Shown: piece after piece, positions 1 to 35,524 of the stretch | How the letters are laid out: every line of letters starts with the position of its first letter | Numbering within the stretch: the stretch's first letter is position 1 | Position numbers and translations under genes: made by a program | Notes under the pieces: model-generated | What the model was told of the DNA's origin: nothing | The model's database searches: none | The model's input: the letters and a program-made list of their open reading frames with translations, nothing else | Source of the DNA: a virus | Strand: one strand, 5' to 3' | DNA length: 35,524 nt | Virus record (IMG/VR): IMGVR_UViG_3300018082_000004 | Location: 1-35,524 of that record

Positions 1-123
1 GCCAGACCATGCATTGCCTAGCAAATCGCCGTATGCCAGTGGCGTAGCGTAGGTCTTCAGTTCAATCTGGAATCCATCGGCATAAACCGTGTAAGGCGAA
101 AGAACAATAATCCCATAGTTCCC
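1..123. repeat. Terminal direct repeat, left copy
   Basis: The first 123 bases are identical to bases 35402 to 35524. A minus-strand tail gene reads in one frame through both copies, so this is best read as the overlap of a circular assembly and not as two real copies. A real terminal redundancy of the same length cannot be excluded from sequence alone. Confidence 0.95.
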
Positions 124-1050
124 GGCTGCCGCCGATGCTGTGCCGCTGAATTCTGCGCGATACCAACCATTGCCGATGGCTGTGAAAGTGGGTATTTGAG
201 AGACGCTGTTGAAATAGGCGCGCACCTGCGTAGATGTGATCGCGCTGCTGTCTGGCGCTTTGACATAGAACGTGATGGTGTAAGTGACAGCGGTGAGCGT
301 CAATACCTGATAGAATTGATTGGCTGCGCCGGTGGAGGTCAACTTGGCCGAATTCACACCGAAGAGCACAAAGTTCTTGTCTACATTCTGAGTTGCCAGG
401 ATGTTCGCGCCGGCCGTCCATCCATTGTTCCACGTCGCATGTCCGAATACTGGATTGGTGAAATTATTCGTCGTCGCTTCGGGCACAATCAGGCCGCGCG
501 AGATGCCGTCGAGTGTGCCGATAGTGTCTTCCAGCACGCCGCCCAGCGCCGAACCGAGCTGCTGCCGTAGGCCGATGGCGAATGGCTTGATGACAAGCTC
601 GACATTCAAAATGATATAGCCCTGTCGCCGCGAGGGCGTGATGTATTCATCCGCGATCGTTGCGCTACCGTGTAGAATTTCGTAACGCAGCCAGCCGTCT
701 TGTCCCCATAGCGGCTGAAATGGCGTGTCGCTGTTCGCCTTGAATTCCAAATAGAGCGGCTCAGATGGATCGCCAGCGCGCTGGAGAAACGCCTGCACAT
801 CCAATGCGCCACGCGACACCTCACGGTCACTAGCGCCAACCACATTGAGCGACCACGACCACGACCGATCGACTGCTCGCTGCCCGATGCGCCGTCCGCC
901 GCCAGTGCGATTGGCACTGGTGCCCGTGGCAATCTGCGGCACGATTTGAACGGACGGCGGCGTGAATCCCGTATCAACGGAATAGCGCAATCCATCGTTG
1001 AGATTGAGCGTCTGCGCGCCCTGCGCGAAGCGGACGATCGGCGCGGTCAT
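1..1050 (-). CDS. Tail tip protein with carbohydrate-binding-like and LamG-like domains, N-terminal part (continues at 35401)
   Basis: ATG at 1050 overlaps the tape-measure stop as ATGA. The frame stays open to base 1, and since base 1 equals base 35402 it continues at 35401 and stops at 34007, giving about 814 residues in all. This part holds residues 1 to 350. Residues 1 to about 180 are beta-rich and sit where a distal tail (Dit-like) protein is expected. Residues about 190 to 340 look like a carbohydrate-binding jelly roll, with an NxxNP..GWT start and a final DGFQIE / AYGD segment that often closes such domains in phage tails. It is the gene straight after the tape measure, so a tail-tip or receptor-binding role is inferred. 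Confidence 0.85.
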   Translation of the reverse strand, partial: MTAPIVRFAQGAQTLNLNDGLRYSVDTGFTPPSVQIVPQIATGTSANRTGGGRRIGQRAVDRSWSWSLNVVGASDREVSRGALDVQAFLQRAGDPSEPLYLEFKANSDTPFQPLWGQDGWLRYEILHGSATIADEYITPSRRQGYIILNVELVIKPFAIGLRQQLGSALGGVLEDTIGTLDGISRGLIVPEATTNNFTNPVFGHATWNNGWTAGANILATQNVDKNFVLFGVNSAKLTSTGAANQFYQVLTLTAVTYTITFYVKAPDSSAITSTQVRAYFNSVSQIPTFTAIGNGWYRAEFSGTASAAAGNYGIIVLSPYTVYADGFQIELKTYATPLAYGDLLGNAWSG

Positions 1051-3017
1051 ACGCTGCTCCCTATGCCGACCATGCGCAGCCCGCGCGCGCGCTGACTCAG
1101 ATCGGACAAATCAACGCCACTCGCATTGATCGTCGTTTGGTTCGGGCGCGACAAGCCACCGGCAATCGTCTCCAACAATGCAATCACGCGCCGCATGTCG
1201 GTGTTGGACAGGATACCGCCGCTTGCGCCCGGTACGAACAGCTCCGGCCCGCCTTCGCCGACGATAACTGATCGTCCGCCGAACACCGGTCCGCCGAATT
1301 GCCGGCCGCCACCGAGAAGTCGTCCACCTGGGCCAAATCTTTGCTCATGTAACTCCTGACGAAAAATCGTCGTGACGGTTATATCCTTGCTCTCCAATTG
1401 TGCGATGCGGTCGCGCAACTGCTCAGCGTGCTGCTCAGCATCGCCCATCTTCTCCGCCGCAATTCGGGCGCCTTCGCCCAGCTCGTCCATGTTGACTTTG
1501 CCATCCTTTGCCGCTGCGGGGATAAGTGTCAATGCAGTTGTATAGTTTGTCGCAGAAAGCAATCCTGCATCGAGGAGACGATTGACCTCCTCCTCTGCAC
1601 GTGCCATGACGAGACCCGCTTCGCTGGTCAGGCCGTACTGAAGCATGATTTGTTCCTGTGCCGTGCGCCGCTCGCCATCCGTGATAATGCCTTTGCGCTG
1701 TGCTTCGTCAATGGCATCCAGTGCACGCTTGACCGTATCCAACTTAGTCACGCCTTCAGTATATGCCTGTGCCAAACCGAAGAATCCTTCGGCGGCAGTG
1801 GATGCACTATCGCGCGCCTTGTCGAGTGCTCGGGCCTGCTCCTCAGCGGCTTTGGCGGCGGCCTCTTCGGCCTTTGCCAGCTCTTCTTCAGTCGGTATCA
1901 ACTCCTCTTCGATCACGCCTCTCAATTCGGCAGCGGCAACCTGATTGGCCTGCATCGCTTCGATATTTTCTCTGCGCTCGTCGCCTAATCGCGCGGCGAT
2001 TTGTGTCGATTCAAATTCGGCCTCACTCAATACCCTAGTGCCTAACTCAACCTCACTCAATGCAATGCCGAGGAATCGATCCACGCGAACCAATTCTCCA
2101 GCCGCATTGATCTCGGCATCGAGCGATTCCGCCAAACGTTCCTGTGCCGCCCGATAATGAGCATAGCCATCAGCATTTTTAAGTATCTCCTCACCGGATG
2201 CCTTTGTACTCTCCCGAAGTTTATCCATGTGCGTAAGCATACGCACAAGCCCGTCTGCTATATCACCGAGAATCGGGAGAAGTTTATTACCGATTGATTC
2301 ACCCAGATTCCCTAATGCGACCTGCGCTTTGCCCAGCTTGCCCGCGAAGGTATCACCTGCCGCCTTTGCCGCGCCGCCGAATTCGGTATTCAGCTCTTTG
2401 AGAATGAGTGCCATCGCCTCAGATTCTTTTCCAGCATCTACCAGCGCCTTGACGGTTCCTTTCATCTCGGCATTGACATTGACACCCGCCCTTCGTAACG
2501 CGGTCAAACCCGCCACCGGGTCTTGCAACGCCTTGCCTACCATGATGACGGCGCCTTGCAAATCCGTGCCCAGCGCCGTGCTCATATTCAGCGCCGCCTC
2601 CATCGCCTGCGGGAATACATCTTCGCCGATCGAGGTGAAGGTGAGCAGAACATTTTCGGCGCTCTGGATTAACTCATCATCGATGCCGGTCAGATTCGAG
2701 AAGCGTGTTGCCAGGTTACTCACTTCATCGGCGGTCAAGCCAGCGGCGCCGCCAGTCGATTTGATGACGGCCTCGGTCGCCGCCATGACCTTCTCAGCTT
2801 CCATCGCCGAACCGATGACGAACTCCAAACCCTCTTTAGCCAGCTTGAGCGTGAGGAGACCACCAGCCACTTTGGCAGCCTTGCCCAGCAAGTCCATGCC
2901 GCCGCTAGTCTTCTTGGCCTGGTCGTCGAGGCCGCCCAAATCCTTGTGCACCTCACGCAGCGCTTTGCTCGCCTCGTTGACCGCTTTGATTGCGATTTCT
3001 AGCCGTTCATCCGCCAT
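1047..3017 (-). CDS. Tail tape measure protein
   Basis: 656 residues. The protein is Ala-rich and helical with long charged coiled-coil stretches (for example residues 365 to 405, rich in EEELAKAEEAAAK) and a hydrophobic Gly/Leu segment near residues 45 to 75. The C-terminus has the Gly-rich GGRQFGGPVFGGRSVIVGEGGPE pattern (quoted loosely) that ends many tape measures. It starts inside the second chaperone frame and is followed by tail-tip genes, the canonical position. At roughly 1.5 angstrom per residue the length predicts a tail near 100 nm. Such proteins set tail length and can help DNA cross the envelope. Confidence 0.93.
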   Translation of the reverse strand: MADERLEIAIKAVNEASKALREVHKDLGGLDDQAKKTSGGMDLLGKAAKVAGGLLTLKLAKEGLEFVIGSAMEAEKVMAATEAVIKSTGGAAGLTADEVSNLATRFSNLTGIDDELIQSAENVLLTFTSIGEDVFPQAMEAALNMSTALGTDLQGAVIMVGKALQDPVAGLTALRRAGVNVNAEMKGTVKALVDAGKESEAMALILKELNTEFGGAAKAAGDTFAGKLGKAQVALGNLGESIGNKLLPILGDIADGLVRMLTHMDKLRESTKASGEEILKNADGYAHYRAAQERLAESLDAEINAAGELVRVDRFLGIALSEVELGTRVLSEAEFESTQIAARLGDERRENIEAMQANQVAAAELRGVIEEELIPTEEELAKAEEAAAKAAEEQARALDKARDSASTAAEGFFGLAQAYTEGVTKLDTVKRALDAIDEAQRKGIITDGERRTAQEQIMLQYGLTSEAGLVMARAEEEVNRLLDAGLLSATNYTTALTLIPAAAKDGKVNMDELGEGARIAAEKMGDAEQHAEQLRDRIAQLESKDITVTTIFRQELHEQRFGPGGRLLGGGRQFGGPVFGGRSVIVGEGGPELFVPGASGGILSNTDMRRVIALLETIAGGLSRPNQTTINASGVDLSDLSQRARGLRMVGIGSSV

Positions 3018-3575
3018 TGCGATATAGCTCCATCATGTCTTTTATGATGCGCCAAACGTCAGGATGCTTCGTCGGAAACTCACTCATCTTGTCGATCGGC
3101 CACGACCGGTACAAACGAACAGCGGCGTACACATCGTAAGCCGCCGCCATGCGATCCAACTCGCCTGCGATCTGGTCGCGCAACCCGCCGTCCTCTGGTA
3201 GCTTGCCAAATCGCTGCGCCAAGAAGTACAGATTCAACTCAGCGGGGCAATCTCCGCGGCCGTAGGCGTACTCGTAGGCAGCAACGAGAAGGCTTTTGGG
3301 CGAGACAGCGATGCTCCCACTGCACGAATGACTTCGCTGCACAAGTCATCGGCCTGCCACGGTTCCAGATCATCGGGATCGATGCCGTTCAACATCCCGG
3401 CCATCGCTGCGGCGCGGCAGATCATGCCATGCCGCTCAACGAGATGAATCAACAGCACGTTGCCATTCTCATTGACCGGGAGTCCAGCATAGGGCGAGAG
3501 CAAATCGATGCTGTCCTCGCGCAACTTCTTGACGAAGGTCTCGACGTGCCGCTGACGTAGGGGAGTGATTATCAT
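3007..3575 (-). CDS. Tail assembly chaperone fusion made by -1 frameshift (GT-type)
   Basis: Two overlapping frames lie between tail tube and tape measure. The second (to 3007) has no ribosome site of its own and is entered by a -1 shift at the slippery heptamer C CCA AAA (3300 to 3294). The product is 94 residues of the first frame plus 95 of the second, 189 in all. In lambda the equivalents are G and GT, which bind the tape measure during tail assembly. The second part is acidic and aromatic (YEYAYGRGD, ELNLYFLAQRFGKLPEDG, quoted in pieces), as in T-type domains. Slippery site, frame relation and gene position agree; shift efficiency is unknown. Confidence 0.85.
3234..3575 (-). CDS. Tail assembly chaperone, unshifted product (G-type)
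   Basis: 113 residues when the ribosome does not shift. ATG at 3575 follows a GAGGTGA ribosome site. The protein begins MIITPLRQRHVETFVKKL and has a helical acidic middle (GIDPDDLEPWQADDLCSEVIR, in part). The last 19 residues, after the slippery site, are Ser/Thr/Pro-rich and seem to be only the run-out to the stop. It is expected in large excess over the fusion and to coat the tape measure during assembly. Confidence 0.88.
   Translation of the reverse strand: MIITPLRQRHVETFVKKLREDSIDLLSPYAGLPVNENGNVLLIHLVERHGMICRAAAMAGMLNGIDPDDLEPWQADDLCSEVIRAVGASLSRPKAFSLLPTSTPTAAEIAPLS
3294..3300 (-). promoter_or_regulatory. -1 ribosomal frameshift slippery site
   Basis: On the minus strand the bases are CCCAAAA, read in the first frame as C CCA AAA G. 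A -1 slip gives CCC AAA AGC and enters the second chaperone frame exactly. This is a canonical X XXY YYZ heptamer at the gene position where siphoviruses use it. I did not define a downstream pseudoknot. Confidence 0.9.
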
Positions 3576-3584
3576 CGTTTCACC

Positions 3585-4595
3585 TCAAGGGAGTGCGGCG
3601 ATTTCGTTGACCACGACGAGAGAGGCATGACGCGCCGACGTCACGTTGTATCGGCTGCGGAACGAGACCTCGAGAATATCGTTGCCGTCCTGGTCGCCCA
3701 AGCCAGGCACCACCGTCACCTTCGCGGCGCAATCAAAGCGGATCGTCTTCTTGCTGAACAACGTACCGGCGGTTGCCAAGTTGCTGCCTTCAACCTGCCA
3801 ACGCACCAGACGCGCTGTTTCGGCGCGCCAGTCCACCTTGCGCGCCACGCCGCCGGCGTCATGCTCGAAGGTCAAGGTGAAATCGACCATGTATTTGCCT
3901 TTGCTGAGGTAGCGGATCGACGGCTGCAAACTGCCATCGCCGCTGTGTTTGTGTGTGTGACCGCTGTTGACTCGCAGCGATGCGCCGAGGAATGTGCCGA
4001 CCAATTGCGTCGTGCCGATCGTGCCACCGATGGCATCGACGAACAGCTTGCTATTGCCAAACAGCGCATCTTCGACCGTTGGGATTGCCGGCTGCGCTGT
4101 GAAGGCCGCGACCGCCACGCTGCGACCCACCCAGGCTGCCGACATCATGACTGCTTCGCCGCCGCGCCCGGCCAACTCCCACGACTCGGCAAACGAGCCG
4201 TTCATCTCCTCGGCCTCTTGGTCGTCACCGTATTCGATGGTATACGGCTGGATGGCCTGCACGCTGTTCGTGTTGAAAGTATAGGTGTAGATTTTGCCGC
4301 TGCCTACGCCATCAGCTGTACCCGTGATGACGTTGACGATAGATGCCGATGGCAGATACGGCAGCTGCTCGAACGTGGCCGGCGTCGCGTCCATCGCAAA
4401 TGTGCCGCCCAAACGCGGGACGTGCGTTCGGTCAAGACCCGACACGTAACCAATATCCTCCTCGACGAAGACGACCTCGCGGGTGTCCACCAAGCCGCTA
4501 CCGCTCTCGCCGCGCCAGTTGGCGGTACTGACTACACTCGTCCCTTCTGTGACTTCACGACCTAATTGCACTCGGCGGAGTCCACGGATTCCCAT
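3585..4595 (-). CDS. Major tail tube protein
   Basis: 336 residues, beta-rich, directly upstream of the tail chaperones. The N-terminus (MGIRGLRRVQLGREVTEGT) is like that of tail tube proteins that begin by listing a locus-wide fold strand followed by TYTFNT and GKYMVDFTLTFEHDAG-like strands (residues about 230 to 255). The ATG overlaps the stop of the preceding small gene as TAATG. Its length is above that of lambda V, so it may carry an extra surface domain. Function rests on position and composition. Confidence 0.82.
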   Translation of the reverse strand: MGIRGLRRVQLGREVTEGTSVVSTANWRGESGSGLVDTREVVFVEEDIGYVSGLDRTHVPRLGGTFAMDATPATFEQLPYLPSASIVNVITGTADGVGSGKIYTYTFNTNSVQAIQPYTIEYGDDQEAEEMNGSFAESWELAGRGGEAVMMSAAWVGRSVAVAAFTAQPAIPTVEDALFGNSKLFVDAIGGTIGTTQLVGTFLGASLRVNSGHTHKHSGDGSLQPSIRYLSKGKYMVDFTLTFEHDAGGVARKVDWRAETARLVRWQVEGSNLATAGTLFSKKTIRFDCAAKVTVVPGLGDQDGNDILEVSFRSRYNVTSARHASLVVVNEIAALP

Positions 4596-4798
4596 TAGCC
4601 TTCACCTTCCCCGGCGCTCTTGTCTTCACCCTTGCGCCGCGTCATTTTATCTTCCGACTTGGCACGTTGATACAGACCCGACTTGACCAACTCCTGATCG
4701 GTCATCGGCAGTGCCGCCAATTCATCGTCCGTCAGGTCGCGCGCCGGGATGCCGTGCAGCGACCCGCCGTATCCGCCGCCTGTGTATTTCAGTGTCAT
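4595..4798 (-). CDS. Small conserved structural-module protein
   Basis: 67 residues. It starts MTLKYTGGGYGGSLHGIPARD, then an acidic LTDDELAAL segment and a Lys/Glu-rich tail. Small proteins of this pattern (glycine-rich start, then IPARDLTDEE) are frequent just before the tail tube gene in phages of this type. They may act in head-tail joining, but I know no demonstrated function. The stop overlaps the tail tube start. Confidence 0.7.
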   Translation of the reverse strand: MTLKYTGGGYGGSLHGIPARDLTDDELAALPMTDQELVKSGLYQRAKSEDKMTRRKGEDKSAGEGEG

Positions 4799-4799
4799 C

Positions 4800-5036
4800 T
4801 CAGTGTCCTTTCAGATTCGAGGGTAAGACAACCTGCGGCACAGCCACGTTGCGCTGTTCGACAACCGCATCGAACATCCGTCGCGCATACCAGTCGAGCC
4901 AGGTCGCAGCGGCCAGCAGTTGCGCCGGTGTGACGTTCTCGCTTTTGATTTGAAACTCCGCTGCGCCGGGAGCGGCGAACTGGATGATCAACACACTTAG
5001 CGGCGTATCGGGTGCGCTCTTGTCGTTATCCGTCAT
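4800..5036 (-). CDS. Hypothetical protein of the head-tail joining region
   Basis: 78 residues, start at ATG 5036 behind GAGGTGA. A short polar N-terminus is followed by an AQLLAAATWLDWYARRMFDA helix (in part). No enzyme motif is seen. It sits between a probable head-closure/tail-terminator gene and a small conserved gene, one base from its downstream neighbour, so it is part of the late operon. Confidence 0.7.
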   Translation of the reverse strand: MTDNDKSAPDTPLSVLIIQFAAPGAAEFQIKSENVTPAQLLAAATWLDWYARRMFDAVVEQRNVAVPQVVLPSNLKGH

Positions 5037-5044
5037 GTCTCACC

Positions 5045-5464
5045 TCACGTGATTGTCACCTTCACACCGTCACCTTCGGGACCGGTTAGTACGAACTGAT
5101 AGCCGAGAGTCGGATGACCAGCATACTCCATTGAGCCGAACCCGCCTGTTGCGCCACCTATATTATCTACTGTGCCGCCCAATGTCTGGTCAGCGAGCAA
5201 CTTTCGTAGGAACGGCTCGAAGAACGGCAATGCCAATTGAACATCCAACGGCAATACATTGCGCGCCACATGAATCTCCGTTATCAACATCACGAATGCG
5301 TGTGAGAAACCAGCGCTCTCGATTTTCCAAGAAAAGCTACGCATATATGACACTGCGAAGGGGAACTGGTTGGCACTTTCCGGCGGGTCGATCGGCGCCT
5401 CTTTCATCCCAGCCAGCGCGCCAGCGTGTGATTGCAGCCGTGCGATCGCGTCGCGTAGTGCCAC
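5045..5464 (-). CDS. Probable head-closure or tail-terminator protein
   Basis: 139 residues from GTG at 5464, which overlaps the connector stop as TAGTG behind GGGGAG. An ATG at codon 21 is a second choice. The body has alternating strands (FAVSYMRSFSWKIES, SHAFVMLITEIHVAR) and a C-terminal GYQFVLTGPEGDGVKVTIT segment, which fits small beta-sandwich stopper or terminator proteins. It lies right after the connector gene, where HK97-type phages encode neck and tail-end proteins. The exact role is inferred from order only. Confidence 0.72.
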   Translation of the reverse strand: MALRDAIARLQSHAGALAGMKEAPIDPPESANQFPFAVSYMRSFSWKIESAGFSHAFVMLITEIHVARNVLPLDVQLALPFFEPFLRKLLADQTLGGTVDNIGGATGGFGSMEYAGHPTLGYQFVLTGPEGDGVKVTIT

Positions 5465-6105
5465 TAGACAAACTCCCCGACGTATCGCGTGTAGTGCTGG
5501 ACGATGTTGGCTACTTCCGGGTCGAGCGCCTGCGTGTAGGTCAACTGCCCCAGCTCGACAATCGCGCCGGTGTCCATGTAGGCCTGTTGCCCCCGCTTGA
5601 AGTGACGTATGGCTTGGATGATCGTTGCCTTCTTGATTGGCTCCGGCGCGGCGGTGCTGTAGCCAAACTTGCCGACGATCTTGACGCACTTCGGATAGGT
5701 GAACCAGTGCGCCTTCGACCCATTCAACATGTCCACATCCAGGCGCAAAAACGGCCGACCACGCAGCGCCGCATTGTACGGCCACGCCAGGAAGTCGCTC
5801 GCCGCCCAGGTCGTGTACGTGCCGCCCGTGCCCGCGCTGGAGTCCACGTCGCCACCCTCGGCAACGGCGACACTTGTCGGCACGGCGGCCAGCTCGCCGA
5901 TCCACAGGTCAGTATTGCCACTGCCATCGAAGTATCTCGTCGCATCGGCGCTGGCGGCGAACTCGTTATCGCCGCGCTGCGTGAACAGGTCGATGTCGCG
6001 TGACGCACGGGTAATCGCGGCAGCCAGAATCGTATCGTAGGCGATCGTCCATTGCGTATCCGGCATTGCCGCTTTGACTTCCGATAGCGTCACGTAATCT
6101 GCCAT
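5464..6105 (-). CDS. Head-tail connector (gp6-like adaptor)
   Basis: 213 residues. It opens with MADYVTLSEVKAAMPD and a helix containing DTILAAAITRASRDIDLFTQR. Such an N-terminal helix with a middle insertion is common in gp6/DNA-packaging connector proteins, which form the ring below the portal. The C-terminus is helical (KKATIIQAIRHFKRGQQAYMD). ATG overlaps the preceding stop as TAATG. It lies between capsid-associated genes and the neck/tail-end candidate, as expected for a connector. Confidence 0.75.
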   Translation of the reverse strand: MADYVTLSEVKAAMPDTQWTIAYDTILAAAITRASRDIDLFTQRGDNEFAASADATRYFDGSGNTDLWIGELAAVPTSVAVAEGGDVDSSAGTGGTYTTWAASDFLAWPYNAALRGRPFLRLDVDMLNGSKAHWFTYPKCVKIVGKFGYSTAAPEPIKKATIIQAIRHFKRGQQAYMDTGAIVELGQLTYTQALDPEVANIVQHYTRYVGEFV

Positions 6106-6608
6106 TACACTCTCACACCGTAGCCCTGTGCGGCCACCGCTTCAAACGTATTGAGTCCGCCAGCCCCGTCGAAGCGTAGTGTCATCGCTGTGTTCGCTGA
6201 CCCGAGTAGGATGAGAGGCGGCGCCGCAACCGCCACACTACCCGCCAGCGCCTGCAAGGCCAAGCGCGCCGACCAGATGCGAGTCGCTCCGTCCAACGCC
6301 TCGCACAGCAGCGATACGGCAGCGGGCGCAATGAGACCAGCCGCCAATGTGAAGTTGATTGCCGTGCACACGATGTGACGGCCTGTGCCTTGTGCCGGAT
6401 GTGTGATCGTCGCCTGCGTGTTGGCTGCTGGACTGTGCTCCAACTGCCAGTGCGAAGGGGTGACGATCTTCGCCTTGAGTCCTGGGATGAGCGGCGGGAT
6501 GCCGTCCTCATTCCAGATGCGCCACGAGTAGGTGCCGTCTTCGTTATCGATGAGGCGGAAGTCCAGCGGGATCGGCCCCCCGCCAAAGCGCAGTATCGTA
6601 TCCGGCAT
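6105..6608 (-). CDS. Hypothetical structural protein
   Basis: 167 residues from ATG 6608. A GTG start 12 codons earlier would lie inside the perfect palindrome at 6625 to 6650 and is less likely. The protein has a beta-rich start (DTILRFGGGPIPLDF) and an Ala/Leu-rich second half. A GGGA ribosome site lies only a few bases after the palindrome, so its translation or its mRNA ends could be influenced by that hairpin. It sits between a capsid-associated protein and the connector. No family recognised. Confidence 0.72.
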   Translation of the reverse strand: MPDTILRFGGGPIPLDFRLIDNEDGTYSWRIWNEDGIPPLIPGLKAKIVTPSHWQLEHSPAANTQATITHPAQGTGRHIVCTAINFTLAAGLIAPAAVSLLCEALDGATRIWSARLALQALAGSVAVAAPPLILLGSANTAMTLRFDGAGGLNTFEAVAAQGYGVRV

Positions 6609-6624
6609 GGCGATCCCGTGCGGC

Positions 6625-6650
6625 GGGGGAGTGCCACGTGGCACTCCCCC
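6625..6650. repeat. Perfect 26-base palindrome between structural genes
   Basis: GGGGGAGTGCCAC followed by its exact reverse complement, centred on CACGTG. It fills almost all of the 48-base gap between the genes ending at 6657 and starting at 6608. In RNA it would form a 13-bp, very GC-rich stem (with a small loop opened from the centre). No T-run follows on either side, so it is not a classic terminator. An mRNA processing or stability element downstream of the capsid genes, or a protein-binding site, is possible. Confidence 0.9.
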
Positions 6651-6656
6651 GACCGA

Positions 6657-7100
6657 TTAGAATACGTTCTGCGAGACCGCAGCCAACTGCGCGCCGGGCA
6701 GGTAGCGCGGCACGCCATGCAGCGTTGCGCTGACGATCGTCACCGTGCCACCTGCGCCGACCGTCAGCTTAGCGCGCACGAACTTCTCAGCGGCGTCGCT
6801 GATCTCCTCGCCAGCCACCTCGATCGTCTTGATCGTGTTGTCGTCGGTGGCCGCCCATTGCGTGGTCGTCTTGCCGGTGATGGTCACTGGTGATGCGAAG
6901 GCCGATGCAGCATCAGACTCCAGCAACGCATCGACCGTGCGATCGGTATTACCCACGGCGACCACTGCGATGACCCGCGAGAAACCTTCCATGTCCACGG
7001 CATCAGAAGTGAGCACAGCCGATGCAGCGGCGCTTGTCGGATCGATCTTGCCGACCACCGGCAAGTCCTGATAGATGTGAGAGGGGAAACCTTTAGGCAT
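6657..7100 (-). CDS. Capsid-associated structural protein (unknown role)
   Basis: 147 residues, ATG 7100 behind a strong AGGAG. It has the layout of a widespread phage family placed next to the capsid gene: an early VVGKIDPTSAA segment, a long beta region with AVVAVGNTDRTVDALLE, a middle TQWAATDDNTIKTIE and a C-terminal HGVPRYLPGA. Members may decorate the head or tail, but I recall no proof. It follows the major capsid gene directly. Confidence 0.78.
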   Translation of the reverse strand: MPKGFPSHIYQDLPVVGKIDPTSAAASAVLTSDAVDMEGFSRVIAVVAVGNTDRTVDALLESDAASAFASPVTITGKTTTQWAATDDNTIKTIEVAGEEISDAAEKFVRAKLTVGAGGTVTIVSATLHGVPRYLPGAQLAAVSQNVF

Positions 7101-7109
7101 GTCAGACTC

Positions 7110-8411
7110 CTATACGAGTGAGACGAACGGCGACACGGTGTTCGTGCCGTCGGCCAGTGTGATCGCCGCGTTCAGCCACGGCTGTCCATCGACGCGATGC
7201 GTGAAGCGCCAGGCCACCTGATCGTTGGTGAAGAAGGCGTGTTCGCTGAACGCGATCTCCAGCATCCGCCGGTCGCCGATCACGTAGTACGAGAAGTCGC
7301 ACAACGCTACGTCGAATGCCGTGCCGCTGGCTGCCATCTTCTCGCTGAACATCACCGGCAGTCCATACAGCATCGCCGGTGCGCCTTTCGTCACATCAGG
7401 CGCCCAGGCCACGACGGTATTCGTCGTGGACAGCTGCAGCAGCGAGTCGATGATAAACGGATGCACGACCCAGACTGCTTTCTTGTGCGAGGAGGGGACA
7501 AGTCGTTTGAGCATCCCGCGTGCATCGGCCAGCTCGAAGTCAGCCCCAGCGGCCAAGCGCGTGACGGTGATGAGTGAGGGCGCGTTCTCGACGCCGAGCG
7601 GCTTGCCTACACCATTGCCGCGCAGGAAGGCAAAGTCCTCGTACCAACCGATGGCACCACCAAACAGGCGCTTCAGCAGTGCCTCGAGCGCAATCGCGCT
7701 ATCCTCGCGCAGCTCAGATGAGACTTTGGTATAGCCGCCGAGCTTCCAGGCAGTCAGACTCATCTGTCGGAACTTCGGTTCGCGTTCGGTAACTGCGCCA
7801 GCCTCCTCCATCCAGCCAGCGACCAGACCGCCGAAGAAAGCCGTGTTGCCTGCCGTCGGCGCAGTCGTCTGATCCAGCATCGGTAGGATGGCAGTGCGCG
7901 CCGTCATCGGATACGCGAATGCACGCGAGCGAACGATACTCTCCTCGGCGGCGATCTCGTACAGCTCAGCGGTGTATTGCGTCGGGACGACATAGCCGCC
8001 GGCCGTGCCGGACACTTCACCCAGCGCCTTGCCCTCGCCCGGTTCCTCTTCGGCGGGACGCGTCTTGTAGACCGTGCGAAGCCGCTTCTCGTCGCCGCGT
8101 CGCACAGCCAGCAGATAGTCGGCGAAGCTGGTCGTCTTCGCATCGCTCGTGCCGCCGCTGCCCGAAACGTGACCCGCGTTGCGCAATGCCGGTTCATCCT
8201 CGAATCGCTTGAGGATGGCCGTCACCTCATCGAGCCGTTTGTTGATGTCGGCGTGCTCAGCCGTCTTGGATTCGAGCGCGTCGATTTGCTGCTTGATCGC
8301 GTCGGCCTCGTCGAGCAGCGCGGTCGCCTTGGCGTAGTCCTGCGCTTCCGTCGCTGTTTTGGCCGCTGCGATCTTCTCTGCGTACTTCAACTTCAACTGT
8401 TCTAAAGTCAT
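7110..8411 (-). CDS. Major capsid protein, HK97 fold
   Basis: 433 residues. Residues 1 to about 75 form a charged coiled coil (the delta or scaffold-like domain removed by the protease in HK97). The body holds typical HK97-family segments: GTAGGYVVP near residue 137, then FLRGNGVGKPLG near residue 265, and a C-terminal AWRFTHRVDGQP. It lies nine bases after the protease gene. The protein builds the icosahedral head. Cleavage probably falls between residues 75 and 135, but I cannot place it. Confidence 0.95.
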   Translation of the reverse strand: MTLEQLKLKYAEKIAAAKTATEAQDYAKATALLDEADAIKQQIDALESKTAEHADINKRLDEVTAILKRFEDEPALRNAGHVSGSGGTSDAKTTSFADYLLAVRRGDEKRLRTVYKTRPAEEEPGEGKALGEVSGTAGGYVVPTQYTAELYEIAAEESIVRSRAFAYPMTARTAILPMLDQTTAPTAGNTAFFGGLVAGWMEEAGAVTEREPKFRQMSLTAWKLGGYTKVSSELREDSAIALEALLKRLFGGAIGWYEDFAFLRGNGVGKPLGVENAPSLITVTRLAAGADFELADARGMLKRLVPSSHKKAVWVVHPFIIDSLLQLSTTNTVVAWAPDVTKGAPAMLYGLPVMFSEKMAASGTAFDVALCDFSYYVIGDRRMLEIAFSEHAFFTNDQVAWRFTHRVDGQPWLNAAITLADGTNTVSPFVSLV

Positions 8412-8420
8412 TGCGTCACC

Positions 8421-9515
8421 TCACTGACGGTTCGACATCTCCCGCTCGGCCAATCGCAAGCGGGTCAGTACGTTGGCAGTGAGTGCGGCGATCTTCTCGT
8501 CGTCTTCTTCCGGCTCGGCTGCTTGCAAAACTTCGTTCAATGCGTCGAGTGTCCGTTTCAACTTCTCGATGTTCGCGGCAGACAGCACGCGACCGGCTTT
8601 GAGTGCGGCGGGGTCGAAATCCCGTGCGACTCGCGCCAATTCGATGAGCTTGAGATCGGGCGGCTCTTTGTCAAATTGTGAATAATGCTTGCTTAAGTGC
8701 GAATGAACTGTACTGCGATCGGCATCGGGGATGTCCACGCCGCCACGCGCACCCAGTAGCGCACCCATTGCGGCAGCGGTGCCCTTCCACACGGCCTTAC
8801 CTGTACCCTCTCGACTCGCCTGGTGATGCGGCAACTTCAGATCGCCAAATGATTCCGGCGGCATGTTGATGCTATAAGCATAGTGCACCGCGATGCGCCG
8901 CTTCTCGCCATCGGATAAGTCCTCGAATGATTCGTCGGTGAAGTCGCTCAGACCTGGTTTTGACCAGGCCGTGCCTTCGTCGGCGATACCCGTATCACGG
9001 TAGGGCACAGCGGCTTTGCTTGCCAACGTCGCCTCGTTCATGCCCCAGTTGACATCGCTGGTGTCCCATAGCCGCACTTCACGCAAGTTGCGAATCTGGA
9101 TTTCTTTCGAGGCTTCCCCTTCAAAGTCGTATTTGACTGGGTCGTAGCCGAAGCTCATCTCGGTGATCGCGCCGACCTGAATACCCGCCAGCACTTCGCT
9201 GCCGCGCGGCGTATCAAGATACTCACGCGCGACAAGCAGCGCGCCAGTGGCATCGGGATAGCTCTGTTTGAGTTCGTCCGGCAGGTCGTCGCGTCCCACC
9301 TCGCGCAGTTCGCGCACCGCGGCGATCGGTGGATTCATCGTGTCGTGCTGCCACAAGTGACGGATACGTTTGCCGCGTTCGGTCAGAGTCTTTTTGAATG
9401 CGCCCTTCCACAGCCGATCGTTGCCCGCATCGATGTTGCCGAACACACCGGCAAAGCCGGTAACTGTGCGGCCTTCGATCTGCTTGACGAACTGCGGTGT
9501 CGTCTTGTATTCCAT
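8421..9515 (-). CDS. Prohead maturation protease, HK97 family (S78-like)
   Basis: 364 residues. The N-terminal domain has the herpes/HK97 protease pattern: TGFAGVFGNIDAGNDR, then H57 in LWQHD and S121 in EMSFGY as likely catalytic residues. Residues about 195 to 270 are a long helical region with HYAYSINMPPESF and LGARGGVDIPDADRSTVHSHL (in part), which is common as a scaffold-like tail in proteases of environmental phages. The rest is a coiled coil with Asp/Glu-rich end. ATG 9515 follows GAGGATAG. It acts inside the prohead to cut capsid and scaffold. Confidence 0.93.
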   Translation of the reverse strand: MEYKTTPQFVKQIEGRTVTGFAGVFGNIDAGNDRLWKGAFKKTLTERGKRIRHLWQHDTMNPPIAAVRELREVGRDDLPDELKQSYPDATGALLVAREYLDTPRGSEVLAGIQVGAITEMSFGYDPVKYDFEGEASKEIQIRNLREVRLWDTSDVNWGMNEATLASKAAVPYRDTGIADEGTAWSKPGLSDFTDESFEDLSDGEKRRIAVHYAYSINMPPESFGDLKLPHHQASREGTGKAVWKGTAAAMGALLGARGGVDIPDADRSTVHSHLSKHYSQFDKEPPDLKLIELARVARDFDPAALKAGRVLSAANIEKLKRTLDALNEVLQAAEPEEDDEKIAALTANVLTRLRLAEREMSNRQ

Positions 9516-9553
9516 ACCTATCCTCGCAAAACACTAAAGTGCATACAGCAAAA

Positions 9554-9589
9554 GCGCGCCGCACTTCTCTTTTGCAGAAGTCGGCGCGC
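9554..9589 (-). terminator. Strong hairpin between accessory block and protease gene
   Basis: GCGCGCCG and ACTTCT pair with AGAAGT and CGGCGCGC, giving 14 base pairs with one bulged C and a seven-base loop. In minus-strand RNA it is followed by TTTTGCTG, a weak U-tract. It sits in the 110-base gap before the protease gene. It could act as a partial terminator that separates expression of the accessory genes from protease and capsid, or as an RNA processing or stabilising stem. Confidence 0.6.
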
Positions 9590-9625
9590 GGTGCGCTGTG
9601 CTATTCGATTGCGATTGAAACTATT

Positions 9626-9808
9626 TCAGAACAGACCGGCCTTCTGAGCGTGCCACAGGCCGATGCGTTCTCCATCCGAGCTAATTACAAGTATAAAAGG
9701 TCTACCCGTCTTTGTCAATTGCTCAAGAGCACGCGCCAATTGTTCGAGCAGCCGCTCGTTGGCAGTTGTGCAGCGCACCGTGACGGCTATCGTCGGCATC
9801 GTTGTCAT
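9626..9808 (-). CDS. Small hypothetical protein
   Basis: 60 residues from ATG 9808, which overlaps the preceding stop as ATGA; an ATG at 9817 adds three residues. It begins MTTMPTIAVTVRCTTANERLL, followed by a helix and a strand (RPFILVISSDGERIGLW). This looks like a small alpha/beta fold. No family recognised. Last gene before the strong hairpin and the protease gene. Confidence 0.65.
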   Translation of the reverse strand: MTTMPTIAVTVRCTTANERLLEQLARALEQLTKTGRPFILVISSDGERIGLWHAQKAGLF

Positions 9809-10014
9809 TTCAGCCATCTTTGAACTTCTTTATCCAGATGCGCCGAGATGATACGCTGTGCGCGTACCGTCTTTCCTAACTTCAACCAGAATCTAATCCT
9901 GAACTTTTCCCATTTATCAAGATTCACTCCGGCCCGCTTTATCGCTTTAGCCCACTTAGCGAATCCCTTGACAAAGACCATAGTTAAATCGGAGAAGTCT
10001 ATTTTTTGATCCAT
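9805..10014 (-). CDS. Small basic hypothetical protein
   Basis: 69 residues from ATG 10014. It is strongly basic and aromatic (AKWAKAIKRAG, WEKFRIRFWLKLGK), suggesting a nucleic-acid- or membrane-contacting helical protein, but this is only composition. It starts inside the end of the gp10-like gene and its stop overlaps the next start as ATGA, so the three are translationally coupled. Confidence 0.65.
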   Translation of the reverse strand: MDQKIDFSDLTMVFVKGFAKWAKAIKRAGVNLDKWEKFRIRFWLKLGKTVRAQRIISAHLDKEVQRWLK

Positions 10015-10481
10015 CGCCTCACCATTGTCTTGAACAGTTCGCGAATCTCGCCGCGTTTCGCCTGCAGGTCGGCCAGCAGCGTCTTCCACGTGCCGCGATG
10101 ATACGCTGCCTGAGGTCCAGCGCTGCCGAACCGCTTGTGGCCCTTTACCCATGCTGCGTGTGGCGCGCTGCTGCCAACGGTCGCTACTACATCGTTGCCA
10201 ATGCTCTTGACCATCGTATTGAATCCCGTCTCCAGTTGATGCGTCCTGCGATACGGGACTTTGCCCTGTCGCACTAGCCACATGACATAGCGGCGCTGCT
10301 TCTCGCTGACGAATTGCATCTTGCGACGTGATGGCGCGGGATAACGTTTCGTCTCAATCTCGACCAGCTTGCCCGCGTCGCGCACGGTCTTGGCCAGCTC
10401 GTCGCGCAGCGAATCGTCCATGCGTTTCAATTTGGCCCGCAACTCACGCAGGCCGCGAATCTCGACGCTTGCACCCGCCAT
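9999..10481 (-). CDS. HK97 gp10-like head-tail joining or morphogenesis protein
   Basis: 160 residues from ATG 10481, placed behind GAGGATTGAT. The N-terminus matches the gp10-like layout: VEIRGLRELRAKLKRMDDSLRDEL, then a helix with AGKLVEIETKRYP, an RRTHQLETGF turn, and VGSSAPHAAWVKGH (all quoted in pieces). Members join heads to tails or aid morphogenesis. It is oddly placed before the protease gene; in most HK97-type phages it follows the capsid gene. Assignment by motif pattern only. Confidence 0.65.
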   Translation of the reverse strand: MAGASVEIRGLRELRAKLKRMDDSLRDELAKTVRDAGKLVEIETKRYPAPSRRKMQFVSEKQRRYVMWLVRQGKVPYRRTHQLETGFNTMVKSIGNDVVATVGSSAPHAAWVKGHKRFGSAGPQAAYHRGTWKTLLADLQAKRGEIRELFKTMVRRWIKK

Positions 10482-10482
10482 A

Positions 10483-10800
10483 TCAATCCTCACAATCCAT
10501 GATCCAGTCGCACGAGTCCGCACCGCCGCCGGTCAGCGCGAACTCCAGCACCGCCTCGTATAGCTTGCCCGGCGTCATGCCGCTGCGTAGCACGCTCTTG
10601 GTCGTGATGACCTGTGCAGCGACGCTATTTGTGCCGCTCGTCGTCGTGGCGGTCACGTCGGTTCGCGCTGGCAACTCGAAGATGCTCAGCGTCGGCGTGC
10701 CGGTTGGCGCACCCCACGATGTCGGCAGTGTGGCGGTGAAAGGTCGGTTGAATCCCAGGCCGATGGGGACGGGACTTTCGATGGCGCGTCGCTCGCTCAT
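10483..10800 (-). CDS. Hypothetical structural protein
   Basis: 105 residues, ATG 10800 overlapping the previous stop as ATGA. Thr/Ser-rich and beta-prone with PTSWGAPTGTPTLSIFELP and an acidic end (DSCDWIMDCED). The pattern resembles small beta-sandwich structural proteins that describe a field-by-field strand set, but I recognise no family. Likely a virion component because it sits between other structural genes. Confidence 0.7.
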   Translation of the reverse strand: MSERRAIESPVPIGLGFNRPFTATLPTSWGAPTGTPTLSIFELPARTDVTATTTSGTNSVAAQVITTKSVLRSGMTPGKLYEAVLEFALTGGGADSCDWIMDCED

Positions 10801-11768
10801 TCGCGTTTGTCCGGGAAAGTCAATGTAATGCTGCGGATTGGGTAGGTCAAAGCGACACGCCGCTTTCCAAACGACAAAGCCAAGTCGCGCTCACGAAACG
10901 TCAGCTTCAACGGCTCACCCAGTACGGGCGGCACAGGCGCGAGAATGGCCGCAATAAATCGACGACGATCCGATACCGGGATGCGCTGCAACCAACCCGG
11001 CCAGACACGCCGTCGCGCAAACACGAACTCAGCGACCAGCGGAGCCGCCAGAATCGCAGCGACAAAGCGGCGGCGCGGGATGTCAAGATGCCGCGCCACG
11101 AATGGATACACGCTGCGACGCGGTGGAGTATAGACTGCTGGCTGCGGCGCTTCGGCCAATAGCGCCGCAATGAGACTACGCCGGCGTGGTATGTCACTGC
11201 GCTTGACTGCGAATGGATAGGCACGCCGCTCGACCGGTGTGTAGGCACTCGGTGGCGCTTCGACCAACAGCGCGGCGATAAGATTTCGGCGGCGCGGTAT
11301 GTCGCCGCGTCTTGCCGCGAATGGATAGAGTCGTCGTCGCGTGGGCGTGAAGGCGCTTGGCGGTGCTTCGGCCAGAATCGCGGCAACACGAGCACGCCGC
11401 CGCTCAACGTCGAATCGTCGCTGGACGAATGGCGTGACTCGCCGTCGCGTAGGTGTATAAGCACTCGGCGGAGCCTCAGCCAAGAGTGCGGCGACCGACA
11501 CACGCCGACGATCGATGTCGAAGCGCCGCTTGTCGAATGGCGCAATTCGTCGCCGTGGCGGGATGTGTTCTGGCGCTGGCGCTGGAGCAGCCAGGATAGC
11601 CGCGATCCCGACACGCCGAGGCGCAATCCAGAAGCGCCGCCCAAAAGGCCAGACACGACGTGGCCTGAACGGCGGAAACGGCGACGGCGGCGGCGGCGCA
11701 CCAGCTTCAGTGATGCGCCGCACGCGAGCCGCATAGTTGAATGGCGGACGATAGACATGCTTGGGCAC
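10797..11768 (-). CDS. Arginine-rich 36-residue tandem-repeat protein
   Basis: 323 residues from GTG 11768. After a Pro-rich start there are seven copies of a unit of about 36 residues (108 bases). Each unit has RRR-x-x-PF-x-x-RR-x-DI-x-RRR, then the hydrophobic x-x-AALLAEAPPSAYTP. The C-terminus changes to short strands (LTFRERDLALSF, VALTYPIRSITLTFP), a pattern seen at the end of some phage structural proteins. The repeats are very basic. It may bind DNA in the head or be a virion fibre or membrane-active part; no function is known to me. A second long frame (10907 to 11770) is a shadow of the repeats. Confidence 0.75.
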   Translation of the reverse strand: MPKHVYRPPFNYAARVRRITEAGAPPPPSPFPPFRPRRVWPFGRRFWIAPRRVGIAAILAAPAPAPEHIPPRRRIAPFDKRRFDIDRRRVSVAALLAEAPPSAYTPTRRRVTPFVQRRFDVERRRARVAAILAEAPPSAFTPTRRRLYPFAARRGDIPRRRNLIAALLVEAPPSAYTPVERRAYPFAVKRSDIPRRRSLIAALLAEAPQPAVYTPPRRSVYPFVARHLDIPRRRFVAAILAAPLVAEFVFARRRVWPGWLQRIPVSDRRRFIAAILAPVPPVLGEPLKLTFRERDLALSFGKRRVALTYPIRSITLTFPDKRE

Positions 11769-11787
11769 ATGCTACCCGCTATCGTGT

Positions 11788-12240
11788 TTAGCCGACTTCG
11801 GCGAAGATCATGCCCGCGCTGACGGTAAGCGCAGCAGCCGGCGCAACCCCAAATCGGACAGCCAAGAATCCGCCGGGCGCAACCCAGATGCGCGCTTCGG
11901 GAACAGGCTTGTAATACCAGCCATTGAGGATGTTGAAACCTTCCATGTGCATGATATTGCCAAGCGTCCCCTCCACCGTCAGATCAGTGCGCACTGTGCC
12001 GCCATAGGCTGCTGCATTCTCAGCCAATGGTCGCGCAGTGAAAACCGTGCCCGTTCCTACGGCAGTCTTGCGGATGATCTGTGCTGTTTCCATCGTGGAC
12101 GTTTCGCTCACCGTCTGCGAAATCCACGCTTCGAGCAGCGTCACCAGCCGATTCGTCGGCGCGGTGAATTCGATCAGCGATTTGAGTATCGAGACCGAGA
12201 CGTTCTCCATCAACGCGACGTAACTTCTTCCTGACTCCAT
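11788..12240 (-). CDS. Hypothetical virion protein
   Basis: 150 residues. It starts MESGRSYVALMENVSVS and has a central helix LVTLLEAWISQ and a beta-rich C-terminus (WYYKPVPEARIWVAPGG). The start YVALMENVSVSILKSLIEFTAP, in part, resembles a widespread phage family that begins Y-x-V-x-F-x-NVAV and lies near head genes. Likely head or decoration-related; role unproven. It lies in the accessory block between the MuF-like gene and the protease gene. Confidence 0.72.
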   Translation of the reverse strand: MESGRSYVALMENVSVSILKSLIEFTAPTNRLVTLLEAWISQTVSETSTMETAQIIRKTAVGTGTVFTARPLAENAAAYGGTVRTDLTVEGTLGNIMHMEGFNILNGWYYKPVPEARIWVAPGGFLAVRFGVAPAAALTVSAGMIFAEVG

Positions 12241-12252
12241 GTTATCCTCTCC

Positions 12253-12978
12253 TTACATTCTGACTAGAGTTGCTTCACGCCGTCGAGAGGGCGGCGGAAA
12301 TGCTGCGGGTGGTACCGGTTTTAGCGCCACTTGTAAATGTGCCTTGTAGGTCAGCGTCGTGTGCGTATAGGTGGTCGCGCCGAACGCGCCCGCCGTCGCC
12401 CTCTCGCCGGTCGTCATCATCATCGCGCCGCCATTGCCGATGTTGGTCGAGCCGTCCTGTTGCTCAATGATATTCGCCAAGTCGGCATTGGTCTCCGCGC
12501 TGTAGCGTGGCGCGTCGGCGGCGTCCGGCTTGGCACTGACAGCGAGCAGGACAACGAGACAATCATCGACCGTCGTTGTTCCGCCAGTAGCCGACCCCGA
12601 GGTGTCCTCGACCGTCTCTGCCGAACCGACCGTGATGTTTTGCGGATCACCGCTCGTGATGACGCCGCTGAAGGCGTGCCGCTGCGCGTGAACGTGGTTG
12701 CCCGCGTCGGCGATGACCGGATCGCCTTTCACCCCGTCCCAGCGCCGCCAGAAGACGGTGATGCGAGTCGCTATCAGCAGGTCGGCATTGGGCGCCGATG
12801 CTGGCGAGCCAGTGATTTCGGCAAACCCGTTCGCTGTCGAAAGTGTTACCGCCTCGTCCGCCGATTCAACCTGAAGCAGCTCTACATCATTGACGGCCAA
12901 GCCGGCGCCACCTAACGGCGTTGCCGTCGTTATGCTCGCAACCCGCGCACCTGACGAACGATAGGCTGGCAGCGCCAT
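12253..12978 (-). CDS. Hypothetical virion protein of a common beta-rich phage family
   Basis: 241 residues. The order ASITTATPLGG, DVELLQVESADEAVTLS, GFAEI, then RITVFWRRWDG and DAGNHVHAQRHAFSGV is typical of a beta-sandwich family found in many environmental phages and prophages, often near head or tail-tip genes. A Gly/Thr-rich middle (SGSATGGTTTVDDCLVVLL) follows. A surface-exposed virion role is an inference; no enzyme motif is seen. Confidence 0.75.
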   Translation of the reverse strand: MALPAYRSSGARVASITTATPLGGAGLAVNDVELLQVESADEAVTLSTANGFAEITGSPASAPNADLLIATRITVFWRRWDGVKGDPVIADAGNHVHAQRHAFSGVITSGDPQNITVGSAETVEDTSGSATGGTTTVDDCLVVLLAVSAKPDAADAPRYSAETNADLANIIEQQDGSTNIGNGGAMMMTTGERATAGAFGATTYTHTTLTYKAHLQVALKPVPPAAFPPPSRRREATLVRM

Positions 12979-12981
12979 CGG

Positions 12982-13716
12982 CTAAGCCTCCGTCAGCCAG
13001 CACCGACAATTTCCGAGACATTCAAATTCGCCAGGCACGCGATCGCCGGTCTGCGACAAGTAGTCTGCCATCGACTCATACACCTCACCCGCAACGCTTT
13101 GATACAGCGGACACTCGTTACAATGCGCTGCCCTCGGATCGAGATACGCCGTCACACGCGACCCGCGCTGCCCGACGACGAATCCCCATGCGTCGTGAAA
13201 CAGCGTCCACCATGCGCCCGCATACAGCGCCACACGCGACTCGGCGCCGTCCATTAGGTCGCCGAGTGCCGCTTCACCTTCGTCCGCCGCAAGTGCCGCG
13301 ACGATGTCCTCGTCGTTCAAGCCATTGGCAACCCGTTCGCGCAATGCTGGGATGAGACTTGCCGCCAGGAACTGGTCGTTGTCCGCGATGGCATCCATCA
13401 GCAGGTCGTCGGGCAGGTCGATGTCGGCATCGGTCTCGGTCAGCGCTTCCTCGACGGCGACCTGTAGGCGTCGGCGTCCTACTCTTTGCAGTCGCACCAG
13501 CAGCAGCGCTAGCGCCGCTTCGGTCAGCCGGTCGCGGTCGTCTGCATCAGCGTGGGCCAACTGTGCGGCCAAATTGTCCGACCATTCCGCATAGATCGCA
13601 CGCAGCTCAGCCTCGTAGTCGCTCACGCCGACCCGAGCGCGGCGCGGCTGGCGTGCTGCCTTGACACCGTGTTGCTCCAGCGTCTCCAGCATCCGACCCA
13701 GCGCGTCGAGAATCAT
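12982..13716 (-). CDS. MuF/SPP1 gp7-like head morphogenesis protein
   Basis: 244 residues, ATG 13716 overlapping the portal stop as ATGA. Helical N-terminal two thirds. The last 50 residues hold a MuF-type motif: DPRAAHCNECP, then VPGEFECLGNCRCWL, that is CxxC followed by CxxxCxCxL, which ends this family and may bind metal. Family members are minor head proteins that enter the prohead next to the portal and assist DNA ejection or assembly. Its place directly after the portal gene agrees. Confidence 0.85.
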   Translation of the reverse strand: MILDALGRMLETLEQHGVKAARQPRRARVGVSDYEAELRAIYAEWSDNLAAQLAHADADDRDRLTEAALALLLVRLQRVGRRRLQVAVEEALTETDADIDLPDDLLMDAIADNDQFLAASLIPALRERVANGLNDEDIVAALAADEGEAALGDLMDGAESRVALYAGAWWTLFHDAWGFVVGQRGSRVTAYLDPRAAHCNECPLYQSVAGEVYESMADYLSQTGDRVPGEFECLGNCRCWLTEA

Positions 13717-14954
13717 CGGCGCTCCATCGCAGCGACGGCGCGATTGACCGCCTCGGTTGCCGCGCGCAGGTCATCGCCTCGCACCTTGCCATTCGGCGAC
13801 TCGCTATTCGGTGATGCGACTTCTTCGCGCTCAACATATCCCACCAGGTCGCGCGCCTCATCGCGGTCGATAATCCCATCGCCGGGTAGCGGGTTGTAGA
13901 GTGCCTGCGTCGCCTGTGCCTGCTCCAATTGTGCCGCTTGCATAATCTCTAGCCGGCTCGATTGGAACTCCAAGCGCAGACCGATGCGAATCAAGAACTG
14001 TTCATTGACCACATTCTCAATCCACTCTGCCATTGGGATTACCTTCGCGATATAGAAGCCGTACCATTCGCTTTGTGCCGTGGCGAAGTTGGCTGCCTTG
14101 CCGTCGAGCACGGTCGGCGGAATATCATGTGCCACCGCTACATCGTCACGCGCTTCAAGTACCAGCTCCGGCATGCGCGCGTCGCGTATGGTCTGGCCGA
14201 TGGTCTTAACGTCGACGCCAGACCGCACGGCTATGACACGGAACACGTTACGCAGGCCGGTTGCCATGCGCTTGAAGAAGCCTTCGATGCGCTTGAGTTC
14301 GTCATCACTCGTTACAGACGGCACGATGACCAACGAGGTTTGTACCATGCCGCCAGCGTAGAACTTCGAGGCGACGCGGTTGGCGGCCCATAACAGTGAT
14401 GCGGCCTCGACTGCAGTCTTCGATGGCGGCGTATCGGCCTCGGTTTCGCTGTCGTCATTCGGCAGGTGGAAGTAGACGACCTGATCCAATGGAAACGATT
14501 TGCCACCCGTACTAAAGCCAATGTCAAATCCGGTGATACCTTTCTCCTTGTCAATGACCGGCTTGACCGACTTAGCCGGCACGAAACGCGGCATGACGTT
14601 GCGACCTACCTTGTTCGCTTCCAGCAGCCAGTAGGCGCAACCTATCTTCTCGACGGAACGAGCCGTCAAGTTGATTAAGCGTGGCAAGCGCAATGCGAGC
14701 GGGTTGCTTTCGGCTACGTCCTTCTCGCCACTCCACAGCGCAAACGGCACGTGCGACACGGCATTGGCAATCAGGTTGACCGCACGCCGCTCCCACGGCA
14801 CGAAGCGATATGCCTGCTCAACGGTGAGCAGCGCGCCGCCGCCGTCGTCTTGCGGTCCAGTGAGGAATTCGTGCAGCGCGTCGAGGCGCAGCGCGCCGCT
14901 GACGGTGGCCTTGCGATCGGACAATGGTGAGAGGACGTGGACTTCGTATCGCAT
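13713..14954 (-). CDS. Portal protein
   Basis: 413 residues from ATG 14954, which overlaps the terminase stop as TAATG behind GGAGTGG. The order is as in HK97/SPP1-type portals: WERRAVNLIANAVSHVPFALW near residue 55, then FVPAKSVKPV, a wing region with VYFHLPNDDSE, a stem/clip part (ELKRIEGFFKRMATG), and a helical C-terminal crown (MQAAQLEQAQATQALYN). The dodecameric ring is the DNA gate of the head and the dock for terminase. TerL lies directly upstream and the MuF-like protein directly downstream. Confidence 0.92.
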   Translation of the reverse strand: MRYEVHVLSPLSDRKATVSGALRLDALHEFLTGPQDDGGGALLTVEQAYRFVPWERRAVNLIANAVSHVPFALWSGEKDVAESNPLALRLPRLINLTARSVEKIGCAYWLLEANKVGRNVMPRFVPAKSVKPVIDKEKGITGFDIGFSTGGKSFPLDQVVYFHLPNDDSETEADTPPSKTAVEAASLLWAANRVASKFYAGGMVQTSLVIVPSVTSDDELKRIEGFFKRMATGLRNVFRVIAVRSGVDVKTIGQTIRDARMPELVLEARDDVAVAHDIPPTVLDGKAANFATAQSEWYGFYIAKVIPMAEWIENVVNEQFLIRIGLRLEFQSSRLEIMQAAQLEQAQATQALYNPLPGDGIIDRDEARDLVGYVEREEVASPNSESPNGKVRGDDLRAATEAVNRAVAAMERR

Positions 14955-16234
14955 TACCACTCCAGCGCGAAGGCGATGAGCGGGCCGGCGTTTTGCACAC
15001 CACTCCAGGCCAGCGCCAACGCCATCACACAATCGTCGTGCATCCCGGCCGGCGCGGAATAGCGGAACAGACCCGACGTGCTACGCTGCGACTCAAATGC
15101 CTGCAACTCGTTGACCAGTACACTATCGTTCAGGATGCGAATATCGCCATGCTCGAATGCCGATTGCAACTGGCGAACGATGGCGTCCTTCGTGGCACTG
15201 GTCGTGGCGAAGGATGTGATGTTCAGGCCACGCCGGATGAGGTTCTCGATCACGGGTTGGCCGATGCTATTCGACTCGACGATCATCGTGGTCAGGCTGT
15301 AGCGTTGGTAGGTTGCGGTCAGGCGGTCTTCCAACACACTGAAGTCAACGCGGTTGAATCTATCCTGATAGACCTGCTGCTTGGTCATCACGTCGACCAC
15401 GCTGCACACCGTGAAATCAACCGCTTGTGCCACGTCCACGCCGGCGATGTAGGTGTGGCCGTCGATGCGGTCTTGCTCGTGACCTGTCGCCGCTTCGACA
15501 ACATGCCGGAACACGCCGCCGGCATCGTCAATGAACTGCGCCTCGAACTCCTGTGCAAAGACGCGCTCCGGTAGGCTACGTTGTGCCGCCTCGATTTCAC
15601 CGGCCGGGATGAATGGATTGTCACGAGTCGGGAATTGATAAGCAACCACCTCATCACTGTGATACAGTCGCCAGAACCAATTGTGACCCTTCGGCGTCGA
15701 GATGAGCAATGCGCCGCCGTTGCGGTCGGCGAGTGCCGGTCGGAGCGCAGCTTGCCAGGCATCCTCCGCGATGAGTGCACATTCGTCGAGAATCACGTAA
15801 TCTAATCCTGCGCCGCGCAGTGAGTCGGGGTTGTCGGCACTGCGCACCGTGATGCTGCCGCCAGTCGGTAGTTCGAGGTAGTGCTCAATCTCGTTCTTCT
15901 CCGTATGCGCTTCGACCAGTATCTGTTTCAGTTCGCGCCACACCAGCGCTGCCATGCGATACGACGGCGAGATCCACCAAACGATACCGCTACGCAGTGC
16001 GATGTCGATCGCCGTTTCGATGCCTAACGTCGTCTTGCCCCAGCGCCGACCACAGGCCAGTACTTTGAAGCGCGCCGACGTGCTCATCACCCGGCGCTGT
16101 GTCGGGTGCAGTTCCGGCAGCGGGATGCGCTTGGTGACGGTGCTCGACGACGAGACGGGTAGTCGATTCCGACGGCGCTTCGCTGAGGCGCGCGCGGGTT
16201 TTGTCGTACCAGACGATTGCGCCGAGGTTGCCAT
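14954..16234 (-). CDS. terL: Terminase large subunit
   Basis: 426 residues. Walker A is CGRRWGKTT at residues 61 to 69 and Walker B with the catalytic acid is YVILDEC with D150 and E151. ISTPKGHNWFW near residue 185 is the coupling motif. The C-terminal RNase-H-like nuclease has GVDVAQAVDF and the final MHDDCVMALALAW. It packages DNA at the portal. ATG 16234 gives a basic 35-residue lead before the usual IPLPELHPTQ segment and makes a 245-base overlap with the small-subunit frame; a later ATG at 16087 would drop conserved residues. Confidence 0.95.
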   Translation of the reverse strand: MATSAQSSGTTKPARASAKRRRNRLPVSSSSTVTKRIPLPELHPTQRRVMSTSARFKVLACGRRWGKTTLGIETAIDIALRSGIVWWISPSYRMAALVWRELKQILVEAHTEKNEIEHYLELPTGGSITVRSADNPDSLRGAGLDYVILDECALIAEDAWQAALRPALADRNGGALLISTPKGHNWFWRLYHSDEVVAYQFPTRDNPFIPAGEIEAAQRSLPERVFAQEFEAQFIDDAGGVFRHVVEAATGHEQDRIDGHTYIAGVDVAQAVDFTVCSVVDVMTKQQVYQDRFNRVDFSVLEDRLTATYQRYSLTTMIVESNSIGQPVIENLIRRGLNITSFATTSATKDAIVRQLQSAFEHGDIRILNDSVLVNELQAFESQRSTSGLFRYSAPAGMHDDCVMALALAWSGVQNAGPLIAFALEW

Positions 16235-16454
16235 CTTTGCATAGCTCCATCAACTTACTGCTGACGGTGTTGAGCGCACTGGCCTTGCCTCTTTTGATCG
16301 CTTCCACAAATTCCACACTCTCGATTCTGCGGCGGCGTAGAGTTTCATCGCTAATGCCGAGACTGTGGCAAATCTGTATATCGGTCAGGCCAATGCCGGC
16401 TAGCCGTTCTACTTCGGTGATGTCGATCTCTTTGCGCTTGCGACCGGGTTTCAT
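15990..16454 (-). CDS. Terminase small subunit
   Basis: 154 residues from ATG 16454, which overlaps the micro-protein stop as ATGA. Residues 10 to 40 form a helix-turn-helix (VERLAGIGLTDIQICHSLGI, then SDETLRRRR), the DNA-recognition part of small terminases. Residues 40 to 80 hold a helical core ending WYDKTRARLSE. The remaining 75 residues overlap the start of the large-subunit frame and look like low-complexity read-through (rich in His, Pro, Ala). Either the overlap is real or the true end was lost by a frameshift. Confidence 0.8.
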   Translation of the reverse strand: MKPGRKRKEIDITEVERLAGIGLTDIQICHSLGISDETLRRRRIESVEFVEAIKRGKASALNTVSSKLMELCKDGNLGAIVWYDKTRARLSEAPSESTTRLVVEHRHQAHPAAGTAPDTAPGDEHVGALQSTGLWSALGQDDVRHRNGDRHRTA

Positions 16455-16528
16455 GCAATCACCATCACGGCAATGCACAGCAGGGCAAAGCCGAGATAAG
16501 CCGACCAGGCGATGAGGTCACTCTTCAT
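16451..16528 (-). CDS. 25-residue membrane micro-protein
   Basis: MKSDLIAWSAYLGFALLCI followed by AVMVIA. One hydrophobic helix fills nearly the whole product. ATG 16528 lies in the end of the upstream gene and the stop overlaps the TerS start as ATGA, so it is stitched into the operon. The ribosome site is weak (GGGCCAG), so it may depend on coupling. No function known. Confidence 0.6.
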   Translation of the reverse strand: MKSDLIAWSAYLGFALLCIAVMVIA

Positions 16529-16760
16529 CTGGCCCGACCAGTGTGCCATCGTTGCGTACACGGTAGCCGATAGCGTTGAGCAGGTCGCGCAGAGTACGGC
16601 CTTCAACGTTGACGAGACGACGGAAGGCGCCGACTGAGTAGGAACCAGATAGGAATCTGCCGACCAGGTGTGCGACCTTGTTCGCTTGCATCAATGCGGC
16701 ATCTAGAGCGGAGTCGGTTGTCTCTTCTGTCATCAAGATGGGTTCGTCTGGTTGACTCAT
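16518..16760 (-). CDS. Hypothetical protein at the lysis/packaging boundary
   Basis: 80 residues from ATG 16760, overlapping the glycoside hydrolase stop as ATGA; ATG 16781 would add seven residues. It has an acidic N-terminus, then a helix (ALMQANKVAHLVGRFLSG), then a mixed region ending GYRVRNDGTLVGPDEE. No family recognised. Its position before the terminase genes suggests it belongs to packaging or lysis. Confidence 0.65.
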   Translation of the reverse strand: MSQPDEPILMTEETTDSALDAALMQANKVAHLVGRFLSGSYSVGAFRRLVNVEGRTLRDLLNAIGYRVRNDGTLVGPDEE

Positions 16761-17944
16761 AACGGGTGTGCTCGAATCCATAGGTCAAGCTCTGTCGGCG
16801 TCATGGCATTGACACCAGTATACGTCACGCCGGGATAGTTCTGCTGGTAGAATTCACGCAGCGCTGTGTCGCCGCCCCACAGGTCGGGTTGGACGACGAC
16901 GACTTCGCGACTGTCGAGATCGCCGATGCCCGCGTCGTCGGCCGATGGGCCGACGGTATGCTGGCGCGTGCCAGCGATGGCGTAGAACTGCTCGCGGTTG
17001 ACGATGGCAGGATGGATCACGATGTAGCGGCGTTTGTATTGTGTACGGGGAGTGCCGCGGCATGGATCAGGCGGCGGCTCGTCTACGGGAGGTGTCGGCG
17101 TTGGGTGTGTGACGATATAATCGGCCAGCGCTGGCAAAGCCGATTGGATGTTGCTGGCGCCGTCATTCCACTTGCCGAGCGTCCAAGCAGCGCAGCCGAT
17201 AACAAAGCCATCCTTGAATAGCTCCGTATCATACCAGGCGAAGTCTTCGACCAGGGCATCCACGCCGATAAACTCAAAGCCGCCATTCTGACCAGCCTCG
17301 CTAATGACCAACGGAATCACAGCGTCTTGCGCTTTCAACATGGCATACAGGTTGCGATAGCGCAGCGCATGGAAGGGCTGCGTATCGTGCAAGGTCGGGA
17401 TGCTCACGCCCACGCCACCGTATTCGTGACTGGTGAGAATGTGGCCTTTGGACTTCAATGCCGCGCAAGCGCGGGCGATGGCGGTGTGTGCCTCAAGCGG
17501 CGGGTTGCCGGTCGAGAAGGCATACATCCCGATTCGCTTCCCAAGCGCCTCGAAGTGCGGCGCGAGCGCAATGTAGAAATCGGCCTGCCACGACCAGTGT
17601 GCCGACCACTCGTTGCACGGCTCCCAGATGTCGATGTGTGGGTTGAGTTTGATGACTGGCTCGTAGACCTGCTGAAAGTGCAATGCAGCAACGTCACGCG
17701 GCGGCGTGCCGCCAACGGCGTGCACATCCAGACCTTCCCAACCTTCGCCGCTCTTGCGACCAATGGCAAGCACACGATCCGCGCCGAGGATCGTCTTTGC
17801 CTCCTGCGCTGATCCAAAGTCACCGACCATCTTCAAAACCAGCGGCGACGAGGGCGACACAGCATTGGCATCGCGCAGACGAGTCAGAAATGTGCCGAAG
17901 CCGGTGCGCGGACCAGGGACAATGTGCAAACCAACCTTTGACAT
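16757..17944 (-). CDS. Glycoside-hydrolase-like lysin with a C-terminal repeat-type domain
   Basis: 395 residues behind GGAGG. Residues 1 to about 285 look like a TIM-barrel hydrolase of the clan with two catalytic glutamates: E112 in IWEPCNEW (acid/base) and E216 in LVISEAGQ (nucleophile). A Pro-rich linker (THPTPTPPVDEPPPDP) leads to a C-terminal domain of about 95 residues with VGPSADDAGIGDLDSREVVVVQP (in part). I recall this domain from Chloroflexota phage and genome proteins, not from a search. It follows the M23 endolysin, so cell-wall or sheath degradation during lysis is likely; an exopolysaccharide substrate is an alternative. Confidence 0.8.
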   Translation of the reverse strand: MSKVGLHIVPGPRTGFGTFLTRLRDANAVSPSSPLVLKMVGDFGSAQEAKTILGADRVLAIGRKSGEGWEGLDVHAVGGTPPRDVAALHFQQVYEPVIKLNPHIDIWEPCNEWSAHWSWQADFYIALAPHFEALGKRIGMYAFSTGNPPLEAHTAIARACAALKSKGHILTSHEYGGVGVSIPTLHDTQPFHALRYRNLYAMLKAQDAVIPLVISEAGQNGGFEFIGVDALVEDFAWYDTELFKDGFVIGCAAWTLGKWNDGASNIQSALPALADYIVTHPTPTPPVDEPPPDPCRGTPRTQYKRRYIVIHPAIVNREQFYAIAGTRQHTVGPSADDAGIGDLDSREVVVVQPDLWGGDTALREFYQQNYPGVTYTGVNAMTPTELDLWIRAHPL

Positions 17945-17947
17945 GAA

Positions 17948-18514
17948 TTACCCTCCGGGTGGGTTGACGAAAAAGGGTAGCGGGTCGATGTAGCCGTGAT
18001 AGGCGTCCTGCAGACCGATGCGTTTGAGACCGAAATGCAGATGAGCACCGGCGGAGCCGGGCGGCATAACGTTGCCAGTGGCATCGGCCAGTGCAATGAC
18101 CTGACCTTGATTGACTGTATCGCCTTTCTTGGCCCTGGACGAATCGTTGGTCAAGTGCGCGTAGAGCGTCATATATTCGGCGTCAGGTCGTTTGTGCTGG
18201 ATGCGAATGTGGTAGCCGTAGGGGTCGCTGGTGGAGCGGCGACCGACGTGGGTCAGTGTACCATCAGCGGCTGCCGAGATCGGCGTGCCATTCGGCGCGC
18301 GGATGTCAAGACCCTCATGGCCAGGTAGACCGAACCTGGCATACAGTTGGGGATTCGCGCCGAAGGGCTGCGTGACGAGGCGGAACGGCGACGGCCAGAG
18401 CAACCAACGATGATCAGTGGAAACACCGCGCAGTCGAGCGATGACTAGGGTGCGCAATTCGGCATCGCGCTGGGCGATGATCAGCAGGGCGTCGATCAGT
18501 TCTTCGTCGGTCAT
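17948..18514 (-). CDS. M23 (LytM-type) peptidase endolysin
   Basis: 188 residues. The zinc site of the M23 family is complete: H66 and D70 in GHEGLD, H120 in LYAHL, and HLHFG at residues 158 to 162. No signal peptide is visible, so export would need the holin. A helical N-terminal stretch of about 35 residues precedes it. It is a zinc endopeptidase that cuts the peptide cross-links of the wall. The ATG overlaps the TM/coiled-coil gene stop as ATGA. Confidence 0.92.
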   Translation of the reverse strand: MTDEELIDALLIIAQRDAELRTLVIARLRGVSTDHRWLLWPSPFRLVTQPFGANPQLYARFGLPGHEGLDIRAPNGTPISAAADGTLTHVGRRSTSDPYGYHIRIQHKRPDAEYMTLYAHLTNDSSRAKKGDTVNQGQVIALADATGNVMPPGSAGAHLHFGLKRIGLQDAYHGYIDPLPFFVNPPGG

Positions 18515-18780
18515 TTGTTGAGTTCCGTCAGCAGCTCCGCAATGTGTCGGTCGTTCTCGGCACGTTGATTCATCTGCTGGCTGAGGGTCGAGAGGATCTC
18601 GGTATTGCGGTTCAGCGCCAGGATGATCGCATCGTACATCAGGCGCAGTCGCTCCGCGTGTTGCTTCTCTGCCTCGACGCGATCCTGCCAGACCCGATTG
18701 AGCATCCAGATCGCGAAGATCGCAAGACCGAGCGTGCCGCCATGTTGTGCGATGAGCGAGATGAGGTCGGGGGTCGGCAT
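18511..18780 (-). CDS. Single-TM plus coiled-coil protein (holin partner candidate)
   Basis: 89 residues. One membrane helix (GTLGLAIFAIWMLNRVW, residues 15 to 31) is followed by a charged coiled coil to the end (RVEAEKQHAERLRLM and on). The layout recalls BhlA-like holins and other accessory lysis proteins. It sits between the holin-like gene and the endolysin gene, coupled to the latter. Anti-holin, pinholin or spanin-like roles are open. Confidence 0.75.
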   Translation of the reverse strand: MPTPDLISLIAQHGGTLGLAIFAIWMLNRVWQDRVEAEKQHAERLRLMYDAIILALNRNTEILSTLSQQMNQRAENDRHIAELLTELNK

Positions 18781-18791
18781 GGCGACCTGTG

Positions 18792-19004
18792 CTACCTGCG
18801 ACTCTTCAGCCTCGCCGCGACCAGCGACAGCGGCTCACCTCGCAAGAACTTGATCACGACGTTGAGCAGCGCGACGGCGAGCAGCAGGTAGGGCACGATT
18901 TCGGGCGGCACAAGTTCCAGTCCGGCCACAGTCTGCAACAGCGCGACGATGGCGGTCAGAATGGTGATGAGCGTTACAGTGTCGATGAAAGCGGCTCGAA
19001 ACAT
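18792..19004 (-). CDS. Holin-like protein, two membrane helices
   Basis: 70 residues from ATG 19004 behind GGAGGTTAC. Two hydrophobic segments (about residues 10 to 28, and 38 to 57) with a short turn, and a basic C-terminus (RLKSRR), the usual holin charge pattern. First gene after the late promoter and before lysis enzymes. It would form the membrane lesion that releases endolysin. Confidence 0.82.
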   Translation of the reverse strand: MFRAAFIDTVTLITILTAIVALLQTVAGLELVPPEIVPYLLLAVALLNVVIKFLRGEPLSLVAARLKSRR

Positions 19005-19030
19005 AGGGGTAACCTCCGGTGGATGAAATT

Positions 19031-19083
19031 GGGATGGCGCCGATTCAACGCCAGGAGGCGAGCGCATCAAGCCGCGCCATCCC
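19031..19083 (-). repeat. Inverted repeat in the late-mRNA leader
   Basis: GGGATGGCGC at 19031 to 19040 and its exact reverse complement at 19074 to 19083 enclose 33 bases, which contain a smaller CGCC/GGCG stem. It lies between the promoter at 19093 to 19122 and the holin ribosome site, so every late transcript begins with this stem. It could protect the 5' end or tune holin translation. Confidence 0.75.
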
Positions 19084-19092
19084 GTGGGTCGA

Positions 19093-19122
19093 ATTATAAG
19101 CGAGGAGTGCGGGGATTGTCAA
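19093..19122 (-). promoter_or_regulatory. Consensus sigma70-type late promoter
   Basis: On the minus strand TTGACA (19122 to 19117), an 18-base spacer, and TATAAT (19098 to 19093). Both hexamers are perfect. It points to the lysis, packaging and structural genes, and is the only such match I found. It marks the early/late boundary. Confidence 0.85.
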
Positions 19123-19134
19123 CTGGCCGAATAG

Positions 19135-19572
19135 TCAGTGGCTGTGCGGCGCAGGCAACAGAATCATCGTCGGCACAACATCGGCCAGCTCAGCATTGGC
19201 AACCTGCGAAGCCGTGCGACCATCGGGTAGCATCAAATGCGAGAAGAATGCGGCGCGTGTGCCGACGATGACCGCATACAGGCACACGCTCTTGACGTAG
19301 TGGTAGAGCATGGTCGCCGCTTGGATGCGTGCCGCCTGAGTATTACCCCGTTGCGAAATCAGAACCGGCCACACGATTTTGAATGAGTCGCCCTGCATCT
19401 CGAATCCGAGCATGAACGCGGAACGGCCTTCGGCGTCGCTGCCGAATCCCTCAGCCATCACTTTACCGCCCAGCTCGGCAATCTGTTTCTTGGCACGCTC
19501 AATCCAGGTGTCCGGCGATGAACGACCAGTCATCCAGAAGTTTACATCCTCAGCGTAGATTTTGTGAGTCAT
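19135..19572 (-). CDS. Conserved hypothetical protein
   Basis: 145 residues from ATG 19572. It has a central segment DTWIERAKKQIAELGGKVMAEGFGS and MLGFEMQGDSFKIVWPVL, a compact alpha/beta pattern that I recall as a conserved unknown in environmental phages. Its ATG lies inside the end of the truncated methylase frame. It is the last gene of the early block. No catalytic motif seen. Confidence 0.7.
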   Translation of the reverse strand: MTHKIYAEDVNFWMTGRSSPDTWIERAKKQIAELGGKVMAEGFGSDAEGRSAFMLGFEMQGDSFKIVWPVLISQRGNTQAARIQAATMLYHYVKSVCLYAVIVGTRAAFFSHLMLPDGRTASQVANAELADVVPTMILLPAPHSH

Positions 19573-19732
19573 AGTTTCTATTGCCTGCCTGTAGCCAACC
19601 CTCCGCGATACAATGCTCATAGATGTGCTTGATCAGGTTGCGGCTGAACTTTGCTGGATGAGAAAATGCATCGTCCACCATCAGCCCCTTCCACCCGCCG
19701 CGATACAGGTTTCTCCAGTCGTCAATCATCAT
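19550..19732 (-). pseudogene. Probable truncated DNA methylase remnant
   Basis: 60 residues. The start DDWRNLYRGGWKGLMVDDAF, followed by HPAKFSRNLIKHIYEHC and EGWLQAG, is the N-terminal lead of phage N4/N6 DNA methylases, in which EGW-x-x-GD is followed at once by VLDPFGG (motif I). Here the frame departs exactly there (GNRNYDSQNLR, then stop). All catalytic parts are missing. Either a remnant after deletion or a small protein kept for binding DNA or host methylase. Two or three ATG codons (19741, 19732, 19729) compete. Confidence 0.6.
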
Positions 19733-19979
19733 CGTAGTCATCCTGTTCGGCGAGTTCGCGCCACGTCGCGGGCGCAGGGTCAACCCCCTCAGAGGATTCA
19801 GGCGAATATGCACGGACAGCAATAAGCTCCTGAGCGGCATCCAATTGCGCGCGCAACTCATCCCGCTCACGTGTGAGTCGCTCCACCTCTTCGTGCAACC
19901 GAGCCAACGCCCGCTCCGCTCCGCGCAGACGACTAGCATGCACCCACACCTCATCTTGAATCGGGTAATCTGCCGTCAT
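19722..19979 (-). CDS. Coiled-coil protein
   Basis: 85 residues, ATG 19979 behind a strong GGGAGGATGAC. Residues 15 to 52 form a charged heptad helix (ERALARLHEEVERLTRERDE, and on). The C-terminus is acidic and ends DDYDDD. It is the third gene of the J-domain/vWA cassette, so it may bridge or multimerise those proteins. That is inference from order only. Confidence 0.72.
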   Translation of the reverse strand: MTADYPIQDEVWVHASRLRGAERALARLHEEVERLTRERDELRAQLDAAQELIAVRAYSPESSEGVDPAPATWRELAEQDDYDDD

Positions 19980-19980
19980 G

Positions 19981-20541
19981 TCATCCTCCCATCAATCGCA
20001 ACACGGGATCGGCGAGCTGCGCAATTGCATCGCTCTGCACGAAACGACCGCCGGTCGCCTCGCTCAGCCGACATAGGAAATCGCGACCACGACCGGCTTC
20101 GGGGCCGATGTAAATCGCATCGATATGCGATTTGAAGGTGCGCGCGACTTGCAGTGCAGTCGTCTCATCGTTTGGCTCGCCATCGCTCACCACGATGAGA
20201 TGGATGCCGCAATCGTCGGCGACCTTGACGAAACGCAATGCCTCAGTGAGATTCGTTCCGCCGTTCAACTCAGGATAGTCACCGCCCGGCACGAATTGCA
20301 CAGTCGATGAGAAGACGATGATACCGATGCGACCGGGTAGTGTAGCCTGGATCCGGCGCAGTTCGTCGCGTGCCGCGTCATGTCGGCGGCGGTTGTTCGG
20401 CGCGTCATTAGTTGCCATGCTGCCACTCGAATCAACAATGACCAGCGCATCGCAGGACAGGAACGATTCAGCTAGGCTGTGGTGATTCTTTTGCGCTGAA
20501 TCGAGCAACGAACCAGGGACAATAGTCAGTTGTGTTGTCAT
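19981..20541 (-). CDS. von Willebrand factor A (vWA) domain protein
   Basis: 186 residues from ATG 20541, overlapping the J-domain gene stop as ATGA. Complete metal-ion-dependent adhesion site: DSSGS at residues 37 to 41, GGTNLTEA, and VSDGEPND. The rest is a Rossmann-like vWA fold with IGIIVFSSTVQFVP and ATGGRFVQSDAIAQL. No AAA+ MoxR partner is nearby, unlike most bacterial vWA pairs. vWA proteins mediate metal-dependent protein contacts; here the partner may be the J-domain protein or a host complex. Confidence 0.88.
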   Translation of the reverse strand: MTTQLTIVPGSLLDSAQKNHHSLAESFLSCDALVIVDSSGSMATNDAPNNRRRHDAARDELRRIQATLPGRIGIIVFSSTVQFVPGGDYPELNGGTNLTEALRFVKVADDCGIHLIVVSDGEPNDETTALQVARTFKSHIDAIYIGPEAGRGRDFLCRLSEATGGRFVQSDAIAQLADPVLRLMGG

Positions 20542-21365
20542 TGTGTCACCCATTGTGTCGTGAAATGGTCGTCGCCCAGCCGCCATGTCGTCACCATGAC
20601 GAGACCCTGACCATCGGTCACATCTTCCCATGCCAGAATCTTCGAGACGGCGAACTTGCCGACGCCAGGCAGTCCCTCGGCAACCAACAGCCCACAGCGC
20701 AGCGGCGGCGTCCAACGGGTCAGAGCGCGGAGTGGATCGAAGTGATGATCGCGGCGACTTGTGCTGGCGGCGAGTGCTAAGCCAGCATCATACTTGCGTC
20801 GCAGCAACGTATCGGATAGCACTCGATATGCCGCGGCGACCTGCTTGAACACGTCGCCCGCGTTGACCTCCTGACATACATCGGGATGCCACTGCCGAGC
20901 CAGGCGACGATAGGCGCGTTTCACATCGTCGTCGTCGGCATTGCGCTTGACCAACAGCATATCGTAGAGTGTGCCATCGGTATCCGGTGTGTCACGTCGA
21001 GATGTTGTGCCGTCAAACCACTGGCGCAGCACGGCGTTAGGAACGACCACCGACCAGCCGCCACCACACCAAGCAAAGGACGAGAACGATCCGTCGCTGC
21101 GTTCCTTCGGCGCGCCGATGTATTCGATGCGGAGTAACCGTTGCACAGGAGCCGACTGATTCTGCACAGCGACCAGCGGCAACACGTCGAATCCCGCCTC
21201 GCGACATGCCTCCTGCACAAATCGCAAGTGACGCGCGTGCACCCGCCACACCCGACCTACCTTGTCCCAGGCGCGATCTTCCAGCGGCAGCGACTTGAGC
21301 CGCGCCACCAACGACGCGCTGTATGGCATCTTCACTTCGAGCACATCACCGACTTGTCGTATCAT
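20538..21365 (-). CDS. HARP-like / J-domain (DnaJ-type) fusion protein
   Basis: 275 residues from ATG 21365 (a TTG at 21380 would add five). The first 55 residues have a HARP-like pattern, VARLKSLPLEDRAWDKVGRVW in part, as found in annealing helicases and some phage proteins. Residues 132 to 190 are a J domain (TLYDMLLVKRNADDDDVKRA in part) with the HPD triplet at 160 to 162, needed to stimulate DnaK. The last 75 residues are unassigned. A phage J protein could direct host DnaK to replication or to capsid factors, as lambda and T4 do with host chaperones. Confidence 0.85.
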   Translation of the reverse strand: MIRQVGDVLEVKMPYSASLVARLKSLPLEDRAWDKVGRVWRVHARHLRFVQEACREAGFDVLPLVAVQNQSAPVQRLLRIEYIGAPKERSDGSFSSFAWCGGGWSVVVPNAVLRQWFDGTTSRRDTPDTDGTLYDMLLVKRNADDDDVKRAYRRLARQWHPDVCQEVNAGDVFKQVAAAYRVLSDTLLRRKYDAGLALAASTSRRDHHFDPLRALTRWTPPLRCGLLVAEGLPGVGKFAVSKILAWEDVTDGQGLVMVTTWRLGDDHFTTQWVTQ

Positions 21366-21375
21366 ATTATGTCGC

Positions 21376-21470
21376 CCCAAAGACCCAAAGACCCAACGTT
21401 TGTATTATTTAATATTTTACCGTATAGCATAAAAGTGACATTATATAAATCCTCGGGTCCCTTGGGTCCC
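21376..21470. other. AT-rich segment flanked by GACCC/GGGTC repeats, possible replication origin
   Basis: CCCAAAGA repeated twice and then CCC (21376 to 21394), a core of about 52 bases with roughly 20% GC (21399 to 21450), then GGGTCCCTT and GGGTCCC (21455 to 21470). The flanks are partly complementary. Two more GACCC boxes lie at about 21537 and 21552 in the helicase gene. It sits between the replication ATPase and the HARP/J gene. The layout of iteron-like boxes around an easily melted core suggests an origin; an operator/promoter region is the alternative. Confidence 0.4.
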
Positions 21471-21479
21471 GCATGTGAA

Positions 21480-22607
21480 CTATAACGCAACACCCGTAAA
21501 ACCCCATACTTTTTGGCCTTTTCTGTTGTTGCGTTTGACCCGTTTGAGACCCAATCTCCTAGCACAGGCACCCAAACCATGCGAATTTTGTATCGTAATA
21601 CCCCCAGAACCATAGAGAATTTCAAGAATTTCATCGGTTGGAATCCACCAATCATCATGACTTTTATCAACGGTGAGGTATCGTTTGAGCAATCCCTCGA
21701 TGCTGTCGTCAATCTCATAACGCGCATTGATTGCCCGCTGCGCCAGCATCTCGACATCGGATAGCAACCATGATTCACCGCGCAGGTAGGCAGCGTACGC
21801 CTCGGCCCACACCTGCGATATATCGACGTTGCCTGTATATCCCTTCCAATCGATGGATTCAACGTGGCACACCAGGAAACGTCGGCTGCCTGTCGGGTCA
21901 TTCAGCAATCCCGCTTCGTCATTGACTGTGCCGATGAATGAGGCCATTGCAGGCATCTCTATATCGTGCTTAGCATAAGGCGGTCTGACCGTGATATGCC
22001 GTAGCGTGATGATATGTTTAAGCGCCTCACGATCGGCACGTCGAACCGTTGCGCCCAGCTCTGCAACTTCCCATATCCATTTTGACGCAATGCGAAGATA
22101 AGTATCTTTATCGTCAGGCAAGATAGCCGCCTCGATATGATAATCAGGTAGTGGACACAACCAACGCACCAACTCGCTCTTGCCGATGCCTTGTGCGCCA
22201 TCCAGAACCAATATCGGATTCTGTTCGGCTTTCACGACTTTCGCCACTGCGCCAATGAGCCACTTACGCAACCAGACCGAAAATACGCCATCCGTATCTC
22301 GAACATAGGAGGCCAATCTTGCGATGTGTGATTGGCCGTCAAATTGAAGCGCAGCTTGAGTGAGGTAGGATCGGACGGGATGATAGCGATTCTGGTAAGC
22401 CTGGTGAATGATACAATCGGTGAGGATGCTCATATTACGATAGCCACGTTCGCGCATGTCGATCCGAATCTTAGCCTCAATACCTTCGTGCATGGGTTGA
22501 CTACCCACTTCGATTCGATTCGCACACTCGTTATAACGCAAGTTGAGGTTGAGTGATTGCAGCGCTGTAAGGACACGTGAAGGCTTGATCGTTGTTTTGG
22601 TCGCCAT
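21480..22607 (-). CDS. VapE/VirE-type replication ATPase (helicase-like)
   Basis: 375 residues behind GGGAG. Walker A is GAQGIGKS at residues 137 to 144. Downstream are the family's ELGATVRRADREALKHIIT and VRPPYA, FIGTVNDEAGLLNDPTG and RRFLV (quoted in pieces), the characteristic VirE order. No primase domain precedes it, so it is shorter than the primase-helicase fusions in many prophages. It probably opens or unwinds the phage origin and relies on host primase and polymerase. C-terminal 60 residues look like a winged helix. Confidence 0.9.
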   Translation of the reverse strand: MATKTTIKPSRVLTALQSLNLNLRYNECANRIEVGSQPMHEGIEAKIRIDMRERGYRNMSILTDCIIHQAYQNRYHPVRSYLTQAALQFDGQSHIARLASYVRDTDGVFSVWLRKWLIGAVAKVVKAEQNPILVLDGAQGIGKSELVRWLCPLPDYHIEAAILPDDKDTYLRIASKWIWEVAELGATVRRADREALKHIITLRHITVRPPYAKHDIEMPAMASFIGTVNDEAGLLNDPTGSRRFLVCHVESIDWKGYTGNVDISQVWAEAYAAYLRGESWLLSDVEMLAQRAINARYEIDDSIEGLLKRYLTVDKSHDDWWIPTDEILEILYGSGGITIQNSHGLGACARRLGLKRVKRNNRKGQKVWGFTGVAL

Positions 22608-22678
22608 AACGAAAACTCCCGCTAGAATTTGATGCGTGATGGTTGGGTCGTCGTGGTCGGCATAGCAAAACCGCTCCT

Positions 22679-23212
22679 CTAATCAGTGATCCAGGGGAAC
22701 TTGGTCTGAGCAGGAGTTCCCGATCGTGCTTGTTCGATTACATTCTCAATGCTATCAAGATTAGATTTGCGTATCTTATAAGCTGCAGTGCGAGAGCCGC
22801 GTTCTCTAGCTTCGTCGGATATTACCCCTGTGACCACAAGTCTATCTATAAAGTTGCCTCTAAATTTGCCGTCTGGCATTTCCCACATAATGCACACTTG
22901 TACGTGAGGCTCTCTCTTGGATAACTCCCGACAAGCATTGAATGAAGCAATCTCAGAGAGAACCATGTCAAACTCCTCCGAACGACGGCCATCTTTGACT
23001 TGCCAATATATTGTCGGCAGTTCAGCGAGGATGATGTCTGGAAAATGCCGAACGAATACAGAATCCCTAATCATGGGTCGCTGCTCTACAGCATGATAGC
23101 CAAGTTTGAGAGCTGTCTCAGAAAAATGTTTCTCTACTTCAGTGCCTCTTGCTAATCGCTGTTCCCAAGTGCTCGACGCCAGATCAGCAAGTCTCTCGAT
23201 AGGTATAGCCAT
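22679..23212 (-). CDS. Possible PD-(D/E)XK-like nuclease, partner of the methyltransferase
   Basis: 177 residues, ATG 23212 behind AAGGAG, overlapping the methyltransferase end by 61 bases. Residues 15 to 75 have an (E)-x(n)-PD-x(n)-(E/Q)xK-like order: EVEKHF, then HFPDIILAEL and YWQVKDG, a strand-turn-strand as in restriction enzymes, with Q in place of the usual E. C-terminal half is helical and basic. Because it directly follows a DNA methyltransferase in the same operon, a type II-like restriction role is the first guess; a repair or nicking enzyme is possible. The motif is weak. Confidence 0.55.
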   Translation of the reverse strand: MAIPIERLADLASSTWEQRLARGTEVEKHFSETALKLGYHAVEQRPMIRDSVFVRHFPDIILAELPTIYWQVKDGRRSEEFDMVLSEIASFNACRELSKREPHVQVCIMWEMPDGKFRGNFIDRLVVTGVISDEARERGSRTAAYKIRKSNLDSIENVIEQARSGTPAQTKFPWITD

Positions 23213-24342
23213 TGCTTATTCTCCTTAGCCATATTGACGTAGTTGCCACCATGAATCTGTGTTGTATATGGAACGATGATTCTATGGTAGGGGATTCCCA
23301 CATCTAGAATGAGGTCAGCAGCATGATCGATGAACTGCCATTTCTCCTGAGTCGGCCCTATGATAAGAGCAACCACACCACCAGGTTTGATGAAATGGAG
23401 GCAATCTCTGACTATCTTTGAAAGAGACTGTCTGAATACCTGGAGTGGCATATTCGCCAAATTGGTATCCTGTGTACTGTACTCCCCTCTTTTCTGTTTC
23501 CAGTAGGGAGGATCGAGGAATACCATTTTGGCTTGTGAAACGTCGGGAATTCCCTCATGCACAATGTCTCGTTGAATGATGTCGTCACGTCGCGGATCAA
23601 TATCGTAGGTGAGACATTTTCTTCGCCCAAAATCCGGGTCATCGTATTGGCAAACATCGAGTGAAACTCCGCCGCCACCAAAGAGGTCTATGATTAGATC
23701 ATCGGGACTGGTGTAATAATAATTTAGGTTCTGCATGATTTGTCCGGGAATTTGACCCGGATGCTCTTGTCCGAATCTCGGATCGGGCGCTGCGAAGTTC
23801 CAGATGTTGAATATCCTCAGCCAGGGTCGCGTATCGTCTGGCGAGAAAAACAACTCGAGCCACAATCGCAGCAGGGCCGCCGTGCTGATTTCCTGCTTGG
23901 CTGCTGTTGCGTCTATGATCCACCGCTCGAAGTCGGCGTCGGCGATCTGCGCGGCGCGCTGCCAGTGGTAAGAATTGTTCCTGGTGAGACCGTCAGGCAA
24001 ACGGGAAATCAAAGTCACATCATGTGACTTTGATTTTCTATCTCCTCCGCGCCGGATGCCATTTGCCAGCATTCCGCCGATGACCCGTTCGGCGCGCAGC
24101 CGCTCGGCCACAACCAGATTGCTATCGACCAGTCGAGCGCGTTGCAGTTTGAACCAATCCCCAATTGTCTTGAGTTTCTTACGGACTTCGTGCGCGGCGG
24201 CGGGATCGCCATCTGCTTGAGCGGCGAGCAGGGCACTGTGGGCGGCATTAACGAGGGTGATTGCCAACTCGCGCGATGGATGAAAATCCTGTCGTTTGAG
24301 ATTGGCCGTAGCTTCTTCTAGTTTGACGATTGCTGTTGACAA
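23152..24342 (-). CDS. DNA methyltransferase (N6-adenine or N4-cytosine) with N-terminal DNA-binding-like region
   Basis: 396 residues from TTG 24342. SAM motif I is DLFGGGG (219 to 225) and the catalytic motif IV is DPPY (277 to 280), in the I-before-IV order. The first 110 residues are helical with EVRKKLKTIGDWFKLQRAR and RLRAERVIGG, then RRGGDRKSKSHD, a pattern common in ParB-like/methylase fusion proteins of phages. Target base is not decided by the motif. It may protect phage DNA from host restriction or pair with the next gene. Start region is folded into a long hairpin, and a 31-bp palindrome lies in the coding part. Confidence 0.88.
   Translation of the reverse strand: MSTAIVKLEEATANLKRQDFHPSRELAITLVNAAHSALLAAQADGDPAAAHEVRKKLKTIGDWFKLQRARLVDSNLVVAERLRAERVIGGMLANGIRRGGDRKSKSHDVTLISRLPDGLTRNNSYHWQRAAQIADADFERWIIDATAAKQEISTAALLRLWLELFFSPDDTRPWLRIFNIWNFAAPDPRFGQEHPGQIPGQIMQNLNYYYTSPDDLIIDLFGGGGVSLDVCQYDDPDFGRRKCLTYDIDPRRDDIIQRDIVHEGIPDVSQAKMVFLDPPYWKQKRGEYSTQDTNLANMPLQVFRQSLSKIVRDCLHFIKPGGVVALIIGPTQEKWQFIDHAADLILDVGIPYHRIIVPYTTQIHGGNYVNMAKENKQWLYLSRDLLIWRRALGNSD
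24005..24035. repeat. 31-base perfect palindrome inside the methyltransferase gene
   Basis: AAATCAAAGTCACAT, one central C, then the exact reverse complement. It lies in the gene for about residues 103 to 113, at the low-conservation linker between the N-terminal region and the methylase domain. Unusually AT-rich for the gene. It may be an operator, a methyltransferase target cluster (GTCAC/GTGAC), or a relic of an insertion. Confidence 0.92.
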
Positions 24343-24349
24343 ATCAAAC

Positions 24350-24434
24350 TCCCGCGCTGTGTGGGACGGTCAGGCGGTCAAGGGGCTGCGACTGGCTGTC
24401 GCATGGGACCTGAACCGCCCCACACAATGCGGGA
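24350..24434 (-). promoter_or_regulatory. Long hairpin that covers the methyltransferase ribosome site
   Basis: Outer arms: minus-strand TCCCGCATTGTGTGG and GGGCGG pair with the complementary CCACACAGCGCGGGA side (6 bp, 2x2 loop, 7 to 8 bp, then CGGT/CAGG steps with one mismatch and one bulge). The tip is a perfect TGCGAC/GTCGCA stem (24387 to 24403). The 3' arm contains the GCGGGAG ribosome site of the TTG start at 24342. A weak promoter-like pair, TTGCAC and TAAGAT with 17 bases between, lies at 24522 to 24494. This looks like a translation-control leader. Confidence 0.7.
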
Positions 24435-24480
24435 GCGTTTCCCCATGACCGTTGCCCCATTGGATTGTGCAGGTTGCCAT
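24370..24480 (-). CDS. Possible 36-codon leader frame through the hairpin
   Basis: ATG 24480 to stop at 24370, MATCTIQWGNGHGETL and on. No good ribosome site (GCGGG directly at the ATG). Its translation would open the long hairpin at 24350 to 24434 and could control the methyltransferase start. It may also be an accidental open frame; composition gives no clear support. Confidence 0.25.
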   Translation of the reverse strand: MATCTIQWGNGHGETLPHCVGRFRSHATASRSPLTA

Positions 24481-24491
24481 CCCGCACGTCG

Positions 24492-24680
24492 CTATCTTAC
24501 CACAATCGCCAAGTCGGTGCAAATAGCACACTGCCACTGCTTGACGATGCAATAGGTGATGATTCGTGGCAGTGACCAGTCGCGCATGTAATGCAGAATC
24601 GGCGCAGTGCGAATGACGCGAGTCTGCTCATCAAGGACAACACCGGCGACGAAGTGAGGCGCTGCGATGCGGATCAACAT
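24492..24680 (-). CDS. Small conserved phage protein
   Basis: 62 residues from ATG 24680 behind a strong GGGAGGCTGAG. The pattern LIRIAAPHFVAGVVLDE, then APILHYMRDWSLPRI, resembles a family of small phage proteins with PHFVAG near the start and APIL..M-x-x-W in the middle, of unknown role. A longer reading from 24815 in the same frame would cross another good small gene and is rejected. Confidence 0.78.
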   Translation of the reverse strand: MLIRIAAPHFVAGVVLDEQTRVIRTAPILHYMRDWSLPRIITYCIVKQWQCAICTDLAIVVR

Positions 24681-24681
24681 C

Positions 24682-24810
24682 TCAGCCTCCCGAAAGTCGG
24701 ACACCGCACACAGAACAGCGCGCATCGCCACCACGAACAATACGCCAATCCCAACGCACAAAGGGCAACAGGACAACATGGAATAAATGGAATAGGACAC
24801 GGATTGGCAT
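24682..24810 (-). CDS. Micro-protein with a C-terminal CxxC
   Basis: 42 residues from ATG 24810, ending TGA one base before the next ATG. MPIRVLFHLFHVVLLPFVRW is a hydrophobic/aromatic N-terminus, and the end has ARCSVCGVRLSGG, a single CxxC knuckle. Coupled to both neighbours. A competing frame starts at 24815, but it lacks a stop before the next gene's strong ribosome site. Function unknown. Confidence 0.6.
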   Translation of the reverse strand: MPIRVLFHLFHVVLLPFVRWDWRIVRGGDARCSVCGVRLSGG

Positions 24811-24811
24811 G

Positions 24812-24907
24812 TCATCGCCCCAGCCATGCGAACGCAGCCGCCAACCCGCACGTCAGCAGTAGGCCAACGACCAGGATGAATCGATCGATGCGTTCTGAGC
24901 TGTCCAT
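24812..24907 (-). CDS. 31-residue membrane micro-protein
   Basis: MDSSERIDRFILVVGLLLTC and on: a polar start and one hydrophobic helix ending WLGR. ATG 24907 is one base after the upstream TAA, behind GGCGGG. Single-span protein of unknown role in a chain of coupled small genes. Confidence 0.62.
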   Translation of the reverse strand: MDSSERIDRFILVVGLLLTCGLAAAFAWLGR

Positions 24908-24908
24908 G

Positions 24909-25076
24909 TTAATGACCCGCCGCCAGCATCGCCAGGATGAACAGCGCGACGGCCAGCCACAACAGGGCGATCCGGCCATTCGTCCACAGGTCAGCGCCAC
25001 CCCGTCGGAACAATGTGGCGATCAGCAGCACCAGGACGATCAAGGCGACCCACGGCGCATCATTTAAGAGATTCAC
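24909..25076 (-). CDS. Two-TM small membrane protein
   Basis: 55 residues from GTG 25076 (overlaps the upstream gene by 17 bases, behind AAGGGATG). Two hydrophobic helices (WVALIVLVLLIATLF; IALLWLAVALFILAML) joined by a basic, glycine-rich loop RRGGADLWTNGR. Holin-like in size, but it is in the early region, so superinfection exclusion or membrane tethering is more likely. Confidence 0.65.
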   Translation of the reverse strand: MNLLNDAPWVALIVLVLLIATLFRRGGADLWTNGRIALLWLAVALFILAMLAAGH

Positions 25077-25287
25077 GATGCATCCCTTGCGCCGCGAAAC
25101 CGGCCACGACGCTGGCGACGTGCTCAAGGATACTCTCGCCCCGATCGCCAAGATAGATTGCGGCCAGTATGGACCAGGCAGGCGGGTAAGTGGGCAGGGC
25201 ATCGGGTTCGTCCAAGTGAGATACATCCGAATCGTCGGCAAGAATTTCGTCCAGAACTTTTCCGATTCGCGCAGACTGTTCGCTCAT
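25060..25287 (-). CDS. Hypothetical protein
   Basis: 75 residues from ATG 25287, overlapping the LuxR-like gene stop as ATGA. Acidic helical N-terminus (KVLDEILADDSDVSHLDEPD) and a second helix near ILEHVASVVAGFAAQG. No family recognised. Part of the coupled early chain. Confidence 0.68.
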   Translation of the reverse strand: MSEQSARIGKVLDEILADDSDVSHLDEPDALPTYPPAWSILAAIYLGDRGESILEHVASVVAGFAAQGMHRESLK

Positions 25288-25514
25288 TTCAACTCCCACG
25301 GTCGCCAGAAGCGCGACTCCGGCTCTGGCCTCAGGTGCTGCAACACTTCCTCCGATCGCTGTGCATCCAGTTTCATGTAGACGCGGTGGATGTGCGTTCT
25401 CACTGTCTCGGCTGAGATGTGCAGGGCGGCCGCGATGTGCACATAGCTCCTGCCCTGCGATAGCAGATCGCAGACCTGTTGCTCACGTGTCGTCAGGTGG
25501 TGGTTCACGCTCAC
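25284..25514 (-). CDS. Stand-alone LuxR-type HTH protein
   Basis: 76 residues from GTG 25514, overlapping the upstream stop as GTGA, behind GGAGG. Residues 6 to 60 are a GerE/LuxR C-terminal domain: LTTREQQVCDLLSQGRSYVH, IAAALHISAETVRTHIHRVY, and MKLDAQRSEE. No receiver or ligand domain precedes it, so it is a DNA-binding domain alone. It may regulate phage early or late promoters, or mimic host NarL/LuxR regulators. The single clear late promoter at 19.1 kb is one candidate target. Confidence 0.88.
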   Translation of the reverse strand: MSVNHHLTTREQQVCDLLSQGRSYVHIAAALHISAETVRTHIHRVYMKLDAQRSEEVLQHLRPEPESRFWRPWELK

Positions 25515-25741
25515 CGGAACGCCTCCGGCACACTGTGCGCGTCGCGTTCGCCAAGCGCATAGGCAGCGCGAATACAGCTCACGGCGAGAGGAATGAGATC
25601 GGTCGGCGACATGCACTGCGAGGAATACACCAACGTCGTAACCAGCGCAGCCAGATCACCTATTCGACTCGCGTGCAACTGCGCCTCGTCGCTTTGTACG
25701 GAATCGATCACATCGAGCGCCTGTTGCATCACCGGATTCAT
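25511..25741 (-). CDS. Hypothetical helical protein
   Basis: 76 residues from ATG 25741, overlapping the Rad52-like stop as ATGA behind GGGGAGG. All-helical with MQQALDVIDSVQSDEAQLHA and a Cys/Ser-rich middle. No motif. It is coupled to Rad52-like and LuxR-like genes. Confidence 0.7.
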   Translation of the reverse strand: MNPVMQQALDVIDSVQSDEAQLHASRIGDLAALVTTLVYSSQCMSPTDLIPLAVSCIRAAYALGERDAHSVPEAFR

Positions 25742-26565
25742 TTCGCCTCCCCGTACTTCTCGACCAGCCGTTGCCACGTCGCCGCCACGTCCAGCGACGG
25801 CAGTTGATGCGGTTGCACATCCATGACCGCCACGATGTCGGTCGCCGTGATCTGCCAGCGCGAGGTCGCCTTGCTGAGCAGCTCGGCGATTGACTTCGGC
25901 GGCAGGTTAGCTATCTCACGCTGCAAATCGACTTGAGTCCGCTGCTTCTCCATGTGGTCTTCCAGCATCGCCTCATCATCCCAGTACAACGTCAAACCGA
26001 AGGCCGGCCCCAGCGGCATCGCGCAACGCCGTAGAGCAGTCGATTCGGCAGCACTCACCACGAATCCAAAACGCTGCTTCTTCCGCCATTCGGCAGAACC
26101 CGACGCCGAGAGCACCTTGACGATCGGCTGAGAAATGAGCGATTGACCGTGCTCGTCTAAGGGTCGGATACGCAGGCTCAACCGACCGAATACCATGACA
26201 GATAGGTCGGTGCTCTTGTTGCCTTCCGGTGGAATCAGACGGTACGGCTCGCCGCTGTAGACCGGCAATATCTCGAAATCCCAATCCATCCCGAAGATTT
26301 CAATTAGCTTCAGTCGAACATAGCCGTGCTTGAGATACGGATAAGCTCGGCCTTCACCGCCATCGCGCATCTTGATCGCATAGCTAGGTGGCGGTTGCAT
26401 GAGCAGCGCAAATTTCTCGTGCGGCAAGTACATCCCCGCTCCATCAAAAACAATGGAGCGCATTGCCTCAGCTTCGTCAGGCGATATTTCGCGCCCGTTC
26501 GCCGTGAGCAATGCCAGATCATGCCGGATGTGAATCGGAATTGGTTTCTTTGCTTTCGTCGCCAT
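25738..26565 (-). CDS. Rad52/22-family single-strand annealing protein
   Basis: 275 residues behind AGGAGG. Typical order of phage Rad52-like annealases: YPYLKHGYVRLKLIEIFGMD WDFEIL (helix then strand, in pieces), a beta sheet with DLSVMVFGRLSLRIRP, and the helical SAAESTALRRCAMPLGPAFGLTLY (in part), which matches the ALK-x-A-x-x-DALKRC..LG..FGL pattern. The last 70 residues are a separate helical part. It anneals single strands for recombination-dependent replication or repair. Overlaps the nuclease gene by 47 bases. Confidence 0.88.
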   Translation of the reverse strand: MATKAKKPIPIHIRHDLALLTANGREISPDEAEAMRSIVFDGAGMYLPHEKFALLMQPPPSYAIKMRDGGEGRAYPYLKHGYVRLKLIEIFGMDWDFEILPVYSGEPYRLIPPEGNKSTDLSVMVFGRLSLRIRPLDEHGQSLISQPIVKVLSASGSAEWRKKQRFGFVVSAAESTALRRCAMPLGPAFGLTLYWDDEAMLEDHMEKQRTQVDLQREIANLPPKSIAELLSKATSRWQITATDIVAVMDVQPHQLPSLDVAATWQRLVEKYGEAK

Positions 26566-27295
26566 CGCGACCTCCTATGATCTCGAATAGTTCACCGTCA
26601 TTGAACTGCAGAAAGTCAAGCGCGCGATCCACATCCGACGGCCGCCAGCCATCGGGTAGGTCAACGCGCGACCAGTTCCTCATCAGTGGCAGCAGTGTCA
26701 GCACGTCGCACAATCGAGGCGCACAAGCCGCCAATGCAGCGGCCCGCTTCGGCCCGATGCCAGGGATGCCAGCGATGAATGCGGTATGCGGGTCGAGGGT
26801 TTCGAGCGTGATTGCGGGTCGCGGCACAGCAGGGAATCGCTCTTTTGATGCGGTATGAATCGCCTCATCGAGTGTGGCAATGTACTCGCCACCGCGACAG
26901 AACTCAACATTCACACCGCTCCACTGTGCAACTCGCAAAGCGGCACGCACGGCGACACCATCCCACCCTTTTGATTTGCCATCATTTGTTGTATCGCGTC
27001 CATCGGCGATCACCTTATCACGATGGTCGTACAATAACGACCCGTGGACAACAAGCAACGAGAATCGCGCGAAGGCGACCATCGCGCGACACTGCTCGAA
27101 CAACCGGCCATCACCGATGCTGGACAGCAAATCGCCTGGCGTCTTGCGCTCCACAGCCAGGATACCTTGCGGCGTCATCACGTTCACGTCACCCGCTTGC
27201 AGCTGCGAGATATGCATGGCGCTGAAGTGACGCTGCATCGCGTCGACGATGCCAGGCGCAGTCGCCGCTTCGTTGCTATCGACCAGGATGATCAC
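26519..27295 (-). CDS. ERCC4 (XPF/MUS81-type) nuclease with helix-hairpin-helix
   Basis: 258 residues from GTG 27295. The nuclease core is complete: VDSNEAA (D6), GDV (D36) and VERK (E49, R50, K51), followed by DLLSSIGDGRLFEQC, as in XPF/MUS81. Residues 172 to 190 are a helix-hairpin-helix (IAGIPGIGPKRAAALA). The acidic end (GRDGDESKETN) may be a contact tail. It would cut branched DNA such as flaps and forks. The overlap with the Rad52-like gene suggests a joint recombination system. Confidence 0.9.
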   Translation of the reverse strand: MIILVDSNEAATAPGIVDAMQRHFSAMHISQLQAGDVNVMTPQGILAVERKTPGDLLSSIGDGRLFEQCRAMVAFARFSLLVVHGSLLYDHRDKVIADGRDTTNDGKSKGWDGVAVRAALRVAQWSGVNVEFCRGGEYIATLDEAIHTASKERFPAVPRPAITLETLDPHTAFIAGIPGIGPKRAAALAACAPRLCDVLTLLPLMRNWSRVDLPDGWRPSDVDRALDFLQFNDGELFEIIGGRDGDESKETNSDSHPA

Positions 27296-27455
27296 GTCTC
27301 ACCTGTGTCGGGTTGCGACGATACAGCCAGGCCACGCGCCGCTCTGCACTCCACGACCGCACTAGGTCGAGACACCGACCTGGACAGGTACGCAGATAGC
27401 GGAACGGCTCGCGGTATCGCTCGTCTAGTTTGCGTTCACACACGGCACATCTCAT
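27276..27455 (-). CDS. Small Cys-rich, basic protein (zinc-knuckle-like)
   Basis: 59 residues from ATG 27455, overlapping the membrane micro-gene stop as ATGA. MRCAVCERKLDERYREPF, then RTCPGRCLDLVRSW: CxxC followed by CxxxC, fit for one zinc. The rest is basic (RRVAWLYRRNP). The same frame is open back to 27722, which gives an alternative 148-residue protein with more Cys and Arg, but that would run over a gene with a perfect ribosome site. Confidence 0.68.
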   Translation of the reverse strand: MRCAVCERKLDERYREPFRYLRTCPGRCLDLVRSWSAERRVAWLYRRNPTQVRRDHPGR

Positions 27456-27541
27456 TTGAACTTCCCTAGCACCCACATGCCGGATAGCACCAGGCTGAGC
27501 AGCACCAGCCAAACAACCACAAGCGTCAAAACTGTTTCCAC
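27452..27541 (-). CDS. 29-residue membrane micro-protein
   Basis: GTG 27541 behind the perfect AAGGAGGT. METVLTLVVVWLVLLSLVLS, then GMWVLGKFK: a single hydrophobic helix with a basic C-terminus. The stop overlaps the zinc-knuckle start as ATGA. One of the strongest ribosome sites in the window belongs to this tiny gene, so it is likely real and well expressed. Confidence 0.75.
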   Translation of the reverse strand: METVLTLVVVWLVLLSLVLSGMWVLGKFK

Positions 27542-28054
27542 GATGAACCTCCTTGAATTCTCTGCCGCGCCGCCGTCTAGCCCTTGCGGGCCGCCCGCAG
27601 GCGTCGTCACGAGCGGCGCAGCAGTGTGATAGCGCGCAGTTCTTCCAACCTGTCACGATGGCCTTGCTCGCGGATTCGGGGAGGTGGACGCGACACTCCT
27701 CGAATCTGTGCTCTACCATCACGCGCTACCCTGCCGGTGACACGATCCGGCTCGTCGCTTATTTATGAGCACCTTATCGACGATGCTGCTCGTACCTGCT
27801 TACACGTACAGGTCGGCTTGCCTTTTCCTGTGAGTGCTCGGGCACTCTCGCCTGAACTTCACTCGATAGTTTTGCAGGACACACTCACTCGTTGGTTAGC
27901 TGGCAGTGGTTATCGCCTACGCATCACACATCGATTTCGACGGCTCTTATTTTTTCAGCCACTGCGCCAACTTCTCAGCCGATGCTACCAATTGCACTTG
28001 CCGGCAGCGAACCGGAATCATCCTCTGCAAGTGCAACTTGTGCCAACACCCTAA
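27542..28054. other. Gene-poor 513-base segment with dyads
   Basis: No convincing gene on either strand. It holds a 10-bp inverted repeat (27992 to 28036), a GAGTGC/GCACTC stem with a four-base loop (27832 to 27847), and an AT-richer stretch. A plus frame (to 28054) ends one base before the stop of the next gene and looks somewhat protein-like. On the minus strand the frame of the 155-residue gene stays open for 35 codons past its TAG and ends AEKLAQWLKK. A minus frame from 27722 has a weak start. Decayed gene or regulatory RNA are both possible. Confidence 0.6.
27992..28036. repeat. Perfect 10-bp inverted repeat
   Basis: TTGCACTTGC at 27992 to 28001 and its exact complement at 28027 to 28036, 25 bases apart. 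It lies in the gene-poor segment just after the stop of the gene at 28055. Could be an operator or an RNA stem. Confidence 0.85.
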
Positions 28055-28522
28055 CTACTCCGGCCTATCTAGCCTGGAATCCATCCAGACATCATAGGTA
28101 TAGTCCTCGTCTCTGTCGCCCAGCACGATGGCCAGCGCCGCGTCGTCCGGCTCGATGCTCTCGTCGGCCAGCTCGGCGTCACCCTCGTCATCCTCAGCCG
28201 TGTGCAACCACGTTTCGTAATCCTCTCGAGCAGCTGAGGCGAGAGGAGCAGTCGCTATCAGATCGGCGATCAGTTCGGCATCGCCATCGTCGGCCAACGA
28301 CGCTTCATCGCTCTGTGCATCGTCCTCGTGACTTGGCGGCACATCTGCCACGAATGTCTCCATCGCTGCATATAGACGCAGCATCGAGGAGGGCGTCACG
28401 TGAATGTACAGCCCAACGTGACGCGACTGATCGGGTTGTGTCCGATGGACATAGGCCGATGCGAAACGATCGCCACCGGGAAGCGTATTAACCCCCAACG
28501 ACATAGCGTGCACCAGATTCAT
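28055..28522 (-). CDS. Acidic hypothetical protein
   Basis: 155 residues from ATG 28522, overlapping the upstream stop as ATGA. The last 90 residues are very acidic (EDDAQSDEASLADDGDAE and TAEDDEGDAELADES), a composition like DNA mimics, though that is only a guess. The first 50 residues form a mixed fold with GGDRFASAYVHRTQPDQS. No known family. Confidence 0.72.
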   Translation of the reverse strand: MNLVHAMSLGVNTLPGGDRFASAYVHRTQPDQSRHVGLYIHVTPSSMLRLYAAMETFVADVPPSHEDDAQSDEASLADDGDAELIADLIATAPLASAAREDYETWLHTAEDDEGDAELADESIEPDDAALAIVLGDRDEDYTYDVWMDSRLDRPE

Positions 28523-29127
28523 TTCATCGCCTCCAACAGCGCCTCGGTGCCATACTTGCTCAGCCGCTCGTCGCTGGTGACCAGCTCACCGAAGTTGAGA
28601 TGCGACTTGTCAGCTATGCCCTTCACCTGCTTGGCGAAGTCGATCACGTCAGCCGGTATGCCGTTACCCTTTTCATTCGACTGTGTGAAGAACGCTTCGG
28701 TAGCCGCCACGCGCTCCGCCTTCGTCTTGAACACGCTGACGATCTTCCAGAATGTCAGCGTCGTGTCCTTCCAGACACGACCATTCGGCACCTCGACGAG
28801 TTGCGCCTCGAACGGCTTGCCGTCTATGGCCGCAATGTTCTGCCCAAAGTGCTCAATGATCGTCGGGTGGATGATCTGGTAATCATCCTCGTTGGTCAGG
28901 CAGTCGCGCACGGCCTGATAAGTTTCGCCGTTCTGCTTCTCGCCATCGAACACAGCGACAAAATGCACACGGTTGCTGCTGGGATCAAGTCGCTTGCCTC
29001 TGAACTCCTTATCCACGCCAGGCAGGGCGTAGGCTGCGCCGGTTAAGAGCCGGACGATATTCCAATAGAATGTGGCTTTGCCAAACCTGTTCTTATCAGA
29101 CTTGGCTTGTGGCGCGTACTTGTCCAT
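28519..29127 (-). CDS. Hypothetical protein, SSB-like candidate
   Basis: 202 residues, ATG 29127 behind AAGGAGAG. Start with polar MDKYAPQAKSDKNRFGKATF, then YWNIVRLLTGAAYALPG, a strand with RVHFVAVFDGEK, and a C-terminal helical part. It lies upstream of the recombination genes. The strand/loop pattern and position leave room for a single-strand-binding or annealing helper, but no family signature is clear. Confidence 0.72.
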   Translation of the reverse strand: MDKYAPQAKSDKNRFGKATFYWNIVRLLTGAAYALPGVDKEFRGKRLDPSSNRVHFVAVFDGEKQNGETYQAVRDCLTNEDDYQIIHPTIIEHFGQNIAAIDGKPFEAQLVEVPNGRVWKDTTLTFWKIVSVFKTKAERVAATEAFFTQSNEKGNGIPADVIDFAKQVKGIADKSHLNFGELVTSDERLSKYGTEALLEAMK

Positions 29128-29175
29128 CGCTCTCTCCTTGTTGTCTGGTAACGGCGATCCGCGCCGTGTCGGTAA

Positions 29176-29454
29176 CTACGATGTTCTGCCGTGTACCGCG
29201 CAATAGCGATAGCCGCCGACCACAACGTTGCAGCCGCAGGCCAGCTGCACACAGATGGTATTGAACTGCTCCACGGCGCGCAGATCAACTTCACCACGCA
29301 GCCAGGCGATACCGATGCGTGATAGCAGTTGCGTGCCATGCAAGATCAGCGCGCGACGGTTCTTCTCGTCCACTTCCGCCGCCGTGCGCTGCGGCGCAAA
29401 CCAACCGCAGTTGAGTGCGCTGTCTTCCGTCCAACTGTGATGCGGAATTGTCAT
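29176..29454 (-). CDS. Hypothetical protein with C-terminal Cys/His cluster
   Basis: 92 residues from ATG 29454 behind GGGAGATCAC. The middle is helical (NRRALILHGTQLLSRIGIAW). The end has QLACGCNVVVGGYRYCAVHGR: C-x-C then C-x-x-H, possibly zinc-binding. An in-frame start further up lacks a ribosome site. Unknown function. Confidence 0.68.
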   Translation of the reverse strand: MTIPHHSWTEDSALNCGWFAPQRTAAEVDEKNRRALILHGTQLLSRIGIAWLRGEVDLRAVEQFNTICVQLACGCNVVVGGYRYCAVHGRTS

Positions 29455-29534
29455 GTGATCTCCCGCGCTGTCACTGGCGCGCTGAGCGGCTCGTGGCCGC
29501 AATCGTGTGAGTCAATCCCCTGATCGGGATTCAT
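29451..29534 (-). CDS. Possible 27-residue micro-protein
   Basis: ATG 29534, MNPDQGIDSHDCGHEPLSAP and on. The stop overlaps the next start as ATGA and it fills most of an otherwise empty gap of about 90 bases. No ribosome site is seen, so it is supported mainly by coupling. Confidence 0.4.
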   Translation of the reverse strand: MNPDQGIDSHDCGHEPLSAPVTAREIT

Positions 29535-29546
29535 TCGGGCGGCGTC

Positions 29547-29753
29547 TCACGCGCGCCGCTGAGAGTCCTGCGCTCGCTGCACCAGCAGCGGCATCGCTAC
29601 CCTATCAGCATCCGTCATCGCCGCCAGTAGCGCACCCGGCGCGAGACAAGCCAGCCGCTCCAAGAGCGCAGACTGTCGGCGCAGAACAGATTCCAGCGCG
29701 TCTTGCCGCTGTATCAACATTTCGAGTTCGGTCTGCTGGCAGGTCGTTTCCAT
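29547..29753 (-). CDS. First early gene, small helical protein
   Basis: 68 residues from ATG 29753. Helical and coiled-coil-like (ELEMLIQRQDALESVLRRQS). There is no ribosome site, but TATAGAAT lies eight bases before the ATG on the minus strand, so the mRNA may be leaderless. No family recognised. Confidence 0.62.
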   Translation of the reverse strand: METTCQQTELEMLIQRQDALESVLRRQSALLERLACLAPGALLAAMTDADRVAMPLLVQRAQDSQRRA

Positions 29754-29894
29754 GACAATATTCTATACCCGATTTCGCCCAGCGTGCGTTTGCGTTTGGG
29801 TTGCAAACCGTGTAAAACGGCGATAATGACAACGCTGTAACTCTTCACTTGACATATAACTCTATAGATGATACGATACACGGCGGGGGAATCT
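29754..29894. promoter_or_regulatory. Divergent control region between early and plus operons
   Basis: It separates minus early genes from the plus operon. Besides the plus promoter it contains the short palindrome TCTATAGA (29861 to 29868) between -35 and -10, and GTTTG/CAAAC and CCGT/ACGG dyads near 29790 to 29822. The minus side has a TATAGA box (29767 to 29762) without a good -35. The palindrome inside the promoter is a likely site for the ribbon-helix-helix protein encoded next. Confidence 0.6.
29849..29877 (+). promoter_or_regulatory. Plus-strand promoter for the RHH operon
   Basis: TTGACA (29849 to 29854), 17 bases, TACGAT (29872 to 29877). The -35 box is perfect; the -10 box differs from TATAAT at two places. 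The start of transcription would be about ten bases before the RHH gene. Confidence 0.65.
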
Positions 29895-30074
29895 ATGGAG
29901 ACCAAAAAAGACGAGGAGATGACGACAATCGCCGTCAAGAAGCGCATCGTTCGCCGCATGAAACGGCGGGCGCTACGTACTGACGAATCGCTGGGCGACA
30001 TCGTGGAGAAGGCTTGGCAGTTGCTAGAGCGGGGGGATTCACGTGAACGACAGCAACAGTCAACGGAGCGGTGA
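29895..30074 (+). CDS. Ribbon-helix-helix regulator
   Basis: 59 residues from ATG 29895 behind GGGGGAATCT. Residues 9 to 42 fit an RHH (CopG/Arc) fold: MTTIAVKKRIVRRMKRRALR, a basic strand and helix, then TDESLGDIVEKAWQLLE. Such proteins bind palindromic operators as dimers. The TCTATAGA box in its own promoter makes autorepression, and control of the divergent early genes, likely. It may set the lytic or carrier state, since no other repressor is evident. Confidence 0.82.
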   Translation: METKKDEEMTTIAVKKRIVRRMKRRALRTDESLGDIVEKAWQLLERGDSRERQQQSTER

Positions 30075-30156
30075 AACAGGCGATGCGCTCGAAGCCTTCG
30101 CGATCCTCCTGCTGCTCTTAGCTATTGTTTATCTCATCGTCGCGTTTCAACAGTAA
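30043..30156 (+). CDS. 37-residue single-TM micro-protein
   Basis: GTG 30043 behind a strong GGGGGGATTCAC, overlapping the RHH gene by 32 bases. A polar start (MNDSNSQRSGETGDALEAF) and one helix AILLLLLAIVYLIVAF ending QQ. Too short for most gene finders. Unknown role. Confidence 0.68.
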   Translation: MNDSNSQRSGETGDALEAFAILLLLLAIVYLIVAFQQ

Positions 30157-30157
30157 C

Positions 30158-30742
30158 ATGACTTGGCTCGAATCGCTCTCACTTCTACTGACCGTGCTGG
30201 TGCAGATCGGTGGTACTATCGCCATCACGGTGATCATCGTCCACTTTGCCAAGCACATGACCGCACTCGACGCTGAGATGCGCGAACGGTCGATCCGCGA
30301 GACGCGCATCGATCCGCTGACCGACATCGGCTATGCCATCACCTACGCTGATCGCGTCGGCCTACTGCGCTGGCGTGGCGTGGTCGAAATCCAGCGTCGC
30401 CAAACGCCACCGCCACAGTCGGAGACGACTGTGCATAGCGTGAATGGCAAGCCGGTGCAAATCGTGGTCAAAGACAATCCCGGCCGCCGACACGCCGTCG
30501 AGGTGCTGCTGCAAACCCGCCGCCACGCCGACTACGGCGAGCACAGCGACCGACTCATCCCAGCGCACAAGTTCAGCGGCTCTCCCGACACCTGGGAGCA
30601 GGGTACGCGCTTCCTCGAGCAGCACTACGGCGCGTTCAAGGTGCTCGGCGTCGGCTCGTTCTGCGGTCCCGACCACCCGACTGCAACGCACCTGCTGAGA
30701 GCCATCACGTCGCACAATGGTAACGGCCATGAAACTGCTTGA
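30158..30742 (+). CDS. Membrane-anchored hypothetical protein
   Basis: 194 residues from ATG 30158. One N-terminal helix (LTVLVQIGGTIAITVIIVHFA, residues about 11 to 31), then a soluble part of 160 residues with HSVNGKPVQIVVKDNPGRRH and a His-rich end. It overlaps the C5-methyltransferase start by 14 bases. A cytoplasmic domain anchored in the membrane, of unknown function. Confidence 0.75.
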   Translation: MTWLESLSLLLTVLVQIGGTIAITVIIVHFAKHMTALDAEMRERSIRETRIDPLTDIGYAITYADRVGLLRWRGVVEIQRRQTPPPQSETTVHSVNGKPVQIVVKDNPGRRHAVEVLLQTRRHADYGEHSDRLIPAHKFSGSPDTWEQGTRFLEQHYGAFKVLGVGSFCGPDHPTATHLLRAITSHNGNGHETA

Positions 30743-31403
30743 TTTGTTTTCCGGGGCCGGAGGAGCCGCACGTGGATACCAGCAAGCTGGATTCTACGTT
30801 GTTGGCATTGATAATCGCCCAATGCCTGGATATGCAGGAAACGAATTTATCCAAGCCGATGCGCTGGAGTATGTCTACTTACACGGTCACGAATTCGATG
30901 CGATTCATGCGAGTCCGCCGTGTCAAGCATTTACCTCGGCACGTGCCATTCATGGTGAGCCACATACGGATTTGTTGACTCCGACGCGGACGGCATTACA
31001 GCATAATGGTAGACCGTGGATAATTGAGAATGTCCCCAATGCGCCGATGCGCGCAGATTTGATCTTGTGCGGCTCAATGTTCGGGAAACCACAGCTAAAG
31101 CGGCACAGGTATTTTGAATTCTCTTGGGAACTGCCGTTAATCTTACTGCCACCATGTTCACATGCCAAGCAGTTGATCTCTGTTTTCGGACATGGCGGGC
31201 ATATCTATCACAGCGTCGAACAATGGCGCAAACTGATGGGCATTGATTGGATGACACGGGATGAATTGGCGCAGGCTGTTCCACCTGCCTTCACCGAATT
31301 CACTGGCCGATTTTTGATGGCGCATTTGATGGCAACTACCCCACTCCCCCAGCCTAATGGCAACGGAGCATCGGGAAACACAACGGAACACAACGCAGGA
31401 TAA
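30729..31403 (+). CDS. C5-cytosine DNA methyltransferase
   Basis: 224 residues from ATG 30729. Motif I MKLLDLFSGAGGAARGY, catalytic Cys65 in SPPCQAF (motif IV) and E100 in IENVPNAP (motif VI). The C-terminal part has RHRYFEFSW (motif VIII-like), then GHGG and TEFTGRFLMAHL (motif X-like). The target-recognition part is short, as in many phage enzymes of this class. It would methylate cytosine in a short sequence, likely to evade host restriction. The last 20 residues are low-complexity (NGNGASGN). AT-richer at the start than its neighbours, a hint of transfer. Confidence 0.9.
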   Translation: MKLLDLFSGAGGAARGYQQAGFYVVGIDNRPMPGYAGNEFIQADALEYVYLHGHEFDAIHASPPCQAFTSARAIHGEPHTDLLTPTRTALQHNGRPWIIENVPNAPMRADLILCGSMFGKPQLKRHRYFEFSWELPLILLPPCSHAKQLISVFGHGGHIYHSVEQWRKLMGIDWMTRDELAQAVPPAFTEFTGRFLMAHLMATTPLPQPNGNGASGNTTEHNAG

Positions 31404-31503
31404 CGCCGGAACACCCGCCGAAAGGGTAGGGGGATTGAGACTTGTTGCGTGGCATGCCGTCCAACGCTTGGACAGCGGGGTTTCAGCGATTGGGAGGCCA
31501 GAC
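31404..31503 (+). promoter_or_regulatory. Intergenic control segment with dyad
   Basis: 100 bases with a perfect GTCCAA-CGC-TTGGAC dyad (31459 to 31473) and a possible 23-codon leader frame (TTG at about 31441 behind AGGGGG). No convincing promoter. The dyad may be an operator for the HTH protein encoded next, or a weak hairpin. Confidence 0.4.
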
Positions 31504-31866
31504 ATGGCATTAGCTACGAGAAGACTACAATTAGCGCAAAATCACCTGAAAAGCCTATACCGCGAATCGAGCCAACACACGAAAGACGGCAAGCGATCGT
31601 GGCACTACGTCGCGCGCGAGATGGGGCTATCTGTCGGCACTGCCATTCGTGTCGCGCGCGACAGCTATGAGCCAAAAGCGCCGCACATTCGGCGCATCCT
31701 CAATCTGCCTGTGTATGTCACGCTGATTGCTTGCGCCAAATGTGGTCAAGTGCACCGGCTGCTAAAGAAGTGTGGCGACCGCAAGTCACGCAATTACGCA
31801 CACATTGCAGATATGCCCGTCGCGCTGCTGGCGTGGAAGATGCGCAACCGCGAGGAGATGCTGTGA
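31504..31866 (+). CDS. HTH protein with Cys/His segment
   Basis: 120 residues from ATG 31504 behind GGGAGGCC. Residues 27 to 55 are a helix-turn-helix (WHYVAREMGLSVGTAIRVAR, then DSYEPKAPHIRRIL), a pattern I recall in environmental phages as VA..FGV..A.A.RVA...YEP..P.IR..L. It is followed by CAKCGQVHRLLKKC, a possible zinc ribbon. Likely a DNA-binding regulator. Stop overlaps the next ATG as TGATG. Confidence 0.78.
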   Translation: MALATRRLQLAQNHLKSLYRESSQHTKDGKRSWHYVAREMGLSVGTAIRVARDSYEPKAPHIRRILNLPVYVTLIACAKCGQVHRLLKKCGDRKSRNYAHIADMPVALLAWKMRNREEML

Positions 31867-32024
31867 TGTGGACGCGCATAATTTTTATGTTGATCGTGGT
31901 CGTCATCGTTGCCGGCCTGCTCGGTTTCGGGATCGGCGTGTCGAGCATGGGCAACCGCGAGCTAGGCAGTGGCGTCCTGGCCGTCGCTTTTGTGATCGGT
32001 CTGTTCGCACTCGTGTTCAGCTAG
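31866..32024 (+). CDS. Two-TM small membrane protein
   Basis: 52 residues from ATG 31866, behind GAGGAG. Two hydrophobic helices (FMLIVVVIVAGLLGFGIGV; GVLAVAFVIGLFALVF) with a short polar loop. Similar in plan to the two-TM protein at 24909. Unknown role. Confidence 0.68.
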   Translation: MWTRIIFMLIVVVIVAGLLGFGIGVSSMGNRELGSGVLAVAFVIGLFALVFS

Positions 32025-32031
32025 GGGAGGG

Positions 32032-32217
32032 ATGCGCTATTCCGATGGTCGCTCGATCCTGCATCACCGCTGTCGCATCTGCGGTGACCTGGTGCTATTC
32101 GATAGCGAGCTGCGTCACGTAGCGTGGCACGCGCAGCGCGGCGAGCGATTCATCGAGGTGAGACAGGTGTACGATCGAGACGAGGTGTTTCGTCGCTGGC
32201 TGGCCGCGCGGCATTGA
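32032..32217 (+). CDS. Zinc-finger-like small protein
   Basis: 61 residues behind GGGGAGGG. HHRCRICGDLVLFDSELRHV then WHAQRGERF: CxxC, then H-x-x-x-WH, fit for one C2H2-like finger. The end is basic/acidic (YDRDEVFRRWL). Last gene of the plus operon; its stop lies one base from the stop of the late-operon terminal gene. Confidence 0.72.
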   Translation: MRYSDGRSILHHRCRICGDLVLFDSELRHVAWHAQRGERFIEVRQVYDRDEVFRRWLAARH

Positions 32218-32218
32218 T

Positions 32219-32407
32219 CTATTGCCGACACATCCATTCCAGCCGTAACTTCCTCGCCAACGAGTCTATTTCTATTCGGTTATCCAATCGTTTTACAAGA
32301 TCGCCAACCCGTGCGGATTGTACTGGGCGATCCACTTCTTCCTGTGAAGGAACGATGAGTATCGCAATCGGCCCGACAAGCATCTTTAGAAAATCACGCC
32401 GATGCAT
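32219..32407 (-). CDS. Small protein with Tat-like or membrane-anchor start
   Basis: 62 residues, ATG 32407 overlapping the tail gene end by 14 bases. MHRRDFLKMLVGPIAILIVP has the RRxFLK pattern of twin-arginine signals and a hydrophobic helix. The remaining 40 residues are charged and helical. Last gene of the late operon. It may be exported or anchored by Tat, or be a simple membrane protein. No cleavage motif (AxA) is seen. Confidence 0.6.
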   Translation of the reverse strand: MHRRDFLKMLVGPIAILIVPSQEEVDRPVQSARVGDLVKRLDNRIEIDSLARKLRLEWMCRQ

Positions 32408-34010
32408 TTTGATACGCCCCAGCGATCACCGCTGCCACGTCGAGCGGCCGACCCAGCGTCAGCGACACCGTCTCACTTGCATCGTCGTACTCTGTGCGTT
32501 GAATCAGGAATGTAAAACCACTCCCCGCCGTCTCGTCGCCAAAGTCAGCTAAGAAGTTCTCAATCTTCAACCGCTTGCCGGATTGCACCTGTGAGACAGG
32601 TACTTCCTGTCCCGACTTGCCGCGCAGATAGCCGACCATGCGTAGCGCCCCATCAACATAGTATTGCAACTTCTTCAACTGATTGAGCACCGTGTTACCG
32701 TAGTCCGCCGCCGCAGTCAGCGTCGTGATACCCGATCCCGCTCTGACCACCAGTGCGCGCTCGAAATACTTATTGCCGCCTGCCGTATCGCGTGCCGTGA
32801 AATCCCACTGCTCACGGCCTCGATCGTCGCGGAACACGACGAGAATCCACGTCTTGAGCATATCCGGCGACGCTGAGGAGACCAGCCGACCGCCGCCCAG
32901 GAAGTTCAGATCATCGATACGAATCGCATAGTCGTAGTCGGTCAATGCCGGTTGTTGCTCGTAATAGATGACCGGTGTTACACTGCCCGCGATGGCTTCC
33001 GATTCGCGCACTCCGACGCTAAAAGCAGCATCTGTCGTGCTGAACTTTGCAACGCGCACCATGAAGGCGCCGATCGATTCATTCAAATCGTCGCCCGTCA
33101 AACCGGCAGTTTCCAGATCGTAAGTGTTCGCCGCAATGAGCGCCGTACTGCTGTTGAAGGTGTCCGCGCCGCCCGTATCGGCGTAGACCACATACGCCCT
33201 CAAGATGTCCCCGACTGTCGTCGTGACTGCGCCGGATGCATTCTCGCACAGCACACGCAGATTCTTGATCTCGCCAAAGATGGCGCTACCTGTCGGCGTC
33301 TGCGCTGCACGCGCGTAGAGTCGGAATTCCAGCACCGCCGTCGATGTGCCGAGCGTGATGTCCTGCGTTCCTATGCCGCTGACGATCACGCTCCACAGCG
33401 ATACCGCATTGGTCACATCGAACAGCTCTAACTCCCACGCCTGAGCACCCTCTTGCAGCTCAAAGTCGAACTTTACCCGTTTGGCATTGCTGCCCGCATT
33501 GGCATTCCAACGGAACTGCGCCCGCTCGTTCAATGCCCAAGCTTCCTGCTTCGGTTCGATGCGAAGTCTGTCTGTGCGGTCAAACAACGCCTTGTCGTTC
33601 GCATTCGCATCGAGCACGTCCCACACGCCGAATAGAGTTGACCCGAAGCGCCGGTCGATAACACGATTGTATTTGTATCGGCCATGCATCAGCGTGACGA
33701 ATCCCAAACACTGCACACTGACCCGATCGCCATCCAGATCGTAGCCGATGTCGGAGATGAACCCTTCCCACACGATACGTACCCCGTTGCGAATAACGAT
33801 GCGCTGCGCGTGTTTGAACGGCAATGCCCGTGTCACATCGCGCTTGATGATGAATGAAGCATCCAGGAAAATACCGCCTGGATATGCGCTGGAGAATCGG
33901 ATCGATTCGGCTAGCGCCAATTCGTTATCAGGATCGGCAATCTGCGTTGATCCGCTCGAATAGATTTCGAGTTGCAGGTTATTATAACCGGTACGCTCAA
34001 CAGCCATCAC
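32394..34010 (-). CDS. Tail tip / baseplate hub-like protein
   Basis: 538 residues from GTG 34010 (overlaps the upstream stop as GTGA) or the ATG at 34007. The first 110 residues (LQLEIYSSGS, WEGFISDIGYDLDGDRVSVQ) resemble hub-domain strands of siphovirus tail proteins. The middle is a beta sandwich (QFRWNANAGSNAKRVKFDFE), and the end again has hub-like strands (GYLRGKSGQEVPVSQVQSGK, then VSLTLGRPLDVAAVIAGAY). Likely part of the tail end that touches the host surface. Assigned by position and strand pattern. Confidence 0.75.
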   Translation of the reverse strand: MMAVERTGYNNLQLEIYSSGSTQIADPDNELALAESIRFSSAYPGGIFLDASFIIKRDVTRALPFKHAQRIVIRNGVRIVWEGFISDIGYDLDGDRVSVQCLGFVTLMHGRYKYNRVIDRRFGSTLFGVWDVLDANANDKALFDRTDRLRIEPKQEAWALNERAQFRWNANAGSNAKRVKFDFELQEGAQAWELELFDVTNAVSLWSVIVSGIGTQDITLGTSTAVLEFRLYARAAQTPTGSAIFGEIKNLRVLCENASGAVTTTVGDILRAYVVYADTGGADTFNSSTALIAANTYDLETAGLTGDDLNESIGAFMVRVAKFSTTDAAFSVGVRESEAIAGSVTPVIYYEQQPALTDYDYAIRIDDLNFLGGGRLVSSASPDMLKTWILVVFRDDRGREQWDFTARDTAGGNKYFERALVVRAGSGITTLTAAADYGNTVLNQLKKLQYYVDGALRMVGYLRGKSGQEVPVSQVQSGKRLKIENFLADFGDETAGSGFTFLIQRTEYDDASETVSLTLGRPLDVAAVIAGAYQNASA

Positions 34011-35524
34011 AACAAACTCCAGCGCGGCACAACGAGAACTTTCGAGTAAGTGAGCGTCGCAGCGATACCGGTATCCAGCGTCTCGGATGCGATGAACATT
34101 GTGACTAGATTATATTTCTCCGGCCATAACTCGAACACGTCGCCGATTACATTCAGCGGCGCGGATGAGGGCAAGATGCGCGCGATCCGACCATCAAACA
34201 GAATATTGCCGGTGCTAGCATCGACTGTGATCACAACGAGCGGTCTGGTCATCACTGCGAAATAGTCCAGGCGAACGGCGGCACTGCCAGTCGTTCTGAC
34301 TGCACGTATCTGTATATCGCCATAGTTCGGATTGTCATCCAGATAACGAGGATGTCTACTTGCGCCAGAGAATACAGCAGGCAGTGTCCTGAACTGTCTG
34401 AACGCTGCTACCGTCGTAATCGCTCTGAGTTCGGCGGCAGGCGCTACCGTCCCATCCGTGATCCGATAACCTATCTTTAGATTTGCCCCAGAGTCGAATA
34501 GCCTCACGTAGACGTAGGCTTCTTTACCCGCCAATAATTTTGATTGTCGGATACTGAGATCGTTGGCGGTGTTGAGTGACAACTCAACTGTACTGACGGC
34601 CAACGTCTCTTTGTAGGCCCCGCCCGATGCCGTCGCGTCTGCCACTCCACTCTGATCAAAGAACATGAATTGATCGGGTGTAAGAAAATCACCACCCTCT
34701 ATAATATTATTGCTCAACACGATGTCAGCCAATTGGACGGATGGCAACATGCTGATATAGGTTTCTGCCGCCGCGCTGCCCGGTATCCCGCCGCACACAA
34801 TCCAGTTATCGTCATTGGCGTCCGAGTCATCGTGGTTCACCACGTCGTCGTCGCCATCCGACGACCACAGCCAGGGTATCGCCCCGATGCGCTGATCGTC
34901 AGCGGTCAGCTTCGAGAGGTTATTGTAGTCGGCCAGCACTTGCGCCGCCGTCAGCGCCACATCGAGAATAGTGAAGTTCGTGAATGTACCGCCCGGTTGA
35001 TTGACCGCCCCAGAATCTGAGCCCACGTATAGAAATGACGCAAGCGCCGAGGGTGTGTAAGTCACATTCGTTGCCACGCTCTGACCATTCACGTATAGAA
35101 CCAAGCCGCCAGCGGCGGAGGCGACAGCATGGAAGATGATCGTGTCACCGATAGAAAATACCTGCGCTGCGCTTGTAGCCTGATTCGTCCCATCACGGAA
35201 AACATATACGTTCGAGCCGGTGTCGAATCGGCAATGAAATGTCGATCCGAAATCCCAGAAGTAGACTGTGCCCAAATCAGATGAGTTTCGCGCCGTCTTC
35301 CAAATCCATCCAAAGGTGAACTGTGCATTGCTGAAGGTGTCACTTCCAACTGCTAATCTTGCCCGCGCAGCCGTGCGAGTGCTTGTGCTGGCATGCGCCG
35401 TGCCAGACCATGCATTGCCTAGCAAATCGCCGTATGCCAGTGGCGTAGCGTAGGTCTTCAGTTCAATCTGGAATCCATCGGCATAAACCGTGTAAGGCGA
35501 AAGAACAATAATCCCATAGTTCCC
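34007..35524 (-). CDS. Tail tip protein, C-terminal part (continues from 1 to 1050)
   Basis: The open frame runs off the right edge and, because of the terminal repeat, joins the N-terminal part at 1 to 1050. This part gives overall residues about 310 to 814. Residues about 370 to 512 are a concanavalin/LamG-like lectin fold (FTFGWIWKTARN, then LVLYVNGQSVATNVTYTPS and FTNFTILDVALTAAQVLADY, in pieces). Residues about 540 to 760 form one more beta sandwich with IRQSKLLAGKEAYVYVRL. Two sugar-binding-type domains in a tail gene argue for receptor binding to host surface glycans. Stop 34007. Confidence 0.85.
   Translation of the reverse strand, partial: GNYGIIVLSPYTVYADGFQIELKTYATPLAYGDLLGNAWSGTAHASTSTRTAARARLAVGSDTFSNAQFTFGWIWKTARNSSDLGTVYFWDFGSTFHCRFDTGSNVYVFRDGTNQATSAAQVFSIGDTIIFHAVASAAGGLVLYVNGQSVATNVTYTPSALASFLYVGSDSGAVNQPGGTFTNFTILDVALTAAQVLADYNNLSKLTADDQRIGAIPWLWSSDGDDDVVNHDDSDANDDNWIVCGGIPGSAAAETYISMLPSVQLADIVLSNNIIEGGDFLTPDQFMFFDQSGVADATASGGAYKETLAVSTVELSLNTANDLSIRQSKLLAGKEAYVYVRLFDSGANLKIGYRITDGTVAPAAELRAITTVAAFRQFRTLPAVFSGASRHPRYLDDNPNYGDIQIRAVRTTGSAAVRLDYFAVMTRPLVVITVDASTGNILFDGRIARILPSSAPLNVIGDVFELWPEKYNLVTMFIASETLDTGIAATLTYSKVLVVPRWSLL
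35402..35524. repeat. Terminal direct repeat, right copy
   Basis: Identical to bases 1 to 123. See the left copy. Counting it once gives a circle of about 35,401 bases. Confidence 0.95.

Follow-up and report, generated by a model that had tools for sequence, protein, structure and literature searches.

The window, by which we mean the whole stretch of DNA analysed (the entirety of a virus record, 35,524 bases long), contains an arginine-rich repeat ORF within a block of tailed-phage genes, all of which lie on the minus strand in this block. The genes surrounding the repeat ORF are as follows.

7110-8411, minus strand, major capsid protein (MCP)
8421-9515, minus strand, protease
9999-10523, minus strand, HK97-gp10/neck-like protein
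10483-10800, minus strand, partner gene, 105 aa, with an ATGA overlap with the repeat ORF; 78% identity in the sister phage L002 and 27% in the distant relative L013 (both described below), adjacent to the repeat ORF in both
10797-11768, minus strand, whole repeat ORF, 323 aa, GTG start
11788-12240, minus strand, upstream ORF, 150 aa, no family match and no L002 counterpart
12253-12978, minus strand, upstream ORF, 241 aa, no family match and no L002 counterpart
12982-13716, minus strand, MuF-like protein, named by its position and C-terminal sequence
13713-14960, minus strand, portal protein
14954-16234, minus strand, terminase large subunit (TerL), similar to annotated phage terminases

The repeat ORF starts 20 bases past the stop of the preceding ORF, and its end overlaps the start of the partner gene. 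The initial annotation had assigned it to the head gene block, and its position between the MuF-like gene and the HK97-gp10-like one does place it in the head/neck block. The MuF-like protein is 52% identical to a protein of another phage fragment, L011, and the protein with the corresponding role in L002 has matches to MuF-type head families. No similarity was detected between the ORFs at 11788-12240 and 12253-12978 and the L002 upstream genes; these two ORFs are possible members of the cassette discussed below. Elsewhere in the window, inspection by eye revealed an M23-peptidase-like ORF (17948-18514) beside a glycosidase-like ORF (16757-17944) in the region 16757-18514, which are probably lysis genes, the glycosidase-like ORF giving no PHROG match, and an ORF with a DnaJ-like stretch (20538-21380) overlapping a VWA-like ORF (19981-20715) in the region 19981-21380.

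The repeat ORF was divided into the following parts, listed from the N-terminus.

11697-11768, minus strand, N-terminal 24 residues with the GTG start; L002 has a head of equal length, with PPPP from the same residue
11652-11696, minus strand, proline-rich hinge PPPPSPFPPFRPRRV
11544-11651, minus strand, repeat unit 1
11436-11543, minus strand, repeat unit 2
11328-11435, minus strand, repeat unit 3
11220-11327, minus strand, repeat unit 4
11109-11219, minus strand, repeat unit 5, 37 residues
11004-11108, minus strand, repeat unit 6, 35 residues
10917-11003, minus strand, repeat unit 7, short, 29 residues
10800-10916, minus strand, conserved C-terminal tail, 39 residues, four 9-residue repeats xLTLxxRDx; about 62% identity to L002, with four motifs spaced by nine also in L013

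The 323 aa of the ORF thus include seven tandem units, each some 36 residues long, starting at residues 40, 76, 112, 148, 184, 221, and 256, with spacings of 36, 36, 36, 36, 37, and 35 residues and a shorter final unit. Identity at lag 36 was 0.50, whereas none of 2000 shuffles exceeded 0.23, and the periodicity z score from BLOSUM autocorrelation was 16.9. The protein is rich in arginine (19%), proline (15%), and alanine (15%), with 61 arginines among 323 residues and a net charge of +45. The initial description of 10797-11768 as an arginine-rich protein of seven repeats of about 36 residues was therefore confirmed, on the minus strand, while the conserved C-terminal module had been absent from it.

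That description had left room for an overlapping frame, 10907-11770, to be the conserved one. Mismatches between units fell at codon positions 1, 2, and 3 with frequencies of 0.32, 0.30, and 0.60, and pN/pS between units was 0.49 in the frame of the repeat ORF, while the remaining minus-strand frames gave 1.25 and 1.49. The opposite-strand frames gave 1.19, 0.55, and 1.54, where the frame at 0.55 is the mirror of the repeat ORF frame, with which its third positions coincide. In the C-terminal tail, comparison of the window with L002 over 41 codons gave 10, 9, and 24 changes at codon positions 1, 2, and 3. The pN/pS values between units ruled out the rival frame, and the units are under purifying selection. 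With pS at 0.66, synonymous sites have nearly saturated between units, so the array is old and not a product of recent slippage.

The 36-residue plan had been noted as having no known counterpart among virion proteins, and the repeat ORF gave no match to PHROGs, Pfam, NCBIfam, or PDB sequences. In tblastn against annotated phages, the repeat ORF, its L002 homologue, and the partner were all without a match, and the tails of the repeat ORFs gave no usable match; in this tblastn search, some of the repeat query was probably lost to the low-complexity filter, as a local SEG test masked about one quarter of it. Searches of IMG/VR by protein, by the pattern D[IVL]xRRRxx[IV]AAxL, and by a tail-end pattern returned L002 and chance matches only. 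A DNA pattern for LTL motifs spaced by nine, run over 387 prokaryote genomes in each of two largely overlapping draws, returned simple-sequence matches and two candidates (L109 and L110), which were examined and rejected. The record of Tetrasphaera phage TJE1, one of whose proteins was a fold match, was also dismissed, as it contains no tail of LTL motifs spaced by nine. AlphaFold2 prediction of the repeat ORF as a monomer from a two-row alignment yielded no usable model (pLDDT 35).

The sister phage L002 (IMGVR_UViG_3300031576_000194) was found by portal search and is 80% identical to the window in the portal, 86% in TerL, and 80% in the MCP. It carries a repeat ORF of 330 aa (L002:13127-14119) followed by the 105-aa ORF that is 78% identical to window 10483-10800. 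Window and L002 share a short N-terminus, PPPP at index 24, seven units, the conserved tail, and the ATGA overlap into the partner gene. The L002 units are about 37 residues each (n = 7), and the ORF lengths are 330 aa in L002 and 323 aa in the window. In BLASTP between the two repeat ORFs, only the last 41 residues aligned, at 61% identity; the remainder gave no convincing alignment, and hhalign detected no similarity between the unit profiles of the two phages. The L002 core is periodic on its own terms (lag 35, z 6.0) and is neutral, with a net charge of -1 over 250 aa. Judged from these sequences, the unit number of seven and the total length are kept between the sisters. As a separate observation, the MuF-like head protein of L002 (L002:14447-15850) contains an intein (Pfam Intein_splicing, E 4e-9), whereas the window MuF-like gene has no insert, and opposite-strand ORFs inside the intein gene (14987-15742) and just downstream (16173-16670) may, by eye, encode homing endonucleases.

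In both phages the repeat ORF is encoded among virion structural genes. It has been considered that the repeat ORF encodes a non-virion early or regulatory protein that came to lie in a structural block by chance, a reading in keeping with the lack of any family match; we regard it as improbable, given that the ORF is flanked by same-strand structural-type genes and overlapped by the partner in both the window and L002. We infer that the repeat protein and its partner are both present in the virion.

A scan with a TerL profile returned 80 loci, among them L013 (IMGVR_UViG_3300010413_000373; TerL 55%). The only other notable match of the partner profile in these loci was L013:2806-3117 (E 0.003-0.006), and directly upstream of this partner relative lies an ORF of 595 aa (L013:1018-2805), consisting mostly of 22-residue acidic repeats, with the C-terminal end VFLTLNTRDTDLSLDDRDITLTLYDRDLTLTVEDR. 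LTL-type motifs occur at tail positions 4, 13, 22, and 31 in the window and in L002, and at positions 5, 14, 23, and 32 in L013. Among the 7515 six-frame segments of the loci, only three carried, within their final 60 residues, at least five LTL-type motifs with R, D, or K close behind: the repeat ORFs of the window and of L002, and this ORF of L013. A profile built from the two tails did not reach E 1 against L013, which was accepted as a member mainly because the tail motif pattern coincides with an adjacent partner relative. The repeat-module family is known from three phages (window, L002, and L013), of which L013 is distant. Within L013:907-2805, the repeat protein has 59 aspartates and units of the form LTVxDASxTSQxDNVTLTQxHN, and the ORF at L013 614-979, upstream of the repeat ORF, may be a broken or frameshifted N-terminal domain of it.

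The position of the module varies: the window has it between the MuF-like and neck genes, L002 between portal and MuF, and L013 upstream of TerL. The MuF and neck genes of L011 (portal 57%, neck 71%) are about 170 bases apart, leaving no room for the module, although L011 is a fragment and the module could be elsewhere; a reading frame of about 55 aa is all that this junction (L011:5709-5882) contains, compared with four genes in the window. The variable placement and the absence from the L011 junction fit what an accessory appendage module would show, and the repeat ORF with its partner looks like such a module by its gene order.

The repetitive core is of variable type across the three phages, with net charges of +37 in the window, -1 in L002, and -44 (over 455 aa) in L013, so that strong positive charge is not conserved among homologues of the repeat ORF. 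This bears directly on an internal or core protein, in which the RRR blocks would serve as a capsid lining or contact the packaged DNA, in the manner of proteins like adenovirus pVII or protamine. The arginine content and net charge of the whole protein given above, and its gene position within the head block, would suit such a role; however, a condensing or capsid-lining protein should retain its basic blocks, and these were not retained, the homologous repeats being neutral in L002 and acidic in L013, while the conserved parts are the putative beta-repeat tail and the beta-sandwich partner. A core protein is therefore considered quite unlikely. A membrane-active entry protein, whose repeated IAALLAEAP stretches would insert into the membrane or carry DNA across it, appears very improbable: basic and hydrophobic stretches do alternate in every unit, but the hydrophobic runs are just 6-8 residues long and the pattern is lost in the relatives. 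Hence, DNA condensation, capsid lining, and action on membranes, which had been suggested from the window alone, were not borne out as a conserved role, as tail and partner persist in phages whose repeats are neutral, or acidic and of another type.

The partner was modelled by AlphaFold2 from three sequences as an all-beta fold (pLDDT 77, pTM 0.69). Together with the fold searches, the model predicts an all-beta sandwich of about 100 residues that is Ig/BppU-like. The nearest predicted viral structures were phage proteins of 103-110 aa, including one BppU-N and one minor tail protein, with no Foldseek E below 0.001 in this search. Against the PDB, the wall domain of the Milano collar protein gp13 ranked second (Z 8.2, 2.9 A over 95 residues, 14% identity), with many unrelated Ig domains at Z of about 7; according to the fold tool's own note, such Z values can reflect merely a common arrangement. 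The match was not taken as membership of a Milano-type collar family, since Z 8.2 is little above the values of unrelated Ig domains. The partner sequence gave no significant match to PHROG, Pfam, or PDB families, and its profile generated a single marginal match (E 0.009) in 132 genomes of one phylum.

The resemblance of the partner model to the Milano collar wall domain is consistent with a capsid or neck cement, in which extended units running over the outer face of the capsid or collar would pin subunits and the number of sites would set the number of repeats. That the sisters keep unit number and total length, but not sequence, also fits. On the other hand, their MCPs are 80% identical and yet the repeats are unrelated, where peptides that bind a conserved surface would themselves be expected to stay conserved, and the L013 repeats are far more numerous and different. 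A cement is thus regarded as unlikely.

As far as sequence comparison can tell, all three phages keep the tail plan and the partner, and the repeat block is replaced by others that differ in sequence and charge. Conserved tail and partner with replaced repeats and charge argue against conserved DNA condensation and for an interchangeable shaft, and because the shaft would be free to alter its surface at a kept length, an appendage fits these observations best. We therefore propose, with about an even chance of being correct, that the product of the repeat ORF forms the shaft of a virion appendage, such as a neck, head, or tail fibre. In the proposed arrangement, the C-terminal tail would oligomerise or dock on the 105-aa partner, the partner would act as a virion adaptor, and the repeats would form a spacer of defined length with a freely variable surface, suiting an exposed shaft; the high arginine content would then be a trait of the window's version of the shaft and not its function. 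Fibres are usually anchored by their N-terminus, whereas the conserved end of the repeat ORF is the C-terminus, which speaks against a shaft, as do the weak fold matches of the partner and the reliance of L013 membership on motif pattern and gene adjacency.

More tentatively, and with somewhat less than an even chance, the two genes may constitute a cassette in which a fixed tail of four nine-residue beta-repeats and a beta-sandwich partner take wholly different shafts, swapped in sequence and charge between related phages, with the sisters at constant unit number. If this is true, strange low-complexity repeat ORFs in the head blocks of uncultured phages could be read through the tail of LTL motifs spaced by nine and the small downstream beta-sandwich gene, rather than through their repeats. 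The three phages would also provide a natural charge series (+37, -1, and -44) for asking whether shaft charge tracks the host surface, with the anchor fixed across the series and the length fixed between the sisters.

Several characterised systems resemble parts of this arrangement. Small phage beta-sandwich proteins of the BppU N-terminal type (BFVD S5MV39 and others) share the length of 103-110 aa and the overall fold of the partner, but differ in that the partner is without a significant sequence match to the families searched. The Agrobacterium phage Milano collar protein gp13 (PDB 8FWC/8FXR; wall-domain limits from PMC10491603) is a neck-associated protein, and the best fold matches to the partner include its wall domain; however, no fibres emanate from the Milano collar (PMC10491603). 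The 14% identity of this domain to the partner is a further difference. We know of no arginine-rich 36-residue units or LTL tail in the phi29 head fibre protein gp8.5. As far as it is described where cited in PMC12796354, gp8.5 forms a head appendage with a stem built of repeats, which is a parallel only and not a claim of homology, and differs in that these are helix-turn-helix repeats in a supercoiled trimer. The neck fibre of Anabaena phage A-1(L), encoded by gp82-gp81-gp80, takes the form of bead chains (PMC10966104). Its shaft consists of many copies of one small protein, whereas the window encodes tandem units in one chain; the parallel, without implied homology, is that adjacent genes of A-1(L) make a virion appendage combining a repetitive bead-chain shaft with an anchoring protein at the neck, as the window genes would combine a shaft with an anchor.

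Follow-up and report, generated by a model that had tools for sequence, protein, structure and literature searches.

Phage homologous recombination is usually described as the work of an exonuclease and an annealase, and in lambda the gam gene sits with both of these in the recombination operon. Lambda O-P-DnaB with host DnaK and DnaJ, taken together with lambda red (exo-bet-gam), resembles the locus described here in DnaK-dependent phage DNA metabolism and in the layout of the recombination operon; lambda, however, uses the DnaJ of its host and encodes neither a J protein nor a vWA protein. The first functional phage J-domain protein, Rki (gp057w), was found in phage RB43 (PMC3486835). Rki and the J protein of our locus are both phage-encoded, both have a J domain with an HPD motif and private flanking sequence, and both are expected to work with the host DnaK. 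In Rki, however, the J domain is N-terminal and about 75 aa long, no HARP-like domain has been reported, and the protein acts on sigma32. RB43 also lists a vWA open reading frame, 119c, which is numbered far from 057w (PMC1524935), whereas the J and vWA genes adjoin in our locus.

Like our locus, the MoxR-vWA pairs of Acidianus two-tailed virus and of jumbo phages have a vWA protein with a metal site that is expected to work with an ATP-driven chaperone (PMC7824862, PMC7159879), and in related MoxR systems this metal site binds an extended or unstructured peptide (PMC7159879). In those pairs, the partner is MoxR and the context virion assembly, as proposed for the jumbo phages, whereas our vWA protein goes with an Hsp70 co-chaperone, there is no MoxR/AAA_5 protein, and the context is one of recombination. 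HARP domains give SNF2 proteins their annealing-helicase activity (PMC4035279); the SMARCAL1/HARP annealing helicases share the HARP-like domain with our J protein but have an SNF2 motor, whereas our protein combines that domain with a J domain. Finally, Hsp70/DnaJ and vWA themes both occur in the GAP1-N2 conflict systems (HSP70, GrpE and a DnaJ-fused protein), which are nevertheless cellular and GTPase-based, have HSP70/DnaJ and vWA in separate subsets, and involve no phage, HARP or recombination genes (PMC7159879). Phage J proteins and phage MoxR-vWA pairs are already known. In the literature searched (subscription papers and preprints lay outside its reach), nothing described J and vWA paired within a recombination operon, in agreement with the original prediction that no phage system of this kind had been described.

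The window, that is, the whole stretch of DNA analysed, is a virus record of 35,524 bases with genes for a portal, a major head protein, a prohead protease, a terminase, a tape measure and an M23 lysis peptidase. The features that matter here are as follows.

20538..21365, minus strand: J-domain protein of 275 aa, in the order HARP-like N-terminal domain, beta segment, J domain, beta segment
21174..21365, minus strand: HARP-like N-terminal domain, residues 1-64 of the J protein (likely remote homology; sub-threshold PF07443, family profile leading to 4o66)
21006..21158, minus strand: first half of a probable beta-rich domain, residues 70-120 of the J protein (model strands 74-109; Y82 and L113 invariant)
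20787..20969, minus strand: J domain with HPD, residues 133-193 of the J protein (PF00226)
20541..20720, minus strand: second half of the probable beta-rich domain, residues 216-275 of the J protein (model strands 225-273; G225, W246 and W272 invariant)
19981..20541, minus strand: vWA protein of 186 aa with a complete MIDAS (D37, S39, S41, T96, D120)
19722..19979, minus strand: coiled-coil-like open reading frame of 85 aa, co-transcribed judging by its position
21480..22607, minus strand: VapE/DUF5906-type helicase, the upstream neighbour of J (PF05272, E 1.3e-41)
25738..26565, minus strand: Rad52-like annealing protein (PF04098, 14.7 bits, under the cut-off)
26519..27295, minus strand: ERCC4-type nuclease with an HHH-like C-terminus (PF02732, E 2.7e-9)

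The stop codon of the J gene and the ATG of the vWA gene share an ATGA overlap, which makes translational coupling of the two genes probable, and the 85-aa reading frame begins 1 nt past the vWA stop. Helicase and methylase genes separate J from the recombination genes in the window. Within that interval, at 22679-24342, a 177-aa protein of no assigned family overlaps the DNA methylase gene (PF01555), and the two are possibly a methylase and its partner nuclease. At the end of the window (32394-35425) lie two large minus-strand reading frames of 538 and 472 aa, the latter with a sub-threshold match to Laminin_G_3, so that a role in receptor binding or in the tail is possible.

The J domain is unambiguous: the window protein matches PF00226 with 70.2 bits against a Pfam cut-off of 27.8 (E 4.7e-22 to 1.6e-19). 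Its HPD motif occupies residues 160-162 and is whole in 83 of the 84 aligned family members, H160 and D162 being kept in all 84 and P161 in 83. By its Pfam score, by the position of the HPD in the loop between helices II and III and by its fold match, the protein fits the class C type of J-domain proteins (Hsp40). The N-terminal region is more distant from anything described. The HARP domain PF07443 scores 14.1 bits in the window protein, under the Pfam cut-off of 25, and is matched by 18 of the 84 relatives (best E 1.4e-5). When a family profile built from 28 relatives was compared with 177,635 PDB sequences, the top match was the HARP domain of SMARCAL1 (4o66; E 0.0013, 21 bits), the second match reaching only 12.9 bits, 8 below it. 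These matches suggest that the region is likely a remote homologue of the HARP domain. Besides DnaJ, no Pfam domain exceeds its cut-off in the window protein, and there is no SNF2 motor, so this is not an annealing helicase of the SMARCAL1/HARP kind.

The HARP-like part is missing from three of the 84 relatives (L003, L043 and L040), so DNA targeting through it is not essential everywhere. In two of them, a 36-aa Cys-rich, zinc-finger-like reading frame overlaps the start of the HARP-less J gene (L003:7897-8007 and L043:2822-2932).

An AlphaFold model of the J protein, made from 84 sequences (mean pLDDT 89.8), predicts a compact HARP-like unit at 1-60, strands at 74-109, a helix at 110-118, the J domain at 133-202 bordered by weaker loops, and strands at 225-273. 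The invariant residues are shared between both beta segments, whose profile found no relative in the PDB or Pfam, and the model suggests that the segments are probably a single beta domain into which the J domain is inserted. A fold search with the whole model returned J-domain matches only and is uninformative on the HARP-like and beta parts.

The vWA protein scores 26.6 bits against PF13519, just below the cut-off of 27. Its AlphaFold model (mean pLDDT 91.7) finds solved vWA domains as its best fold-search matches, which confirms, at the level of the model, a Rossmann-like vWA fold. The MIDAS residues D37, S39 and S41 (DxSxS), T96 and D120 are invariant in 89 of 89 vWA proteins. More distant proteins, 34-38% identical to that of the window, are found on the Xanthomonas citri plasmid pXAC219 and on Delftia plasmids (L186, L187), where they sit in overlapping multi-gene operons of no assigned function, with no J neighbour beside them.

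Neither a phage Hsp70 nor a MoxR-type AAA_5 ATPase was found in 35 records (that of the window and 34 relatives), and both were therefore rejected as partners of the pair. The vWA protein is thus not half of a MoxR-vWA pair, and the host DnaK is the sole expected partner of the J protein. The original prediction had read the locus as three tightly coupled genes, encoding a HARP-like region fused to a J domain with its HPD intact, a vWA protein with a full metal site but no MoxR-type ATPase nearby, and a coiled-coil protein. Its description of the first two proteins is borne out, the relation to HARP appearing real but remote, as is the placement of the three reading frames. The coiled-coil-like reading frame, however, has no relative in any J/vWA locus compared and is private to the window; it was accordingly rejected as a third partner, and the conserved unit reduces to two genes.

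Relatives were gathered by separate searches with each protein in IMG/VR, as well as in bacterial and archaeal genomes, and then by profile re-scoring. The vWA family was found in 98 contigs and the J family in 92, with both in 89 (IMG/VR and a few MAG contigs). With the vWA query alone, 73 strong contigs were obtained: 65 carry J, six end shortly upstream, and two are uncut and lack J, there being no J-family match in their whole records (L055 and L080). With the J query alone, 58 of 61 strong contigs carry the vWA gene and a 59th carries it at the other end of the contig; the remaining two contigs are fragmentary (14.6 and 10.7 kb). As controls, none of 12 generic phage J-domain loci from the same search carried this vWA family and none of six distant vWA loci carried this J family, which makes the association specific to the two families. 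In 84 of 87 loci, both genes share a strand and J comes first. Among 75 pairs measured, 11 overlap (10 of them by exactly 4 nt), while in 19 the gap exceeds 1 kb and contains intervening genes. Separations of up to 5.4 kb occur in some loci. There is strong support, then, for an almost obligate J-vWA pair in some ninety phage-type genomes, and the check proposed at the outset, co-occurrence of J and vWA genes in phages, was passed strongly. In the record of the Manatee Spring phage (MW202444.1), the two genes are already annotated as 'chaperone protein dnaJ' and vWA; no publication naming this record was found in the literature searched.

In a survey of 400 Chloroflexota genomes, the vWA family proper occurred only in the genome already known, along with two diverged copies. 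The two genomes concerned (L182-L185) have a diverged vWA protein of 164-170 bits that keeps a MIDAS-like DxSxS and whose gene begins 15-21 bases after an HPD-bearing reading frame of a different build, with the HPD in a J-like helix pair, a proline-rich linker and a different C-terminus. Against PF00226, one of these reading frames scores 16 bits (E 0.011), below the cut-off, and the other has no match. Since a diverged vWA gene directly follows a different HPD protein, the J-vWA coupling may persist even when the remainder of J is replaced; if these are true J proteins, the two cases are suggestive of a partnership that outlived the replacement of nearly everything else in J. One of the two sits among reading frames that by eye are ParB-like, RadC-like and ThiF-like, a region read as resembling a PRTRC mobile element. 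As for hosts, four of the five close matches in genome contigs fall in Chloroflexi/Anaerolineae bins and one in a Verrucomicrobia bin; these contigs may be viral and binned with their hosts, so a Chloroflexi or Verrucomicrobia host is a lead only.

The surroundings of the pair are those of DNA metabolism. Clusters of reading frames in 87 loci include a primase-polymerase in 71, an ERCC4 nuclease in 60, RecT in 49, a PD-(D/E)XK Cas4-like nuclease in 42 and a VapE helicase in 37. Going upstream from J, the first gene with an assigned family (72 loci) is Cas4-like in 39 loci and RecT in 20, with ERCC4 (5) and a Sak4-like ATPase (3) bringing the total to 67. In L005, a Rad52-type annealase gene overlaps the start of J in an overlapping annealase-J-vWA triplet; in L040, the same kind of triplet has a RecT-type gene (named by its likeness to the RecT of L090), whose stop overlaps the start of the HARP-less J. 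The annealase has been swapped among unrelated kinds while the J-vWA pair remains. In 52 of the 87 loci, the ERCC4 gene has upstream of it the gene of an unnamed conserved protein of about 250 aa (for example, L076:1562-2323), one representative of which had no Pfam or PHROG match.

We put at roughly 50% the probability that the J and vWA proteins act together as a single phage device for bringing the host DnaK to the phage's DNA-recombination machinery. A fuller version of this reading is offered more tentatively: that the two make up an undescribed system in which the vWA metal site is the client adaptor for an Hsp70 co-chaperone and DnaK works in phage homologous recombination. What the comparisons show is the near-constant pairing, the intact J domain and metal site, the lack of a phage Hsp70, and a position in the recombination block with which the pair diverges; the biochemical steps we infer from knowledge of the families. 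The HPD-bearing J domain would stimulate ATP hydrolysis by the host DnaK, the HARP-like domain would target the J protein to DNA that is branched or partly single-stranded, and the vWA metal site would grip an acidic peptide of the client or of the J protein itself. The client that J and vWA would then pass to DnaK might be the annealing protein, the exonuclease or a host protein sitting on the end of the phage DNA; DnaK, as the ATP-driven step, would dissociate or reload the recombination complex.

Another explanation is based on position. The pair shares its neighbourhood with an exonuclease and an annealase, as gam does in lambda, and from this 'gam' position it might turn DnaK against a host enzyme that attacks phage DNA ends (RecBCD/AddAB-like) or against a defence complex, stripping it off or unfolding it. 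That a phage J-domain protein can interfere with host DnaK function is known from Rki (PMC3486835). We nonetheless consider such a counter-nuclease unlikely: neither J nor vWA has a match in PADLOC-DB, a library of known anti-phage defence in which anti-defence proteins are not listed, and almost every member retains the pair, although rapid turnover is usual for counter-defence genes.

A further explanation, in the manner of lambda O-P-DnaB, would be that the pair remodels the replication complex at origins or forks, where it would load or free the helicase or primase of the phage. HARP proteins do act at replication forks (PMC4035279), and 71 of the 87 loci have the primase downstream and 37 have VapE. 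Co-divergence, obtained by comparing distance matrices over 81 non-redundant contigs, points elsewhere. The correlation (rho) is 0.68 between J and vWA; with ERCC4, it is 0.60 for J and 0.69 for vWA, and for J it is 0.54 with RecT and 0.47 with Cas4. With VapE, in contrast, it is 0.07 for J and 0.19 for vWA, a comparison that is fair although n = 33, since the VapE cluster (median distance 0.59) is not so diverse as those of the primase and the terminase. These last two single-linkage clusters have a median distance of about 0.8, which weakens their correlations (primase: 0.20 for J and 0.27 for vWA; terminase: 0.02 for both). Primase and VapE correlate with each other at 0.71. The J-vWA pair, co-diverging with the recombination genes and not with VapE or the terminase, thus belongs to the recombination block, even if part of this co-divergence is plain linkage due to the shared descent of operon neighbours. 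Moreover, the pair is found alongside VapE, RepA-type and D5/RepB-type proteins alike. A role in replication-complex remodelling is therefore quite improbable. As to the proposal that DnaK is directed to the replication fork or to a host target, with the vWA protein as a putative adaptor, a DnaK-directed J/HARP-like protein is supported, but the fork is a less likely destination than recombination because the pair adjoins and diverges with ERCC4, RecT and Cas4-like genes and not with VapE.

Two other explanations fit the genomic setting worst. General rewiring of the host, in which J would titrate DnaK and induce the heat-shock response, with vWA as a modulator, has a precedent in Rki of RB43, a phage J protein shown to act on DnaK and sigma32 (PMC3486835); it is nevertheless very improbable, as it accounts neither for the HARP-like domain, nor for the strict partnership with vWA, nor for the co-divergence with recombination genes. 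Least probable of all is a chaperone pair for virion assembly, proposed for other phages on the basis of the DnaJ and MoxR-vWA genes of jumbo phages (PMC7824862), given the absence of MoxR, the lack of correlation with the terminase and the location of the pair among DNA-metabolism genes.

Recruitment of DnaK to recombination lends itself to a direct test, with two short genes, key residues that are known and one host chaperone. If it is true, phage recombination would include a chaperone step, supplied by a DnaK-recruiting pair that is close to obligate in some ninety phage genomes. The vWA adaptors would also gain a second class of ATP-driven partner, with vWA serving Hsp70 here as it serves MoxR ATPases elsewhere.
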